Shown here one piece after another: positions 1 to 64,000 of a stretch of DNA of 64,000 nucleotides. The stretch is from Cohnella herbarum. Its GTDB lineage: Bacteria > Bacillota > Bacilli > Paenibacillales > Paenibacillaceae. The position numbers and the translations under genes were made by a program. Within the stretch, counting starts at the first letter, position 1. Every line of letters begins with the position of its first letter. The stretch lies in contig NZ_CP051680.1 of assembly GCF_012849095.1 (NCBI RefSeq), positions 3,746,501 through 3,810,500 on the forward strand, written 5' to 3'. The notes under the pieces were generated by a model. That model saw nothing but the letters and a program-made list of their open reading frames with translations, did not search any database and was not told the origin of the DNA.

Positions 1-3000
1 TGTAAGGAATCGAAACTTGAACCCCTTGGTTCGCTCCGAAATCGCTAATTCGTTTCCCGCCGACGCTTAAGTTGAAGTCGAATACCGCGTTGTCTCCGAC
101 TTGGCCTCGAATCCCTCCCGGCAAAGATGAAGGGTCTACTTTGCTTACGCTTATTTCTATGTCCGCTTTCTGATCCGAACCGGTAAACAACGAACTCGGA
201 AGCTCCAGCTTAACAAAACCCAAGTCCAACTGAATCCTTTTAACTCCGGCATCGGTCGCAGCCTTCACCTGATTAACAGGCAATGTAGCCACGATGCTTT
301 TAGCCTCCGTCGGCAACTTGATATCGAACGAAAGGAGGCCGTCTTTAACGTTTTTCAATGCCTCGGAGAAGGCTTGCTCGCCTACTTTTACCGTCGCTTT
401 GCCATTGGCATCCACCTTTACCGTACCCTCGTCTACAGGTCCCGGACCTGAAGAACCACCAGGACCAGGATTGGAGCTTTGGTTAGGTCCCTTTAATTCC
501 AATACGCCTAACCTCGAAGTATTCGTGTAGGATTGACCCGTAGGATCGTTCCATATAAATACGCTATCGCGGGAGCCGCCATCTTGGTCGTTATTCACTT
601 GGAAGTCGAATCCGATCAAGGTTCCCGCAGCCGGCGTAATCATATCCAGCGCGATAGCCGCTTCTACGATATAACCTCCGGAGGTGAGCTTAGTTGCAGA
701 CGTGTAGTTGTCTTGCGTTGCATGGCCGCCGACAGTCTTAACGTTCTTGAAATTGATCCTGTATTGACCGTCATCATCTTGATAGGAAGATGTTTTACCG
801 TTGTTCTGGTCGACGAAAATTTCTACCGAGTCCTGCTCGTAAGGATTACCGGGGGCATCGCTCAGCGCGCTGTCCGTTACAATGGCATAAACGTATAATT
901 TCTGCGCATCCCACATCGTACGGAATTGAGCTTTGGCGACCGCGTTGTTGTTCTGTTCCACTTTGACGTCAGTAGTATATACAGGTGCATTCGCCCACGC
1001 GCCATCCATTTCACCGTCGATTGCAGGCGTCCCGTAGGTAGCGCTTGCTACCCGAGTCGCCTCGATATAAGTCAATACCCCATAGCCTAAGCTATCGCTA
1101 TCTTGAGCAGCGCGCGGATCGCTCCAAGATACGATAATTCCGTTGCCGCCCTGCTCCGATCCGTCGTTTATGCCTTTGTCGGTTATTCTGACATCGAATT
1201 TCACTTGCTTGCCCATATTTCCACTCAGGGGAATCGCTGTTTCCAGTACATAACCGCCCGTACCTTCGATTATAGAGGTATGGTTACGCGGGAACGTCAG
1301 CTTCTGGATGCCATTGTTATCGACGAACAGCTCGATTTGATCCGTTGTCGTATCCGTCGCGTCTTTTACCGCTACGCGAACGTAGAGGTTTTGAGCATCC
1401 CACAGCGTTTTCACGTCTGCCTCAAGCGTGCCTGATTGCTCGGTTTTCATTGCCGGAACCGTATGCCACACGGAATCCGTGACACGATCGATAACCGGAG
1501 TCCCCTGTGCCGTATTGGCCGATTTTGCCGTTAACGGTAGCTTGGAAGGCGTTAACGTCTTAATCGCCTCGATCATCCCCCAATAAGCGTACTTGGCTTG
1601 ATGCTGCTTGTTGAACGGGAATGGAGCGTCTTGGCGGATCTTATTATCCCTGTTATGAAGCCAAGTATGATCGTCCGCAATGCCCCACAACGTGACGTTG
1701 CTGATCCATCCGTCTGGATTATCGACCGTTATGCCCATGGTGTCTAGTCGAACCAGCTCTTTGAACAGCTCCTTGAAACGGTAGCCTTGCTTGATAAGAA
1801 TGTCTTCCGGAATCGGATCGTAGCTCGTGTTCCCGCTCGTATAGATCGAAACGTCAAGCTCGGTAATTTGATTGTCAAATCCTGCTTCTGCGAATTTCCG
1901 AATCGAATCGGAAATTTGTTGAACGGAAGGCCCGCTGATATTGATGTGGGTTTGATGGCCCACGCCATCGATCGGAACTCCCTCGCCTCTTAAACTCGTA
2001 GCCAAATTAAACAAGAAGTCGCGTTTCTTAGGATCTTCCGTATTGTAATCATTGATATAGAGCTTAGCTTCCGGAAGCTCTTGACGCGCGACCGTAAACG
2101 CCGTTTTGATGAAGTCCGTTCCGGTTAGTCGGTACCATTCGCTCTTCCTCATCCCGTCCGGCTGTCCTGGATCGATCACTTCGTTTACGACGTCAATGGC
2201 ATTGATCGTAACTCCCATATCCTTGAAGTGACGTAATACGGTTTCGATATAAGTCGTCAATCTGCCAAGCACCAGTTGCTTGTTTTCCGACGTTGCCGCA
2301 AGAGGCTGGTTATTATCATCATTGAACATCCATGTAGCGGCCTGATCATGCCAGACAAGAGTATGCAACCGGAAGTCCAAGCTATGATCCTTCGCATATT
2401 GCGCGATTTTGTCTGCTGAAGTCCAATTCCATACGCCCTCCGAGGGATTCAAGGAGCCCGGCTTCGTGGAGTTCTCGGCCACGATAGAGTTGTAGTGGTA
2501 GTCCAGCAGCTTATGAGCATCGCCTTCGAGTTGTTCAGGTTCAACGGCGGCACCGATCTTAAAGTAATCGGCATATTCGGCCATCAAGTGATCGATGTCC
2601 GTTTGAATAGGCAATGGACCGGCCACGGGACCGACGTAGGACAATACGAAATCGTCCATATAGAACGATCTGCCATCCGCATAGCCGTTGGCCGCTTCGA
2701 CATAGGCGTTCAACTCGCTGGGAGTTGTAGTTACAGTGAAGGTACCGGTTAACTGAACCCAATCTTCCGAAGTAACCGTAACGTTCGGCGATACGTTAGT
2801 AAAGGAGCCGGCTCCACTCTGAACGGAGAGTCGCAGAACGGCAGGAGACTGGCCGGGAGCCATTTTCACCCATGCCGACAAGCTGTACTTGTGGTTTTTG
2901 TGCATTTTCCCCATAACATCCAACAGCGGACCGTCATATTGCTCGGTAACGGTAGTCAGCAAGCTGTTACTTCCGTCCGTCGTATGGTTGTCATTTGTTG

Positions 3001-4126
3001 ATATGCTGATATTACCGGAACCGTTTCGACGTACCCACGCTCCTTGTCCGTCCTCGAAGTCGGACTGAACACCCGATTGATCCAATTGCTCCTTAATAAC
3101 AACCTCGTCGATGTAAATGTCCGCTACGGAAGTCGAAGTCGTTACGGACTCCACCCAAATAAGGAATTCCGCCGTATCCGCCGGAACTTCATAGTTCTTA
3201 ATTTCGAAAGTCGTCCAAGCGGACGAATTAACTGCTAGATTATCGGTCAGCCAAGGATATTTGTTGGAAAGCAGCGGGGAATCGACCTTCGACCCGATAT
3301 GAAACGTGTCGCTTCCCTCGCCCAATCTAACCTTCAACGACAGATCATACATATGGCCTGATTTCATCAGGCTGGTCAAGTTGATCATCGGACTGCTCGC
3401 TCTCGAACCCCGTCCGGTAAATTTCAAGGATTTGGTACCTTCGGAGGCATACGTCGAAGAAACAACCGTCGTACCGACTCTTCCGTCCCAATCCAAGTTT
3501 ACCCAACCGCCGGTTTGGCCATCTTCGAAGCTCTGGGACAACACAAAAGTCTCAGGCTCTGTAACAGGTGGCGAGAGTTTGACCGTAAAGGTATCGATGT
3601 AGTAATCAACCGTAGCGCTATCCGTGGATTGTACGTACACTTGATAGTCGGTAGCTCTATCATCTACTGTAAATCGACCTTGAAGTTCTACCCAGCCCGA
3701 TTCCGTTACAGACTGGGAATTGATTTTTGCATAACGAACCGGATCGTCGGACGGTAATCCATCTTGGCTAATGGACAGCTCAAGGGTAGCGGCGCCTGTC
3801 GTTCCTTCTTTCAATTTGGCGTATACGGAGAAGTCGTAGGTTGCGCCTTTCTCCAGGGCGTCTGTTGCGTTAATGCCCGGACCGTTCCATGTCGCGTTAC
3901 GTCCAGTTGTCAACAAGCTGCCGGTACCGCTTTGGAAGGTTTGCGTGCTTTGCGTAACGGTTTCGGATCCTCTTTTGAACCAACCATCGGTTCCGGTATC
4001 GAAGTTGCTGCTCATAACAGTATCCCCTACGGTAGCGGCATTAGCTGTTGATCCTCCCCAACCCTGAGGCGCAATGATCGCGATACTTAAGATAATGGCT
4101 AACACGGCGTTTAACTTTTTCCACAT
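1..4126 (-). CDS. Modular GH10 endo-beta-1,4-xylanase (3' end outside window)
   Basis: Secreted xylan-degrading enzyme; about 1375 residues are visible and the frame is still open at the left edge. Reading from the ATG at 4126 (good ribosome binding site AAAGGGGG), I see a signal peptide (about residues 1-35), three CBM22-like xylan-binding modules (about 40-500), a GH10 catalytic domain (about 500-840), two CBM9-like modules (about 870-1200), a Gly/Pro/Ser linker near nt 420-490 and a further beta-sandwich. The GH10 acid/base is Glu649 in DVVNEVIDP and the nucleophile is Glu756 in ITELDVSIY, both in the same frame. This order of modules is typical of large Paenibacillus and clostridial cell-bound xylanases, which usually end in SLH domains. 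The SLH part is inferred, since that end lies outside. A cre-like box overlaps the promoter, which suggests CcpA catabolite repression. Confidence 0.93.
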   Translation of the reverse strand, partial: MWKKLNAVLAIILSIAIIAPQGWGGSTANAATVGDTVMSSNFDTGTDGWFKRGSETVTQSTQTFQSGTGSLLTTGRNATWNGPGINATDALEKGATYDFSVYAKLKEGTTGAATLELSISQDGLPSDDPVRYAKINSQSVTESGWVELQGRFTVDDRATDYQVYVQSTDSATVDYYIDTFTVKLSPPVTEPETFVLSQSFEDGQTGGWVNLDWDGRVGTTVVSSTYASEGTKSLKFTGRGSRASSPMINLTSLMKSGHMYDLSLKVRLGEGSDTFHIGSKVDSPLLSNKYPWLTDNLAVNSSAWTTFEIKNYEVPADTAEFLIWVESVTTSTSVADIYIDEVVIKEQLDQSGVQSDFEDGQGAWVRRNGSGNISISTNDNHTTDGSNSLLTTVTEQYDGPLLDVMGKMHKNHKYSLSAWVKMAPGQSPAVLRLSVQSGAGSFTNVSPNVTVTSEDWVQLTGTFTVTTTPSELNAYVEAANGYADGRSFYMDDFVLSYVGPVAGPLPIQTDIDHLMAEYADYFKIGAAVEPEQLEGDAHKLLDYHYNSIVAENSTKPGSLNPSEGVWNWTSADKIAQYAKDHSLDFRLHTLVWHDQAATWMFNDDNNQPLAATSENKQLVLGRLTTYIETVLRHFKDMGVTINAIDVVNEVIDPGQPDGMRKSEWYRLTGTDFIKTAFTVARQELPEAKLYINDYNTEDPKKRDFLFNLATSLRGEGVPIDGVGHQTHINISGPSVQQISDSIRKFAEAGFDNQITELDVSIYTSGNTSYDPIPEDILIKQGYRFKELFKELVRLDTMGITVDNPDGWISNVTLWGIADDHTWLHNRDNKIRQDAPFPFNKQHQAKYAYWGMIEAIKTLTPSKLPLTAKSANTAQGTPVIDRVTDSVWHTVPAMKTEQSGTLEADVKTLWDAQNLYVRVAVKDATDTTTDQIELFVDNNGIQKLTFPRNHTSIIEGTGGYVLETAIPLSGNMGKQVKFDVRITDKGINDGSEQGGNGIIVSWSDPRAAQDSDSLGYGVLTYIEATRVASATYGTPAIDGEMDGAWANAPVYTTDVKVEQNNNAVAKAQFRTMWDAQKLYVYAIVTDSALSDAPGNPYEQDSVEIFVDQNNGKTSSYQDDDGQYRINFKNVKTVGGHATQDNYTSATKLTSGGYIVEAAIALDMITPAAGTLIGFDFQVNNDQDGGSRDSVFIWNDPTGQSYTNTSRLGVLELKGPNQSSNPGPGGSSGPGPVDEGTVKVDANGKATVKVGEQAFSEALKNVKDGLLSFDIKLPTEAKSIVATLPVNQVKAATDAGVKRIQLDLGFVKLELPSSLFTGSDQKADIEISVSKVDPSSLPGGIRGQVGDNAVFDFNLSVGGKRISDFGANQGVQVSIPY

Positions 4127-4184
4127 TACTGTTTTCCCCCTTTAGCATCCTTATTGATCTGCGAGAGAAGATAGATATGTAACG

Positions 4185-4214
4185 ATAACAATTCCGCGAA
4201 CGTCCCGATTGTAA
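4185..4214 (-). promoter_or_regulatory. Candidate promoter of the xylanase gene
   Basis: On the minus strand there is a -35-like TTACAA (4214-4209) and a -10-like TGTTAT (4190-4185) separated by 18 nt, about 60 nt upstream of the start codon. The -35 lies inside the cre-like box. The hexamers are only moderate matches to sigma-A consensus. Confidence 0.4.
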
Positions 4215-4223
4215 GCGCTCACA
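4210..4223. promoter_or_regulatory. CcpA cre box upstream of xylanase
   Basis: The 14-mer TGTAAGCGCTCACA fits the classical cre consensus TGWNANCGNTNWCA at every position and has an AGCGCT palindromic core. It overlaps the predicted -35 element of the xylanase promoter, where CcpA binding would block transcription. Carbon catabolite repression of xylanases is well known in Bacillales. The function here is inferred. Confidence 0.7.
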
Positions 4224-4297
4224 CTTCTTCGCATCATTTATTATGACGGGTTTCGTTGCCAGTCGGTACCAACAAACCATAGAGGTTACTTTGAAAA

Positions 4298-4541
4298 ACT
4301 TAGATGTTAGCGTCCCTTAGGGATTGGGGCACGCTTTTCTATCGAGCGGATCCCTTATTCGTTAGATGGCGATACTCTAGGTGCATTATGTACACTTAGA
4401 TTCCTCGAAACTCTGGGACTGCAACATCTAAGTGTAAAACGTACATCTAGTTGGCGGTTCAATGACTAGATTCGAACAAACCGTTCAAACTAGTTGCAAT
4501 TCTCGCACCATTTTTAAAATACTAATTACCCACACTTAGAA
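4298..4541. repeat. Intergenic ACACTTAGAT-type inverted repeats
   Basis: The 472-nt gap 4127-4598 contains the xylanase promoter, then a set of short related repeats. ACTTAGATGTT at 4298-4308 is the exact reverse complement of AACATCTAAGT at 4423-4433. TACACTTAGAT at 4391-4401 is the exact reverse complement of ATCTAAGTGTA at 4426-4436. A further CACACTTAGA lies near 4531-4540. The arms could form alternative hairpins or be binding sites for a regulator acting on the xylanase or the plus-strand gene at 4599. I recognise no known riboswitch here. Confidence 0.5.
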
Positions 4542-4598
4542 GTTTCATTCGGAATAAATATACTCTTATACAAATCAAAGGTTAAAGGGTGAGCTCGA

Positions 4599-5432
4599 TT
4601 GATATTAAAAAGAAAAATTCGACAACTTAGTAAACCCGGCCCTTCTTTCAAGCCCAAATCGGTACGCAAAACCGCTGCTCAAATTGTCAACTTTACCATT
4701 ATCGGCGATAGCCATGTCGGCTATGGAAATGGATTAAGCATTTATAAAAATCTATTATCCAAAGCGGTTAAAAACGGTAACAAAAAGTTTGTTATTTTTG
4801 GAGGGGATAATAAACACGGTTCGGTAGGAACGCAAGCCGAGACGGATTATAAAGCATTCAAAGACGTGGCCACGGGGATTCTGGGACCGAAGAACATCCC
4901 CTTTAAGGCTTCAATTGGCAATTGGGAAGATAATACTAGAGTCTTATTCAAAAAGTATTTAGGGAACGTTCTTGGACAAATGAGCTTTCCGGGGACGAGC
5001 GGTAAAGTAAAGTATGTCTGGCTGGATAATGCGCCTGGAAAATTCAGTTTTGCAAGCATAAGTTTGCTTAAAAGTTTGGATCCTAGTCATTTCTATATTA
5101 TCGATTGCCATTGGCCCTTAAAGGTAAGCGGAATTACGGTAGATCCCACGCATGTTTTAAGCCAGGAGGAGACGAATCATTTTTTCAATGCGATTCCTTC
5201 CAACGTGAGAAATAACGTGATAGCCATTTTCACTCATCATGCTCACACCTTCTACGAAAAACGAAGTAACATTTACCCGGGATTTACGAAGACTAAATTT
5301 TATGTGTGCGGTTGTTCGGGCGCGTACCAATGTACATGTAATTCCACTAGATGCGGTAGAGGCTATTATGAGGCGGTCTTGACGCTCAATAATAATCAAT
5401 TTGACCTCAGTGTTAAGGAAGTAAAATCTTAA
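4599..5432 (+). CDS. Calcineurin-like metallophosphoesterase, divergent motifs
   Basis: Protein of 277 residues, TTG start preceded by AAAGGG at a normal distance. It has the motif order of the calcineurin-like metallophosphoesterase fold: GDSHVG (Asp37, His39), GGDN (68-71), GNWE (107-110, where the family usually has GN[HD]E), DCHWPL (169-174) and THHAH (212-216, usually GHxH). A two-metal phosphoesterase is therefore likely, but two motifs are altered and the substrate is unknown. No signal peptide or membrane segment is evident; the N terminus is strongly basic. Near the C terminus five cysteines fall within 16 residues (237, 239, 245, 247, 252), suggesting an extra metal site or disulfides. 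It stands alone, between the xylanase promoter and a convergent oxidoreductase gene. Confidence 0.7.
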   Translation: MILKRKIRQLSKPGPSFKPKSVRKTAAQIVNFTIIGDSHVGYGNGLSIYKNLLSKAVKNGNKKFVIFGGDNKHGSVGTQAETDYKAFKDVATGILGPKNIPFKASIGNWEDNTRVLFKKYLGNVLGQMSFPGTSGKVKYVWLDNAPGKFSFASISLLKSLDPSHFYIIDCHWPLKVSGITVDPTHVLSQEETNHFFNAIPSNVRNNVIAIFTHHAHTFYEKRSNIYPGFTKTKFYVCGCSGAYQCTCNSTRCGRGYYEAVLTLNNNQFDLSVKEVKS

Positions 5433-5437
5433 TCTGA

Positions 5438-5485
5438 GAAGAGGCCATCCCATGGTCGCATTAGACCAAACGGAATGACCTCTTC
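5438..5485. terminator. Hairpin between convergent genes
   Basis: GAAGAGG-C-CAT and ATG-A-CCTCTTC form an imperfect stem with a loop of about 25 nt between the stops of the phosphoesterase gene and the qorB-like gene. There is no clear T tract, so termination efficiency is uncertain. Confidence 0.45.
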
Positions 5486-5504
5486 GATAGTTACGAACGT
5501 TTAA

Positions 5505-6371
5505 TTAAGACTGAATATCGTTGACGATTTGACGGAGAGCCTCTTCGAGCGGCGTGGCCGGACGTCCGAGCAGCTTCTGAAAATCGTTGCTCGCGACATC
5601 CAATGCGCCTTCTCGAATCGCGCTCTGAATGCCGACCAGAAACGGAACGACCGGTTCAGGGACACCCGCGCTGCTCATGATGCCGGCATACGTGGCGTCA
5701 TCCACTTGTTGAACGGGAACTTCGCGACCCAAGACTCCGGAAAGGATCGAAACCAATTGTTCTTGCGTTGCCGGTTTGCCGGACAACTCGTATATCGTAT
5801 TCTCGTGGCCTTCGCCGGCCAGTACCGCCGCGGCTGCTTGCCCGTAATCTCGACGGGTCGCCCAACCTACTTTGCCGGATCCCGCCGACGTTAACCAAGG
5901 CGCTCCTCCAACAACCGCTTGAATGCTGCTGATCTCGTTCTCCAAATACCAGTTATTGCGCAGGAAGGAATACGGAATACCCGTGTTAATAATAGCTTCC
6001 TCGGTGGCGCGATGCACCGGTGCAAGGAAGATCGGATTCTCGCTTGCATTTCCAAGGCTAGTATACGCAATAAAACCGACTTTTGCTCGCTGAGCTGCCG
6101 ATACGGCAGCGGCATGCTGACGAATCCGCGTTTCGTTGTCGCCGTCCGTGGACACGATCAACAGGCGGTCGATACCCGCGAACGCCGTATCCAACGTATC
6201 CGGTTGGTCGAAATCCCCATGCCGTACGTCCACGCCGCGGACTCGAAGGCTTTCCGCTTTCTCCGGGTTGCGAACGCTGACGGCTAGATCCTTGGCCGGA
6301 ACTGTTTCCAATAACGTCTCTATTACGATCGATCCCAATTTCCCTGTTACGCCCGTCACCAAAATTTTCAT
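5505..6371 (-). CDS. QorB/YtfG-like NAD(P)H:quinone oxidoreductase (NmrA-type SDR)
   Basis: A 288-residue atypical short-chain dehydrogenase. The N terminus holds the Rossmann motif TGVTGKLG, followed by SVRNPEKAESL (nucleotide-binding Arg), FIAYTSL and LRNNWYLEN. This pattern matches the E. coli QorB (YtfG) family, which reduces quinones with NADPH, as far as I can compare from memory. The length is normal. The start at 6371 has a strong GGAGG six to seven nt upstream. An Rrf2-family regulator lies just upstream in the same direction, as in the Bacillus ywnA/ywnB and hypR/hypO pairs, pointing to control by quinone or electrophile stress. The two genes are separated by a terminator, and a shared operator-like 10-mer lies upstream of each. 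Confidence 0.8.
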   Translation of the reverse strand: MKILVTGVTGKLGSIVIETLLETVPAKDLAVSVRNPEKAESLRVRGVDVRHGDFDQPDTLDTAFAGIDRLLIVSTDGDNETRIRQHAAAVSAAQRAKVGFIAYTSLGNASENPIFLAPVHRATEEAIINTGIPYSFLRNNWYLENEISSIQAVVGGAPWLTSAGSGKVGWATRRDYGQAAAAVLAGEGHENTIYELSGKPATQEQLVSILSGVLGREVPVQQVDDATYAGIMSSAGVPEPVVPFLVGIQSAIREGALDVASNDFQKLLGRPATPLEEALRQIVNDIQS

Positions 6372-6423
6372 CTGAATTCCTCCGTTTTTCGAATATATGA
6401 CTGCTTCGCCGTTATAATGACTT

Positions 6424-6433
6424 TGGTTACAAC
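6424..6433 (-). promoter_or_regulatory. Operator-like 10-mer upstream of qorB-like gene
   Basis: TGGTTACAAC on the plus strand, about 53 nt upstream of the qorB-like start. The reverse complement GTTGTAACCA occurs upstream of the Rrf2 gene at 6896-6905. The exact match at both promoters suggests the Rrf2 protein binds both. Confidence 0.45.
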
Positions 6434-6440
6434 AGCGATA

Positions 6441-6463
6441 TAAAAAAAGCTCTAAGAGCTTTA
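6441..6463 (-). terminator. Intrinsic terminator of the Rrf2 gene
   Basis: On the minus strand AAAGCTC-TTA-GAGCTTT followed by a run of T, directly after the stop codon of the regulator gene. This separates it transcriptionally from the oxidoreductase gene. Confidence 0.85.
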
Positions 6464-6464
6464 A

Positions 6465-6881
6465 TTAAACAAACTGGGCTGCCAGCTGGCTTAAGTTTAC
6501 TTGTGCCAACCTTTGTTCCATCGCGGATTGGGCTGCCTCCATTTCGGCGCGAAGAGCTGCTTCAATGTTCCGGCCAACCGGGCACAGAGGATTCGGCTCG
6601 TCATGGAAATTAAACAATCGACCGTCCTCGATCACTTCCACGGCGCGATACACGTCCAGAAGCGTGATCTGATCCCGGTCCTTCAACAACGAAGCGCCAC
6701 CTACGCCGGGACGAATGTCCACCAAACCCGCCTTCTTAAGCATCCCCATAATTCTGCGGATGATAACCGGATTCGTATTCACGCTGCCCGCAATATAGTC
6801 GCCGGTACAATCTTTGGAGCTGATGGCGATCAGGGAAAGGATGTGGACAGCAATGGAAAATCGGCTACTAATCTGTTTCAC
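6465..6881 (-). CDS. Rrf2 family transcriptional regulator (YwnA/HypR type)
   Basis: A 138-residue winged-helix protein of the Rrf2 family: RFSIAVHILSLIA starts the HTH region, and NPVIIRRIMGMLKKAGL and PGVGGASLLKD form the recognition helix and wing. It lacks the three clustered cysteines of iron-sulfur Rrf2 members such as IscR; only Cys25 and Cys100 are present. It therefore resembles the redox/electrophile-sensing YwnA and HypR branch of Bacillus. GTG start with a GGTGGTGAT ribosome binding site. It probably represses the downstream qorB-like gene and itself through GTTGTAACCA sites; this is inferred from the shared motif and the gene pairing. Confidence 0.85.
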   Translation of the reverse strand: MKQISSRFSIAVHILSLIAISSKDCTGDYIAGSVNTNPVIIRRIMGMLKKAGLVDIRPGVGGASLLKDRDQITLLDVYRAVEVIEDGRLFNFHDEPNPLCPVGRNIEAALRAEMEAAQSAMEQRLAQVNLSQLAAQFV

Positions 6882-6895
6882 TTAGCATCACCACC

Positions 6896-6917
6896 GTTGT
6901 AACCATTGTAGTTACTA
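6896..6917. promoter_or_regulatory. Candidate Rrf2 operator
   Basis: GTTGTAACCA lies just upstream of the regulator start and overlaps a GTAAC-N7-GTTAC inverted repeat (6899-6915). The 10-mer recurs in inverse orientation at 6424-6433 before the oxidoreductase gene. Confidence 0.5.
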
Positions 6918-6977
6918 CGAAATCAAATGTCAACCCAATAATTTAGATAAATAATCCCACTAGATTTCAAGTTATCG

Positions 6978-6986
6978 TGCTATAAT
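6978..6986 (+). promoter_or_regulatory. Extended -10 promoter of the ABC exporter operon
   Basis: TGCTATAAT is a perfect extended -10 element (TGn plus TATAAT), about 75 nt upstream of the first exporter gene. No good -35 hexamer stands at 17 nt, which fits an extended -10 promoter. Confidence 0.55.
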
Positions 6987-7060
6987 TTCCATAGCTTTTT
7001 GACCGTGGGCGGTTCTAGCGGTTACTCATAATCCAGAAACTTACAGAAGCCGGTGATCGA

Positions 7061-8836
7061 ATGTTTCAACTCAAGTGGTTGTGGCAGAATTTGTTAGGAG
7101 ATCGGGTACGATACATTTTCGCGTTATGTCTCTCGGTAGTAGGCTCCTCGCTCACGATTATTAATCCGTACATCGGTCAACGCATCGTCGACACTTTCAT
7201 TGCCGGCGACAATGCGGCGCAAAATCTGACGGACGAACGGGCGTTGCTGATCGGCCTTTGTTTGGGCATGATCGGCTTTTCTTTGTTGCGCACGGGTCTG
7301 GCCTATTTCTCGACCATGCTGTACGAACGCGCCTCGCAGAACATGCTGTTCCGCGTTCGGATTTATCTGTACAACAAAATCCAAAACCAGGACATGAAGT
7401 ATTACGATCACAACCGGACCGGAGACCTCATGACTAAGATGACGGGCGATCTCGATATGGTGCGCCACTCCATGGCGTGGATCATTAAGACGGTTATCGA
7501 ATCGCTGACGGTTTTTGCGGCGGCCGTCGTATATTTCTTCTTCATCGACGTCGGGCTGACTTTGTGGCTGCTTATTTTATCGCCTCCGATTTTTATCGTG
7601 GCGTTTATATTCGCTAGACGCGTTCGTCCCATGTATACCGACCTCCGGGAGCGCCTATCGCAGCTTAATACCGCCACCCAGGAAAATATCGCCGGTAATC
7701 GCGTCGTTAAGGCGTTCGCGCGCGAGGAGTACGAAATCCGGAAATTCGACGAGAAGAACGTGAATTACTCCAAAGCCAATAAGGCTGCGGCTATGGTATG
7801 GCTGGATTATTTTCCGTATCTAGAAATATTCGCCCAGGCGTTTAACGTGATCCTGATGCTTGCGGGCGGTCTGCTCGTCATGAACGGACGCATTACCTTC
7901 GGGGAATTTTCCGCCTTTTCCGTGCTCATCTGGGGTCTCTCCAACCCGATGCGCAACATCGGCATCATCATTAACGATTTTCAGCGTTTTTTTGCGAGCC
8001 TTCACAAAATCATCGAAGTCTATTATGCCCATCCCGGCATCGTCAACAATCACATGGCTACCATTAAGCGACGTTACGAAGGCCGCATCCAGTTCGACCA
8101 AGTGAGTTTTAAGTACGACAACGCCACCGTACTGGACAACATCAGCTTCACGGTCGAGCCCGGCGAAACCATCGCCATTATGGGAGCGACGGGCTCGGGT
8201 AAAACGTCGCTCATCAACCTGATTCCGCGCTTCTATGACGTGGCTAAAGGCCGCGTCCTCGTAGACGGAACCGACGTACGCAAGCTGGAGCTCGACGAGC
8301 TGCGCGGCAATATCGGAGTCGCGACCCAGGACGTCCTGCTGTTCTCCGACACGATCGACGGTAACCTCGCTTACGGCGATCCCGAGATGCCGGAAGAGGA
8401 CGTCATGAAATTTGCCAAGCTCGCCGCCGCCCACGACTTCATCCGCAAGATGCCGGAAGGCTACGATACGATCGTCGGCGAACGCGGCGTCGGTCTGTCC
8501 GGAGGGCAGAAGCAGCGCATAGCTTTGGGTAGAGCCATGGCGGTTCAACCTCCTATCCTGATCCTCGACGACACGACTTCCGCCGTCGATCTGGAGACGG
8601 AGGCGCATATCCAGAAGAGCCTGCGGGAGCTGGAGTTTTCCTGCACGAAAATCATTATCGCCCAGCGCGTGTCCACGACCGCAGAGGCCGACCGCATCCT
8701 CATCTTGGACAACGGCCGCGTGATCGAAGAAGGCACGCATGCCGAGCTCTTAGCTAAGCGAGGGTACTATTACGATGTATTCATGCTGCAAAACGAAGGC
8801 ATTGGAAGGCAGGTGACCGCGGATGGCCAGAAATAA
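7061..8836 (+). CDS. ABC exporter half-transporter with degenerate ATP site
   Basis: 591 residues: six transmembrane segments in the first ~320 residues (type IV exporter domain), then an ATPase domain with Walker A GATGSGKTS, signature LSGGQKQR, Walker B ILILDD and H-loop position IIIAQR. The catalytic Glu after Walker B is Asp and the H-loop His is Gln, so this half cannot support normal hydrolysis alone. That is typical of the inactive partner in heterodimeric exporters such as BmrCD or TM287/288. It overlaps the next gene by 14 nt, which encodes the catalytically normal half. YfiB/YfiC of Bacillus are the nearest named relatives I would suggest. The substrate could be a drug, lipid or peptide and cannot be read from the sequence. 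Confidence 0.92.
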   Translation: MFQLKWLWQNLLGDRVRYIFALCLSVVGSSLTIINPYIGQRIVDTFIAGDNAAQNLTDERALLIGLCLGMIGFSLLRTGLAYFSTMLYERASQNMLFRVRIYLYNKIQNQDMKYYDHNRTGDLMTKMTGDLDMVRHSMAWIIKTVIESLTVFAAAVVYFFFIDVGLTLWLLILSPPIFIVAFIFARRVRPMYTDLRERLSQLNTATQENIAGNRVVKAFAREEYEIRKFDEKNVNYSKANKAAAMVWLDYFPYLEIFAQAFNVILMLAGGLLVMNGRITFGEFSAFSVLIWGLSNPMRNIGIIINDFQRFFASLHKIIEVYYAHPGIVNNHMATIKRRYEGRIQFDQVSFKYDNATVLDNISFTVEPGETIAIMGATGSGKTSLINLIPRFYDVAKGRVLVDGTDVRKLELDELRGNIGVATQDVLLFSDTIDGNLAYGDPEMPEEDVMKFAKLAAAHDFIRKMPEGYDTIVGERGVGLSGGQKQRIALGRAMAVQPPILILDDTTSAVDLETEAHIQKSLRELEFSCTKIIIAQRVSTTAEADRILILDNGRVIEEGTHAELLAKRGYYYDVFMLQNEGIGRQVTADGQK

Positions 8837-10598
8837 ATTCGACGTCGACGAGAATCTGGAATCTCCGTTTAACATCAGACACTTCCGGCGCGCTCTCGTC
8901 TACATTAGAAAACAAAAAAAGCCGATGATCATTGCTTTCGTCCTGAGCGCCCTCTCGGCGGGCATTGCGCTCTCCGCTCCGCTCATCATGCAGCATGTCG
9001 TCGACGTGACCATTCCCGCGAAGGAATCCATACCTCTAATCGGTTGGTCGGCGCTCATGTTGGCTACGATCGTCGTCAGCGTCATTCTGGCCACGATTCG
9101 CTCGCGCATCATGACTCGCGTCGGACAGGATATCATCTTCGATATTCGCACGGATTTGTTCAAACACTTGCAGGAGCTGCCGTTTCAATATTATGACGAT
9201 CGTCCCCAAGGCAAAATTCTCATCCGGGTCGTCAACTACGTCAACTCCGTATCGGACGTGCTGTCCAACGGCATTATCAACTTCATTCTGGAAATCATGA
9301 ACCTGCTCTTCATCGCGGCCTTCATGTTCGCCGTCAATGCCAAGCTATCGCTTGTCATTCTCGCGGGGTTGCCCGTCTTCATCGGCATCATGCTGCTGAT
9401 TAAGACCAAGCAGCGCCGGGCATGGCAATCGGTGTCCAACAAAAGCTCCAACTTGAACGCTTACCTGCAGGAAAGTATCAGCGGCATTCGAGTCACGCAA
9501 ATCTTCACCCGCGAAGAGCGCAACGAAGGCATCTTCACGCGCTTGTCCGTCAACTACCGCAAAGCGTGGATGAAGACCATGTATCTCAACTTTCTGGTCC
9601 CGTTCTCGGTAGACAACCTGACGACGATGGTCACCACATCCATCTATTTCGTCGGATTGCTGGCGCTGGGACCGGCAGAGGTCACCTTCGGCGTCATTCT
9701 TGCCATGAGCAGCTACGCGGCGCGCTTCTGGCAGCCGATTCTCAACCTTTCGAACTTGTACAATAGCTTTATCAACGCCGTCGCTTACTTGGAGCGCATC
9801 TTCGAAACGCTCGACGAGCCGGTAACGGTCAGCGACGTTCCGAAAGCGCGCGAACTGCCGCCCATCCAAGGCCGCGTAACCTTCGACGACGTCACCTTCG
9901 CCTACGATCCGGGTCTCAATATCTTGGAAAACCTTGTCTTCGACGTCAAGGCGGGAGAAAGCATCGCGCTCGTCGGCCCGACGGGCGCAGGCAAAACGAC
10001 GGTCGTCAACCTGATCTCGCGTTTCTACAACATCACGGGCGGTAAAATACTCATCGACGGCCATGATATTTCCGAGGTGAAGCTCAAATCCTTGCGCAGC
10101 CAAATGGGCATCATGCTGCAGGACAGCTTCATCTTCTCCGGCACGATACTGGACAACATCCGCTACGGCAAGCTCGATGCTACCGAGGAAGAGATTATCG
10201 CCGCCGCCAAAACCGTGTGCGCCGACGATTTTATCCGCGAGTTCGAGAAAGGCTATATGACGGAAGTCAACGAACGAGGCTCGAAGCTGTCCCAGGGACA
10301 GCGGCAGCTCATCTCGTTCGCTCGCACGCTCCTAGCCGACCCGCGAATCCTCATTCTGGATGAAGCCACTTCGTCCATCGATGCCCAGACCGAGCGACTG
10401 CTTCAGAAGGGCTTGAACGAATTGCTTAAGGGCCGAACCTCGTTCATCATCGCGCACCGCCTGTCTACGGTAAAGAACTGCGACCGTATCATGTACGTGG
10501 CCGACAAAGGCATCGCCGAAAGCGGCTCGCACGATGAGCTTATGGCGCAACGAGGTCGGTATTACAAGCTGTATTCGGCTCAGAAAATGGAGGCTTAA
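8823..10598 (+). CDS. ABC exporter half-transporter, catalytic partner
   Basis: 591 residues with six N-terminal membrane segments and an ATPase domain: Walker A GPTGAGKTT, signature LSQGQRQL, Walker B ILILDEATSSID with the catalytic Glu, and H-loop IIAHRLST. It therefore contributes the competent Walker site. Its signature (LSQGQ instead of LSGGQ) would sit opposite the degenerate Walker site of the partner, so the changes fall together in one of the two composite ATP sites. The ATG at 8823 lies inside the end of the upstream gene, implying translational coupling and 1:1 synthesis. A strong terminator follows. Confidence 0.92.
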   Translation: MARNKFDVDENLESPFNIRHFRRALVYIRKQKKPMIIAFVLSALSAGIALSAPLIMQHVVDVTIPAKESIPLIGWSALMLATIVVSVILATIRSRIMTRVGQDIIFDIRTDLFKHLQELPFQYYDDRPQGKILIRVVNYVNSVSDVLSNGIINFILEIMNLLFIAAFMFAVNAKLSLVILAGLPVFIGIMLLIKTKQRRAWQSVSNKSSNLNAYLQESISGIRVTQIFTREERNEGIFTRLSVNYRKAWMKTMYLNFLVPFSVDNLTTMVTTSIYFVGLLALGPAEVTFGVILAMSSYAARFWQPILNLSNLYNSFINAVAYLERIFETLDEPVTVSDVPKARELPPIQGRVTFDDVTFAYDPGLNILENLVFDVKAGESIALVGPTGAGKTTVVNLISRFYNITGGKILIDGHDISEVKLKSLRSQMGIMLQDSFIFSGTILDNIRYGKLDATEEEIIAAAKTVCADDFIREFEKGYMTEVNERGSKLSQGQRQLISFARTLLADPRILILDEATSSIDAQTERLLQKGLNELLKGRTSFIIAHRLSTVKNCDRIMYVADKGIAESGSHDELMAQRGRYYKLYSAQKMEA

Positions 10599-10614
10599 GT
10601 CTCCAGCGTACCAA

Positions 10615-10654
10615 ACAAAGCCCCCGATCCGGGTTGAAATCGGGGGCTTTGTCT
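10615..10654. terminator. Strong bidirectional intrinsic terminator
   Basis: ACAAAGCCCCCGAT pairs perfectly with ATCGGGGGCTTTGT (14 bp) around a 10-nt loop. It lies between the convergent ABC exporter operon and the two-component system and can serve both. Confidence 0.9.
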
Positions 10655-10709
10655 ATCGTCTGCAAGAGATGGCGAAGCCATTTTTTAACACCGTTCCTAT
10701 TAGGAACAA

Positions 10710-11798
10710 CTAATTGATAATGTCTCTAATCCGGGAACCCGGCTTCGTGCCAAGCTCCTGCTGAAGCAGCCTTTCCAGCGTGCGATATTGCCGATGCGCC
10801 TCATTTTCCCTCCCAAGCTCCATATATAAACGGATGACCTCATAATTGATGTCTTCTCTAATGCCATCCAATTTCAAAATTTCGCAAAAGTAATGCAGCG
10901 ATTTCTGCGGCTGATTCAGCGTAAGATGATACCTTGCGGCAGACTCCAGCATCTCGATGTAATTCTGCTCCATTCGACGCGCTTGTCCGCTAGCCCACTC
11001 GTATGATTTGCCACGCAACAATTCCCCCTTATATAGCGCTTCCGCCTGCTTGAACAATTCGGCGCTTTGCTCGGGCTCCAAGCTAATTTGCCTAAGCAAC
11101 CGTTCAAATTCGTACAGGTCGCAATGAATACCCGTCTCTTCAATCCAAATCTCATTTCTATCGGCCTTGATAAAATGAACGATATTGCTAGACTGAATGG
11201 CTTTGCGAATATAATACAACGTGGAATTTAGATTTTTCCATGCCTTATCGGGACTCAAATCGTTCCACATCGTATCGATGATTTTCTCGCGGGTGACCGA
11301 CTTCTCGCAAATCAGAAAAGCAAGCAGCTCCTCCGTTTTCGGACTTCTTAGCTTTAAGGACTCCCCTCTAGGCAGACTAATGTTAAACCCATCAAACAGG
11401 AGCAGCTCAATCCGGGATTCGACCGATACCAAGCCATCCTGCTTCTTGCCGAGCTTATTCAACGTTTGGGCGAGACGCTCGGCGGTTACGGGCTTCATGA
11501 GATAATCGAGCGCGCTTAGATCAAATGCCTGAACCGCATAATTGTCATAACCGGTTACAAAAACGATATCGATTGACGCATGAAGATCAAGCAGCGCGCG
11601 AGACAGCTTCATGCCGTTCATTTCCGGCATTGAAATATCCAAAAACGCGACATCGATCGGATTCGCAGCAACGAATTGATAGGCTTCCCTAGGGTCGAAA
11701 AACGTCCCGCATATCTCGACGTCCCCGGTATTGGACAGGATTCGCTTCAACCGCTTCACCGATAGCTCTTCATCGTCCACAATAATAGCCCGTAGCAT
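10710..11798 (-). CDS. Response regulator with SARP-like wHTH and BTAD output
   Basis: 362 residues. The receiver domain (about 1-125) has the acidic pair VDDEE, phosphoacceptor Asp54 in FLDISMPEMNG, VTGYD and the KP motif in YLMKPV. It is followed by a winged-helix DNA-binding domain (about 140-225) and a bacterial transcriptional activation domain of TPR-like helices (about 230-360). This receiver plus SARP/BTAD design is common in Paenibacillaceae. Its ribosome binding site lies at the 3' end of the kinase gene immediately upstream (6-nt gap), so the two form one operon and almost certainly a cognate pair. Targets are not shown by the sequence. Confidence 0.88.
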   Translation of the reverse strand: MLRAIIVDDEELSVKRLKRILSNTGDVEICGTFFDPREAYQFVAANPIDVAFLDISMPEMNGMKLSRALLDLHASIDIVFVTGYDNYAVQAFDLSALDYLMKPVTAERLAQTLNKLGKKQDGLVSVESRIELLLFDGFNISLPRGESLKLRSPKTEELLAFLICEKSVTREKIIDTMWNDLSPDKAWKNLNSTLYYIRKAIQSSNIVHFIKADRNEIWIEETGIHCDLYEFERLLRQISLEPEQSAELFKQAEALYKGELLRGKSYEWASGQARRMEQNYIEMLESAARYHLTLNQPQKSLHYFCEILKLDGIREDINYEVIRLYMELGRENEAHRQYRTLERLLQQELGTKPGSRIRDIIN

Positions 11799-11804
11799 AG
11801 CAGC

Positions 11805-14800
11805 TTAACCTCCGTTCAACTTTGTCGGCCGTAAGGGAATGTCGAAGACCACCTTAGTTCCCCTTCCTTCCACGCTTTCAATATGGAGGCTTTTCCCGTA
11901 TAGAAGCTTAAGTCGCTGACTGATGTTCCACAGTCCTACGCCTCTTTTGCTCCCATCGGGACTAAGCAATTCCTCCACCTTCCGTATGTTCATGCCGCAA
12001 CCGTTATCCTCTACGGAGAAGCTGACTTCTTGTCTTTCGTTCTTCTGAACGGACAGCTTGACTTGCCCTCCGCGTGAGTTGGACATCAAGCCATGCCTGA
12101 TCGCGTTTTCGACCAGCGGCTGCAGGATTAACGGGGGGATTTCGATTTCCAGATCGGCATCCACATCGTACTCCATATGCAATCTGGCTCCGAATCTCGC
12201 TTTTTCGATGTTGACGTACGCTTCCACCAACTCCAGCTCATTGTCCAACGGCGTCAGAGAATCCAACTGATTGAAATTAATGCTGCTTCTCAAATACTGC
12301 GACAGCTGTAAAGTCAATTCCTCTGCCTGGTGCGGCTCTTCCACGCACAATTCAGCTATGGAATTGAGCGTGTTGTACAGAAAATGAGGGTTGATCTGCG
12401 AACGCAAAAAAGCGATTTCCGCATTCCTGGCCGTTTGTACGGAAGCTTTCAATCGGGTTAGCCCCCTGACGCGAGCCATTAGCTCCTCGGATTCGAACGG
12501 CTTCCCGACGAAATCGTTCGCTCCGTTGTCCATAGACAACTTTATCTCCTCTACCTTATTATTGGCCGTCAGCATGAGTACCGGAAGCTCGAATGGGGAG
12601 AACCGCTCCCTTATCTTCTGAAGCACCTCGTATCCGGACATGTCCGGCATCATGATATCTAGAATAACAAGATCAATGTCATGCGACATCAATAACCGAT
12701 CCAACGCCGATTGCCCTCGATTCACGACGATAAAGGAATACCCTTCCAGCTTCAGCAGGTTACTCATCGTTTGGAGATTGGCGGAATCATCGTCGACCAC
12801 GAGAATAAGCTCGTCTCTCTCTCCTTGGACAAACATCGGATATTGACTATTAACGAGGCTTATTTCCCTATAATTGCCCCTCGAATGATCCTGCTCACCC
12901 TTCATCATTCCCGAAGGAGAATCCGTTAACGGAAGCGTAAACGTAAATATCGACCCTTGATGAGGGGTAGACTCCACGCTTATGTCTCCACCGTGAAGCT
13001 CTACGAGCTTCTTGGTAATACTTAAGCCGAGTCCGGTTCCCGCTACGGCGTTAGATCCGGAAATAGCCGCTTGTTCAAAGGGCAAGAATATGCTTTCCTG
13101 CAACGAATGCGCGATCCCTATGCCTGTATCCGTTACGCGGATTTCTATCCTATCGCCGGTTACCGCAGCTTGAATGCTGACTTTACCCCGGTCAGTGAAT
13201 TTGATCGCGTTGCCGATGAGATTGTGCAAAATTTGAATCAGACGATTGCTGTCGGCGTACAACGCGGGGAACCCTTCAGGAACTTCGTTTACGATTTCAA
13301 TCTGTCTGCCTCCCAGAAGAAACATGTGAATTCTCATCACCGAATCAACGGTCGCTTTCAGATCGATGCCGCTCTTATACAACGTAATATCTCCGTGCTT
13401 CATTTTCGAATAATCCAACAGTTCGTTAACCAGGTAAGTTAATTTCCTTCCGCTTCCCACGATAATTCCCAGATTTTGCGCTTGCGTATCGGAAATCCGT
13501 CCCTCCACGCCTTTGAGGAGACTATCGGCGATATTCACGATGGCATTTAAAGGCGTTTTCAGCTCATGGGAAGTATTGGAAAGGAAATCATCTTTGATTT
13601 TGTCCAATCGCAGGAGCTGGTTTTTCATTGAATCTACCGTCCGATAAGCCTCGAAAAAACGAAGAACGGCAAGAGAGAGCATAATCAAATTGAATAAGAC
13701 GATATAAACCTGCCCTAGCCACAGATTTTCTTTCAAGGAAAAGGAAAAGAGAATAAGGTCTACGGAATAAAGAACGATGAAGAGAACCGCCAGAAACAAT
13801 AGGAAGGACTTGAGTCGTTCTCCGCTGACGCTCTTAATATGAAGAATGGCCGTTCTCAATAGAAGCCATAGAATCATCGACTCGTACGCCAAAATAATGA
13901 ACGGTTCGATCGTTTGATAAGTCGAGATGGGAAGGAATACTACCATTATCATGTAGCTGCCCAATAAGAAGATGATAGCTTGAGTAAACTTTAACGATAG
14001 GATGTCTTTTTTCAACCGGAAAAAATAAAGGGCCAGAATGACAAGGCAAGCCAGCGAGCATAAATCCTTTACTTTAAATATCAGTTCGAACGAGATTCCG
14101 TGCACGAACATTAACAGAACCCGTTCTCCGACCAAGCCGTTATATAGCGCATAAAATGAACAAAGCAAACCAAAGAAAAGCAAAGTGTAGTCTTTCTGTC
14201 GGTACAAAGCGGCAACCGCGAAGCACAGGAAGAAAATAAACGAGAGAGCGGCAAGCACCGCAAACGTGCTTAGCTCATAGGCTTTGCTCACTTGTTGAGC
14301 CGCGAGCATCGCGGATTGCTCTCCGAAATAAAGCGACGCCGGAATACCGGAATTCGCATAATCGAAGTTGGCGACATGAACGATAATTTCAATATCCTCT
14401 TTTTCGGAAGAAAAGAAGCCAATTTGAGGAACGTTCCCCGCCCGATAACCCGATGCCTCCTCTGAAGGTTGACCATCCTGGAACAATTTTTTCCCGTTTA
14501 CGTAAACCGCGCTTGAAAAACGGATATTCGTTTTTTTCAAAGCAAATGTCTGATTGAGGGGTACATTGTGAAGTACCATCCGGTAAGTGGCGTAACCGTG
14601 GGCCGGCAACGGCTTTCCGTCGATTAATTTGCCGTTCCACTTCGAAGGGACTTTCATTAAATCGGCAGGCTCTCCCTTGACCGCGCCAGGTTCATTGAAT
14701 GGGTCCGGAGATAACAATTGGCCCCAGTAAAATTCCCAATCCCCATCCAATTTAATTCTCTTGTCGCGTTCAGGATTCCATGCCGAGAGATCCAGCGCTC

Positions 14801-14915
14801 CGCTCCGAACCGTCAATTCTTTTATTTGCCTATTGTGATTCATGAAGATAGATAGCGGTATTAACGAAATCGCAATTAACCCTAATAGACTGATAATCAA
14901 GGCTCTATTCAGCAA
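11805..14915 (-). CDS. 7TM-DISM hybrid histidine kinase with two kinase modules
   Basis: 1036 residues, TTG start with an AAGGGG ribosome binding site. Order: N-terminal membrane anchor (about 6-26), extracellular jelly-roll sensor of the 7TMR-DISM extracellular type (about 40-200), seven membrane segments (about 210-420), HisKA with His450 in NTSHELKTPLNA, HATPase (NLIGNAIKF, DTGIGIA, GTGLGLS), a receiver with Asp753 in ILDIMMPDMSG, and then a second LytS-type kinase core with His844 in INPHFLYNTLNS and an ATPase (VENAIRHG, DNGCGM, GVGLWNISQR). DISM sensor domains are thought to bind carbohydrates. The two phosphodonor sites in one polypeptide imply an internal relay to the adjacent response regulator. 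Confidence 0.9.
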   Translation of the reverse strand: MLNRALIISLLGLIAISLIPLSIFMNHNRQIKELTVRSGALDLSAWNPERDKRIKLDGDWEFYWGQLLSPDPFNEPGAVKGEPADLMKVPSKWNGKLIDGKPLPAHGYATYRMVLHNVPLNQTFALKKTNIRFSSAVYVNGKKLFQDGQPSEEASGYRAGNVPQIGFFSSEKEDIEIIVHVANFDYANSGIPASLYFGEQSAMLAAQQVSKAYELSTFAVLAALSFIFFLCFAVAALYRQKDYTLLFFGLLCSFYALYNGLVGERVLLMFVHGISFELIFKVKDLCSLACLVILALYFFRLKKDILSLKFTQAIIFLLGSYMIMVVFLPISTYQTIEPFIILAYESMILWLLLRTAILHIKSVSGERLKSFLLFLAVLFIVLYSVDLILFSFSLKENLWLGQVYIVLFNLIMLSLAVLRFFEAYRTVDSMKNQLLRLDKIKDDFLSNTSHELKTPLNAIVNIADSLLKGVEGRISDTQAQNLGIIVGSGRKLTYLVNELLDYSKMKHGDITLYKSGIDLKATVDSVMRIHMFLLGGRQIEIVNEVPEGFPALYADSNRLIQILHNLIGNAIKFTDRGKVSIQAAVTGDRIEIRVTDTGIGIAHSLQESIFLPFEQAAISGSNAVAGTGLGLSITKKLVELHGGDISVESTPHQGSIFTFTLPLTDSPSGMMKGEQDHSRGNYREISLVNSQYPMFVQGERDELILVVDDDSANLQTMSNLLKLEGYSFIVVNRGQSALDRLLMSHDIDLVILDIMMPDMSGYEVLQKIRERFSPFELPVLMLTANNKVEEIKLSMDNGANDFVGKPFESEELMARVRGLTRLKASVQTARNAEIAFLRSQINPHFLYNTLNSIAELCVEEPHQAEELTLQLSQYLRSSINFNQLDSLTPLDNELELVEAYVNIEKARFGARLHMEYDVDADLEIEIPPLILQPLVENAIRHGLMSNSRGGQVKLSVQKNERQEVSFSVEDNGCGMNIRKVEELLSPDGSKRGVGLWNISQRLKLLYGKSLHIESVEGRGTKVVFDIPLRPTKLNGG

Positions 14916-15025
14916 TGTTTGCGCCCCTTTGATTAAAAAAGAAAATCGTTCCTAACGAAATAATACATTTTTCCAACAAATAAAAGAAGATCCTCCGTTG
15001 CAAAAACCGACAAATAACGACAAAT

Positions 15026-15065
15026 AACGCCCCCAAGCCAATCGGTAATCAGCTTGAGGGACGTT
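15026..15065 (-). terminator. Terminator-like hairpin after the repeat SLH gene
   Basis: On the minus strand AACGTCCCTCAAGC pairs with GCTTGGGGGCGTT, followed by ATTTGTCG. It lies downstream of the 15095-19894 gene. A direct repeat of GACAAATAAC sits on the far side. Confidence 0.7.
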
Positions 15066-15094
15066 GCATGTTGAAACTACAATCCAATTAGGGA

Positions 15095-18000
15095 TCAGAT
15101 CAATTCGGATTTTTGCAGCAATTGACCGATCATCGCAGCCACTTCCGCTCTAGTGACGGTTGCTTTAGGCTCCAGCAGCCCGTTCCCTTTTCCGGTAACG
15201 ACTCCTGCCTTCAGGCACTCGGCGATGCTTGCCTTCGCCCATTCCGATGCCGACTCCATGTCGGTAATCGCATTAAGTTGTTTCTCCGGCGAGTTGGAAC
15301 CCACTTTGGCTTGCAATCCCGTGATTTCCATTGCTCTGGCGATCATCGCCATCGCCTCTTCTCGCGTAATCTTCTTACTCGGACGGAAGGAGCCGTCATC
15401 AAAGCCTTTGATCAGCCCATAGCTATAAGCAGTGCGTACCGAACCGTTGTACCATGCGGATTGCGGCACATCGGAGAATTCGGTTGCTCCCCGCTCAGGA
15501 GCCAGACCCAATCCTTTAACGAGCATGGACGAGAATTCCGCGCGCGTAATATCCGCATCCGGGTTGAAGGTATCCTTGCCTACGCCGCTTAATACCATGC
15601 GCGATCCCAAATCGTTCACGACCGCCTTCGCCCAGTGATCGGCCATGTCGCGGAATTCCATCGGATGCCAAACCAACGAATACGTACTGTTCGTCAAGCT
15701 GTTGATCCGCGCGTAATACTTGCCGTCGACCATGATGATTTTGGTAGGGACATGACGTACCGTACCATCGGGATCGACGACGACGGCAGTCGTAATTTTG
15801 CTGTGATCTACGCCATCCGGTATGGCGATCATACGTTCCACAGGTGCGTTAAACTTCTTCACCTCAACGGTCTTATCCCCGTAAACGACTCTGATCGAGA
15901 AATCCATAGGCGGGGCAACAACAACGAATTGACCCTTCTTAGCCGCGTCCTCGACGATCTTTACAATGCTCGACGAAGAGGTTGCGATTTCCACCTGCAC
16001 CTTAATGTCCGCGAGAGTCACCGACTTTCCGAGCTGTTCGGAAATCGCGTCGATGTTGATCTGCTGAGCCGGTAACGTGTAATTAGCATTTTCGGTCTGG
16101 ATGACTAGCACGGCTTGCTTATTCTCCATGTCTTTGACCATCTGACCGTTCAATTCTCCCACGACGATATCGGATCCGTTACGAACCGGAATCGTGACGA
16201 CCGTGCGGAGACCTCCCGCGATCAGTTTATCCGCCAGCTTTTGCCGGTCCAACGTAATCGTGGTGACGGTTTGCCCCGCTCTTGTCGACTTGGTTGCCGT
16301 CCCTGCCTTCTCCGCTACGCCGTTAATCAATACCTCTATACTGTTATTTGGCGTTTCTGGCGGTTTAGCAGGACCAGGGTCAGAGCCAGGCGATGGAGTG
16401 CTGGTCCCGCTCGAACTGACGAGTAAATTTGCGGTTTTTGAATCGGTCGCCCCGACTGCGACAATCCATGCCGTTCCGTTCCAGGTTTGCTTCTGGAAAG
16501 TCGCCGTTATCGTATAGTTTCCGCTAGTACTCGGCGTATAGGTGGACTTATATCCGCCTGCGTCCAGAACGAACGCGCCCGACTTGCCCGATTCGTTCGA
16601 GGTCCAGCTCACCGGAATGTAACGTTCGTCTCCAATTATTGTGCCAGCGGCGGTTTGCCTGTCGCCGGCGGCGGTCATAGCGACCGTGTCGCCCAAAGTG
16701 ATACTGCTCGATTTAACGATGACCTGATTGTTCTCCCGGTTGGCCTTCTGCGTTACTGGGATGACGTAATGGGCATACCAAATGAATTGGTCTCTCCCGT
16801 AGTCATTATCCGTATAGAGGATGCTTCCATCCGGTAGAATGGCCAAGCCTGCCGTATCGGCATCTATTTCGGTGATGGATGCCAAGGGAGATTGATCCTC
16901 GCCTGCTAGTTGAGCCGGAGTTGCTTTATAGACGTCTGACCACCCGTTCAAAATGTACAGATCCCCGGTCGGCGCAAATGCTAAGCCGTTTATGCCGTGT
17001 TCGAAGTCTTCTATTAAGGTTGTGACCTGACCGTTAGCCAGCTTGTTAAGATTGGTTTTCTCATTAATTTCGGACGTGTAGTAGATGGCCCCGTCTGCAT
17101 CCACTTCAAGGTTATAATGATATGGACTACTCGGATCCGTGTATACGACTTCCGCCACAGAGGCATCGACCGATTGAGAAGCAAACGAGCCTGCGGGAAG
17201 CTTGAAAATTCTGTAGTCGCTATCCTTTGTAAAGTAAAGATCGCCGTTAGCGCTTAGAGCGACAGCCGCCGCATTTTCCACGCCAGTAACGACGGTTTCA
17301 ACTGTTAAATCCGAAACGGATGTTCGACTAATCTCGTTCGTCCACCGATGAGCGGTATAGACGAACCCATTGTGTTCATCGATTTCCCTTGCGTAGTGAT
17401 TCGTCGGGAGAGCTTCCGATGCGGAGACAACCCTGACATCCCTCGTCTTCGTATTGCTACCCCCTTCTACCTCATCCCACTCTGTTCCGTCCCAGACCTG
17501 CTTTTGGAAGGTCGCCGTCACGGTAAACGTTCCGCCAGTACTCGGCGTATAGGTTGACTTATATCCGCCTGCGCCTAGAACGAACGTGCCCGACTGGTCC
17601 GGTTCGGTCGATTCCCATTCCACCGGAATGTACCGCTCGTCTCCGATTGTTGTGCCATCGGCGGTTTGCCTATCACCAGCGGCGGTCAAAGCGACCGTGC
17701 TGCCTAAAGGAATATAGCTCGATTTAACGATGACCTGATTGTTCTCCGGGTTGGCCTTCTTGATTGATGGAATGATGTAATCGGCATACCAGATGAATTG
17801 GTCTCTCATGTAATCCGTATAGAGGATTCTTCCATCCGGTAGAACGGCCAAGCCTGCCGGGTCGGCATCCAAATCGGCGACGGGTGCCAATTGAGATTGA
17901 TCCTCGCCTGCTAGTTGAGCCGGAGTCGCCTTATAGACGTCTGTCTCTCCGTCCAAAATGTACAGATCTCCGGTCGGCGCAAACGCTAAGCCGATTATGC

Positions 18001-19894
18001 CGCGATCGAAGTCTTCTATTACGGTTGTGACCTGACCGTTAACCAACTTGTTAAGATTGGTTATTCCATTAACTTTGGACGCGTAGTAGATGACCCCGTC
18101 CGTATCCACTTCAAGACTTTTGAGATATTGATTACTATCTGGGATGGTCGGTTCCGTGTATACGACTTCCGCTTCCTCGAAATTAACCGGCAGAGAAGCA
18201 AGTGAGATTTCGGGAAGCTTGTAAATATTCATGTCGCTATCCCTTGTAAAGTAAAGATCGCCCTCATCGCTCACAGCGACATTCATAACATCATCCGCGC
18301 CATCTACTACGGTTTCAACGGTTAAATTCGCAACGGATGTTCTTGTGATCTCGCCCATTCCTCTATGAGCGGTATAGACGTACCCATTGTGCTCATCGAT
18401 TTCCATTGCGTCGCGATGTGTCGGGAGAGCTTCCGATGCGGAGACAACCGTGACATCCCCCGTCTTCGTATCGCTCCCCCCGGCTGCGACGGTCCATGCC
18501 GTTCCGTTCCAGACCTGCTTGTGGAAGGTCGCCGTCAAGGTAAAGGTTCCGCCAGTACTCGGCGTATAGGTTGACTTATATCCGCCTGCGCCCAGAACGA
18601 ACGTGCCCGACTGATCCGGTTCTGTCGATTCCCATTCCACCGGAACGTACCGCTCGTCTCCGATTGTTGTGCCATCGGCGGTTTGCCTATCGCCAGCGGC
18701 GGTCAAAGCGACCGTGCTGCCCAAAGGAATATAGCTCGATTTAACGATGACCTGATTGTTCTCCGGGTTAGCCTTCTGAGCTATCGGGATGACGGAATCG
18801 GCATACCAAATGAATTGGTCTCTCTCATAATCCGTATAGAGGATTCTTCCATCCGGTAGAACGGCCAAGCCTGCCGTATCGGCTTCCACATCGATGATGA
18901 ATTCCAATTGAGATTGATCCCCGCCTGCTAGTTGAGCCGGAGTCGCCTTATAGACGTCTGTCCATCCGTCCAAAATGTACAGATCCCCGGTTGGCGCAAA
19001 TGCTAAGCCGCTTATGCCGCGATTGAAGTCTTCTATTACGGTTGTGGCCTCACCGTTAGCCAGCTTGTTAAGATTGGTTTTCCCATTAATTTTGGACGTG
19101 TAGTAGATGGTCCCGTCTGCATTCACTTCAAGGTTATAATGATATGGACTGCTCGAATCCGTGTAAACGACTTCCGCTACAGAAGCACTAACCGGTAGAG
19201 AAGCAAACGAGCTTGCGGGAAGCTTGTAAATATTGAAGTCGCTATCCTTAGTAAAATAAAGATCGCCGTTATCGCTTAGAGCGACGGCCGCCGCATCTGC
19301 CACGCCATTAACGACGGTTTCAACGGTTCGTTCCTCGACGGATGTTCGACTAATCTCGTTCGTTCCCCGATGAGCGGTATAGACGTACCCATTGTGCTCA
19401 TCGATTTCCCTTGCGTAACGATGTGTCGGGAGAGCTTCCGATGCGGAGACAACCATGACATATCGCGTCTTCGTATCGTTCCCCCCGTCTACCTCATCCC
19501 ACTCCGTTCCGTCCCAGATCTGCTTTTGGAAGGTAGCCGTCACAGTAAAGGTTCCGCCAGTACTCGGCGTATAGGTTGACTTATATCCGCCTGCGCCCAG
19601 AACGAACGTGCCCGACTGATCCGGTTCTGTCGATTCCCATCCCACCGGAATGTACCGCTCGTCTCCGATTGTGATGCCATCGGCGGTTTGTCTAACGCCA
19701 GTGGCGGTCAACGTTACCGAATCACCTTGGAAAAAAATCCATGCTGAAACGCCGACATTGTTGTTGGTCGGATTTGCCAAGGTAGGGAGCGATGCCGCAT
19801 AGCTTGTGGGCATCTTCAAGATAGGAAAGAACGTAAAAATCAAAGTAAAACTCATAAAGAAGATACTCATTTTCCTCAGGGCTCTCATATTCAT
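15095..19894 (-). CDS. Secreted SLH protein with ~1-kb tandem propeller/Ig-like repeats
   Basis: 1599 residues, ATG preceded by AGGAGG. After a signal peptide (about 1-34) there are four Ig-like modules (pattern DQSGTFVLGAGGYKSTYTPS) alternating with three propeller-like modules containing NHL/SGL-type blades (VALSDNGDLYFT, LAFAPTGDLYIL, LAVLPDGRILYTD). The repeat period is 335-339 residues. A Pro-rich linker near residue 1150, a second beta domain and three SLH domains (about 1410-1599; ADHWAKAVVNDLG, PDADITRAEFSSML, PSKKITREEAMAMIARA, KATVTRAEVAAMI) follow. SLH domains bind pyruvylated secondary cell-wall polymer, so the protein is displayed on the surface. Propeller and Ig repeats suggest ligand or matrix binding rather than catalysis. 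I do not recognise the exact family. Confidence 0.85.
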   Translation of the reverse strand: MNMRALRKMSIFFMSFTLIFTFFPILKMPTSYAASLPTLANPTNNNVGVSAWIFFQGDSVTLTATGVRQTADGITIGDERYIPVGWESTEPDQSGTFVLGAGGYKSTYTPSTGGTFTVTATFQKQIWDGTEWDEVDGGNDTKTRYVMVVSASEALPTHRYAREIDEHNGYVYTAHRGTNEISRTSVEERTVETVVNGVADAAAVALSDNGDLYFTKDSDFNIYKLPASSFASLPVSASVAEVVYTDSSSPYHYNLEVNADGTIYYTSKINGKTNLNKLANGEATTVIEDFNRGISGLAFAPTGDLYILDGWTDVYKATPAQLAGGDQSQLEFIIDVEADTAGLAVLPDGRILYTDYERDQFIWYADSVIPIAQKANPENNQVIVKSSYIPLGSTVALTAAGDRQTADGTTIGDERYVPVEWESTEPDQSGTFVLGAGGYKSTYTPSTGGTFTLTATFHKQVWNGTAWTVAAGGSDTKTGDVTVVSASEALPTHRDAMEIDEHNGYVYTAHRGMGEITRTSVANLTVETVVDGADDVMNVAVSDEGDLYFTRDSDMNIYKLPEISLASLPVNFEEAEVVYTEPTIPDSNQYLKSLEVDTDGVIYYASKVNGITNLNKLVNGQVTTVIEDFDRGIIGLAFAPTGDLYILDGETDVYKATPAQLAGEDQSQLAPVADLDADPAGLAVLPDGRILYTDYMRDQFIWYADYIIPSIKKANPENNQVIVKSSYIPLGSTVALTAAGDRQTADGTTIGDERYIPVEWESTEPDQSGTFVLGAGGYKSTYTPSTGGTFTVTATFQKQVWDGTEWDEVEGGSNTKTRDVRVVSASEALPTNHYAREIDEHNGFVYTAHRWTNEISRTSVSDLTVETVVTGVENAAAVALSANGDLYFTKDSDYRIFKLPAGSFASQSVDASVAEVVYTDPSSPYHYNLEVDADGAIYYTSEINEKTNLNKLANGQVTTLIEDFEHGINGLAFAPTGDLYILNGWSDVYKATPAQLAGEDQSPLASITEIDADTAGLAILPDGSILYTDNDYGRDQFIWYAHYVIPVTQKANRENNQVIVKSSSITLGDTVAMTAAGDRQTAAGTIIGDERYIPVSWTSNESGKSGAFVLDAGGYKSTYTPSTSGNYTITATFQKQTWNGTAWIVAVGATDSKTANLLVSSSGTSTPSPGSDPGPAKPPETPNNSIEVLINGVAEKAGTATKSTRAGQTVTTITLDRQKLADKLIAGGLRTVVTIPVRNGSDIVVGELNGQMVKDMENKQAVLVIQTENANYTLPAQQINIDAISEQLGKSVTLADIKVQVEIATSSSSIVKIVEDAAKKGQFVVVAPPMDFSIRVVYGDKTVEVKKFNAPVERMIAIPDGVDHSKITTAVVVDPDGTVRHVPTKIIMVDGKYYARINSLTNSTYSLVWHPMEFRDMADHWAKAVVNDLGSRMVLSGVGKDTFNPDADITRAEFSSMLVKGLGLAPERGATEFSDVPQSAWYNGSVRTAYSYGLIKGFDDGSFRPSKKITREEAMAMIARAMEITGLQAKVGSNSPEKQLNAITDMESASEWAKASIAECLKAGVVTGKGNGLLEPKATVTRAEVAAMIGQLLQKSELI
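16430..19640. repeat. Tandem coding repeats, period 1005-1017 bp
   Basis: The landmark CTCGGCGTATA recurs at 16530, 17541, 18558 and 19563, giving periods of 1011, 1017 and 1005 bp, all multiples of three. Long stretches around each landmark are nearly identical at the DNA level, so the copies are recent or are being homogenised. Recombination between them would change the protein by whole modules. Confidence 0.9.
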
Positions 19895-19956
19895 GTTGAC
19901 CTCCTATTAATGAAACGTATCATCGAAAAAGGATTGCCGAACCCTTTATTCGACAA

Positions 19957-20003
19957 CAACCAACATCATTATACAAATTCACGATAAACGAATAATAAAC
20001 AAA
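19957..20003 (-). promoter_or_regulatory. Promoter motif shared by both giant SLH genes (copy 1)
   Basis: Minus strand: TTGTTTATT, 4 nt, GTTTATCG, 6 nt, TGTATAAT. GTTTAT occurs twice at an 11-bp period just upstream of a TATAAT box, about 75 nt before the start of the 15095-19894 gene. The same three blocks with identical gaps occur at 29350-29384 before the other giant gene. Eleven-bp direct repeats near -35 are typical of OmpR/PhoB-family regulators; that link is inferred. Confidence 0.6.
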
Positions 20004-20154
20004 GAAACTCTTATGGCTATACCATTTTTCTATCAGCGCCATTTCTGGCTATCTGAGTGAACTGCACATGTCTGTATTGTCAATAGCGGATTGGATATAG
20101 GGAAATCGCATCAGGAATGGCTTAGTATTCGAGAATCACTACGTACGTTTCTTC

Positions 20155-20340
20155 CTTACGGAGCTAGCGGACGCTATTTTGCTCAAAAAGGCACTTTTCA
20201 AATTTTAAACGGAACTGGGTGCTCTTATTTGTGCTTTTTCTAGTGAAAATTTGGCCTTTGAGCATCAATAGAGGCGTGTAGTTCCGTTAAAATTTCATAA
20301 CGCTCATTTCCGACGAAATAGCGGCGCTGGCTGCCGTTAG
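20155..20340. repeat. 186-bp intergenic repeat, copy A
   Basis: This lies in the 620-nt gap 19895-20514, which otherwise contains the copy-1 promoter motif and the terminator of the next gene. The block has the same layout as 29601-29786: a CGCTATTT segment, then ACGGAAcTGGGtGC, then TTCCGTTAaAATTT, then ATAACG and a final CCGTTAG. The similarity is clear though not exact. There is no open reading frame of interest; it is probably a non-coding dispersed element. Confidence 0.6.
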
Positions 20341-20410
20341 AATTATAACCCTCGTTTTGCCGGAGACGATTCAAAAAAGTGAAACAAATTTATGCTTTCT
20401 AAATCGCGAA

Positions 20411-20457
20411 CAAAAACAACGCCCCCAGGCTGATCGAATCTCAGCTAGGAGGGCGTT
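20411..20457 (-). terminator. Intrinsic terminator of the giant Kelch/SLH gene
   Basis: On the minus strand CAACGCCC and GGGCGTTG enclose a second pairing GCTGA/TCAGC, followed by TTTTTG. It lies about 60 nt past the stop codon at 20515. Confidence 0.85.
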
Positions 20458-20514
20458 GCTTGGTTAAACCCGAACTCCGATTAAATCAAATAGGACTTGT
20501 GCGGCGGTGTTCCA

Positions 20515-23500
20515 TTAATGCTTGGCAGGCTCTACGATAACGCCGCCACCGGATAACACCTTCACCGTGCCGGAAGCAGACTCGATCTCCCGGATAGCCC
20601 AGTTATTTAGCGGTACGTCCTGCCAACTGGAAGTCTTGGCGCTGGCGGTAGGACGTTGGAACAATTTATTCAGAACCTTAACCGCTTCCGCGCGAGACAG
20701 TTTGTTATCCGGACGGAAGGTTCCATCCGTATAGCCTTGCAGAATACCCGCTTGCGCGGCCATCTTGATCGCGTCGGCAGCCCAATGCCCTTGCGTATCG
20801 CTGAATGTTCCGGCAGATGCTTGATCGCCTGCGTCAGATGGCAGTAGCCTGGAGACGATCTTGGCCATCTCCGCGCGGGTAACGGCGACATCCGGACGGA
20901 ACAGCCCTTTGTGATCGCCGAGCATCAGCCCGGAGCGTTGCATGTAGCCGATTTCCTCCGCAGCCCAATGTTTGGCCGCGACATCCGCATAACCTTTCGC
21001 TTGCGTTGACGACATGCCTGTCGTAGAGCCATCCGCGCCAAGACGATGAAGAATGGCTGCGAATTCCGCGCGTTTGATCGATTGCGTCGGGCCGAAAGTG
21101 CCGTTCGGGTAACCGAAAATGTAAGGCTTCAGTACCGAAGCTTCTTCATTCGTTTGAACGGACGTTCTAACGATCGTAAACGTGCTGAATTTGTTGACGA
21201 CGATCGCTATTCCGGCAATTTTGCCGTTCTCGTCGTAACGAATCTCGCCCGACGCAAGTACTTTCTCGCCGTCGCTGTGTTCGATATATACGCTCAATTC
21301 GGACAGCATTTGTTTAGCCGCCGCCTCATCCGTCGGCAACCCCGAATTCGCCAGCGGGAACAGGAGCTCCGCCTTAAACCCGTTGGAGTTGGTTTCAATC
21401 CGGACCGGATTTCCGATTACGGAAGCCGACTTGTTTCCTGTCGCTTTCCGTACCGGTTCAGAGGTCAGAACGCGGGATTTCACTTTATCCCGTTCATCGT
21501 CCGCCACTACCGGAATAACCCGGAAGTAAACATCTTGTCCTTTCTTGCCTAATTGCTGCAGCGAAGCGGCCGACAAATCGATAACCGCTTCGGGCAATAT
21601 GATTTGCAACGATAACCCGCCATCCGCGAGCAAGCTCAAGGCACCAGCGCTGAGATTCACCATCCGCTCATCCGCAGGATCGCCAGGGATATCCGTCACG
21701 TAAATTCGAGCGATGCTGTCATTGTTCTGTTTCGATTTGGCCAATATCATTCGCGCCTTATCCGCATCCAATTTCACGGTATCGAGCGCAATTCCCTCTT
21801 TCGTGATCGTCCGGACGATCTCGATCTGATCCGACCACTTCCCCGCGCCGCCGGCAATCGTCGATTGTCGCACGGTTCCTTCCGGGCTGCCCGTACCGGA
21901 CTTGCTCACGCGGGTTACATTGACGGAATATGTCCGCGAAGCGGTCAGATCGGCCGACTCGACTTTAACGACGATGTTATTTTTCCCTAGCTCGAGGTTA
22001 GGAGCGAATTTGCCTCCGCCCTGCAACGATACGCCCTTTACCGTAACGATTGTCTGCGGATCGTCCGCGATCGCCGTAATCGTTGCCCAACCGTTGTCGG
22101 TGTTCGCTTTGGTGCCATAGCTTAATCGATAAGGACTGAAGTCGCCGTCCATGATTGCGCTCGCCTCCAGACTCGAAAGCAATGGCGCCTGTGCAGGAAC
22201 CGCCTTCTGTCGAACGACGGACAGGGTATACTTACGTTCGCTGTCGTCCTGCGCACGGACCTCGATCACAACGGACGTGCTGTCTCCGCTGAGCGGAACG
22301 TTCACCGAACCGCCGGTTACGGCTTGACCGTTAACTTGAACGACGGCATTCGCTTGCTGCGCGACAGGATGAAGTTCTAGGACAGAAGTTGCGCTCGGTA
22401 CAAGCACCCGGTATGTCGGCACGTTCGGGTCAAAGCCCGGCGACATTACAGCCCCGGTCGTGGCGATGTCCAGTTGCTGCAGATCGGCATTGTTGCTTGG
22501 CATGCGCCAGACGACAACTTGATACTCGCGCGTAGACGTGCCATCCGGCGAGACGACGGTAACCGGAATCGGATTCTCGTTCGCGTCCAAAGGAATCGTC
22601 TGAGAAGCCTGGCCGCCCTGTACGGCTTGGCCGTTGACCCTAATCTCCGATCCCGCCATCTGGGCGTGAGGAGTCAAGGTTACCTCTTCCACCGAGTCTT
22701 CTACATATACGTTATACGTTTCTTCCGTTCCGGTAAAAGGTTGAGCGGCAACCGCTTCGCCCGTTTGCGTCTTCAGCGTCAACGCGTTCAACAGCGCCGC
22801 GTTAGAGCCGGTTGCGATACTCAGCGTATAAAACCGCTCCGGCGGATTACCGGCAGGCTTCACGCCGATTTGTACGGTTCGCCCGCCTTCCGGCAAGTCG
22901 ACTTCGACATACCCGCTTGTCGGCAGCGGCGTACCGTCAATCGAAACGGCGGAAGACGAAACCATCGGTACCGCATATACGCGAACTTTATTTGAATAGG
23001 CTATGGCCTGATAATCGCTTGTACCGAATTGATACGGCGCGCTCATCGTCGCATCGCCCGTCGTCAGCGCAGCCAAGTCGTCCGGATAGGTTAATCCGAT
23101 TCCCGCAGTATCCTTCAACACCTCGAACCCATGCGTTGTCTCGTTGCCAGCCTCGTCGGAAGCCTTCATCGTAATGAGGATCCGATCCGTATTGCTGTCC
23201 CAAGCGAGCGGAGCATAGTAGACGAAGCGGCCCGTATCGTCAATCGGTACGATAACTCCGCCGATATCCAGCTTCGCTCCGGCTTCGGTTTGCCCCTCGA
23301 TTAGCAATTTGCCGGAGAAGTCGACCGTACCGTTAAGCGAGATCGACTTGCCCTCCGTATCATTGCCGCCGGAAACGACCAGCAGCGGCGCCGTGCGATC
23401 GACGAACAGCTTGCGGTACTCGATGCTACGGTCGCCGCGCGCGTTCACCGCTTCGATCCGCATCTTGTATTCTTGCTCTCCTAATGCATTCGTGTCCAGC

Positions 23501-26500
23501 AATTCGTTCAGATCGAACGAATGAGTCCCGTTGGCCGATCCCTGCACGCTATCGAAAGTCCGTCCGTTAATCGTCAGGGTCAGCTCAGCCGCCTGATTCG
23601 ACGTTACTTCAAGCGTTGCCTGTTCGGCCGCCGTAAGGAAAAGCTTCTCGTCGCTTCCGTCATAAGCTGTCGAAGTGCGCTCGACGACCGGTTTCGCTCC
23701 CGCATCGAGCGATACGGTCAGCGCGGCCGGCTGAGGTACCGGGAGCCTCAAGTTAACGTTCTCGGACAGCGGACTCAAGACAAGCCGTCCTCCTTGCTCG
23801 CCGATCGCCGAAACCGCGATCGTATAATCCGCATCAACCCGCAGGCCGGAGATCACCGCTTGCTGCGAAGCTCCGGATTGCGGAGCGAAGTCCATGATTG
23901 GCGTCGTAGGCTGCGCATCCGCCCCTTCGCCTACCCAAATCCGATATCGCTCCACTTGACCGGTTACGGAAGCAAACTGCAGCGATACTTCCCCGTTACC
24001 TGTGGACAGAACGCTAAGCTGAGAAGGCGCATTTAGCGCGTATGGAGCCGTTACCTCCACCTGATTGTCAGCAACCGCATACGTTGACGCGTTGTCGGCG
24101 CTTGTCGCCGCTACCGTCAAATAATAAGTGCCGGGTATCGTCATTTCCGGGATATCCATGACTTTACTGCCCGAAGCCGTTAAACCGTCCGCAAGCACTT
24201 CTCCGCTGTAAGCGTCTCTGCTTCCTGTCAGCATAATAGCCACTTCGGTGTCGGCTGAGGCATTCTCCGTCGACCACGTCACCTGAATACGATTGCCCGT
24301 ATCCGCAAGCGAAGTGACGGAAGCTTTGACGTCAGGCGACGGAATCAGCTTCTGAATTTGCAGATCGACTTTGGTATTGTTCTGTACGAGCCATTTGCCC
24401 GCAGGTGCATTGAGCAACGACACGTAAAGCATGTCTCGTCCATCCTGCACGGGGTTCGGAGTCACGACCTGCGTTTGATCCAACGGATCTCCTCCGGAAG
24501 AAGGGGCAAGCACCCTATCCGCCGCCGGCTGCAAGTAGGCGTTGCCGCTCTGATCTGCGAAATTCAGCGTATAAGGCTTGCCGTTCGGCGCAAGAACGAC
24601 CGTACCGGTGTTGCCGCCGCTAACCGAGAGCATATAATCGCCCTTCTCCGCCAATTCGAAGTACTTGGAATAACGTCCTTCGTCCAGCAATGGCTTGATG
24701 GACTTGAACTTCCTGTTTAATTTGTAAGCCGCGACGCTCGTAAAGGCGCTGCCCACCGCTTTCCATTGTCCATTCAATTCAACCTTGTCGAGCCACACGG
24801 TCATCTTCTTCTGAGCTTCGTCGAACGTAACGTTCATCCCGCTCAAATTCGGATCGGGCTGCAATTTGTAATACTCACCGTTAGGCGCGTAAAGCTTCGT
24901 CTCTTCGTCCGCGCCGTAAATTTCCACGATGGCTTGACCGCTGCTCGTGCGGCTCATCTCGATATACGTAGGATAGGCCTTGTCTTGCACCCATTGCCGC
25001 AACTGTTCCATTGTCGTCAGCGACGGCACATCGTTAATCGCCGCCTTCGGACTCTCGTCCGCGCTGATCAGCCATGTTCCGCTTTCAACCGCATCCAGCA
25101 GAACGTGCAGATCGCCCGAATCCATGAAGGAATTCCAACCAGGTTCGTTTTGCGACATTTGCACGTTATACGGTCGTCCATCCGGTTTATAGAGGATAAC
25201 CTCTCCCTGCGCTGCTTCGATGTTCAAAGCGTAGGCGCCCGCTTCTTCTATAATCAGGGATGTCACCGATCGATCAGGCGTACCCTCCCATACAGCGGCC
25301 AGTTGGTCCAGCGTCAACGATTGGTTTGCGAACAATAATTCGTTCACGCCGATTCGGCTGCCGTTCCCGGTAATGAGCTTCCAGTTTCCTTCATATAACG
25401 ATGCCCGCATATAGGTTGTATTTTGGCCGTCGTTATATACCGCTTCCGTTTTTATCGTATTTTCGACACTCGGATTTGCTGCGGAAGATGCCTTCAATAC
25501 GGCCGACCGTTGGTCGCCGGTCATGACGATCAGTGCCTCATAAGAACGGTTGACCGTGAACTCGGAGCTGATCTGACTGCTCGATGCGTCCGCATTCATC
25601 GTCATGCGCGGCATCCGGTCAACCGCCGTCAATTGCCCGTCCGCAATTCGCGCGTTAACGTTCGTCTCCGTCGTATCTTCCGGCTGAATCGCCAAGCGCA
25701 TCGGCGTCAGCTCGTACACTTTTTCCATTGCGCCTGTCGTCGAAGCAAGACCGTTGGCAGCGTTGAATCGGGCAAAATCAAAAGATTTCTTCCAATCGTC
25801 GGCGGCCGCAATCAAGAACGGCGAAGAGTTGTTCGGCTTATTGTAAAGAATTAATTCCTCTAATATATCTCCCAATGGTGCGGTCTGCTCGAAAAAATCG
25901 TTGACGCTGTTGTAGAGATCGAGACCTTTCTCCCACCACGATTTCTTCGGCGGTTCCGCCTCTACTTCGAACAGAATCGTATTGTTTTGGAACGTATACG
26001 TCACTCTCGCGTTGATGCCGTTATGCTTCATCAAACCCGACATCCCTTTTTCGTTCACGCTCAGCACGACATTACGCACCGTCGCTCCGCCGATGCGCGG
26101 AATGCCCTTAGGCACGTACACGGTTCCTTTGAGCACGCCGCTGTAACCTTTCTTGTTAAAAGAATACGCGCCGATGACCCCTTTGACGTAATCGAACACG
26201 CTAATATTTCCTTTGGCCAAGAAGCCTTGCGAAGCGAAGCCCGGTAGTGCGGCGATCTTCGGATCTGTAACGACCTGCATGCTCATGTCGTTCACCGGGA
26301 ACCAGTAATAATATTCGATTCCGCTGGCGTCGAAGCCGTAATTGGTTAGATCGACCGCGATAGAATCCGTTCCGAGCAGATTGAATTTGTAATCAACCGT
26401 CGGGTGCTTAAGCATCGGTACGATAACATCCGCTACCGAGCCTGTCACGCTGAACCTCTGAGGGATTTGCGACTTCCCTGCCAGGTTATTCACGTTGCCG

Positions 26501-29238
26501 AACAAATAATTGACTTGGAGTCCCGTCGAAGCAAGCTTCGTCTTGTCGTACATGCCGAAGCCGATCTCGTCTAGACGTCCCTGCTTGAGCTTCATAAGCA
26601 GATCGAAGCCGATGCTATTATTAGGTAATTTGCCTTTTGCCTTCACGCTAACATAAGGGATTCGGCTGTCTATGACGAATTGGGTATCGCTCACGTCAAG
26701 CGGCCCCACCTTAAAGCTCTTGTTCATCGAATAAGTACCGTTGATATCGAATCGATTATTGCGATATTCGATTTTCTCTACGGCTACGGAGCTGAATACC
26801 TTCTGATTCCCGACCATAAACCCGATGTCCAGCGTACCGGACATATCCAATCCGCCTTTGACGAATGTAAGCTTATTAGCCGTAAAAGGCATTTCTATGC
26901 TCAAATAATCGGCGGCGCTGTTACCCGATAGATTGAGAGAGAAATCGTTCGAATCTATCGTGAACGGTCCGTCGTACAACGTATAGGACACGTTAGCGCC
27001 TGGCGTTCTACTGCTGTTGACGTAAAATCGCCCATCTCCGGTAATTACGGATTTCGTCGGATCCGTCTTGTCAACCACGAGGCTGCTGCCCTTGAACTGG
27101 ACGTTTCCGTTTATCGTCACGACCTCGGAGGTGTCATTAAGGACATACTCCTTCGGCTTTAAGTGAGATTCCGTGAACGGTCCTTGCAACCACATACTGG
27201 TCGGTTCGTTGCCCGAACCCGTGCCGGGCACGTCCACCCGGTCGAAATTGCGCGGCTTGTAGAAGTCGGTGTTAAATATTCCCAATCCCTCGTTATGCTC
27301 GGTTGTCGAGGGATCGTCGATAAACTCGTAATCCTGGTAAGTGTCATGCTCGAGATGCACCTCATAGGTGCCTGGCGGCAATTCGCCATCCCAAGTCAAT
27401 TCCAACTGACTTTTATTCAGAATGGTGTGTTTTAGAGGAATCGTGCTGTCACCGTTTTTCAGAAAATAGTGGATTTCGCCCAGCGGCTTGCGATGCAAGT
27501 TGGTTATGCCTTCGCCGACGGCTACGATTCGCTTCTTGTCTTTCACGTGCAGCACTGAAGGACCTATCCGATCAATCCGGACATCCGGCTCTTCCATTGA
27601 TGGATCGTTATCCAGCACAAACCGCGCGATCGGAGTAATACTCGTGCCGAGTTCGTTAACTGCATAACCTCGAACCTCATACTCCCGTTGCCAGGTCAAA
27701 CCGCTCAATGTAACGGTGAACGAGCCTGTTTCTTGCGGATTGGCCGTATAGGGAACCGCGATCCAAGCCTCGCTACCCTCTTCCGTATACGGACGATACT
27801 CGACCCCGCGTGAACTAACCGGTTTGCCGCCTAGCGAATAAACGCTGTAAATCACGCTGACCGTATCATTGAGATGAGCCGGATCAAGATTAATCAACGG
27901 ATCATCGATCATCTTGATCCCCGGAGGGGATGGCGGCGTATAGCCGAACACCCATGTTTCCCCCATAACCCCGGCGGGCTTTGTTTCGATATAATGTCCG
28001 CCTTTGATTTGATGTTTGTCCCATACGTCCACCGCATCGCGATGCCCGCCGAAAACGATGAAATTGGTGCCGTCGAACGCCATACTGGCATTCGTAATCG
28101 GGAACGGCTGCTGATTAGGGTATAGCTGAAGCTCACCCGGATAGCCAACATCGTCCAGAACCGCGAAATCCGACGATCCGAGCTGCGGAAATCTCTCCCA
28201 AGCACCGTTTTTCCAGCCGTAAGCCATGCTGGTTCTTGGGTACGGATAATGGGATGAAGGCATTTTCAGATCCGTAAAAAGCGTACTATTGCTATTGTAC
28301 AAATGAACATAGTCTCGAGCTCCACTGAGGATTACCACCCGACGACCATCATAAGCCATCGCGTGATCCCAACGACCGAATGCCTCCGGACCGGTCGTCG
28401 AAGTCCATTTCAAAGTATCGGCATGCCAGTGCCATAGATACGGCGAGCTGTCTTTAATGGTTTGGCCGTTTTCCGTTGTATTCCCGGTAATCCCCCCATA
28501 CAACACAGCCGCTTGCCCGTCGAAAGCCATCTGCCCATTGTATGCGGCCGGAGGGGAGTCAGCGGGATCCGAAGGCGTGACTTCCGTCCAATTCGTCCCA
28601 TCCCACAGCCAAGTATCGCCGAGCGGAACTTTCGTAGCTCCGTTAAGTTTATATCCGCCGAACAGAACCAGTTGCTCCCCGTCGAAAGCGAGCTGCGCAC
28701 CTGCTCGTGCCGAGGGAGATACGCTAGGAGTCAGTTTCGTCCAGTTGGCCGTATGTCCATCCCATAACCAAGTATCGTTGAGAAGGCCGGAGGAGCCTTG
28801 GCCTCCGAACATCAACACTTTTTGGGTTGATGGATCGAATGCCATTACCGCCAATTTGCGTTCGACCGGATTAGAGAGCGAACCTGTCTCTTGCTGCCAG
28901 GTTTGCTCGCTGCCATCCCAAACCCAAGTGTCCCTAAGCAAGCCGCCGCCCTCGCCGCCGAACAATACGACATTCCCGGCAGCCTCATCGTAAGCCATGC
29001 TTGCAGCTTGTCTGGCAGCCGGTTTAAACGTACCGTTCTCTGCCCTCTTCCACGTATAGTCCGTTAACTTGTCATTCCCGTATGTACTGGATGTAACCGA
29101 GATCATTGGATCGTCTGAACCTTGTTCAGATCCCTCTGCATAAGCCGTATTTCCGCCTCCATACTTAAGAGGCATGCCTTGAAGCAGTAACGCGACGATC
29201 AAGAGCTTGATCAATCCTGAATTCCAACCCTTGCGCAC
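20515..29238 (-). CDS. Giant secreted SLH protein with Kelch, FN3-like and cadherin-like domains
   Basis: About 2907 residues if started at the GTG at 29238. That start has an ideal GGAGGA seven nt upstream and opens a clear signal peptide (Arg-Lys, then LIKLLIVALLLQG, ending AYAEG). The frame is open upstream to 29478, but that extension runs antisense through an MMPL pseudogene fragment. Order: six or so Kelch repeats (about 45-440; pattern VLFGG..., DTWVWDG), FN3/IPT-like domains (about 450-620), a long beta-rich region (about 640-1150), a set of bacterial pre-peptidase/Ig-like domains, three or four cadherin-like beta-sandwich modules (LTLKTQTGE..., LQQLDIATTGA...) and three SLH domains at the C terminus (about 2680-2860), followed by a short tail. 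No catalytic domain was recognised. It is likely a surface-layer-associated adhesin or scaffold. Confidence 0.85.
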   Translation of the reverse strand: MRKGWNSGLIKLLIVALLLQGMPLKYGGGNTAYAEGSEQGSDDPMISVTSSTYGNDKLTDYTWKRAENGTFKPAARQAASMAYDEAAGNVVLFGGEGGGLLRDTWVWDGSEQTWQQETGSLSNPVERKLAVMAFDPSTQKVLMFGGQGSSGLLNDTWLWDGHTANWTKLTPSVSPSARAGAQLAFDGEQLVLFGGYKLNGATKVPLGDTWLWDGTNWTEVTPSDPADSPPAAYNGQMAFDGQAAVLYGGITGNTTENGQTIKDSSPYLWHWHADTLKWTSTTGPEAFGRWDHAMAYDGRRVVILSGARDYVHLYNSNSTLFTDLKMPSSHYPYPRTSMAYGWKNGAWERFPQLGSSDFAVLDDVGYPGELQLYPNQQPFPITNASMAFDGTNFIVFGGHRDAVDVWDKHQIKGGHYIETKPAGVMGETWVFGYTPPSPPGIKMIDDPLINLDPAHLNDTVSVIYSVYSLGGKPVSSRGVEYRPYTEEGSEAWIAVPYTANPQETGSFTVTLSGLTWQREYEVRGYAVNELGTSITPIARFVLDNDPSMEEPDVRIDRIGPSVLHVKDKKRIVAVGEGITNLHRKPLGEIHYFLKNGDSTIPLKHTILNKSQLELTWDGELPPGTYEVHLEHDTYQDYEFIDDPSTTEHNEGLGIFNTDFYKPRNFDRVDVPGTGSGNEPTSMWLQGPFTESHLKPKEYVLNDTSEVVTINGNVQFKGSSLVVDKTDPTKSVITGDGRFYVNSSRTPGANVSYTLYDGPFTIDSNDFSLNLSGNSAADYLSIEMPFTANKLTFVKGGLDMSGTLDIGFMVGNQKVFSSVAVEKIEYRNNRFDINGTYSMNKSFKVGPLDVSDTQFVIDSRIPYVSVKAKGKLPNNSIGFDLLMKLKQGRLDEIGFGMYDKTKLASTGLQVNYLFGNVNNLAGKSQIPQRFSVTGSVADVIVPMLKHPTVDYKFNLLGTDSIAVDLTNYGFDASGIEYYYWFPVNDMSMQVVTDPKIAALPGFASQGFLAKGNISVFDYVKGVIGAYSFNKKGYSGVLKGTVYVPKGIPRIGGATVRNVVLSVNEKGMSGLMKHNGINARVTYTFQNNTILFEVEAEPPKKSWWEKGLDLYNSVNDFFEQTAPLGDILEELILYNKPNNSSPFLIAAADDWKKSFDFARFNAANGLASTTGAMEKVYELTPMRLAIQPEDTTETNVNARIADGQLTAVDRMPRMTMNADASSSQISSEFTVNRSYEALIVMTGDQRSAVLKASSAANPSVENTIKTEAVYNDGQNTTYMRASLYEGNWKLITGNGSRIGVNELLFANQSLTLDQLAAVWEGTPDRSVTSLIIEEAGAYALNIEAAQGEVILYKPDGRPYNVQMSQNEPGWNSFMDSGDLHVLLDAVESGTWLISADESPKAAINDVPSLTTMEQLRQWVQDKAYPTYIEMSRTSSGQAIVEIYGADEETKLYAPNGEYYKLQPDPNLSGMNVTFDEAQKKMTVWLDKVELNGQWKAVGSAFTSVAAYKLNRKFKSIKPLLDEGRYSKYFELAEKGDYMLSVSGGNTGTVVLAPNGKPYTLNFADQSGNAYLQPAADRVLAPSSGGDPLDQTQVVTPNPVQDGRDMLYVSLLNAPAGKWLVQNNTKVDLQIQKLIPSPDVKASVTSLADTGNRIQVTWSTENASADTEVAIMLTGSRDAYSGEVLADGLTASGSKVMDIPEMTIPGTYYLTVAATSADNASTYAVADNQVEVTAPYALNAPSQLSVLSTGNGEVSLQFASVTGQVERYRIWVGEGADAQPTTPIMDFAPQSGASQQAVISGLRVDADYTIAVSAIGEQGGRLVLSPLSENVNLRLPVPQPAALTVSLDAGAKPVVERTSTAYDGSDEKLFLTAAEQATLEVTSNQAAELTLTINGRTFDSVQGSANGTHSFDLNELLDTNALGEQEYKMRIEAVNARGDRSIEYRKLFVDRTAPLLVVSGGNDTEGKSISLNGTVDFSGKLLIEGQTEAGAKLDIGGVIVPIDDTGRFVYYAPLAWDSNTDRILITMKASDEAGNETTHGFEVLKDTAGIGLTYPDDLAALTTGDATMSAPYQFGTSDYQAIAYSNKVRVYAVPMVSSSAVSIDGTPLPTSGYVEVDLPEGGRTVQIGVKPAGNPPERFYTLSIATGSNAALLNALTLKTQTGEAVAAQPFTGTEETYNVYVEDSVEEVTLTPHAQMAGSEIRVNGQAVQGGQASQTIPLDANENPIPVTVVSPDGTSTREYQVVVWRMPSNNADLQQLDIATTGAVMSPGFDPNVPTYRVLVPSATSVLELHPVAQQANAVVQVNGQAVTGGSVNVPLSGDSTSVVIEVRAQDDSERKYTLSVVRQKAVPAQAPLLSSLEASAIMDGDFSPYRLSYGTKANTDNGWATITAIADDPQTIVTVKGVSLQGGGKFAPNLELGKNNIVVKVESADLTASRTYSVNVTRVSKSGTGSPEGTVRQSTIAGGAGKWSDQIEIVRTITKEGIALDTVKLDADKARMILAKSKQNNDSIARIYVTDIPGDPADERMVNLSAGALSLLADGGLSLQIILPEAVIDLSAASLQQLGKKGQDVYFRVIPVVADDERDKVKSRVLTSEPVRKATGNKSASVIGNPVRIETNSNGFKAELLFPLANSGLPTDEAAAKQMLSELSVYIEHSDGEKVLASGEIRYDENGKIAGIAIVVNKFSTFTIVRTSVQTNEEASVLKPYIFGYPNGTFGPTQSIKRAEFAAILHRLGADGSTTGMSSTQAKGYADVAAKHWAAEEIGYMQRSGLMLGDHKGLFRPDVAVTRAEMAKIVSRLLPSDAGDQASAGTFSDTQGHWAADAIKMAAQAGILQGYTDGTFRPDNKLSRAEAVKVLNKLFQRPTASAKTSSWQDVPLNNWAIREIESASGTVKVLSGGGVIVEPAKH

Positions 29239-29349
29239 TGATGATTCCTCCATTCGTTTGACTGTTCCAACCGTCATTTTTGGACCCTGTTGACCTTTTT
29301 TTTCAGCGTCTTCCAGACCTTCCGGTACAATTCGACAGTAATCAACAAC

Positions 29350-29384
29350 ATTATACAGACCTGCGATAAACACAGAATAAACAA
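29350..29384 (-). promoter_or_regulatory. Promoter motif shared by both giant SLH genes (copy 2)
   Basis: Minus strand TTGTTTATT (29384-29376), 4 nt, GTTTATCG (29371-29364), 6 nt, TGTATAAT (29357-29350). Blocks and gaps equal those at 20002-19968. It lies about 110 nt upstream of the GTG at 29238, giving a leader of about 105 nt. Confidence 0.6.
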
Positions 29385-29399
29385 GACTTCTATATCCAT

Positions 29400-29560
29400 A
29401 GGAATACTTCCCATTCAGTGGGGGATATTGATACCGGCGGCAGCTAGTCGGCTTTATGCCGATCATCGTTTCCGGCATTCTGTTTGAATTATCGGTGGAT
29501 TACCAGGTATTCCTCCGGTCAGCTCCATGTCGCGAATCTTACATCCACGGATTCCCCGTT
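29400..29560 (+). pseudogene. Remnant of an MMPL/RND transporter gene
   Basis: The plus-strand translation contains MPIIVSGILFELSVDYQVFL and then CRESYIHG. These correspond to MPIMVTGILYGLAMDYQVFL and MRESYVHG in the intact MMPL gene at 31192-33498 (its nt 33060-33170). DNA identity is obvious over roughly 120 nt. Relative to the intact copy there is a 2-nt insertion before GTCAGC and a 1-nt insertion after CCATG, and there are no flanking MMPL sequences, so this is a decayed fragment. It lies upstream of the giant SLH gene, in the opposite direction. Confidence 0.8.
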
Positions 29561-29600
29561 TTTCGGACTTTTGTAGCAAACAGTAAGCAAGAGTTATTTT

Positions 29601-29786
29601 CTAACGGAAACCACGATCGCTATTTGGACGAAAACAACTGTTTCAGAATTTTAACGGAATTGGGCGCCTCTAATTATGCTCAAATGGCATGCTTTCATTG
29701 GAAAATACTAAAATAGGAGCGCTAGCTTCCGTTAGATTTTGAAAAGTGCCTTTATCGGCAGAATAACGTCTGTGTGTTCCGTTAAA
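29601..29786. repeat. 186-bp intergenic repeat, copy B
   Basis: Bounded by TAACGGAA at the left and TTCCGTTA at the right, with internal TTTTAACGGAA and CTTCCGTTAGATTTT, so four copies of the same 8-mer in both orientations. It parallels copy A at 20155-20340 in order, spacing and length. The gap 29239-29960 (722 nt) thus holds the SLH promoter motif, the MMPL remnant, this repeat and the leader of the next gene. Confidence 0.6.
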
Positions 29787-29893
29787 TTGAAACTATCAAA
29801 CTTACTCCCTCTTACCGTTCGCCAGGGGCTGACGGATGACAATGATCAACAATAAATCCAACAATATGGATATTAATGGTTAGATAATAGAAA

Positions 29894-29947
29894 TCAATCA
29901 TGCTATAGTGAGTCAAATGTTCATTACCATGATGAGGTCATGATTGA
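29894..29947. promoter_or_regulatory. Inverted repeat just before a small gene
   Basis: TCAATCATG (29894-29902) and CATGATTGA (29939-29947) are perfect inverted arms. The right arm abuts the ribosome binding site AGAGGAG of the gene at 29961. It may be an operator or an mRNA hairpin affecting translation; the sequence does not decide between them. Confidence 0.4.
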
Positions 29948-29960
29948 GAGGAGATTTCAT

Positions 29961-30329
29961 ATGCCACCACCAGGAAAACTGAATAAAGAGAGCCTCAAAA
30001 AAGCCACTTATACCGGTAAGCAAGCGCCCTGGATGCCGACCCGGTCCGATCCCGTCCATCAACTGCAAACCGAAGCCGGCAATCAAGCTACTATCCAGAT
30101 GATGCAAGACGGCGGCCAGGGCGGCAACTCCGGCGGTTGGTTCAGCAACATGTTCAACAGCATGCTCCCCAACTTCCCCTCAAGCTTTGGGGATCCGAAG
30201 ATGAAACAGTACGTCCGGGCGGGCGTAGCAGCCGGATTCGAAAATGATTCGGTGGACATTTATGATATGTGGCAGTATAGAAAAGACCCGGAAAAACTGG
30301 ATCAATTCATGCGTAGTCGTTTAGATTAA
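29961..30329 (+). CDS. Small hypothetical protein, Gly-rich centre
   Basis: 122 residues from the ATG at 29961, chosen because AGAGGAG stands seven nt upstream; an in-frame ATG at 29940 has no such site. I do not recognise the family. The N terminus is basic and Pro-rich (MPPPGKLNKESLKK), the middle is Gln/Gly/Asn-rich (GGQGGNSGGWF), and the C terminus is a plausible small folded segment with many charged residues. There is no signal peptide or membrane segment. It is flanked by an inverted repeat upstream and a strong hairpin downstream, so it is probably a single-gene transcript. It precedes a TetR-MMPL pair but is not obviously linked to it. Confidence 0.7.
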   Translation: MPPPGKLNKESLKKATYTGKQAPWMPTRSDPVHQLQTEAGNQATIQMMQDGGQGGNSGGWFSNMFNSMLPNFPSSFGDPKMKQYVRAGVAAGFENDSVDIYDMWQYRKDPEKLDQFMRSRLD

Positions 30330-30356
30330 TGAACGATGGACCATTGACATCCCCTT

Positions 30357-30410
30357 CAAATACAGCCAGCTGCGCCTACCTTTACTGGAGGCTGCAGTTG
30401 GTTGTATTTG
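30357..30410 (+). terminator. Terminator-like hairpin
   Basis: CAAATACAGCCAGCTGC pairs with GCAGTTGGTTGTATTTG over 17 positions, allowing G-U pairs, with a 20-nt loop. It follows the small gene. It lacks a long T tract, so the role may be partial termination or mRNA stabilisation. Confidence 0.6.
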
Positions 30411-30462
30411 TCGTAAGGGTATCAATAGATTTGAATGGGGCTCGCCACAAATCCGTAACAAC

Positions 30463-30503
30463 TTGCCCATTGTGCATAATTGCCCATTGGGCAATAATAT
30501 AAT
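30463..30503. promoter_or_regulatory. Tandem TetR operators over the tetR-MMPL promoter
   Basis: Two head-to-tail copies of TTGCCCATTG-G/T-GCA lie at 30463-30479 and 30479-30495. The second is a near-perfect palindrome (ATTGCCCATTGGGCAAT). A TATAAT box at 30498-30503 follows immediately. This arrangement suggests autorepression by the TetR protein encoded just downstream. Confidence 0.65.
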
Positions 30504-30534
30504 TATGAAATGAGGTGAGCGCTTAAGCGGTTAT

Positions 30535-31152
30535 ATGATAAACAATCAAAGCCTACGCCATATGAAGAGGGAAGCAACCGCGACCGCGCTTGCCGATGCA
30601 GCATATGCTCTTGCGCTGGAGAAAGGGATGGACGGCTTCGTTGTCGAGGACGTCGTCCAGCGCGCTGGCTATTCCAGAAGAACGTTCGCGAACCATTACT
30701 CCTGCAAGGAGGAAGCGGTAGCTGCTGCGGCTATCGTCTTTCACGGTGCCGAAGAAGTAGAGGATTGGATTGCAAATCTAGACGAGCATGTGACCCCTCT
30801 AGATTTTCTTTACCATTTAATGAAGATGCAACTCACCGCGGAACATCTCGGTAAATTGCAACAGCTTATGTCTATGTCGAAGCAGTATCCGACGCTTAAA
30901 CCTTATATCCTTAGCGCGCTGCGCCGTTTACAAATAACGGCCCAAGAGACGCTAAGCGAGTTGTCCCAAGGCCGATATCCAGCAGGGTACACCCATCTTC
31001 TCGTTGGCGCGGTTTACGGCGCGGTGCTCCCTTTGCTCGACGGCAGCCTGAACGTCCCGTTGCCGGTTCAATCCTCAGCGGAAGATTCGAAAGCCGATAC
31101 GTTCGATCATTATTTGGACACTATGTTCGGCTACTTGCGCAACGGATTCTAA
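30535..31152 (+). CDS. TetR family transcriptional regulator
   Basis: 205 residues with an N-terminal TetR HTH: AYALALEKGMDGFVVEDVVQRAGYSRRTFANHY, in segments (the recognition helix is GYSRRTFANHY), then a helical ligand-binding domain. The start codon is ATG 30535; the GAGGTGA sequence is somewhat distant, so the exact start is less certain. The gene lies 40 nt before an MMPL exporter in the same direction, and tandem palindromes overlap its promoter. It is thus very likely a ligand-responsive repressor of its own operon. The inducer is unknown but probably a compound exported by the transporter. Confidence 0.88.
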   Translation: MINNQSLRHMKREATATALADAAYALALEKGMDGFVVEDVVQRAGYSRRTFANHYSCKEEAVAAAAIVFHGAEEVEDWIANLDEHVTPLDFLYHLMKMQLTAEHLGKLQQLMSMSKQYPTLKPYILSALRRLQITAQETLSELSQGRYPAGYTHLLVGAVYGAVLPLLDGSLNVPLPVQSSAEDSKADTFDHYLDTMFGYLRNGF

Positions 31153-31191
31153 CAAGAGTAATTTCCATATGCAAAGGAGAAACATTAACGT

Positions 31192-33498
31192 ATGTCAACT
31201 TTCCTGTACAGGTTAGGCAAGTCTGCCTATTCCAAACCATGGTATTTCATTATTAGCTGGATCGTGATCTTGGGCGTTGTGCTTGCCATACTTGGATCGA
31301 ACGGAATACATGTCAGTTCGGATATGAAAATCGAAGGAACGGAATCGCAGAAGGTGTTGGATCAGCTTACGGAACAACTGCCGGAGGCTTCGGGAGGACA
31401 AGCCAGCATCGTTTTTAACGCGCCGAAGGGCGAACGCCTTGACACGCCGGAGCGTTTGGCCTCCATTAACGAAGCCGTTAACGAGATATACAATCTTGAC
31501 TATGTCATAAATGCGATAGAACTAGCCGCGGAAGCCGGAGCCTCGATGTCCGGCGGCGCGCAAGAGAACGCATCCGCGCAAGCAAGCTCAAGCGAAGTTC
31601 CGCCCTATGGCCCTCTGATCGTGAATGGTGTTCCATTACCCGGGGTCATGCTTGCATCCGATGGCAGCGTTGCCTTGTTCCAATTCCAATTCACCGTTCA
31701 GCAAATGTCGCTGCCCAAATCGGTTCCGGATTCCGTAATCGAAGCGGCTATGTCTGTCGAACAGACGGGCATTTCCGCATTGCCTAGCGACTCGTTATCG
31801 GGCAAGCCCGCTATCGGTTCGACCGAAGCGATCGGCATCCTTGTTGCCGCCGTTGTTCTGTTCATGACGCTGGGTTCGGTCGTCGCGGCAGGGTTGCCTC
31901 TTCTGACTGCATTTATGGGAGTAGGAATCAGCGTCGGAGGAGCGTATGCCTTCTCGAAAATGTTCCATATGACCGAACTCACGCCCGTTCTTGCGCTTAT
32001 GGTCGGGCTTGCCGTCGGAATCGATTACTCGCTCTTCATCGTTAACCGGCAGCGCCGCATGATTCTCGATCAACGACTGAGCGCTAGGGAAGCCGCAAGC
32101 AGAGCGGTCGGCACCGCCGGGAGCGCCGTATTTTTCGCCGGTTTGACCGTTATTATTGCGTTATGCGGCATGCTCGTGATCGGAATCGGCTTCTTGTCCG
32201 CGATGGCGCTTGTTGCCGCCGTGGCCGTTCTCGTCAATGTTCTCGTTGCCCTAACCCTATTGCCTGCTTTGCTCGGTCTGGTAGGCGAGCGCATCTGTTC
32301 GGCTAAAGCCCGCGAGAAGAACGGTGCCCAAACGAACAAAACGTCTCAAGGTCTCGCGCATCGCTGGGCAACCGGAGTAGCGAAAAGACGCTGGGTTATT
32401 ATCGTTGGCGTCATTGTCATTCTGGGCGCAGCGGCTCTCCCCGTCGCCAAAATGGAGATGGGCATCCCTTCCGGCGCTACCGCGAATCTGGACACGGCTT
32501 CGAGACAGAGCTACGATGCGATCTCCGACGGTTTCGGCGAAGGCTTTAATGGTCCGCTCCTTCTTGTCGCCGAGCCTAAAGGCGCTTCGGACACCATCAC
32601 GCCAGAAGCGCTGGGCGGGCTCGTTCAAGAGCTCCAACAGCATAAGCAGGTTACGCTCGTAACGCCGATGGGCGTGAACAAAACCGGAAATATGGCCATT
32701 ATTAGTCTCATTCCGACAACAGGACCTACGGATACCGAGACCAAAGAACTCGTGCAAGAACTTCGGGCTCCCGATTCGAGCTTTGCGCAGACGTATGGAA
32801 TGTCGATTGGCGTTACCGGATTTACGGCAATCAATATCGATATGTCCTCGAAGCTGGCCGAGGTATTCCCGCTCTATGTCAGCATCATCGTCGTTCTTTC
32901 GCTGATTATTCTGCTGCTCGTATTTCGCTCGATCATCGTGCCGGTCAAAGCGACGGTCGGCTTCCTTCTCAGCGTTCTCGCCACGTTCGGGATCACTACC
33001 GCCGTATTCCAATGGGGATGGCTTCATTCCCTCTTCGGCTTCGACACCGGAGGCCCGCTGCTCAGCTTTATGCCGATCATGGTTACCGGCATTCTATATG
33101 GATTAGCGATGGATTACCAGGTGTTCCTAGTCAGCTCCATGCGGGAATCTTACGTTCATGGACATCATGGAACGGAGAGCGTCGTTCACGGCTACAATCA
33201 GGCCAGCCGCGTCGTCGTGGCCGCAGCCGTCATCATGGTATCCGTATTCGCGGGCTTTATTTTCGCCCATGATATCATGATCAAACAGATCGGTTTTGCG
33301 TTGGCGATCGGTATCTTGATTGACGCCTTCATCGTCCGCATGGCACTCGTCCCTGCCGTCATGGCGATCTTCGGCGACAAAGCCTGGTGGCTGCCGAAAT
33401 GGATGGATCGGATGCTTCCGAATCTGGATGTCGAAGGCGATAAGCTTCTTGCCGAACTGAAGAAACAGGAGAACTCCGCCGAAATAAAGGCCGGATGA
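31192..33498 (+). CDS. MMPL/RND family transporter (YdfJ-like)
   Basis: 768 residues with the duplicated RND layout: one N-terminal membrane helix, an extracellular domain (about 40-195), six membrane segments (about 200-370), a second extracellular domain (about 425-560) and a final membrane bundle (about 565-740). The family signature is seen in LMVGLAVGIDYSLFIVNRQR in the first half and ILYGLAMDYQVFLVSSMRE in the second, with the conserved Asp-Tyr of the proton relay in each. Members export lipids, siderophores or drugs. AAGGAG precedes the ATG. It is cotranscribed with the TetR gene. A fragment of a related gene persists at 29400-29560. Confidence 0.9.
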   Translation: MSTFLYRLGKSAYSKPWYFIISWIVILGVVLAILGSNGIHVSSDMKIEGTESQKVLDQLTEQLPEASGGQASIVFNAPKGERLDTPERLASINEAVNEIYNLDYVINAIELAAEAGASMSGGAQENASAQASSSEVPPYGPLIVNGVPLPGVMLASDGSVALFQFQFTVQQMSLPKSVPDSVIEAAMSVEQTGISALPSDSLSGKPAIGSTEAIGILVAAVVLFMTLGSVVAAGLPLLTAFMGVGISVGGAYAFSKMFHMTELTPVLALMVGLAVGIDYSLFIVNRQRRMILDQRLSAREAASRAVGTAGSAVFFAGLTVIIALCGMLVIGIGFLSAMALVAAVAVLVNVLVALTLLPALLGLVGERICSAKAREKNGAQTNKTSQGLAHRWATGVAKRRWVIIVGVIVILGAAALPVAKMEMGIPSGATANLDTASRQSYDAISDGFGEGFNGPLLLVAEPKGASDTITPEALGGLVQELQQHKQVTLVTPMGVNKTGNMAIISLIPTTGPTDTETKELVQELRAPDSSFAQTYGMSIGVTGFTAINIDMSSKLAEVFPLYVSIIVVLSLIILLLVFRSIIVPVKATVGFLLSVLATFGITTAVFQWGWLHSLFGFDTGGPLLSFMPIMVTGILYGLAMDYQVFLVSSMRESYVHGHHGTESVVHGYNQASRVVVAAAVIMVSVFAGFIFAHDIMIKQIGFALAIGILIDAFIVRMALVPAVMAIFGDKAWWLPKWMDRMLPNLDVEGDKLLAELKKQENSAEIKAG

Positions 33499-33518
33499 CT
33501 TAGCTCTTCATAGATGAA

Positions 33519-33555
33519 AGACCGTCAGGATGATTTGAAAGCATCCTGACGGTCT
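33519..33555. terminator. Bidirectional intrinsic terminator
   Basis: AGACCGTCAGGATG pairs perfectly with CATCCTGACGGTCT (14 bp) with a 9-nt loop, followed by TCTCTAACT. It separates the convergent MMPL and penicillin-binding protein genes. Confidence 0.9.
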
Positions 33556-33562
33556 TCTCTAA

Positions 33563-35698
33563 CTACTCCTCTTTTCCCCCTTTCCCTTCCTTCTTTTCCT
33601 TATCTTTCTTATCTTTCTTATCTTTCTTATCCTTCTTATCTTTCTTGTCATCCTTTTCATTTTTGTCTTTATTTTTATCTTTATTTTTATCTTTCTTATC
33701 CATATTCCCTTTCTTATCTTCTTTCTTGCCATTCCCTTTATCTATTTTCCCGGTTACGGGACGCTTGAACTCGGATACCGGAACCCCCTTTAAAGCCAAT
33801 GACATCATCTCTTTGAAAATTAATGCCGGATATTGTCCGCCTGAAGTCGTTAAATAATGCTTGCTATCCGTATTGTCGTAGCCAAGCCAAACCGCCCCTA
33901 CCAATTCCGGCGTATAACCGACAAACCAAGCGTCTTTGGCACCGCCGGTAATCCCTGCGAATTGTTTGTTCCGCGGAAGCTGCGTCGTCCCCGTCTTTCC
34001 CGCTACCGGACGGTCCATGGCTGCATTTTTTCCCGTTCCTTCCCGGACTACGTCACGCAGCAACTCTGTCATCGCGTAAGCATTCTCCGGTAACATAGCT
34101 GCAACCGATTGAAGCTCGGCCTCAGCTAATATTCGTCCATCCGTTGTAGTAATTTTAGTAATCGTATGAGCTTGAACCTCTGTCCCCAGATTAGGAAAAA
34201 CACTGTAGCCCTGCGCCATCTGAAGCGGGGATAGCCCTTGGGACAGTCCGCCCAACGCCAAGCTTAGATTGTTATCTTCTTCACTGAGCGGAAGTCCGAG
34301 CTTCTCCACAAACGCTTTCCCGGTTTGCAGTCCAATCTCGTTCAATAACCATACCGCCGGAATATTCCTCGATTGAATAACTGCATCTCGAAGCGATACT
34401 TGCCCCAAAGTTCGATGATCTGAATTTTCCGGCCTATAACCATTTATATCTAGCGGACCGTCATACAGCATCGATTTAGCATCATACCCGTTTTCCAGGG
34501 CAGGCGCGTAGACCATCAGCGGTTTGAATGCCGATCCGGGTTGTCTAACTAGCTGCGTTGCGTGGTTGAACCCGCGAAATACATGTTCACCCCGTTGCCC
34601 CACGATTCCGCGAACGCCTCCGGTAGACGGGTCCATGATAACCGCTCCACTCTGTACAAGTTGATCGGTTGCGCTTTGCGGAAACAGAGAATCATTACGG
34701 TACGTTTGTTCCATCGCGCTTTGAACGACTGGGTCCAGTTCCGTGTAGATGAGAAGATTTCCCGCTAACAGCTGGCGCTCGGTAAATCCATATAATTCGA
34801 TAGCCTCATCGATCACTTCATCGGTATACGAAGCATATTGACCTAGCAAATGGTTTTGCTGTTCCGACGGAACCTTGTTGAGTACATGAATCGGCTCGAC
34901 AATGGCTTGGTTGTACTCGGCTTTCGAAATAAAAGCTTCATCCCGCATTAAGCCGAGCACAAGATTTCTTCGCTCCAACGCGAGTTCCTTATTCTTAAGG
35001 GGGGAATAACGACTGGGGGCTTTCGGCAGCGCGGCCAACAAGGCGGATTCCGCCAACGACAAATCCTTCGTATCTTTGCCAAAATACCGCTTAGCCGCTC
35101 TCTGTATCCCCCACTGGCCTTCACCGAAGTAAATTTGATTCAAATACATTTCGAGTATCTCGTCTTTATTATACGAAGATTCTATTTTGAGGGCATAGGC
35201 TGCTTCCGTCAGCTTGCGCGAGAACGTTTTTTCACCGGTTAAAAAAACGTTTTTGGCGAGTTGCTGGGTAATCGTGCTTCCCCCCTGCGCTACCCCGCCT
35301 TCCTTCGCATTGCGGAAAACGGCTCTAATAATGCCAAAGGCGTCCACGCCGGTATGATCGTAATATCGCTTATCCTCGACCGCGACGATCGCTTGCTGCA
35401 TATGTAGCGGAATTTGGTCGAGCGATACGTGCTCTATTTTGACGGAAATCATCTGGGAGCTTGGCTCGCCGTTCCTATCTATCAATTGAGTCGGAGCTAG
35501 TATGGGAACAACCAGCTTCTTAATATCAAGAGAATTGATCCAATAGGCTCCGATCGCGACAAGCGTCGTAAACGCGAGGAGGAATGCGATGATCAGAACA
35601 CGAAATCTTTTCATAAATCTATAGAAGCCGGAAAAGCGTGTCATTCTGGAGTCGGTGCGGGTATTTCCTTGTTCCTTATGTACATTCTGCTCTCTCAT
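33563..35698 (-). CDS. Class A penicillin-binding protein (PBP1A family)
   Basis: 711 residues: short cytoplasmic N terminus, one membrane anchor (about 33-53), glycosyltransferase GT51 domain (about 75-250; catalytic Glu108 in EDKRYYDH, and GGSTITQQLAKN), and a transpeptidase domain with the three active-site motifs SAFK, SRN and KTGTT. It polymerises and crosslinks peptidoglycan at the outer membrane face. The last ~70 residues are a low-complexity Lys/Asp tail (repeats of Lys-Asp-Lys) rather than a folded domain; it could bind anionic wall polymers. AGGAG precedes the ATG at a good distance. It lies downstream of, but separated by a terminator from, the polysaccharide operon. Confidence 0.93.
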   Translation of the reverse strand: MREQNVHKEQGNTRTDSRMTRFSGFYRFMKRFRVLIIAFLLAFTTLVAIGAYWINSLDIKKLVVPILAPTQLIDRNGEPSSQMISVKIEHVSLDQIPLHMQQAIVAVEDKRYYDHTGVDAFGIIRAVFRNAKEGGVAQGGSTITQQLAKNVFLTGEKTFSRKLTEAAYALKIESSYNKDEILEMYLNQIYFGEGQWGIQRAAKRYFGKDTKDLSLAESALLAALPKAPSRYSPLKNKELALERRNLVLGLMRDEAFISKAEYNQAIVEPIHVLNKVPSEQQNHLLGQYASYTDEVIDEAIELYGFTERQLLAGNLLIYTELDPVVQSAMEQTYRNDSLFPQSATDQLVQSGAVIMDPSTGGVRGIVGQRGEHVFRGFNHATQLVRQPGSAFKPLMVYAPALENGYDAKSMLYDGPLDINGYRPENSDHRTLGQVSLRDAVIQSRNIPAVWLLNEIGLQTGKAFVEKLGLPLSEEDNNLSLALGGLSQGLSPLQMAQGYSVFPNLGTEVQAHTITKITTTDGRILAEAELQSVAAMLPENAYAMTELLRDVVREGTGKNAAMDRPVAGKTGTTQLPRNKQFAGITGGAKDAWFVGYTPELVGAVWLGYDNTDSKHYLTTSGGQYPALIFKEMMSLALKGVPVSEFKRPVTGKIDKGNGKKEDKKGNMDKKDKNKDKNKDKNEKDDKKDKKDKKDKKDKKDKEKKEGKGGKEE
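33587..33712. repeat. Low-complexity 9-bp repeats encoding the Lys/Asp tail
   Basis: Repeats of the type TTATCTTTC (9 bp, Asp-Lys-Lys on the minus strand) and TTTATTTTTATC fill the 3' end of the PBP gene. Slippage would alter tail length in whole residues without breaking the frame. Confidence 0.75.
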
Positions 35699-35821
35699 AG
35701 CTGTCTCCTACTGTGGAAAATCGTATTATTAACCCGAAACTGATGGCTTAAGTCTATTTTAATAATGGGAAAAGTTCATCTTGGAGTCAAATGAATATTC
35801 TACCAAGTGTTTTCGCGATTT

Positions 35822-35860
35822 TAAAAAAGCCGCCCAGAAGAGAGAACTCTTTGGACAGCT
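35822..35860 (-). terminator. Terminator of the polysaccharide operon
   Basis: On the minus strand AGCTGTCC pairs with GGGCGGCT (two G-U pairs), followed by six T. It lies about 18 nt after the stop of the last operon gene. Confidence 0.8.
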
Positions 35861-35877
35861 TCTTATTTTTGTTATGA

Positions 35878-37116
35878 TCACTTTGCTTCCCCAACCATTG
35901 CGGCCCAGCTTTTGTAGTCGTGAATAGCCATTCCGGCATAACCGGCATATCGGGAAAGCTCATGATGAGCGGTTTGCAGCTCTTGCTCCATGAAATCCAC
36001 GCTTTTGGAATAAAACGTAACGCGATCGCCTTCAGAACTTTTGGCGGTTTCCACGGCAACGATCGCTTGCTTGTCAAGAGCGGAGGCTTCTCTCAACATG
36101 GCATGGGCATTGTCGACGATGCCGTTCTTTCCCAACGCATGATTGCGATAATCCATGATCGCAAGGCAGTCGAACTTCTCCAATAACCACGCGCTAAAGC
36201 TATATTCGGTGTCGGGTACTTTCACATTATTAAGCCAATAAGGGACATCCAACGCGATCTTCAAGCCGCTCCCTCTGGTTTCCTGATCGATAAATCTTAA
36301 ATTATGTATCCATTGTTCAAGAATCGTCTTATTTTTTGTTTCCCATTCGGCCAAAAGATAAGGTTCAATATCGAAATGCAGACCATCAAAACGTTCTTCC
36401 GATCCCACGGACGCATTGTATCGCATCGTCCAGGAAATAAATGATTTTATTTGATCCTGATTCGACTTAAGAGCCCAATCGGGACGGCCCGCCAGAGCCT
36501 CCACTCTGATTTGTTTTTCTTTGGCGCTTCGAATAAAGTCCGCATACGCGCTAAGCGCAACATCCCTATTCATCTGAAGGTAGATGGCCGTCACGTCATG
36601 ATCGCTCGCAAAGCCTAGGATTTGATCTTGATCCTTTTCGATGATGCGGCTATCCCAAATCCAAGTTCCTTTAGGAATTTTCGGTGAAGTTGTCACGACG
36701 GCAAGATTGCGTTCCGCATCCCACTCCACCTCAGCTTGAAAGATTTCGCCGATCAGCCGAAGCGGAATCATCGTACGGTTATTTTTGATCGTCGCCGGCG
36801 TTTCGACGGTTACCGTCTTCCCATTCACTAGCGCATCGTTTTGGCCTATCGTTAAGAGGATCGTTTGATCTTTCAGCGAAAAAGACACCTGGTTTGATTT
36901 TCCGATCCATTTCATCTTTGCGCCCAGTTTTTCGGATACGAATCTTGCCGGTACCATCGTACGGTTGGATTGGCGATCGACATACGGAGGTTCATCCGGG
37001 AAAATCACATTCTGCCCATTCACGAAGACTTTAACTTGAGAGCCGGCAAGAACGGCGGGTACGAAAATGGCCGCGCCTAAGACTATAACCAGAAGACAGA
37101 TTAGCCCTCTCTTCAT
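35878..37116 (-). CDS. Secreted stalk-domain protein with GH18-like TIM-barrel
   Basis: 412 residues: signal peptide (about 1-24), a copper-amine-oxidase-N1 type domain (about 27-145; NRTMVPARFVSEKLGA and NRTMIPLRLIGEIF), which in Firmicutes serves as a wall-associated module rather than an oxidase, and a C-terminal barrel-like domain (about 150-412). The barrel contains FDGLHFDIEPYL (Asp244, Asp249, Glu251), close to the DxxDxDxE catalytic motif of GH18 glycosidases, although the second Asp is His. The same domain occurs in the 38494-39426 gene. It starts 6 nt after the glmM stop, so it is the last gene of the operon. An extracellular polysaccharide hydrolase or lyase is inferred; no characterised family was recognised. 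Confidence 0.8.
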   Translation of the reverse strand: MKRGLICLLVIVLGAAIFVPAVLAGSQVKVFVNGQNVIFPDEPPYVDRQSNRTMVPARFVSEKLGAKMKWIGKSNQVSFSLKDQTILLTIGQNDALVNGKTVTVETPATIKNNRTMIPLRLIGEIFQAEVEWDAERNLAVVTTSPKIPKGTWIWDSRIIEKDQDQILGFASDHDVTAIYLQMNRDVALSAYADFIRSAKEKQIRVEALAGRPDWALKSNQDQIKSFISWTMRYNASVGSEERFDGLHFDIEPYLLAEWETKNKTILEQWIHNLRFIDQETRGSGLKIALDVPYWLNNVKVPDTEYSFSAWLLEKFDCLAIMDYRNHALGKNGIVDNAHAMLREASALDKQAIVAVETAKSSEGDRVTFYSKSVDFMEQELQTAHHELSRYAGYAGMAIHDYKSWAAMVGEAK

Positions 37117-37122
37117 ATCCGA

Positions 37123-38475
37123 CTACCTAAATTCCAATTCTTCTTTAATGACATCGACGATATGATCTACAAAGCTTGCTAGCTCTTGCTCGCTCGGGCC
37201 CTCTGCCATGACTCGCACGATCGATTCCGTGCCTGAAGGGCGAACCAGCACTCTTCCGCTTCCGCCCATCTTATTCTCTACCGACCGGACTGCTTCTTCG
37301 ATTTTGGGATTCCCCGCCAGCTTCGACTTGTCCTCCACTTGAACATTCACCAGAAGCTGCGGGTACTTGGTCATGCATTGGGCAAGCCCGCTTAGCGGCT
37401 CGGATTGGGACTTCATCACGTTCATCAGTTGGATCGCGCACAGCATGCCGTCTCCAGTCGTACTATAGTCCAGCATTACGATATGACCCGACTGTTCTCC
37501 ACCCAGGTTATATCCGCCTTGTACCATTTCCTCCAAGACATAGCGATCTCCGACTTTGGTTTGTTTCGCCTCCACTCCCTGTTTCTCCAGCGCCTTATAG
37601 AAGCCTAGGTTGCTCATCACGGTAGAGACCACCGTATTATTCTTCAACCGATGCTTTTTCTTCATGAATTCAGCAAGGATATAGAGGATATGGTCCCCGT
37701 CCACGATCGTTCCCTTCTCGTCGACGGCAATGAGCCGATCCGCATCCCCGTCGAAGGAAAGGCCCAGATCGGCCCGATGTTCCACAACCGCCCGTTGAAC
37801 CGCTTCAGGGTGCGTAGAGCCGCAATCTTCGTTAATATTCAACCCGTCCGGTTGATGGGCCAGTACAATCGTGTCGGCACCCAAATCGCGGAAAAGCCGG
37901 GGCGCGAGCGCCGATACCGCTCCATTGGCGCAATCCAAGACCACTTTGAGCCCTTCGAATCGCTGATTGACCGTGGACTTTAAGTAAGAGAGATAAGCCT
38001 GACCGCCTTCGGGATCATCCTGAACCGCACCCACATCGGCGCCGATCGGACGAGGAATCCGATCCTCATCCGCATCCAGTAGCGATTCAATCTCCGATTC
38101 CATTTCATCCGACAGCTTAAATCCGTCGCCGCCAAAAAATTTAATCCCGTTATCCTCCACAGGGTTATGAGAAGCCGAAATCATCACCCCTGCATCCGCT
38201 CCTCTTGATTTCGTCAAGTACGCCACGCCTGGCGTAGAGATGATTCCTACGCGGATAACATCCGCGCCCATCGATAATAAACCTGCAACAAGAGCCGCTT
38301 CCAGCATTTCTCCCGATATGCGGGTATCTCTTCCTATTAATAGGGTAGGGCGTTTTCCTTGCTTATTCCGAGTCAACACGGATCCTCCCGACCGGCCTAA
38401 ACGAAACACCAGTTCAGGAGTCAAGTCCCTGTTTGCTACGCCTCGTACCCCATCCGTTCCGAAATATTTACCCAT
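37123..38475 (-). CDS. glmM: Phosphoglucosamine mutase
   Basis: 450 residues, the usual GlmM length. The N terminus [12 protein letters not shown], the active-site loop ISASHNP with phosphoserine Ser102, the metal-binding DGDADR loop and the C-terminal phosphate-binding [11 protein letters not shown] are all present. It converts glucosamine-6-phosphate to glucosamine-1-phosphate for UDP-GlcNAc synthesis. In most Bacillales glmM follows cdaA and cdaR (ybbR) and precedes glmS. Here it lies inside a polysaccharide operon with none of these genes beside it, so it may be an extra, operon-dedicated copy that supplies precursor. Only the rest of the genome can settle that. Confidence 0.95.
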
Positions 38476-38493
38476 ACGTATCGTCCTTCCCTT

Positions 38494-39426
38494 TCATTTT
38501 TGCAGGTCGGATTCCGAGGCTTCTTTCCAATTTTCGTAGTCATGGATGGAGAAGCCTTCATATCCGTTATGCCACCGCATGAAAATATGGCTCAACTGCA
38601 TTTGTCGGCGCAAGCTGGAGGTTCCCTTTCCGTAAAAAGTGACGTGCTCCCCTTCGTCCGTAGGCCCCGTTTCCAGTCCTACGATAACTGGTTTGCCTGC
38701 TCTGGTTCCTTCTCTGATCATCGGCAGAGCATTGTCGATAATTCCGTTCTCTCCGATGGCGAAATTCCGGTAATTCATGAGCACCACGCGGTCGAGTTGC
38801 TCGATCATCCATGCGCCCAAACTTACGTCATCGCGAGCAGGAATCTTATGAATCCAGAAAGGAAGATCGGCCGATACTCGCAAGGATTCGTCCTGCTTCA
38901 CCCTTCCGACCAAATACGTCACATTCTCCATCCATTGGCGAACGGTATCGTCGCGATCCTGTTCCCATTCCTTGAGCAAATAGGGTTCAATGTCCATGTG
39001 GATGCCGTCAAATGCGGCTTGTTCGCCCACGGCGCCGTGATAGTCTTCCAACCATTCAATAAAGGAGTCGATTTCCTGTCGATAATCGGTTAATCCCCAC
39101 GTCGGATCCCCTCCCAACGCCTCGACTTCAATCCCTAATCCGTGCGCTTCCTCGACGAAGGCTCGATACGGTTCGAAGTCTTTGGATTTCCGGTCGACGT
39201 GCAGGAAGATCGCGTTCACTCCTTGCTCTTCGGCAAAAGCGAGCATTTTGCCTTTGTCTTTCGTCAACGTCGTCGTATCCCATACCCAGGTTGCCATAAC
39301 GGGCGGCTTTTCGGATTTCCATTTCAGCATAAGAACCGTTGCGATCGCCATGCAGATTAGCAAGGCGATCAGGATGATTTTTAGAAATGACAACTTTTTT
39401 GAAGATTGGAGCTTAAGCGCCAACAA
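38494..39426 (-). CDS. Membrane-anchored GH18-like TIM-barrel protein
   Basis: 310 residues with an N-terminal membrane anchor (about 13-35) and an extracellular barrel-like domain. It is a paralogue of the C-terminal part of the 35878-37116 protein. Shared blocks are W-V/I-WD at the start, FDGIHMDIEPYL (Asp140, Asp145, Glu147), MNYRNFAIGENGIIDNA, VTFYGKG and IHDYENW. The start codon is TTG (39426 or 39423), overlapping the end of the dehydrogenase gene by 14 nt with a weak ribosome binding site, so translational coupling is likely. Predicted to act on the exported polymer, possibly as a glycosidase with Glu147 as acid; this is inference from the GH18-like motif. Confidence 0.78.
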   Translation of the reverse strand: MLALKLQSSKKLSFLKIILIALLICMAIATVLMLKWKSEKPPVMATWVWDTTTLTKDKGKMLAFAEEQGVNAIFLHVDRKSKDFEPYRAFVEEAHGLGIEVEALGGDPTWGLTDYRQEIDSFIEWLEDYHGAVGEQAAFDGIHMDIEPYLLKEWEQDRDDTVRQWMENVTYLVGRVKQDESLRVSADLPFWIHKIPARDDVSLGAWMIEQLDRVVLMNYRNFAIGENGIIDNALPMIREGTRAGKPVIVGLETGPTDEGEHVTFYGKGTSSLRRQMQLSHIFMRWHNGYEGFSIHDYENWKEASESDLQK

Positions 39427-40765
39427 GAACTTTCACGTCTTTTTGATGAATTCCGGTTCCCAGTTTGTGAATGTTATCCGACTTGATATCCGCAAAAGCA
39501 TTGCGCGTATCGATGATCGGAACGCCCATCTCCGCCAGCTCATGATAGCTGAAGCTTCGGTGATTGGTAACCAACACCATGCAATCGTATTGGGAGAAGG
39601 CATCCGTATCGTATTTTACCGTATGGACGCTGTGACCCTGCTCGTCTTGGAACGAAGTCGCATACGGATCGTAATAGTCGACTTTCGCTCCGCTTTTTTT
39701 GAACAATTCATAGATTTCCAAGCCGGGAGATTCGCGCAGATCGTCGATATCCGGCTTATAGGACATGCCTAAGATCAGCACTTTCGAGTTGCGGATCGAT
39801 TTCGCGTACACATTTAGGACATGAGCCGTTTTGTTCAATACGTATTCCGGCATATTATCGTTAATCGATTGGGCCAATTCGATAAACTTGCTATAGAAAC
39901 GGAATTCTTTGGCTTTCCAGGACAAATACATCGGATCCAGAGGAATACAGTGACCGCCGATTCCCGGTCCCGGATAGAAGGACATGAATCCGAACGGTTT
40001 CGTTGAAGCCGCTCGAATGACTTCCCACACGTCAATGACCATTCGATCGCACATCATGGCCAATTCGTTGACGAAAGCGATATTGATGCTGCGAAACGTA
40101 TTTTCAAGCAGCTTGGACATCTCTGCCACTTTAGGAGAAGACACCGGGACGACGGTTTTGACCACATTGTTGTACAGCGTTACCCCGAGTTCTTTGCATT
40201 TCTCGGTCGTTCCGCCAATGACTTTAGGCGTATTGTACGTATTGAAGTTCGGATTACCCGGATCCACTCGTTCCGGCGAGAAGCAGAGGAAGAAATCCCG
40301 GCCTACCCTTAAGCCCAGAGCCTCAAGCTCGTATTCAATCAATTCTTCCGTCGTTCCGGGATACGTCGTGCTTTCCAGGACGATCAAGGTTCCTTTTTTG
40401 ATATAGTTTTTGATCTCGTTCACGACGCTCACGATAAAAGAAGTGTCCGGATCTTGGTTTTCGCTGAGTGGAGTCGGTACGCAGATGCTGATCGTATCCA
40501 ATTCCCGAATCGTTTCGAAGCGGTTCGTCGGCACAAACTTTCCGCTGCCCACGGCATCTGCCACCACGGAGCTTGGCACGTCTTGAATATAGGATTCTCC
40601 GCCCAGAAGAGACTCTACTTTACGCTCATCCAAATCAATGCCATAGACGGTAAAACCGCCTTTCACCATTTCCATCGATAGCGGCAAGCCGACATACCCG
40701 AGGCCAACGACGCCTACCTTCGCCGTTTTATTTTGCAAATTTTCTTTTAATATGTTGTATGTCAT
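39413..40765 (-). CDS. UDP-N-acetylglucosamine/UDP-sugar 6-dehydrogenase (WbpA-like)
   Basis: 450 residues. Rossmann motif GLGYVG (21-26), the family block ESTTYPGTT (131-139) and the catalytic cysteine Cys273 in GPGIGGHCIPLDP are present, followed by the C-terminal domain with YKPDIDDLRESP. These enzymes oxidise C6 of a UDP-hexose twice with NAD+ to give a uronic acid. The details (GTTEELIEYELE and the GIGGHCIPLDP loop) fit the WbpA/UDP-GlcNAc branch better than UDP-glucose dehydrogenase, though specificity is not certain. With GlmM in the same operon the likely product is UDP-N-acetylglucosaminuronic acid, a precursor for the adjacent GT2 synthase. GAGGAG ribosome binding site. Confidence 0.88.
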   Translation of the reverse strand: MTYNILKENLQNKTAKVGVVGLGYVGLPLSMEMVKGGFTVYGIDLDERKVESLLGGESYIQDVPSSVVADAVGSGKFVPTNRFETIRELDTISICVPTPLSENQDPDTSFIVSVVNEIKNYIKKGTLIVLESTTYPGTTEELIEYELEALGLRVGRDFFLCFSPERVDPGNPNFNTYNTPKVIGGTTEKCKELGVTLYNNVVKTVVPVSSPKVAEMSKLLENTFRSINIAFVNELAMMCDRMVIDVWEVIRAASTKPFGFMSFYPGPGIGGHCIPLDPMYLSWKAKEFRFYSKFIELAQSINDNMPEYVLNKTAHVLNVYAKSIRNSKVLILGMSYKPDIDDLRESPGLEIYELFKKSGAKVDYYDPYATSFQDEQGHSVHTVKYDTDAFSQYDCMVLVTNHRSFSYHELAEMGVPIIDTRNAFADIKSDNIHKLGTGIHQKDVKVLVGA

Positions 40766-40793
40766 GTTCTATCCGCTCCTCGAATTCGCAAGA

Positions 40794-41597
40794 TTAATGG
40801 TTCTCGGTCAGTCTTTTGATTTTCCATTCCAATTCGGAGATCGACAGAGGTTTAGTCACATAGTCGGCAGCCCCCGACTCGTAAGCCCGATTCCTGTTTT
40901 CCGAGAGCTGCCTGTCCGTCAGAACGATCACCTTGCCTTCATGCGAATCCTGGCGCTGGATGGTGCGGATGAGTTGGTACCCATCCAGGATAGGCAAATT
41001 CAATTCGGTAATGACGATGTCCGGCATGATTTGAACGAATAGATCGTAAGCCTCTTGCCCGTCTTTGGCTTCGTATACGAGATACCCCTTCAGCTCCAGT
41101 CGGATCTTGATGAATTCGCGAACGAGATCGTCGGGATCGGCTATCAGAACGGACGTCTCGGCATTGGCCGCCGTGAAGAAATGAATGTCATCATCGTTCC
41201 CCTTGCTCCGAATCGCCCGTTGAATGAAATCCGCGATCGCGGTCTCGGTCGGTTTTGCGCTCTCCGGAAAGCTGGATACGATCAATTGCCCTAACAGCAG
41301 ATGCTGAGTTTGAAGAAAATCTTTTAAGACGAGAGACGCATAATGAGTAGTGCCCAAGGTCCCGCCGTCCAATACGGCGCACAAAACCTGATTCGCGTCG
41401 TCATAGATCAATTGGACGGAAAGAGAGGCATCGTTCTTCCTCATTAGCCCTTTTGCCTGATCAAGCGTTTTGGGGTTCATATTCGCGCATGGAGCCAGAA
41501 TGACTCCGCACGTAGCGCTCTTCGCGGTCGCCACGTGAATGTATTGTAAAAGCTGCAGCGTGATTTCCTGAATTCCGTTGCGAATCACAATGGCCAT
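40794..41597 (-). CDS. Pseudo-receiver protein with unknown N-terminal domain
   Basis: 267 residues. The C-terminal part (about 150-265) is a receiver domain with acidic residues Asp154/Asp156, Thr227 in VLTD and Lys249 in YVTKP. The phosphoacceptor position in PDIVITELNLPILDG is Glu198 instead of Asp; the codon is GAA and is unambiguous. A Glu there usually mimics the phosphorylated state, so the domain may be constitutively active or a protein-interaction module. The N-terminal ~145 residues match no family I know with confidence. The pattern LxAVLDGG...QLIVSSFPES faintly recalls a degenerate GGDEF domain, which is only a hypothesis. There is no DNA-binding output. It sits between the synthase and dehydrogenase genes, suggesting post-translational control of polymer synthesis. 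Confidence 0.8.
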   Translation of the reverse strand: MAIVIRNGIQEITLQLLQYIHVATAKSATCGVILAPCANMNPKTLDQAKGLMRKNDASLSVQLIYDDANQVLCAVLDGGTLGTTHYASLVLKDFLQTQHLLLGQLIVSSFPESAKPTETAIADFIQRAIRSKGNDDDIHFFTAANAETSVLIADPDDLVREFIKIRLELKGYLVYEAKDGQEAYDLFVQIMPDIVITELNLPILDGYQLIRTIQRQDSHEGKVIVLTDRQLSENRNRAYESGAADYVTKPLSISELEWKIKRLTENH

Positions 41598-41628
41598 ATT
41601 TCCACTCCTCTAATAGATATCCGGGAAC

Positions 41629-43071
41629 TTATTTATTGAAATTGGTTCTAACCATCGTTCCCCACGAATTATTGTTGCGGAAGAAGTCGATGTGTCCCAA
41701 GAACCTCCACAGAACGCCGACTTGACGATAACCGAGAAACATGAGGAAAGAGTAAATCATCATTTTGTTGAGATCGCTCAGCTTAGGATAACGACTAAAA
41801 GCTTTTTCTTCGATATACAAAGCTCCGAGACTAAGAATGAAGCAGGAGAAGAAGTTCACCAGCATAAAGACGGCGACCGTTTTCCAATCCGCCATATTCA
41901 GCAGCCAATACCCGATCATGGCGAGTAAGCCGCTCAAACGGAAGTACGGGTTCAACGTTTCGAATAGAATGTTATAAGGAAGCGTTAAAAGTCCGAACAC
42001 TTTGTAACGGGGGCGGAATACCATATGGATTCCTTCTTCGATCATGTTCTTCAAGTTGCCGCGGCCCCAACGCATCCGTTGGCTGCTTAGAATCCGGTAC
42101 GTATCCGGCGCTTGCGTCCAACACACGGCATCCGGGCAAAAGGCGACCTGATAAGGGATTTTGTTCTCCAGGCAATAACGGTGCAGCTTGATGACGATGT
42201 TCATGTCTTCCCCGGGGTATCCGCCGCGGTAACCGCCTACGGCAATCACTTTATCCTTCTGAAAAACGCCGAAGGCGCCGGATACGATGATCAATCCGTT
42301 AACGGAGCTCCAACCGATCCGACCGCCTAAGAAAGCTTTGATATACTCTACGTTCTGGAGAGCCGGCCACCATTGTCTGGGAAATCTAATCTTTTTAACG
42401 ATTCCGTCTTCTACCGTGCAACTGTTAAGGATTCGAACGTTGCCCCCGACCGCCACCGTTTCTTCGGGATTTTCCATATACACTCTGGCGATTCTGGTCA
42501 GCGCATCCTTCTCTAATAGCGAATCCGCATCGATCGTAGAGATCAACGGATGGCGGGAAAGATTGATCCCGGCATTCAAGGAGTCCGCCTTCCCTCCGTT
42601 CTCTTTATCGATGAAATACAAGTTCGGATATTCCGGATTATGATAATAGCCTCTGACCTGTTCGGTTTTAATCCGTTTGGCAACGATAGGCTTGATTTCT
42701 TTCAGTTGAAACTCTTCGATCATGATTTTGGCCGTATCGTCTTTAGAGCCGTCGTTCACGACGATGACCTCGTATTCCGGGTAATTCAAGGCCAATAAGG
42801 AACGAACGTTTTCTTTAATCATTAACTCTTCGTTATACGCCGGGACTAGCAGCGATACCGGCGGTACGTGTTCGGATCCGGATAGCTTCCGTACGCGATT
42901 ATATCGAATCCCTCTTTGAAGAGGAAACGTATGCCGAATCGATAGACCGAAAATCAGGAAATAAATGAATGTAATCGCCAACGCGTAATACATGGCGAAG
43001 TAACCGTATCCTAATAGAAATTCGCGCAAGAAGTTCGCGGCTTGTTGTAAATAATATTCCAGCATCCTCAT
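41629..43071 (-). CDS. Processive GT2 glycosyltransferase (polysaccharide synthase)
   Basis: 480 residues: membrane segments near 22-45, a cytosolic GT2 domain (about 70-340) and three or four C-terminal membrane segments (about 350-450). The processive synthase residues are visible: VPAYNEE and NDGSKDD for UDP binding, DAD at 181-183 for the metal, the catalytic Glu-Asp at 288-289 in GYPGEDMNIV, and QRMRW (331-335) of the Q-x-x-R-W motif. Such enzymes make and extrude poly-GlcNAc, hyaluronan or cellulose-like chains. No PilZ domain is attached. The operon supplies UDP-GlcNAc and probably its uronic acid, so a GlcNAc- or GlcNAcA-containing polymer is the best guess. GGAGGG ribosome binding site at a good distance. 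Confidence 0.9.
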   Translation of the reverse strand: MRMLEYYLQQAANFLREFLLGYGYFAMYYALAITFIYFLIFGLSIRHTFPLQRGIRYNRVRKLSGSEHVPPVSLLVPAYNEELMIKENVRSLLALNYPEYEVIVVNDGSKDDTAKIMIEEFQLKEIKPIVAKRIKTEQVRGYYHNPEYPNLYFIDKENGGKADSLNAGINLSRHPLISTIDADSLLEKDALTRIARVYMENPEETVAVGGNVRILNSCTVEDGIVKKIRFPRQWWPALQNVEYIKAFLGGRIGWSSVNGLIIVSGAFGVFQKDKVIAVGGYRGGYPGEDMNIVIKLHRYCLENKIPYQVAFCPDAVCWTQAPDTYRILSSQRMRWGRGNLKNMIEEGIHMVFRPRYKVFGLLTLPYNILFETLNPYFRLSGLLAMIGYWLLNMADWKTVAVFMLVNFFSCFILSLGALYIEEKAFSRYPKLSDLNKMMIYSFLMFLGYRQVGVLWRFLGHIDFFRNNNSWGTMVRTNFNK

Positions 43072-43098
43072 TATTCGTTGCCCTCCTAAACCTGTAAG

Positions 43099-44268
43099 CT
43101 ACACAACCCGATAGATTCGTTTGTACTTGCCGAACGTTTTCTCGTAATGGTAAACCAACGAATTATATCGCGTCAGTCGGTCAAGGTCATGGAGCCGTAA
43201 CGAAAGAGATTGGATCTGTTCCTCGATAAGTATGCGGAGGTTTTCCCCTTGCACCGACCCTCTTGCTTCCGCGGCGACTCCGCACAATTCGGCGATTCCT
43301 CCTTCTCCAAGAAGCAACAACCCTCTCGCGCTGGCATCGGATACTCGCATGCTTTCATCCAATAAGGCGTTTCTCATGACATCGATATACGTCGCCAGCT
43401 TCAGATCGGCAATCGCTTGAAGCGCGAGGACGCGCACTTCATCCATCGGATTCCTAAGCAGCTTTTGAATGACGTTTCGGGGGATAAAGTGAACGGATTT
43501 CAGATAGATTTCCACGGCTTTATATTGAATGGTTCCGTCCGGAGAATCGATGAGACGATAAACAGCCGATGCCACCGTCGGCTCGGTATAGTCTTTCAAT
43601 CCGCACAAACCGATGTGTATGAATTCATGTCTCTCCCGTTGAATGAATTCGGCAAACAGCGACCCATGGTCGATATCCGCTTCTTTAATCATGTCGACCA
43701 GCAAATCGTAAAATCCTTTGTTATGCCTTAGAACAATCTGCACCATTTCCTTGACGTCCCGTTCGTCGCGAGCGCATTTGGCGATCGAACGGGCGATGAC
43801 GAAGAGGGAAGAATTCCGTTTATGCGTTCGGAGAAACTCGAGCAAAGCCGGAACGGCTTCCCGGACTCTCATGCAGCCTAAGTGATACGCCGCATCGATT
43901 TTCACGGAATAAGAACCTCTTTCCAAACGGTTCAGATGAACTTGCACCAGTCCCAAGCGTTTGCACAGCTCCATGCATTTGTCGCGGGTCGTTCCGGTAA
44001 AATTCTCGATCATATCGTTCAACCGTTCTTGCATCGCTTCTTGTTCCGCTTGGTTCAATGAAAACGGCGGTGCGTTCAACGGTTCTTGGCCTTCGATATT
44101 GACCAGTACATAGGTAAGGTAATCTTTGAATTTGACCTCGAACCTGCGTTCCGTTCCGGTTTTTCTCAACTTTTTGATTTTCATGGCATACACCGCGAAT
44201 GCGAATCCGACATTCAGAACGATGAGAGCATACAGAAATTTGATCGCCACTTCGATGTTGATATACAC
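43099..44268 (-). CDS. HEAT-repeat membrane protein
   Basis: 389 residues, GTG start with GGAAGG. One N-terminal membrane helix (about 8-29) is followed by a helical cytosolic domain with HEAT-like repeats (patterns DAAYHLGCMRVREAVPALLEFL, in pieces around residues 125-145, and MDEVRVLALQAIADLKLATYI around 265-290). HEAT solenoids are protein-binding scaffolds, so it may dock the synthase, the pseudo-receiver or other partners at the membrane. It lies directly upstream of the synthase gene with a 27-nt gap. I know of no characterised homologue with this role. Confidence 0.8.
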   Translation of the reverse strand: MYINIEVAIKFLYALIVLNVGFAFAVYAMKIKKLRKTGTERRFEVKFKDYLTYVLVNIEGQEPLNAPPFSLNQAEQEAMQERLNDMIENFTGTTRDKCMELCKRLGLVQVHLNRLERGSYSVKIDAAYHLGCMRVREAVPALLEFLRTHKRNSSLFVIARSIAKCARDERDVKEMVQIVLRHNKGFYDLLVDMIKEADIDHGSLFAEFIQRERHEFIHIGLCGLKDYTEPTVASAVYRLIDSPDGTIQYKAVEIYLKSVHFIPRNVIQKLLRNPMDEVRVLALQAIADLKLATYIDVMRNALLDESMRVSDASARGLLLLGEGGIAELCGVAAEARGSVQGENLRILIEEQIQSLSLRLHDLDRLTRYNSLVYHYEKTFGKYKRIYRVV

Positions 44269-44290
44269 AAATAAAACCCTTCCTTCCCCG

Positions 44291-46534
44291 CTACTCGGAT
44301 ATCGGTTGATTCACCGGTTGATTGACTTCCCGCATCGCTTTTTGCATGATATCGTAACTTTGTTTTGGGCGTTCTACATAGTCGACGTCGATATCTTCCC
44401 ACCTTTTCCACGTGTAAAGCGGAAGTTGCGATACCGGATACGGGTTGTTGCCTTCGAGTCCGACGACTTCCTTCGAATCCTTGCGAACGATCCATGGAAC
44501 AAGGCGAACGCCTTCGACTTTCACGGATTCAAATTCTTTCGTTCCGGTATCTTCGTAACTAATGGCGCTTAGCGAGCTGGGATCGCTGAACCCTAGCAAC
44601 ATCCACGGAATCCGAATTTCCAATACGTTGCCTTTGGCCTGCCATATCGCCTTTGAATTGTAGTTCGGATCTTGCGGATCGCTCGTTCCTCTCGGCAAAT
44701 CTCCTACTCGGATGTCGCCGAATGGATGATCGACGCGGGCATCCGGATGTTCGAGCAAATAATTCACGACCAATTTCCATGGATTGAAGATTCCGCTATC
44801 ATCCTCCAATTCTTGGGGATCATATGCCAGTATTTTCGATAGCTTGCCGTAGAATCGGGTATGGAAATCATAATTGGAGGCAATCATCATCTGCCCGGCA
44901 TCCTCGTTATCGAGTTCGATCAACGTTTCCAGTCCTTCGTCCAACGTCTTTCCTTGGAGTTGCGGCGCATGGCGATTGCCGCCCTTTAACGTATCGAACC
45001 CTAAATAGATAGAATGATTAGAAAATTCTAAAGATTCGGATAAATTAATCGAGAGATATAAATACCCTTCATCGTGCGCGGCCCATATTTCATTAAAACC
45101 TTCGATCTGTAGATCAAGCTTAGTCTTATCTCCATCATCGAGCTTGTCCCAATCCGAAGCATCTCCGTCAATGCGAATCACGTCGTCTTTACTTGGATAC
45201 ATGCCGAGTACCCCGAAATGGGATTCGTTCGTGAGCGTGTTATACCAATAAGCCCGTCGATCGGGAATGTCGTAGTGCATCGTGTTCCAGGTTTTCTTGA
45301 ACCACTCGTCCTGCCAAGTAAACAAGATCGCGCCGGAGTATCCCTCCTGATGGATCTGACGGAACATATCCGCATCCATGTTCCCTTGCGTCTTGTCGTC
45401 GTGCCCTCCTTGGTTGCGCCCCAGCATGCCGGTATGGGCAATGCCTTGGGAGGCGGGAACGCCGAACTCGGTAATCATAATCGGCATATCGTTATGGTAT
45501 TTCTTTAGCTTATGCAGATAGGTTTTGTAGCTATCTATTTCCCCTTTATCGTTTTTCATCGTTTGAAACGATTGGTCGAAGGTAAAGAAGTCGGGATAAT
45601 AAGGGTAAACGTGATAGGAAGCAAAATAACCGGCATCCCAATCTACGGCTGCGATATGAGTCGGATCGACGCTGACCATATCTTCGGCAACCAATGGCTC
45701 GCCCGGATGTTCAAGCGGATCGGTGGTCACCCAATTCGAGAAGGCGATCGGATGCTGCCATCCGTGCTCGGCTTCCGTTACGGCCGTGATGTCGACCATC
45801 TCGGCCAACCATTTTTCGAAGGGATTAGCCCCGGGTTTGCTTTGAAAATGTTCTCCTTTATAATCGGCGACGTCGGCATTGCTCTTATTCGTTCTATCCA
45901 CCATTACTGGATCCCATTCCGTGCCGACGATCCAACTCATGAGATAGGGCCCTGCGTTAAAGACGTATTTCCCGCTGGCTTTGCCGGAATGCGCTTCGGC
46001 TTCGAGATCGATATTTCCGTACACCGCTTCTACGGCCTCTCGAATCTCTTTTTCAAACTTCTGTTTGACTTTCGGATCAAAGGCGTTCTGAACTTCGATT
46101 AATTGTTCTTCCGGACTCCATACCCCTTGAATGAAGAAGAGCGGATTATCCGAATGCTTCGCGTTATATCGGACCAAAGCTTCGTAAAACTCCGGTTTTA
46201 GAATGGTATACACGCGAATGACGTTGGCGCCCATCTCTTGAACCATCTCAAACCATCTCATATAGTCGTCTTTCGAAATTTCAAGCTCGCCGGGAAAATG
46301 TCCGGGAACCGCCGCTCCCATATTGACCCCTTTGGCAAAATAAGGTTTCCATGATTGGTTTTGAAACTGTTCGATTCGAGTTCCGTTCGTTTTGAATTTC
46401 ACCTTAACGCCATTATCGATCTCGGCGCTTTCTACCTTGGCAACAGGCGGCATCAACCAATAAGCGACTGCTCCGCCCGCGATTACGACAACAAGTCCTA
46501 ATTTGACTAAACCGCTCTTGAATAACTTTTTCAT
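44291..46534 (-). CDS. Membrane-anchored clan GH-A-like hydrolase with C-terminal CBM9/DOMON-like domain
   Basis: 747 residues from the ATG at 46534. The ATG at 46540 abuts the GAGGAAG ribosome binding site and is too close. An N-terminal signal anchor (about 8-30) is followed by a TIM-barrel domain (about 60-430) with features of clan GH-A glycosidases: GTEWDP with Glu206 as a candidate acid/base and MITEFGVP with Glu356 as a candidate nucleophile. A beta-sandwich resembling CBM9/DOMON (IRIDGDASDWDKL, LYLSINL) completes the protein (about 450-735). It is the first gene of the operon. It is probably an extracellular enzyme that trims or transfers the nascent polysaccharide. Confidence 0.82.
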   Translation of the reverse strand: MKKLFKSGLVKLGLVVVIAGGAVAYWLMPPVAKVESAEIDNGVKVKFKTNGTRIEQFQNQSWKPYFAKGVNMGAAVPGHFPGELEISKDDYMRWFEMVQEMGANVIRVYTILKPEFYEALVRYNAKHSDNPLFFIQGVWSPEEQLIEVQNAFDPKVKQKFEKEIREAVEAVYGNIDLEAEAHSGKASGKYVFNAGPYLMSWIVGTEWDPVMVDRTNKSNADVADYKGEHFQSKPGANPFEKWLAEMVDITAVTEAEHGWQHPIAFSNWVTTDPLEHPGEPLVAEDMVSVDPTHIAAVDWDAGYFASYHVYPYYPDFFTFDQSFQTMKNDKGEIDSYKTYLHKLKKYHNDMPIMITEFGVPASQGIAHTGMLGRNQGGHDDKTQGNMDADMFRQIHQEGYSGAILFTWQDEWFKKTWNTMHYDIPDRRAYWYNTLTNESHFGVLGMYPSKDDVIRIDGDASDWDKLDDGDKTKLDLQIEGFNEIWAAHDEGYLYLSINLSESLEFSNHSIYLGFDTLKGGNRHAPQLQGKTLDEGLETLIELDNEDAGQMMIASNYDFHTRFYGKLSKILAYDPQELEDDSGIFNPWKLVVNYLLEHPDARVDHPFGDIRVGDLPRGTSDPQDPNYNSKAIWQAKGNVLEIRIPWMLLGFSDPSSLSAISYEDTGTKEFESVKVEGVRLVPWIVRKDSKEVVGLEGNNPYPVSQLPLYTWKRWEDIDVDYVERPKQSYDIMQKAMREVNQPVNQPISE

Positions 46535-46603
46535 TGCCATCTTCCTCGTGTGTGAAATCTAGTTGTCTATCCAGCAATGGTATCTCTCATTCGGCCTCCA
46601 AGT

Positions 46604-46633
46604 ACTGTAGCACAATGCGACAAACCCATTCAA
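46604..46633 (-). promoter_or_regulatory. Candidate promoter of the polysaccharide operon
   Basis: Minus strand -35-like TTGAAT (46633-46628), 18-nt spacer, -10-like TACAGT (46609-46604), about 70 nt upstream of the first gene. The rest of the 315-nt divergent gap 46535-46849 is AT-rich with no other clear element seen. Confidence 0.35.
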
Positions 46634-46849
46634 CCAAACCCGAGCATTACCGTCATTAACAATTTTTTAGAACTTTAATAATGATTGAAAAATGTGCGGC
46701 AGTCTTATACGGCCTGGTCTCATTAAGTTGTAATTAGGTCAGACTTTTTTACGGCTATCGATACTGCAAATAATGATTAAATTCAAGGAAATAGCCGGCT
46801 ATGTTAAAATAACCCTATATTGCGGTCAATGAAGGAGTCGGCAATCGCC

Positions 46850-47731
46850 ATGTCCAGAGAACGTAAAAGCCTCATAGAGCGGATTGAGCTGAAAGGTAAT
46901 TTTTTTCTGCACTATCGAGTAAAACACGGGAACTCTTACTTCTTTCACGCCCATCAAGGAATTGAATTCCTATACGTTCACCAGGGCAACGGTCACGCGC
47001 TCGTCAACGACCAACTCGTGAAGATGGAACCCGGCACGCTGCTCCTGTTTCAACCGTTTCAGTTGCACCAAATTCATATGGAATCGGGATCGGACTATAT
47101 TCGAACCGTACTCGTCTTTGATCCTACTTTAATCGATAAGCAGCTTGCGCAATTTAAGTCTCTGCAGCTTTTTTTCCGGTGGCTGTGGCACAATGAGATC
47201 CCCATGCAACACTTTCCCTTTGGCGAGCAATCCGGCGAAATGGAACGTCTTCTGGAGGTTTACCATATGGCGCTGCAGACGGATGTACAGGAGCTTCGCA
47301 CCGAGGAGATCGGATTATGCATGATCGCGCTGCTGCAACTGTTACGCCGTTCCTTCTTCTCCAAACAGGATGTATCCGCATTCGCAAGCCAACCTCGAAC
47401 GCTCCGTTATGCCGAGAAAGTGATGCAGTGGGTCGAGTCTCACTATCAGGAACAATTCGACTTGTCCAAACTGTCGGACCACTTGTTCGTTTCTCCCTCT
47501 CATATTTCCCGACTCTTCCATAAGGAAACCGGGGCAACGATATCGGATTACGTGACCGCCAGACGGTTGCGCGAAGCTTGCTTGCTCTTGGCCGCTACCC
47601 AGTTATCCGTTCGAGAGATCGCCCATAAAGTCGGTCTGTTGAGCGGCCCGTATTTCGGCAGACTGTTTAAGAAACAATTCGACGTCACCCCTCTGCAATA
47701 CCGCAATCGAATGAGAAGCCTTTCACGGTAA
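46850..47731 (+). CDS. AraC family transcriptional regulator with cupin sensor
   Basis: About 293 residues from the ATG at 46850; in-frame TTG 46820 and ATG 46829 are alternatives, but AAGGAG at 46832-46837 fits 46850, although with a long spacing. The N-terminal domain is a cupin (HAHQGIEFLYVHQGNG, GTLLLFQPFQLHQI), likely sugar-binding. The C terminus has two AraC-type helix-turn-helices (FDLSKLSDHLFVSPSHISRLF and LSVREIAHKVGLLSGPYFGRLFKK, in parts; ending with DVTPLQYRN). It diverges from the polysaccharide operon and lies about 200 nt before the transporter-oxidoreductase-isomerase genes. It could control either; the three catabolism-like genes are the more usual target for this class. Confidence 0.88.
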   Translation: MSRERKSLIERIELKGNFFLHYRVKHGNSYFFHAHQGIEFLYVHQGNGHALVNDQLVKMEPGTLLLFQPFQLHQIHMESGSDYIRTVLVFDPTLIDKQLAQFKSLQLFFRWLWHNEIPMQHFPFGEQSGEMERLLEVYHMALQTDVQELRTEEIGLCMIALLQLLRRSFFSKQDVSAFASQPRTLRYAEKVMQWVESHYQEQFDLSKLSDHLFVSPSHISRLFHKETGATISDYVTARRLREACLLLAATQLSVREIAHKVGLLSGPYFGRLFKKQFDVTPLQYRNRMRSLSR

Positions 47732-47937
47732 CAGGACATTCAGCGCGTTCGCTTGAAATCCACGACGATCGGCAACTTCGCAGTTCCCCATCTCTCCTCT
47801 GAACGAGCAAATCCCGTATCTCCTTTATTTACAGCCATCGAATGCACAACGAAAGTACATTTTTGGACAACGGAGGATCATTCGAGTTTGTTACTCTGAA
47901 CCAGAACGCGAATAACAAGGAGAGGAGGTGACGGTTA

Positions 47938-48855
47938 ATGCCTTATGCGGCCATGTTGCTCGTCGTATTGTTGTGGGGCTCCGCGGCCGCGGTAGGCCGT
48001 CGATTGGGGACAGACTTGTCGGCGCTTGAGCTTTCCATATGGCGGGTGGCGATCGGATTTCTACTATTGTTAATTCTTCATCTGCTAACAAGCAGAAAAC
48101 ATCCCAAATCGTTCTCCCAGCCTAAGGGCGGCATGCCATTCCAAACATACTTGCGAATATGGACTTTCGGTATTTTCGGTTACGGCATAATGATCTGGCT
48201 CTTCTTCTGCGCCGCCCGCAGTACGTTGGCCAGCCACGTCGTTCTCATTCTGTCCATGGCCCCGATCAGTACGCTGCTCATGGATCGCTTGCTGGGCGGA
48301 AGAGGAAGCGCTAAATCCTTCATCTCAGCCGGAATATCGCTCCTCGGAATCGCGATTATGGTAGCCCCATCGCTATCTGGCTCAGGCGCAAGCCTGATAG
48401 GCGACTTTTGGGCGCTGCTGGCCATGCTCTCCTTTTCTCTCTACACCATCGGGGTCAAAAGGTATTCGAACGGCATGTCCACCCTTCAGGTCAATCTTCA
48501 CGGGATGGCTGCCGGGCTTGCGTTCCTATGGCTTGTGTTGGCAATTGGGGAACGAAAGTTTCTTCCTGCGGGTTTTCATGAGATCGATCAATGGACCCAA
48601 ATCGCTTATCTGGGTTTAGGCTCCACCGGGCTTGCCTACTTTCTCTATGCATGGGCACTCGGCAATCTTGCGGTGGACAAAGTCGTGCCGTTTATTTATT
48701 TGCAGCCGGTCGTTGGGGTATTGCTATCGTTGCTCTGGCTTGGCGAACCGTTTTCTTTGCCGTTGGCGCTCGGTATGGGCTTTATCGCCGCAGGTTTGCT
48801 GTGGAACCAATTTCAAACTAATACCATTAAGAACGAGGTGCTGAATCGTGGTTGA
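47938..48855 (+). CDS. EamA family transporter (DMT superfamily)
   Basis: 305 residues with ten predicted membrane helices arranged as two EamA repeats (about 1-140 and 150-290). Conserved features are LLWGSAAAVGR in helix 1 and LGSTGLAYFLYAWAL and YLQPVVGVLLSLLWLGEP in the second half. It is preceded by a perfect AGGAGGTGA ribosome binding site. Family members export or import small metabolites. It overlaps the downstream oxidoreductase gene by 8 nt, so transport is linked to that pathway; the substrate may be a sugar or polyol derivative. Confidence 0.88.
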   Translation: MPYAAMLLVVLLWGSAAAVGRRLGTDLSALELSIWRVAIGFLLLLILHLLTSRKHPKSFSQPKGGMPFQTYLRIWTFGIFGYGIMIWLFFCAARSTLASHVVLILSMAPISTLLMDRLLGGRGSAKSFISAGISLLGIAIMVAPSLSGSGASLIGDFWALLAMLSFSLYTIGVKRYSNGMSTLQVNLHGMAAGLAFLWLVLAIGERKFLPAGFHEIDQWTQIAYLGLGSTGLAYFLYAWALGNLAVDKVVPFIYLQPVVGVLLSLLWLGEPFSLPLALGMGFIAAGLLWNQFQTNTIKNEVLNRG

Positions 48856-49921
48856 GAAAAAAATAAGACTTGGCGTAATTGGCTGCGGAGTCATCGGAAA
48901 GCAGCATATAAAAGCGGCCTTGGGAGTCGATTGGATCGAATTGGCCGGCATCGCCGATGCCAATCCGGACACCGCTCGGCTTGCCGCGGAGCAATTCGGC
49001 GCGCAGCGGGTGTATCCGAATGCCGATCTGCTGCTTGAAGATCCGAGTATCGAAGCCGTAGTGTTGGCAATCCCAACTAGTACTAGAAATGCACTCGCGT
49101 TGAAGGCATTGGCCAACGGGAAACATGTGCTGCTTGAGAAACCCGTTGCTCTGCACGAGAACGAAATCCATCAATTAATCGAAGCTCAAGGAGAACTGAC
49201 GGTTGCCGTCTGCTCCTCCCGTTTTCGCTTTCTGGAGCATGCCGAAGCGGCAAGGAAATGGATCGACGAGGGAAATCTGGGGGAGGTGCGGCTTTTGCGT
49301 TGCCGGGTGAACGAGCCGGCCGGCAAACGTCCGGCCACTCCGCCCCCGACCTGGAGACTTCATACGGCCATTAACGGCGGCGGGATCGTGGCCAATTGGG
49401 GAATATACGATTTCGACTATTTGCTTGGTTTAACGGGCTGGACTCTTCAACCCAAGTGGATACTATCGCATATGTGGCAGCTTCCGGAGCCGATTGCGGA
49501 CTACTTCCCGCCGAACTCCGACTCGGAAACGTACGGCTCCGCTTTCATTCAATGCGACAACGATGCCGTCATTACTTTCGAGCGAGGAGAGTTTATGGCC
49601 GCGCCGCTCGAACGTTCCTGGCAGATTATCGGAAGCAAGGGAAGCCTTACCCTGCACATGACTTGGCCGTCCGAGAAAACCATTTCGTGTACGACGCTGG
49701 ATGCGGAGTCCGGTGCGCAAACCCGCACGTTATGGGAAGGAACGGAGGATTCTTCTTGGATAGACAAAGGACCCGTAATCGACTTTACCCGCTCTATTAT
49801 TGAAGGGGGCAAACCGGCTACAGGCTTACGGGAAGCGCTTGTTCTGCAAAGGATTTTGGATGCGGCGTATCAATCCTCGCGGAGCGGTGCGCCAGTTATG
49901 ATTAACTCCGAGGGGGATTGA
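48848..49921 (+). CDS. Gfo/Idh/MocA family oxidoreductase
   Basis: 357 residues. The N-terminal Rossmann fold has GVIGCGVIGKQH, then ADANPD, VVLAIPT and the family motif LLEKPVAL with its catalytic-region Lys. The C-terminal alpha/beta domain (about 120-350) has NWGIYDFDYLLGL. These enzymes oxidise or reduce sugars or inositols with NAD(P). The GTG start lies within the end of the EamA gene. A sugar isomerase/epimerase gene follows with a 6-nt gap. Together they resemble a small inositol- or rare-sugar catabolic operon, but the substrate is not readable. Confidence 0.9.
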   Translation: MVEKKIRLGVIGCGVIGKQHIKAALGVDWIELAGIADANPDTARLAAEQFGAQRVYPNADLLLEDPSIEAVVLAIPTSTRNALALKALANGKHVLLEKPVALHENEIHQLIEAQGELTVAVCSSRFRFLEHAEAARKWIDEGNLGEVRLLRCRVNEPAGKRPATPPPTWRLHTAINGGGIVANWGIYDFDYLLGLTGWTLQPKWILSHMWQLPEPIADYFPPNSDSETYGSAFIQCDNDAVITFERGEFMAAPLERSWQIIGSKGSLTLHMTWPSEKTISCTTLDAESGAQTRTLWEGTEDSSWIDKGPVIDFTRSIIEGGKPATGLREALVLQRILDAAYQSSRSGAPVMINSEGD

Positions 49922-49927
49922 GCGTTG

Positions 49928-50734
49928 ATGAATTATGCCTTCGTCTCCTTCTCTTGTCCGGACGCCGACCTCCTTACCGTACTAAGAATGGCCCAGCAAT
50001 ACGGCTATTCCGGCTTCGAGGCAAGGTGCGATTGCGGACATCGCCATGGTATAGAGTTGGACATTACTCCAGAACAGATTATTGATATAAAGACGGCCTT
50101 CCAAGCCAGCGGCGTTAAGTTGCAGTGCATTAGCGTCTCCTGCCGATATTCCAACCCCGTAACCGTTCAGGCGAATATTACGGAAACCATCGCTTACATC
50201 CGGCTTGCCCAGGCACTGGAAGTGCCGTTCATCCGAATATTTTGCGGATATATCCCGGAAGGAGCCGGAAGGGAGGAGACGCGTACTTTAATCGTGGAAT
50301 CGCTCCGATCGCTTGCGGCATCGGCAGCGCAAGCCGGCGTCGTGTTGGCGGTCGAAACGCATGACGATTGGTCAGATCCGCTAGAGATGGCCGCAATCAT
50401 GAGTGCCGTAAATCACCCTTCGATCGGCGTCGTCTGGGATATCATGCATACTTACCGAACGGGAAAGACTTCGATGGAAGAGGCTTACCGCATTCTTCAG
50501 CCATGGATCCATCACGTTCATATTCATGACGGATCGCTGGATCCCGACACGCTCGTTTTTCTGCCGATCGGAACAGGAGATATCGACCATAAAGAAGCCT
50601 TACGGATTCTTATCCAACATAAATATACCGGTTTCCTCAGCGGGGAATGGCTGGACTGGGAACCCGCATCTCTTCACCTGCCGCGCGAAATCGAAGCTAT
50701 GCGGGGCTACGAGAAAGAACTCCTAACCGAATAA
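49928..50734 (+). CDS. Sugar phosphate isomerase/epimerase (xylose isomerase-like TIM barrel)
   Basis: 268 residues from ATG 49928; a TTG three nt upstream is possible. A TIM barrel of the AP_endonuc_2 family: GFEARCDCGH, VPFIRIFCGYIPEG, LAVETHDDW (metal-binding Glu), GVVWDIMHTY (Asp/His), HVHIHDG (His) and FLSGEWLDWE (Glu). These provide the usual divalent-metal site. Related enzymes include IolE/IolI and other ketose epimerases. It is the last gene of the EamA-oxidoreductase-isomerase operon and is followed by a strong terminator. Confidence 0.88.
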   Translation: MNYAFVSFSCPDADLLTVLRMAQQYGYSGFEARCDCGHRHGIELDITPEQIIDIKTAFQASGVKLQCISVSCRYSNPVTVQANITETIAYIRLAQALEVPFIRIFCGYIPEGAGREETRTLIVESLRSLAASAAQAGVVLAVETHDDWSDPLEMAAIMSAVNHPSIGVVWDIMHTYRTGKTSMEEAYRILQPWIHHVHIHDGSLDPDTLVFLPIGTGDIDHKEALRILIQHKYTGFLSGEWLDWEPASLHLPREIEAMRGYEKELLTE

Positions 50735-50760
50735 ATTCTAGAATGATGAAGCCGGAATTC

Positions 50761-50824
50761 CCATGAAAAGACCCGTGATCGGTAGTTCTTGCGAAACGAC
50801 TGCCAATCACGGGTCTTTTCATGG
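50761..50824. terminator. Strong bidirectional intrinsic terminator
   Basis: CCATGAAAAGACCCGTGAT pairs perfectly with its complement ATCACGGGTCTTTTCATGG, with a loop of 26 nt that extends the stem further. It separates the convergent isomerase and DNA repair genes. Confidence 0.9.
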
Positions 50825-50850
50825 CAAAGCATTGTTATATGTTTTATTTT

Positions 50851-51558
50851 TTAACACCTTACATGTTTGCGTTTGAATCCGATTTGTCCTCTATCTACTG
50901 CCTTTTGAATATTCGCCGATGCATCTATGAACTTGCTTTTGGGCTTGTCCAGATTGACTTCTACCGGGCCCACAGCCTTTGCGGTCTTGACCGCCATATC
51001 ATGAAGCGGCAAATAGGATACCGCTACGGTGTATATAAAATTATTCATCGCGAACTTAGCCCGTTCGGGTGAATCGTGAATCTTTTTTTCCGCCATTTTA
51101 AGCAGATCGGTCATTTTACTTTCGGCGAATTCACTATCCGGACGGTTACCCAGAAGCCAGCAATAACAGCTCCAGCCCGCCGACATTTTAAGTTCTTCGC
51201 CGCTTGCGATCCATTTGTCGGCCACTTCTTGTGCAATATCCGTTTCCGCCAAGGTAACCGAAACCACGAAATCGGACAGCATATAGAAGTATGCCGCATC
51301 GATCCAACGCTCGAAATCCGCTTCGGTCATCGCTTTAGGGTCTGCTATGATTCCCGCAAAGTACATGGCGTCATAGTTCCCCGTAGCGTAAAGCTCTTCG
51401 GCCAACGGTTGGTTTATTTTTGTTTTCCTGAAAATGGGCTTCATTTCGCCTGTAGCCACTCCAAAAAGCGGCTCGTGCGCGCCATTGGACATATAAATTT
51501 TCTTGGTTCGTTCTTTGCCGAGAGCTTCAAGCTCCTGCATGACCATTTCTAAATTCAT
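50851..51558 (-). CDS. DNA alkylation repair protein (AlkD-like HEAT glycosylase)
   Basis: 235 residues, all helical, of the DNA alkylation repair (AlkD) family: GVATGEMKPIFRKTK near residue 33, YFAGIIADPKAM, WIDAAYFYMLSDFVV, and KMSAGWSCYCWLLGNRPDSEF. AlkD-type enzymes remove positively charged alkylated bases (such as 7-methylguanine) without base flipping. AGGAAG precedes the ATG. The gene stands alone between two terminators. Some members of this family lack activity, and I did not verify each catalytic residue. Confidence 0.88.
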   Translation of the reverse strand: MNLEMVMQELEALGKERTKKIYMSNGAHEPLFGVATGEMKPIFRKTKINQPLAEELYATGNYDAMYFAGIIADPKAMTEADFERWIDAAYFYMLSDFVVSVTLAETDIAQEVADKWIASGEELKMSAGWSCYCWLLGNRPDSEFAESKMTDLLKMAEKKIHDSPERAKFAMNNFIYTVAVSYLPLHDMAVKTAKAVGPVEVNLDKPKSKFIDASANIQKAVDRGQIGFKRKHVRC

Positions 51559-51649
51559 TATTTAACACTTCCTTATTTGGGATGTCTTTCCCTTAAGTCA
51601 GCACAATTCCATAAATTAGTTTTGCCGAATGTACTTATACTTGTATCCC

Positions 51650-51692
51650 ACAAAAGAAAATGACCGCCCCTCAGCTAGGATAACGGTCATTT
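51650..51692 (-). terminator. Intrinsic terminator of the RCC1/SLH gene
   Basis: On the minus strand AAATGACCG pairs with CGGTCATTT, followed by TCTTTTG. It is 170 nt past the stop of the RCC1/SLH gene. Confidence 0.7.
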
Positions 51693-51736
51693 CATGATCC
51701 CAATTCCAAAGCCGATCGCCCTTTAGACCGGCTGTG

Positions 51737-51771
51737 TGCAGGGGAGTCGTGTTAAAGCACGGCTCCTTGCA
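51737..51771. ncRNA. Stable hairpin in 3' region of RCC1/SLH transcript
   Basis: TGCAGGGGAGTCGTG and CACGGCTCCTTGCA form a long stem (with G-U pairs and one bulge) around a TTAAAG loop. It has no T tract. It may be a 3' UTR structure; calling it an RNA element is tentative. Confidence 0.3.
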
Positions 51772-51867
51772 TTGCACTCATTTGCTCCCCCTAATATAAC
51801 ACGATGAGTACCAAAAATACATAATCCTTATCTCGAGCATGGAGGGAGAGCAATTCGATTGTCACCA

Positions 51868-54057
51868 TCACCCTTTCTTTTCCTTGATTACTTTCAACAT
51901 GTTCACGATAGCCGTAACCGACTCGGCGCGAGTCGAAGGCTCGTTAGGCTTGAACTTATTGTCGAGGACGTAGTCAGCGATGCCGTAACGTTCGGCCGTG
52001 ACGATATGACTTCGGGCATACTGGGGAATATCCGCGTTATCCAGGTACCCGGTTGCTGCATCGTCCGCCAGCGGCAAGCGGGATGCCCGTACGACCATAG
52101 TGACCATCTCGGCATGCGTAATCGTCTTATTCGGGCGAAAAGTACCGTTGGAGAAGCCCTTGATAATGCTCAGTTCCACGCATTGAGCGATCTGATTGAT
52201 TGCCCATGATCCGATCGCATCCTTGTCTTTGAAGACTAAGTCTGCTCCTTTGCCGGGGGGCTTCAACGCATTCATCAGCAGTACGGCAAATTCGGCGCGA
52301 CTAACGCTGCGATCCGGTCTGAAGGTGTCGTCGGGATAACCGAATACGATGCCTTGATTCACGGCCTGAACGATATTGGATTCCGCCCAGTGTCCGTCGA
52401 TATCAGACAATGTGACGATCGGCATTGGCGTATTGCCGGGCATTGGCGCATTGCCGGTTGGTTCTACTACGGTAACCTTCGCATTTACGGTCTGGTCCAA
52501 GAACGTTGCGGTAAGACTCGATTGCCCCGCGCGTAAGCCGGCCACTACGCCAGCGGAGCTTACTGAAGCGATATCCGGATTGGAAGATTGGTATTTCGCT
52601 TGATCCGTGATATTTAAGCTGCTGCCGTCCGAATAAGTTGCCGTCACTTTGATTTGATCGTTGCCGCCGGCGGTTAGCGTGTACGCATCTCTATCTAAGG
52701 AAATACTTACTATTGATTTGCTTACCGTTGATTTGCTTATCGTAAAATTTGCAACTTGACGGGGGATATTGGAAGATCCTTCGGGAGGCTCTGGCGGCGG
52801 TGTCGTGTATCCAAGCCGGTAAGAACCATTAAGCCCCCAGGTCCACACGGTTCCATCGTTTTTTAAGGCCATTGAATGAAACTTTCCAGCTCCAATGGCA
52901 ACAAATACCCCATCCAGATCGACCTTCGTCGCAACCGGGCGATCCGTTAAGTCGCCTATTCCGAGTTGACCATAGTCGTTTTCCCCCCAACCCCATACTG
53001 TTCCGTCTTTTAAGAGGGTAATCGCATGACCTTGTCCTGCAGAAATGGCGACGACGCTGTTCAGCTCTTTTTTGGGATTCATATTATAGAGAACTTGTTG
53101 AGGGTTAAAAAATTCAGTCTCTTGGCCGCTTGTTCCGTTGCCGAGTGAAGCGAAGATGTTCAGTCCCCATGTCCATACCGTTCCGTTGCCGCCTAAGGCA
53201 GCAGTAAACAGATGTCCTTGCTCAATAGAGACAATCCCCTTCACTATTGGCACCTGCTTGGGCGTAGGGTTATTTTTCCCCTTAGTATCGTAACCAAGCT
53301 GACCATTAAAGTTAGCCCCCCAGGTCCACACCGTTCCATCGCTTCTCAAGGCAGCGGATTGCAGATATTGCGCCGAAATGGCAGTGACACCGTTCAGTTT
53401 GGCCTGCACAGGGACGGAACTGCTGGCCGTTCCTCCATTACCGAGCTGTCCATAATAGTTGTATCCCCACGACCAAACCGTTCCGTCGCTTTTCAAGGCC
53501 ATGGTATGAAGGGAGCCCGCTGCAATGGCGACGACATCGCTTAGATTGGGGACCTGCACAGGGACGGAACTCCCCTTGTCAGCCGTGCCCACTCCGAGCT
53601 GTCCATATTCGTTATTTCCCCAAGTCCACACCGTTCCATCGCTTTTCAGGGCAACGGTATGTCCGGTTTTGAGAAAAGTCGCTCCTCCTTCTGCCGCGAC
53701 GGCAACGATATCGCTCAAGTTGCTTACTTGTACGGGGATAGAGCTCCCCTTGTCAACTGTGCCCACTCCGAGCTGGCCGTAGCCGTTATCTCCCCATGCC
53801 CACACGGTTCCATCGCTTTTCAAGGCAATGGAATGTCCTTCTCCCGCAATGACAGTGGGGACCCTTGCGGGTCTCGATATGGGTTTGAAATCGACTGGCG
53901 GTAGATTATCCTTTAGTTTGATGTCGATCGGTATGAATAAGTCAACGGGTTTGATTATAGTCGGATCGGCAGCAGCAAGCGGAGCGGAAAATCCAATTAT
54001 TGATACCGCTATCCATAAGACGAGCGTCGTTCCTAATTTCCGCCTTCTAGTGTGCAT
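51868..54057 (-). CDS. Secreted RCC1-repeat protein with Ig-like and SLH domains
   Basis: 729 residues: signal peptide (about 1-30), seven RCC1-type propeller repeats (about 70-430; pattern SDGTVWxWGxNxYGQLG), a bacterial Ig-like Big_2 domain (about 445-535; YTLTAGGNDQIKVTATYSDGS, in parts, and VSSAGVVAGLRAG) and three SLH domains (about 550-725; DIDGHWAESNI, GYPDDTFRPDRSVSRAEFAVLL, GFSNGTFRPNKTITHAEMVTMV). The RCC1 part should form a seven-bladed propeller. Like the other SLH proteins in this window it is expected to be tethered to the cell wall; its ligand is unknown. Confidence 0.9.
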   Translation of the reverse strand: MHTRRRKLGTTLVLWIAVSIIGFSAPLAAADPTIIKPVDLFIPIDIKLKDNLPPVDFKPISRPARVPTVIAGEGHSIALKSDGTVWAWGDNGYGQLGVGTVDKGSSIPVQVSNLSDIVAVAAEGGATFLKTGHTVALKSDGTVWTWGNNEYGQLGVGTADKGSSVPVQVPNLSDVVAIAAGSLHTMALKSDGTVWSWGYNYYGQLGNGGTASSSVPVQAKLNGVTAISAQYLQSAALRSDGTVWTWGANFNGQLGYDTKGKNNPTPKQVPIVKGIVSIEQGHLFTAALGGNGTVWTWGLNIFASLGNGTSGQETEFFNPQQVLYNMNPKKELNSVVAISAGQGHAITLLKDGTVWGWGENDYGQLGIGDLTDRPVATKVDLDGVFVAIGAGKFHSMALKNDGTVWTWGLNGSYRLGYTTPPPEPPEGSSNIPRQVANFTISKSTVSKSIVSISLDRDAYTLTAGGNDQIKVTATYSDGSSLNITDQAKYQSSNPDIASVSSAGVVAGLRAGQSSLTATFLDQTVNAKVTVVEPTGNAPMPGNTPMPIVTLSDIDGHWAESNIVQAVNQGIVFGYPDDTFRPDRSVSRAEFAVLLMNALKPPGKGADLVFKDKDAIGSWAINQIAQCVELSIIKGFSNGTFRPNKTITHAEMVTMVVRASRLPLADDAATGYLDNADIPQYARSHIVTAERYGIADYVLDNKFKPNEPSTRAESVTAIVNMLKVIKEKKG

Positions 54058-54274
54058 TCAAATCTAATCCTTCCCTCTATTGAATATAGATTCATTCTAT
54101 AGAAGGGAGCGCTTCAAAAGCGTTTCAAACTCGTTGGTTCATTTGCGGTCGACTGCCTGATCATGAACGACTTCAAATCCTTGATCAACCGGCTCGCGAC
54201 AAAAAAGTTACCGCACACTTACTGCGCTATCTGCGCCAGTTGATTATAATACGGAGGAAAGGAGTGGAAAATGG

Positions 54275-55432
54275 ATGAGTCGATTCATTGATCAATATAT
54301 TCTTAACGAAGAACAGAAGGAACGTATCGGCAAAGTCGAAGAGTTGGCTGCCCGTTTCGCGGAGAGAGCGCCGCGGCATGACCGAGAGGGATCGTTCCCA
54401 TTCGAAAATTTCGCCGACCTGCGCGAGGCCGGTTACTTAAAGTCGACGGTTCCTCAACAGTTCGGCGGGGACGGGATCTCGCTTTACGAGCTCGTTCTGC
54501 TGCAGGAACGGCTCGCTTATGGGGACGGTTCGACCGCGCTAGCCGTCGGTTGGCATCTCGGTCAAATCCTTCATCTCCGGACGACGCGGAAATGGCCGCA
54601 GGACATTTTTGCCGATTTGTGCCGTTCCGTAGTGAAGGATGGAACGATGATTAACACCTTCGCGAGCGAGGCGGCTTCCGGAAGTCCCAGCCGGGGCGGC
54701 AGACCGGAAACAACGGCGATTGCCGCGGATGGCGGTTGGCGGATAACTGGACGCAAAACGTACAGCACGCTCTCGCCCATTCTCGACCGCTTCGTGGTGT
54801 CGGCATATATCCCGGATGAAGACTGCGCAAGCGACTTTCTGGTGGAACGAACCGATCGGGTGACCGTCGTGGAAACATGGGACGTTCTTGGAATGCGAGC
54901 GACCGGGAGCCACGATGTGGCGTTAGACGATGTTTTCGTCGGTTCCGACATGCGCTTATCCGGAAAAGGCACGGATGACGGAGGCGGCTGGCTTCTGCAT
55001 ATTCCGGCATGTTATATGGGCATCGCCATGGCCGCGCGGGATTTCGCGCTAGAATTTGCCCGTTCCTACCGGCCGAACAATCTGGACGCTCCGATCGCCT
55101 CCCTTCCTTCCGTCCAGAGATCGATCGGGGAAATGGAAGTCGAACTCCGAACCGCGCGTTCCCTCCTGTATTCGGCCGCGGATCGCTGGGACCGAGAAGA
55201 AAATAACCGACCCTCGTTGAAACCCGAGCTCGGTTTGGCTAAATATACGGTCACCAATAATGCCATCAAAGTCGTGGATCTTGCGATGCGAATCGTGGGC
55301 GGCACGAGTTTGTCCCGCGAGTTGCCCTTGGAACGGTATTACCGGGATGTTCGCGCAGGATTGCATAACCCGCCGATGGATAATACGGTTTTTCAAATGC
55401 TAGCCAATGCCTCTTTAAACGAGAAACCCTAA
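54275..55432 (+). CDS. Acyl-CoA dehydrogenase family flavoenzyme
   Basis: 385 residues with the three-domain acyl-CoA dehydrogenase fold: helical N domain (LREAGYLKSTVPQQFGGDG), middle beta domain with FAD-binding ITGRKTYST and VLGMRATGSHDVALDDVFV, and helical C domain ending AMRIVGGTSLSRELPLERYYRDVRAG (in parts). The DszC/SfnC-type flavin monooxygenases share this fold, and the lack of an obvious catalytic Glu suggests this could be one. Ribosome binding site AAGGAG. It ends 16 nt from the convergent bshB2 gene. The substrate is unknown. Confidence 0.82.
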   Translation: MSRFIDQYILNEEQKERIGKVEELAARFAERAPRHDREGSFPFENFADLREAGYLKSTVPQQFGGDGISLYELVLLQERLAYGDGSTALAVGWHLGQILHLRTTRKWPQDIFADLCRSVVKDGTMINTFASEAASGSPSRGGRPETTAIAADGGWRITGRKTYSTLSPILDRFVVSAYIPDEDCASDFLVERTDRVTVVETWDVLGMRATGSHDVALDDVFVGSDMRLSGKGTDDGGGWLLHIPACYMGIAMAARDFALEFARSYRPNNLDAPIASLPSVQRSIGEMEVELRTARSLLYSAADRWDREENNRPSLKPELGLAKYTVTNNAIKVVDLAMRIVGGTSLSRELPLERYYRDVRAGLHNPPMDNTVFQMLANASLNEKP

Positions 55433-55448
55433 TGACACAGGGGAGACG

Positions 55449-56159
55449 CTAAAACAAATCATGAAGAACCCGCGAAGGCGTCTCCCTGTTTCCCTTCATA
55501 AAATACTCGTACCGGCCGAATCTCTTTAACGCCTCTCGGTCCGCCATCCATACCCACTCGTCCATCTCGGACTGGCAGCGATGAGCCCGGAAAGCCGCAA
55601 GCTTGGCCTCGAGATGAGCCTGTACGTCGATTTTCATCACTTCTTTGCGGGTATACCCGAACCGCTCGGGTCGCTCCATCTCGCTCCCGAATGAAATGAA
55701 ATATAAGTTCCCCTTGCTGCCGGCCCGTTGAAAGGCTGTCGTCGTCGCCTTGCCGATCGCGCAATGATCCGGGTGCCCGCCCCACGTTTCATGAAAAGTA
55801 AGTACCGCGTCAGGATTCGTTTCGCGGATCAAAACCGCTATGCGATCCGCCAAATGATCCACGTCGATAAACTCAACCGTCTTGTCTCGGATACCAAGGA
55901 ACTGAAGGTGCCGGATGCCCAAACATTCGCACGCGTTCCTCAGTTCAAGTTCACGAGCGGCCGCCATCGTTTCCCGGTTCAAGTAAGGCGGGTTGCCCAT
56001 TCGGCGTCCCATATCGCCTTTCGTTGCGCTAACGAGCGTAATCTCGACCCCTTCGCTCGCGTATTTCGCAAGAGTGCCCCCGCAAATAAACGACTCGTCA
56101 TCCGGATGCGCAAACACCGCAAGGAGCTTTCGTTGTGTGGCCTCATCTGCCTTATTCAT
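55449..56159 (-). CDS. bshB2: Bacillithiol biosynthesis deacetylase BshB2 (PIG-L family)
   Basis: 236 residues of the LmbE/PIG-L zinc deacetylase family. The zinc ligands are in AHPDDE and HPDH. MGRRMGNPP, NRETM and RDKTVEF are close to Bacillus YojG (BshB2). BshB enzymes deacetylate GlcNAc-malate to GlcN-malate in bacillithiol synthesis, and BshB2 can also act on bacillithiol conjugates. The identification is strengthened by the gene directly upstream, a YojF-family protein, which pairs with bshB2 in Bacillus. The two overlap by 4 nt (ATGA). Confidence 0.85.
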   Translation of the reverse strand: MNKADEATQRKLLAVFAHPDDESFICGGTLAKYASEGVEITLVSATKGDMGRRMGNPPYLNRETMAAARELELRNACECLGIRHLQFLGIRDKTVEFIDVDHLADRIAVLIRETNPDAVLTFHETWGGHPDHCAIGKATTTAFQRAGSKGNLYFISFGSEMERPERFGYTRKEVMKIDVQAHLEAKLAAFRAHRCQSEMDEWVWMADREALKRFGRYEYFMKGNRETPSRVLHDLF

Positions 56160-56467
56160 TCCGGAAACGACTCCTTTCCCAAATGCAAAGCTACATTCAT
56201 CCGTCCTCTATCGTCGTAGCCCGCGAGCAGAAGACGACCTTTCCCGTCCGCCTCGTAATGAGTGAGCGCTTCCATTCGCAGCCAACCGTGCCCATCGAAA
56301 CGAAGAGCGACGCGAAAAGGCCCATCCCCGGCTACATAAGCATGAGTTACATTGACCTTGAAATTGCGGACGAAGACGAACGAAGTCGCCTCGCTGTGAA
56401 TATAAGCTTCCGCTCCGACGAAACTCCGAAGCTCTGCCTCTACTTGCGGCTTCATGATCGGGATCAT
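56156..56467 (-). CDS. yojF: YojF family protein (DUF1806)
   Basis: 103 residues. Patterns AYIHSEATSF, GDGPFRVALRF and ALTHYEADGKGRLLLAGYDDRG match the YojF family as I remember it, including the short length. Its role is unknown, but it is consistently next to bshB2 in Bacillales. The stop overlaps the bshB2 start by 4 nt, which indicates coupled translation. A GAGGGAACAAC-type ribosome binding site precedes the ATG. Confidence 0.8.
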   Translation of the reverse strand: MIPIMKPQVEAELRSFVGAEAYIHSEATSFVFVRNFKVNVTHAYVAGDGPFRVALRFDGHGWLRMEALTHYEADGKGRLLLAGYDDRGRMNVALHLGKESFPE

Positions 56468-56575
56468 CTGTTGTTCCCTCTTCTATTTAGAATTTTTTTC
56501 ATCCATATTGTACCACAATATATTCCCTATTCCATTGGATGCCGAGAGCAAGGAAGCTCGCGTGAATGCTTATTA

Positions 56576-56624
56576 TGCTATAATGATCTCTATTCGTAGT
56601 TGCTGAAGTAACCTATTCGTAATT
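56576..56624 (+). promoter_or_regulatory. Promoter and direct repeats of the XRE-cupin gene
   Basis: TGCTATAAT at 56576-56584 is an extended -10 element. CTATTCGTAGTT (56590-56601) and CTATTCGTAATT (56613-56624) are direct repeats 23 bp apart, about two helical turns, covering the expected transcription start. Autorepression by the encoded regulator is likely. Confidence 0.5.
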
Positions 56625-56656
56625 CTAAAAATCTATTGGTTAAGGGTCGATACAAG

Positions 56657-57208
56657 ATGGAAAAGATCCAAATTAAGCTTGGCAGAAACTTAAAGTCGAT
56701 TCGCAATAGTAGAGGTCTTAGCTTGGACAAGGTGTCCGAGCTTACCGGCGTAAGCAAAGGGATGCTCGCGCAAATCGAGCGGGGAGATTCCAACCCTTCC
56801 ATATCCATTATTTGGAAAATTGCCAACGGCTTGCGATTATCCTTCACATCTTTAATCGAAGAACAAACGGCGGAGACATCCATTATCTCTGTTAAAGATT
56901 TGGACCCTCTTATCGAAGAAAACGGGGCTTTCCGGTCGTTCTCGATCTTTCCTTTTAATCCCTATAAGAAATTCGAAGTCTTCCTGGTAAACATGGCCCC
57001 CTATTGCACGCATGAATCCGAAGCGCATAACGCGGGCGTAGAAGAGTACATCATGCTCGTCGAAGGAAGCTTGGAAATCACGATCAACGGGGCGGACTAT
57101 AAGATCGAGAATACGGACTCCCTTCGATTTATCGCCGATCTTCCTCATGTCTACCGTAATCCTACGGAGTCTGCCGTACGCTTCTATTCGATTATCTATT
57201 ACCCTTAA
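56657..57208 (+). CDS. XRE family regulator with C-terminal cupin domain
   Basis: 183 residues from ATG 56657; an in-frame TTG at 56636 has no ribosome binding site. The N-terminal HTH_3 domain (about 5-60; LKSIRNSRGLSLDKVSELTG, GVSKGMLAQIERGDSNPS) and the C-terminal cupin (about 105-175; GVEEYIMLVEGSLEI, DSLRFIADLPHVYRNP) define the PuuR/MetR-like XRE-cupin class, which senses small metabolites. Its 3' end overlaps that of the convergent tdh-like gene by 17 nt. A role in controlling kbl-tdh is suggested by position. Confidence 0.87.
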   Translation: MEKIQIKLGRNLKSIRNSRGLSLDKVSELTGVSKGMLAQIERGDSNPSISIIWKIANGLRLSFTSLIEEQTAETSIISVKDLDPLIEENGAFRSFSIFPFNPYKKFEVFLVNMAPYCTHESEAHNAGVEEYIMLVEGSLEITINGADYKIENTDSLRFIADLPHVYRNPTESAVRFYSIIYYP

Positions 57209-58136
57209 CAGCTAAATGCGCGAGCATCTCCGATGTCATTTTATCCAAATCGTAATGAACCTGGAATCCCCATTCTTCTATGGATGCTCCGCTATCAATG
57301 GAATCCGGCCAGCTATCGGCGATCGCCTGCCTAAGCGGATCGGGCTTATAATCGACCTTGAAATCCGGAATATGTTTTCTGATCGCTTCGGCGATCATCT
57401 CCGGATCGATGCTCATCGCCGAGACGTTAAACGCATTCCGATGCTTAAGCTTCGACCCGTCCGCTTCCATTAAAGAGACGATCGCATTCAGCGCATCCGG
57501 CATATACATCATATCCATGAACGTGCCCGGCGAAAGATAACTTGTATACGCCCCTCTGGCAACGGATTCGATATACATCTCGACGACATAATCGGTTGTC
57601 CCCCCGCCCGGAGGCGTTACGTAAGAAATCAGACCGGGAAAACGAAGCCCCCGGGTGTCCAAGCCGAATTTATGATAATAATAGTCGCACAGCAATTCTC
57701 CTGAAACTTTACTCACGCCATACAGGGAATTAGGCCGTTGAATCGTATCCTGGGGCGTATGCTCCTTCGTCGTCGTCGGACCGAAAGCGGCAATCGAGCT
57801 TGGAGTGAACAGCTGACACCCGAGAGATCTGGATACCTCCAACGCGTTCATCAATCCGCCGATATTCAATTGCCATGCCTGCAATGGCCTTTCTTCCGAG
57901 GTGGCTGACAATAAGGCGGCCAGATGAATGATCGTATCCGCTTCGTATCTGTTCGCGATATCATACATAAGCAATCCGTTCGTCACGTCCAGAACTTCAT
58001 ACGGACCCGACGAACCTTCGGGACTGGCCTTAATATCCGTCGCGATTACTCTATCCGAACCGTACAGATCGCGCAGCTTCTCCACAAGCTCGGATCCGAT
58101 TTGGCCTAACGCACCCGTAACCATTATTTTCTTCAT
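57192..58136 (-). CDS. tdh: L-threonine 3-dehydrogenase, SDR type
   Basis: 314 residues from ATG 58136 (GGGAGG nine nt upstream; the GTG at 58145 abuts it). An extended SDR: TGALGQIGSELVEKL, NAD-binding Asp in ATDIKA, the IHLAALLS block, and catalytic YGVSK. It resembles the NAD-epimerase-like threonine dehydrogenases rather than the zinc MDR type. It oxidises L-threonine to 2-amino-3-ketobutyrate, which Kbl (encoded directly upstream, 22-nt gap) splits to glycine and acetyl-CoA. The pairing with kbl is what makes the assignment firm. The gene overlaps the convergent regulator gene by 17 nt. Confidence 0.87.
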   Translation of the reverse strand: MKKIMVTGALGQIGSELVEKLRDLYGSDRVIATDIKASPEGSSGPYEVLDVTNGLLMYDIANRYEADTIIHLAALLSATSEERPLQAWQLNIGGLMNALEVSRSLGCQLFTPSSIAAFGPTTTKEHTPQDTIQRPNSLYGVSKVSGELLCDYYYHKFGLDTRGLRFPGLISYVTPPGGGTTDYVVEMYIESVARGAYTSYLSPGTFMDMMYMPDALNAIVSLMEADGSKLKHRNAFNVSAMSIDPEMIAEAIRKHIPDFKVDYKPDPLRQAIADSWPDSIDSGASIEEWGFQVHYDLDKMTSEMLAHLAVKGNR

Positions 58137-58158
58137 CGCGCGCACCCTCCCCCGTGAT

Positions 58159-59349
58159 CTAAATCAAGTTCAACTCTTCCCCTATCCTCGAGTAAGCGTT
58201 CAAAGCCTGGTCCAAAGAAGCTTCGGAGTGCCCGGCAGTCGGCATGTTCCTGATTCTCCCCGTCCCTCTAGGCACTGTCGGGAATACGACCGCCTTTGCA
58301 TACACGCCTTCCTCGTACAACCTTTTGCTGAATAGCTGCGTTTGCCGCTCATCCCCGATGATGCAGGGCGTAATCGGCGTTTCGCTATTTCCGGTATTAA
58401 AGCCTAATTCCTGAAGACCCTTCTTAAGATAACGACCATTCTTCCACAATCGATCTATTAATTCCGGAGTATTCCTAATAATATCGATCGCCGTTATACA
58501 TGGGGATAAGGCCGCGGGCGGCAGGGCCGTCGAGAATAGGAATGGCTTGCTTCTCGCTTTAAGCCAATCGATGAGGTTCCTTTTTCCAGCTACATATCCC
58601 CCTACGACGCCAATGGCTTTGGAGAGCGTACCGATTTGAAAATCGATTCGCTCCGATAACCCGAAATGCTTTACCGTGCCCGCTCCTTTGCCTAGAACGC
58701 CCGAACCATGAGCGTCGTCCACATAAGTAATCAAATCGAGTTCTTCGGCGATAAGAACGATTTCCGGAAGCTTGGCGATATCTCCATCCATGGAAAATAC
58801 CCCGTCGGTTATGACCATGATTTTCTTATATAATCCGGATTGTTTGGCGGCTATGGCCTTGTTTCGTAGATCGGTCATATCCGAGTGGTTATACCGAATA
58901 ATCGCGGCTTTCGAAAGTCTGCAGCCTTCGATGATCGAGGCATGATTCAGTTCATCCGACAATATCGCATCATTCTTGTCCATCACTGCGGATATGGCGG
59001 CCATATTGCAGTTAAAGCCGGATTGGTAGGCGATCGCCGCTTCCGTCTTCTTGAATTCGGCCAGCTTTTCCTCTAATTGCTCGTGAAGTTCCAACGTACC
59101 GTTAATGGTTCTCACTGCGCCGGCGCCTACGCCGTAGATTTTGGTCGCCTCGACCGCCGAATGAATCAATCGCGGATCCGTCGCCAATCCAAGATAGTTA
59201 TTCGAAGACAGATTAATCAATCGTTTCCCCGCGATCGTGATCATAAAATCGTTAGCCCCCTGCAGGGGATCGATCGTATTGTATAAACCCTTGCTTTTCA
59301 GTTCGTTTAGATTGTCCGTTAAGAAATGCTCCAGCTCTAAACTTGACAT
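58159..59349 (-). CDS. kbl: Glycine C-acetyltransferase (2-amino-3-ketobutyrate CoA ligase)
   Basis: 396 residues from ATG 59349; the ATG at 59355 lies within the GGAGGATGACC ribosome-binding region, so 59349 is favoured. A PLP fold-type I alpha-oxoamine synthase with DDAHGSG (211-217) and the Schiff-base Lys244 in IGTLSKAIG. The standard length of Kbl is about 397. The alternative, a BioF-type 8-amino-7-oxononanoate synthase, is less likely because tdh is next to it. It is first in a kbl-tdh operon for threonine breakdown. Confidence 0.93.
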
Positions 59350-59379
59350 GGTCATCCTCCTCAGATCGTAAACCCCGGA

Positions 59380-59470
59380 ATACTATTTTATGCATCAAGA
59401 CACTTTGTTGTTGTATATTATATTATACGAATGTATTTTATATTGTACATTATTATTTCATATTTTGCTA
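59380..59470. promoter_or_regulatory. Very AT-rich divergent promoter region
   Basis: The gap between kbl and the plus-strand gene at 59567 is dominated by TATA-type sequence with a GTATA-N6-TATAC inverted repeat near 59415-59430. It likely holds the kbl promoter and perhaps an operator for the nearby XRE-cupin regulator. No single promoter is assigned. Confidence 0.4.
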
Positions 59471-59566
59471 TGGATGACAAAGTAGAATTCAAATAGAATA
59501 TGAAGGAAGACCGGTCGTTGATTTGCCTAACGGGTTAATACATCAAATAAAAGAGGGGGTTACCGT

Positions 59567-59905
59567 ATGGAAAGAGCAGAGATTTTGGCGCTTATTGCTT
59601 TAGTAGTATCCATCTTTCTTATTCTTAAGGTAAAAAGTATGCAAGCGCGCATTAATGAAATGAAATACGATATCGAACGTTTGGAGGGTCGGCCGGAAGC
59701 CTATCGATCACCCCGGCAGGATGTAGCTGCTTCCTATAACGCAAAGCCCCTATTTGCGTTGGAAATTGCCCCGGAGTTGGAGCAGCGCCTCCAACATCTG
59801 CTGGCGAGCGGCAAGAAAATCGAAGCCGTCAAAGAGTTAAAGGATGCCACCGGCCTCTCATTAAAAGCTGCCAAAGATTATGTAGATGCTATGAGAAATC
59901 GCTAG
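59567..59905 (+). CDS. Small membrane protein with L7/L12-like C-terminal domain
   Basis: 112 residues. A membrane helix (about 4-23; ILALIALVVSIFLIL), then a coiled-coil-like charged segment (about 26-45), and a C-terminal domain (about 68-110) resembling the ribosomal L7/L12 C-terminal fold (GKKIEAVKELKDATGLSLKAAKDYVDAM, in pieces). Such membrane-anchored L7/L12-like proteins occur in Firmicutes and have no known function. GAGGGGGT precedes the ATG. It is a single gene between the divergent kbl and a terminator. Confidence 0.8.
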   Translation: MERAEILALIALVVSIFLILKVKSMQARINEMKYDIERLEGRPEAYRSPRQDVAASYNAKPLFALEIAPELEQRLQHLLASGKKIEAVKELKDATGLSLKAAKDYVDAMRNR

Positions 59906-59940
59906 GTTTATCATGCTTATTCGGAGTACGAATATAAGAC

Positions 59941-59976
59941 GAAAAAACCGCTCCTTTCCGAATGAAAGGAGCGGTT
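59941..59976. terminator. Bidirectional intrinsic terminator
   Basis: AACCGCTCCTTTC pairs with GAAAGGAGCGGTT (13 bp, 5-nt loop). Six T follow on the minus strand, so it mainly serves the fucosidase operon; it also follows the small membrane protein gene. Confidence 0.92.
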
Positions 59977-60007
59977 CATTATGCGCGAGGGAGTCCCGAT
60001 AGCCCGA

Positions 60008-61387
60008 TTAAACAGATTCAACGAACAGGCGGAATCCGTGCGCATACGGAGCCATTTTACCCTGTCCGGTCTCGGACGGGGGCAGACTAACCGTTAGCCC
60101 CCGATCCACGACATCAAAGGGAAGCGGTTCGTTCGTTCCCATCAACTCGACCCGGCTTACCGGACCGCGATACGGCACCGTAATATGTTCAGGTACCCGT
60201 TCCTTCCCGTCTCTGTAGAGACGGTAGACGTATACCTGATCCTCCCTCCGCGTAAATGCGCACTCGTCCGCGAAATACGGCTCGCAAACGCGGGTCCGAT
60301 AGATGCCCTCGGCATGAACGGCAAGCCATGCGCCCAATTCCCTGATCCGTTCCGCCGCCTGGCGCGGCAGCCTTCCGTCCGGCTGCGGAGCGACGTTCAG
60401 CGCCAGATTACCGCCCTTCGCCACGACTTCAAGCAGCAGCATCACGATGTCGCGCGTCGGCTTGTAACGCTCGTCGAAGCGATAGGAGAAAGCGTCTCCG
60501 ATCGTGATGCAGCTCTCCCACGGGACGAATAACGGAGCTTCGGGTACCGTCTGTTCGGGGGTCACGTAATTCTCGTAAAGGCCGCCGACGGTCCGGTCGA
60601 CCGCCAGAAGCCACGGCTGAGTCTTCCGCGCGCGTTCCACCGCTTCCCCAAGCCGGATGTCTTGCCCTTCCTCGCGGCGAACCCAGCCGGCATCCAGCCA
60701 TAACGCATCGATTCGCCCGTAACGGGTCATTAGCTCGTCGATCTGCGCATGGGTGAAAGCCACAAATCGTTCCCATGCGCCGGGATCTTCTTGCGGATCG
60801 TAATTCGGTCCTCTTCGGCTGCCTCCCGCGATCCCCGGCTTCCAATAATCCGGCGTATGCCAGTCCGCTTTGGAGTAATAAGCCGCAATGGCCATTCCTT
60901 TCTCCCGGAAAGCGTCGAACAGGTGCTTGCACGCATCGGCGTAACGGTGGGAACGGAACGGACAATCCGGCCCCGTTATCCGGTAGTCCGTCGTGTCGGT
61001 ATCCCACATGCAGAAGCCGTCATGGTGCTTCGTCGTAAAAACGAAATACTTGAAGCCGCCTTCGGCCGCCAAATCCGCCCATACTCGAGGTTCGAAGCGC
61101 ACCGGATTAAACGAATGGTTCAGTCCGAAATAGTGCCGCTTCAATTCCTCTCCGTCAACGCCCCATTCGATCTCGCTTCTGGACCACGCCGCGTCTTCGT
61201 CGCTGAGCGCCCAAGATTCCACTACCCCGATCTGTGAATACGGCCCCCAGTGCATCATCAGCCCAAGCTTCTGGTCCTGAAACCACTCGAGCCGTTCCAG
61301 CAGCAGCGGATCGTCCGGCCATATCCATTCCTTGCCGCCGCTGTAGCCATGAACCCCCTCGTGCACGATCTGCTTTCGTTCCGTCAT
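60008..61387 (-). CDS. GH29 alpha-L-fucosidase
   Basis: 459 residues. Features of GH29: GLMMHWGPYSQIG near the N terminus, the FTTKHHDGF block (118-125), and the catalytic nucleophile Asp232 in ALWLDAGW. It hydrolyses terminal alpha-L-fucose. No signal peptide is present, so it is probably cytoplasmic. The ATG has GAAGGAG upstream and overlaps the stop of the preceding large protein gene by 4 nt, so both are coexpressed. The upstream partner is a secreted carbohydrate-binding protein, suggesting use of fucosylated glycans. GH29 also includes enzymes with other specificities, and the acid/base was not located. Confidence 0.88.
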   Translation of the reverse strand: MTERKQIVHEGVHGYSGGKEWIWPDDPLLLERLEWFQDQKLGLMMHWGPYSQIGVVESWALSDEDAAWSRSEIEWGVDGEELKRHYFGLNHSFNPVRFEPRVWADLAAEGGFKYFVFTTKHHDGFCMWDTDTTDYRITGPDCPFRSHRYADACKHLFDAFREKGMAIAAYYSKADWHTPDYWKPGIAGGSRRGPNYDPQEDPGAWERFVAFTHAQIDELMTRYGRIDALWLDAGWVRREEGQDIRLGEAVERARKTQPWLLAVDRTVGGLYENYVTPEQTVPEAPLFVPWESCITIGDAFSYRFDERYKPTRDIVMLLLEVVAKGGNLALNVAPQPDGRLPRQAAERIRELGAWLAVHAEGIYRTRVCEPYFADECAFTRREDQVYVYRLYRDGKERVPEHITVPYRGPVSRVELMGTNEPLPFDVVDRGLTVSLPPSETGQGKMAPYAHGFRLFVESV

Positions 61388-64000
61388 GGAATCGCTCCTT
61401 CGCTCTCTGCTATCGTATCCAGCCAGATTTGCCGGATTCGTTCGTCCCCGAGCGCTTCGGGGTACAGCCTCAGTTCGTCGATCGCGCCGTGGAAGCCCTC
61501 AGAAACATTGCCGTCCGGACCGTTCTGCGCTCCGATCCGGAAGGCATTCGGGTTGTCCAGTTGGTTCTGGATGGGGTCGACCGTCTTGCTGAGAACGCGA
61601 GTCCCGTTAATGTACAACCGGAATTCATTTCCTTCCCGGGCCGCGGCGACATGCGTCCATTGTCCGGGCGGAATGGACCCGGCATCCGTATTGAACGGCC
61701 ACATCCCGTGCCCTTGGCCTTGCGCGTCGCTGACGAGGAAATACATCCGACCGTTGGAAATCCACCAGTTAAACATATTTTCCTGGCTACCGCTCGTTCC
61801 TTGGCCCAAAATATGATGGTTATACGTATCCGACTCCGGCTTGATCCAGGCCGTAAAGGCGAAGTCCGTCTTGGCGATCGGAGGGATTCGGATCGAATTG
61901 CCGTAGAACAGCAGCGCTTTGCCGACTTTCCCGTCCACCCAGACCGGCGTGCCTTCGATATCGTAGTTCAAGCCGCCGTTCGCTTCTCTCGTACGGGTGC
62001 CTTGCCCTTCGTCGAACGGATAATATTGTCCCAACTCCTCCACGACCGCGCTGACGGTTGCCTCAAAACCGGAATAGGAAGCGGTAATGGATACCGGTCC
62101 TGTATGACCCGTGAACGTAACGACCCCTTCGGCGACGGTTGCGATATCGGGATCGGATGTCGACCAATGCGCATGGGCGGCTCTCGCCTTGAACCCGTCG
62201 GCGTAAGTCGCTACCGCCGTCAATGAGACCGGAATCGCGCTGTAAGCCAGCGTCTCCGGTATTGCGATGCCGACCAGTTCGCGCTCAATCGGGCCGCTCG
62301 GACGCACCGGCAAGTACTGCTCGGGGTTTTTGCCGCCGCCGATGCCGCCGCCCCATTCGATCCAGCCTCTCCGTCCTTCGCCGTCATCGTCGTTGACCAA
62401 CAGCGAGAACGCAAACGCGCCGTCGGTCGGCGCGATCGGAGCCAGCTCCACCCAAGGAAGCGCAAGCTCGTAGCGGGTCTCGCTTCGGACTTCATTCCGG
62501 ACGACCGATAAAGGGGCGTTGGCGACGAGCCCCGCCGGTTGGCCGATTCCCGTCCAGCGATACAACTGCGGCCCCTCGGGCGTCAGCGCCATGCCGAATT
62601 CATGCCAATCTCCGCTATCCCCGGGCATGCCCGGCGAGAGGGCGAACTGGATGGAATCCCCGAGCCAGATTTGGCCTTGAGACTGGTTTTGCGAGAACCG
62701 ATTATCGCTGATCGCCGCCGCGATATATAGATGCTCCTCATCCCATGTGACCCGAACGTCTCCGCCAAGATCCCGTGCGCCTCCGTAGCCGGGGATCTCG
62801 ATTCGTCCTTGGCGAGGCAGTTCTATGCCCGGTATCGGCGTCAAGTCGTCCGGTTCTCCATCAACGACGAGACTTTGACGTGCTAAAGACGTGACGGCGA
62901 TAATGCTCCCTTCATATTGCAACGTCAAGCCGCCTGCAGCGCGAAGAGCAAGCGTAACCGGATAACGCTGAGACGGCTCCAGACCGGAAAGCGGCAAGTC
63001 GATCGTCAGTTCGGCCCCTGCCGCGATCTCGGCATTCGGCCTCTCGGTTCCCTCCGCGCCGCCGATCGCCCACGCGAGCTCCTCTACCGTTCTCGCGCGG
63101 TCGGATTCATTACGAACGGTCACCCGCAACATCTCCGACTCCGCGACCGCTAGATGCCTAGCCTGCATCCATAGCGGCTCCTTCACGGCAAGGTCCTTCG
63201 TCAGCCGGGCAACCGGCTTGCCTCCATCGAGGATCTCCCCGATCACGCGGTAGTTGCCGGCCGTCTCGAAGCCTGGAACCGATAAGGCGATTTCAACCGT
63301 TTGACCCGGCGCGACCCGAACCGGAACCGTTCGGTCGCCGAGAACGAACTGCGCGTCGATACGGGCGCGCGGAGCGGCCGTATTGTCGACTTTAAGCCTG
63401 AGCGGCAGCTCGTCGTTACGATACGCGTCTCCTCCGAGCAACGAATATTTTCCGCCCGGTTTTAGGTCTTTGACGTTACCGGTCAGCTTCAACGCGTCTG
63501 GCGAGATCGTGAGATAGATCAGGTTGCCCTGACCCGGATAATAGGTTTTCGACAGCCCTTCCGCGTCGGAGACCGTGATCGGCTTATTCGCTTTCACCGT
63601 GGCCGTCGTCGGTTCAGCCGACCGAACGAGTCGGGTTTCCGTCCTGCCCTCGTTGATCACGTAGCTGAGAATTCCTCCACCTACGTTCTCGTCCGGCATG
63701 CCCGAACCGTTGTAAGCGCCGCGATTCGGGGTCGCCGATGCGGACACGGCGTTGCCCCAATAATCCTGGCCTCCGTTACCCGCTATCGACGTACCGCTGC
63801 CAAGCGACGGCGAACCCCCCGCCAGCTTGTAGCCGTCGGTCGTCTTTCGGCCGATGCCCCCGAAGCCCGGAGCGACCAGACCCGGATCCGTCGTCAGCTT
63901 GTTCGCGTCCGCCGGTTCGCTCGGATCGTGGTTGCCGTAGAACGTATTGGAATCGAACGTGCACGTCGCGTTCCCGCAATAGTACGTCATGTTCGTCCCC
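61384..64000 (-). CDS. Large beta-helix/CBM9/Ig/LamG protein (5' end outside window)
   Basis: At least 870 residues; the frame is open to the right edge, and the Met at 63990 is almost certainly internal because the sequence there is already a right-handed beta-helix C terminus (parallel beta-helix or pectate-lyase-like, followed by GGIGRKTTDGYKLAGGSP). Then come beta-sandwich domains, a CBM9/DOMON-like domain (VDGEPDDLTPI..., VTWDEEHLYIAAAISDN), a Big_2-type Ig domain (ATYADGFKARA, WSTSDPDIATV) and a C-terminal LamG/concanavalin-like domain (YYPFDEGQGTRT, FYGNSIRIPP). This suggests a secreted polysaccharide-binding or -degrading enzyme. It precedes the fucosidase gene with ATGA overlap. Confidence 0.82.
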   Translation of the reverse strand, partial: GTNMTYYCGNATCTFDSNTFYGNHDPSEPADANKLTTDPGLVAPGFGGIGRKTTDGYKLAGGSPSLGSGTSIAGNGGQDYWGNAVSASATPNRGAYNGSGMPDENVGGGILSYVINEGRTETRLVRSAEPTTATVKANKPITVSDAEGLSKTYYPGQGNLIYLTISPDALKLTGNVKDLKPGGKYSLLGGDAYRNDELPLRLKVDNTAAPRARIDAQFVLGDRTVPVRVAPGQTVEIALSVPGFETAGNYRVIGEILDGGKPVARLTKDLAVKEPLWMQARHLAVAESEMLRVTVRNESDRARTVEELAWAIGGAEGTERPNAEIAAGAELTIDLPLSGLEPSQRYPVTLALRAAGGLTLQYEGSIIAVTSLARQSLVVDGEPDDLTPIPGIELPRQGRIEIPGYGGARDLGGDVRVTWDEEHLYIAAAISDNRFSQNQSQGQIWLGDSIQFALSPGMPGDSGDWHEFGMALTPEGPQLYRWTGIGQPAGLVANAPLSVVRNEVRSETRYELALPWVELAPIAPTDGAFAFSLLVNDDDGEGRRGWIEWGGGIGGGKNPEQYLPVRPSGPIERELVGIAIPETLAYSAIPVSLTAVATYADGFKARAAHAHWSTSDPDIATVAEGVVTFTGHTGPVSITASYSGFEATVSAVVEELGQYYPFDEGQGTRTREANGGLNYDIEGTPVWVDGKVGKALLFYGNSIRIPPIAKTDFAFTAWIKPESDTYNHHILGQGTSGSQENMFNWWISNGRMYFLVSDAQGQGHGMWPFNTDAGSIPPGQWTHVAAAREGNEFRLYINGTRVLSKTVDPIQNQLDNPNAFRIGAQNGPDGNVSEGFHGAIDELRLYPEALGDERIRQIWLDTIAESEGAIP

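Follow-up and report, generated by a model that had tools for sequence, protein, structure and literature searches.

Organization of the locus

What does the eight-gene block on the minus strand of this Cohnella herbarum contig produce? The window analysed here comprises 64,000 nucleotides (NZ_CP051680.1, positions 3,746,501 to 3,810,500), and its first-pass annotation read the block as a synthase-dependent exopolysaccharide operon of an unrecognised type. Our results suggest that the block probably encodes synthase-dependent machinery for a polysaccharide of the envelope or the extracellular space, in which a chain of GlcNAc and/or GlcNAcA would be trimmed outside the cell by A and F/H. The observations underlying this reading are the linkage of the genes, the family assignments of C, E and G and of the receiver domain in D, and the fold class predicted for A.

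The block itself is real: eight ORFs, A to H (Table 1), are separated by gaps of 6-31 nt and one overlap (from A to H: 22, 27, 31 and 28 nt, the 14-nt overlap of E and F, then 18 and 6 nt). Its 5' end had been placed at 46534, which is an in-frame ATG but the second one, the first lying at 46540. The terminator proposed at 35822-35860 was recovered, since none of 200 shuffled sequences folded as well as the segment given in Table 1. A consensus terminator scan of the window gave 11 terminator-like sites against 12.3 expected and missed the one after H, probably because of a bulge in its stem. The candidate promoter at 46604-46633 was dropped: the promoter scan placed no site there, and its 16 promoter-like sites in the window (14.9 expected) were no better than in shuffled sequence. 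Riboswitch control was also discarded, since the window has no Rfam match at the gathering score; the loci of six relatives gave a single Rfam match, a Bacillaceae-1 RNA in L120.

Table 1. Features of the locus in window coordinates
Feature	Position	Strand	Description
Gene A	44291-46540	minus	749 aa; putative exported glycosidase/transglycosidase
Gene B	43099-44268	minus	389 aa; GTG start; N-terminal membrane helix and HEAT repeats; putative scaffold
Gene C	41629-43071	minus	480 aa; GT2 with processive-synthase motifs
Gene D	40794-41597	minus	267 aa; N-terminal domain (possibly degenerate GGDEF) and receiver
Gene E	39413-40765	minus	450 aa; nucleotide-sugar 6-dehydrogenase, UDP-HexNAc class
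Gene F	38494-39426	minus	310 aa; TTG start; N-terminal membrane/signal helix and TIM-like glycosidase-type domain
Gene G	37123-38475	minus	GlmM phosphoglucosamine mutase; second copy of the genome
Gene H	35878-37116	minus	412 aa; signal helix, Cu_amine_oxidN1, C-terminal F-like domain
Intrinsic terminator after H	35815-35866	minus	fold -22.7 kcal/mol, z -5.4

The conserved unit is A-B-C-D

Linkage was read from 80 named loci, the nearest by gene A; because these are the best 80 of 593, the counts describe the nearer relatives. A run was defined as recognised genes on the same strand with gaps < 1.5 kb between them, and GlmS, GlmU and GlmM were recognised by one-sequence profiles. In the best 80 of 593, B lies within the run in all 80, A-B-C-D occur together in 79, and E is present in 66, each time immediately after D. 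The linkage of A-B-C-D exceeds chance. B-C-D-A without E was found at 13 of the 80. Any Glm gene is present in 36 runs, GlmS with GlmU in 18 and all three in 7; since GlmM occurs in only 12 of the 80, it was abandoned as a defining gene of the operon. The full gene set of the window recurs in L084 and L085 and nearly so in L098. The conserved unit is A-B-C-D (with E and F/H), not all eight genes; the linkage claimed earlier is strong in the nearer relatives.

The operon had been considered for Paenibacillaceae. Its relatives extend beyond that family, since the best 80 of 593 also include Brevibacillus, Aneurinibacillus, Pontibacillus, Gracilibacillus and Salibacterium. In a wider family sample, 39 loci with A hand-picked from the sampled family genomes, A-B-C lie in one run at 36, and another of these loci, L054, is B-C-D-E-GlmS-GlmU-A when read with a longer flank (L226). 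Divergent forms occur elsewhere in the phylum; A-B-C share a run at 7/20 loci of a phylum-wide sample, some on short contigs, and at 2/10 loci of a further set. In eight genomes, all from a single genus, A is present but the flanks read show neither B nor C. These genomes and the 7/20 count against our main reading.

E is a dehydrogenase of the UDP-HexNAc class

Pfam and NCBIfam profiles bore out the families assigned earlier to B (HEAT), C (GT2), the receiver of D, E (dehydrogenase) and G (GlmM). E scores 430 bits with TIGR03026, above its cut-off. In agreement with its description as WbpA-like, it scores 269 and 260 bits with UDP-ManNAc dehydrogenase models against 162, 147 and 44 bits with UDP-glucose dehydrogenase models, all under cut-off. 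In the PDB, its first three relatives, led by Cap5O, are enzymes of the HexNAc dehydrogenase type. The segments GIGGHCIPLDP and ENTFRSINIAFVNEL align with Cap5O and 4r16, and in our own reading they mark the HexNAc dehydrogenase class. With these nearest relatives and the catalytic Cys in GGHC, E appears to belong to the WbpA/WecC class.

The same comparisons would fit an E that acts on UDP-ManNAc supplied by an epimerase encoded elsewhere, giving a polymer with ManNAcA, the situation in Cap5-type capsules and in secondary cell-wall polymers: Cap5O is the best solved relative, and the top NCBIfam equivalogs are UDP-ManNAc dehydrogenases. Since the genome has three full Epimerase_2 genes, UDP-ManNAcA could be the product. 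In favour of our main reading, a paralog of E, 50% identical (C1:4727488), adjoins an Epimerase_2 gene (C1:4726394), while the operon itself has none. We regard the ManNAcA polymer as an unlikely though serious alternative, because E falls under the cut-off of all UDP-ManNAc models and no epimerase is found by Pfam among the eight genes, nor among the identified genes added in relatives (GlmS, GlmU, GlmM). Note that the uronate is not universal, since E is missing from 13 of the 80 runs (best 80 of 593); seven of the genomes concerned were searched, and the best relative of E there is only 28-49% identical.

C resembles a processive synthase

C matches Pfam Glycos_transf_2 (82 bits), and residues D107, D181/D183, E288-D289 and Q331-R332-x-R334-W335 are kept in ≥ 97% of 107 rows, so by its motifs (D, DxD, ED, QxxRW) it looks like a membrane GT2 synthase. 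A simple hydropathy scan finds two hydrophobic helices in C, and is a rough guide since it also flags one stretch in the soluble GlmM. B has a HEAT_2 match (37 bits) and, by hydropathy, a membrane helix at residues 7-25. As claimed earlier, Pfam finds no polysaccharide deacetylase (PgaB/IcaB) or Wzx/Wzy gene among the eight proteins, and no PilZ domain in C; nor does it find an ABC export gene among the eight. C also differs from bacterial cellulose BcsA in scoring 37.6 bits with TIGR03030 (CelA), whose cut-off is 699.

The nearest known synthase is that of PNAG (pgaABCD/icaADBC): PgaC_IcaA is the best NCBIfam model of C, UDP-GlcNAc is the likely substrate, and a GH-type accessory part is shared with PgaB. 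However, C reaches 149 bits against a cut-off of 422.3, which counts against the main reading too, and the operon adds a dehydrogenase, a HEAT protein, a receiver protein and its own supply genes. Could C make a PNAG-like homopolymer from UDP-GlcNAc alone, E serving another purpose? GlmS is present at 9 of the 13 B-C-D-A loci without E (among the best 80 of 593), which speaks for it; but E directly follows D in 66 of the 80, and the low score of C and the missing deacetylase also make such a product improbable. Slightly less probable still is a lipid-linked wall glycopolymer or a spore-coat polysaccharide rather than a secreted matrix polymer. The recognised named hosts are spore formers, and wall modifications by a single GT exist, but C has processive motifs and Pfam assigns none of the eight genes to an initiating transferase, flippase or polymerase family.

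A and F/H are putative exported glycosidases

Of the three exported hydrolase-like proteins described earlier, Pfam assigns none to an enzyme family, H matching just Cu_amine_oxidN1 (PF07833, 116 bits); fold and profile evidence nevertheless supports glycosidase-type barrels in A and F/H. A is predicted to have one N-terminal membrane helix, a (beta/alpha)8 barrel of clan GH-A type and a C-terminal beta-rich part. Clan GH-A enzymes carry a Glu after barrel strand 4 and another at strand 7, and the modelled A appears to have both; E207 and E357 in row numbering, which are E208 and E358 in full numbering, are invariant and sit on strands of the model. A is a putative exported glycosidase or transglycosidase. 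As no PDB chain matches it by sequence, identification by that route was dropped. Among solved folds, Foldseek places A nearest to GH157 and GH158 structures that contain laminari-oligosaccharides, and VIA likewise gives GH157; A differs from LaGH157 (GH157, Labilibaculum) in its membrane anchor and shares 17% identity with it in the structure-search row. These folds, with weak GH72 matches in 5/33 A members (best E 0.006), are what would favour a beta-glucan product, in which case A would act on beta-1,3-glucan; we consider this reading very improbable.

With the profile of the F family, PDB 10yv, titled "Putative GH97 from Cellulomonas fimi", is matched at E 7.1e-32, and W46, W48, D144, E146, P147 and Y148 (row numbering; add 1) are invariant in 46 rows. 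F matches H at the level of 39% identity over F residues 42-301.

D carries an unusual receiver

D matches Response_reg (79 bits), with Glu (E198) at the phospho-acceptor position; this position is E in 83/97 sequences and D in 14/97. Lacking the acceptor Asp, the receiver of the window would not count as phosphorylatable. The AlphaFold2 model has pLDDT 90.5 and pTM 0.61, and the matches listed in structure searches are receivers, so that the N-terminal half was barely probed. This half is possibly a degenerate GGDEF: compared with 8 of the genome's own GGDEF domains by hhalign, it gave 51.7% in local mode (E 1.5e-4) and 16.4% in global mode, with six controls at 0.1-2.7%. Against 3 GGDEF domains it gave 7%, and against 7 degenerate ones 0.2%; Pfam GGDEF matches no D member, and an HMM of the domain, searched at E 10, hits none of 15 divergent D-like proteins. 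R53-K-N-D56 was rejected as a c-di-GMP RxxD site, since its columns are not conserved across 97 sequences.

YdaK of the B. subtilis yda system is a degenerate GGDEF receptor. As with YdaK, and PelD of Gram-positive Pel, some divergent relatives encode a degenerate GGDEF protein beside the synthase, and GH-type exported proteins are common to these systems and ours. RxxD, however, is kept in 3/7 divergent D-position proteins and is not conserved in the D class of the window. Furthermore, Pel employs PelF and PelG (PMC7112194), whereas the synthase here is a GT2.

Precursor supply and the proposed mechanism

G scores 619.5 bits with TIGR01455 (cut-off 447.6). The other glmM copy (C1:4456953-4458287), 62% identical, adjoins cdaA-, ybbR- and glmS-like ORFs (named by eye). 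All six genomes with glmM by the operon carry two copies at least 61% identical, and both genomes without it carry one. The operon copies of five other species branch with that of the window (support 0.93). The second copies in these species branch elsewhere, save that of Ammoniphilus, which comes next outside the group (support 0.98). Against our main reading, the Aneurinibacillus glmM beside a B-C-D-A locus falls outside the operon group. In several relatives glmS and glmU join the run (two GlmS and three GlmU were checked).

In the system we favour, G, with GlmS and GlmU in relatives, would supply UDP-GlcNAc, and E would oxidise a UDP-HexNAc to the corresponding uronate, UDP-GlcNAc being the simplest candidate. 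C, a processive-type membrane GT2, would polymerise and extrude the GlcNAc and/or GlcNAcA chain, B may keep the complex on the inner side of the membrane, and D, with its unusual receiver, may tune how active the complex is. From an anchored position outside, A and F/H could cut, trim or rejoin the chain, like accessory glycosidases of other synthase systems. The operon proposed earlier gains from the linkage, the added glmS/glmU and the HexNAc class of E, while the sugar, linkage and processivity, and the roles of A, B, D, F and H, are what we infer.

Hyaluronan operons, hasABC(DE), combine one GT2, a nucleotide-sugar dehydrogenase and amino-sugar supply genes, as does this one, which differs in that E is of the HexNAc rather than the UDP-glucose class and in the addition of A, B, D, F and H. 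More tentatively, with slightly less than an even chance of being right, we suggest a new class of synthase-dependent polysaccharide machinery in Firmicutes, defined by a trio of GH-A membrane enzyme, HEAT membrane protein and GT2 and descended from a system with a degenerate-GGDEF-REC controller; the class of the window would supply its own UDP-GlcNAc, build a GlcNAc/GlcNAcA polymer and include two exported families of glycosidase type to which no activity is assigned. No description of the operon was found in the literature searched by title and abstract start, a search with most subscription papers outside its coverage. According to PMC7112194, PNAG was the only characterised synthase-dependent matrix system of Gram-positives before the Pel work. 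If our reading is correct, the operon adds a further system, with testable substrates, to the few worked out in these bacteria, and two glycosidase-type families with no Pfam enzyme family in the proteins of the window. Gene A relatives are present in 138 of the 295 genomes sampled from the family.

Operon architecture

The eight genes of the operon lie head to tail on the minus strand, and a strong terminator fold closes the run. This confirms the eight-gene operon of the first-pass annotation with the exception of its promoter, which a promoter scan did not support. A simple hydropathy scan gave one N-terminal hydrophobic helix each in A, B, F and H, and two in C. The proposal that the operon makes an exopolysaccharide holds in part and was strengthened in its main line by the comparative genomics; the chemistry of the proposed polymer, containing GlcNAc and/or GlcNAcA, is something we infer. 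No description of this operon type was found in the literature searched. The words Paenibacillus, Brevibacillus and HEAT are absent from the main text of PMC7112194, whose survey is based on 1758 genomes of 2015, and the part of PMC7117936 consulted deals with a different system.

Features of the operon, its flanks and other loci (gene families from Pfam and NCBIfam; G000:C1, contig of the window's own genome; L120, a locus in another genome)
Feature	Position	Strand	Assignment
Gene A	44291-46540	-	No family match
Gene B	43099-44268	-	HEAT protein
Gene C	41629-43071	-	GT2; nearest model PgaC/IcaA, score well under its cut-off
Gene D	40794-41597	-	Receiver
Gene E	39413-40765	-	Nucleotide-sugar dehydrogenase
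Gene F	38494-39426	-	No family match
Gene G	37123-38475	-	GlmM
Gene H	35878-37116	-	Carries Cu_amine_oxidN1 domain
Proposed promoter	46604-46633
Gene divergent from operon	46820-47731	+	AraC-type regulator
Gene downstream of operon	33563-35698	-	Transglycosylase/transpeptidase penicillin-binding protein; long C-terminal tail rich in Lys/Asp
Another GT2 gene	G000:C1:2377743-2380709		Near a weak GGDEF match (55 bits)
RNA in the Pontibacillus marinus operon	L120:13584-13650		Bacillaceae-1 RNA (80.9 bits), between genes B and C

Conservation of the gene run

Relatives of gene A were present in 138 of the 295 genomes sampled from the window's family and in 23 of 398 sampled from the phylum, 4 of these 23 belonging to that family. 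In the best 80 of 593 loci we counted the genes in one run (one strand, gaps under 1.5 kb): A, B and C occurred in all 80, D in 79, E in 66, genes with the glycosidase-type domain common to F and H (F/H-type) in 64, GlmS in 31, GlmU in 19 and GlmM in 12. Among these 80, A-B-C-D-E-F was the commonest order (38 loci), and 13 loci had B-C-D-A without E, with GlmS in front in 9 and GlmM in 1. Loci L084 and L085 (Cohnella mopanensis and Paenibacillus mendelii), L044 and L065 share the window's set, A-B-C-D-E-F-GlmM-F/H, and L098 nearly does. The A-B-C trio was looser in wider samples, forming one run in 7 of 20 phylum loci.

In the same best 80 loci, the window's gene A was 70-76% identical to that of two Brevibacillus loci and Ammoniphilus and 51-59% to other Brevibacillus loci; for Paenibacillus the values were 47-54% at many loci, 64-70% in some and 90% in P. 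mendelii. The operon may have been transferred between these lineages. Note that in one genus (eight genomes; L055, L079, L227-L230, L232-L235) gene A has neither B nor C in the flanks read, which is an orphan use of its putative enzyme.

Putative glycosidases A, F and H

The structure model of gene A is confident (pLDDT 89.1) and consists of a helix (2-28) followed by a barrel. Two glutamates are invariant, E207 following strand 199-204 and E357 within strand 353-358 (model numbering; +1 gives full-protein numbers), which is the clan GH-A arrangement. Both Foldseek and VIA ranked GH157 first. In VIA the three GH157 entries scored 31.0, 28.0 and 27.6 and the GH2 uronidases up to 26.9, so that on this model the lead of GH157 is one row only, and Foldseek TM-scores across the whole model were low (0.23-0.33). 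The substrate cannot be read from such a comparison of a predicted fold.

Divergent loci carry longer A proteins of 1000-1125 aa (L059, L073, L074, L083, L202 and others), with no Pfam match for the two that were searched, or tandem A genes (L061, L062, L071, L072). Some relatives (P0006, P0014, P0024 and others) are labelled 'Family 2 glycosyl transferase' by a source; the sequence and fold of A give this no backing, and the label was probably transferred from a neighbour gene.

The F/H family profile matched one solved chain, 10yv 'Putative GH97 from Cellulomonas fimi' (7.1e-32; 7.2e-17 with a single sequence), and has a D-x-E-P-Y motif formed by invariant D144, E146, P147 and Y148.

Probable precursor supply

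Gene E scored higher with UDP-ManNAc dehydrogenase models (269 and 260 bits) and TviB (213) than with UDP-glucose dehydrogenase models (162, 147 and 44), none of these NCBIfam models passing its cut-off. Its top three PDB relatives are HexNAc enzymes. Pfam found no epimerase among the eight genes; three full Epimerase_2 genes are present in the genome, one adjoining an E paralog. UDP-GlcNAc is the simpler, not a proven, candidate substrate.

GlmS and GlmU, the latter full-length or reduced to its first part, lie downstream of E in Pontibacillus, Gracilibacillus, Salibacterium and Ammoniphilus, in some Paenibacillus and in several Brevibacillus; neither is present in the operon of B. massiliensis (L086) or that of B. 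thermoruber (L114). Five of these proteins were checked with NCBIfam: both GlmS and the full GlmU were over the cut-off, a 326-aa GlmU was barely over TIGR01173 and barely under NF010934, and a 256-aa GlmU fell under because it is the first half alone.

Besides G, the window's genome codes for another GlmM (62% identity to G), which adjoins ORFs that by eye resemble cdaA, ybbR and glmS. Where glmM accompanies the operon, the genome has two copies (at least 61% identity; six of six genomes examined); where it does not, there is one (two of two). In a tree of 16 sequences, the operon copies of the window, C. mopanensis, P. mendelii, P. thermotolerans, P. planticolens and Ammoniphilus formed one group (support 0.93), with a second Ammoniphilus copy (L249), 73% identical to the window's, next outside (0.98); the remaining non-operon copies of the same species were placed elsewhere, and the Aneurinibacillus copy beside a B-C-D-A locus stayed outside the group.

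The receiver protein D

The phospho-Asp place of the receiver is occupied by Glu in 83 of 97 sequences and by Asp in 14. Residues 1-130 are modelled as alpha-beta-alpha-beta-beta-alpha-beta-alpha. Aligned by hhalign with 8 GGDEF domains of its own genome (those, among 14 loci, whose signature fitted the search pattern), this N-terminal domain gave 51.7% (E 1.5e-4), or 16.4% in global mode; six other profiles gave 0.1-2.7%. Speaking against a similarity to GGDEF, the value was 7% with 3 GGDEF domains and 0.2% with 7 degenerate ones from divergent loci, Pfam GGDEF matched none of 31 members of the D family, and an HMM of the domain matched none of 15 divergent D-like proteins at E 10. Whole D reached 99.8% against three GGDEF-REC proteins, mostly through the receiver.

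Seven D-like proteins from divergent loci were run against Pfam: those of L058, L060 and L202 have GGDEF then receiver, that of L075 has GGDEF, receiver and Hpt, and those of L056 and L194 and the 1086-aa one of L207 have no GGDEF. GGDEF matched 8 of the 15 long D-like proteins. One, a separate L207 protein, has an intact GGEEF; in the other seven the domain is degenerate or nearly degenerate, with A-G-D-E-F retained in L202 and the signature lost in six. Read by eye, R-x-x-D with inhibitory-site spacing is retained in L058, L060 and L075; these columns are not conserved in the window's D class (97 sequences). The degenerate proteins with R-x-x-D resemble PelD or YdaK. The other GT2 gene of the window's genome could be part of a yda-like system.
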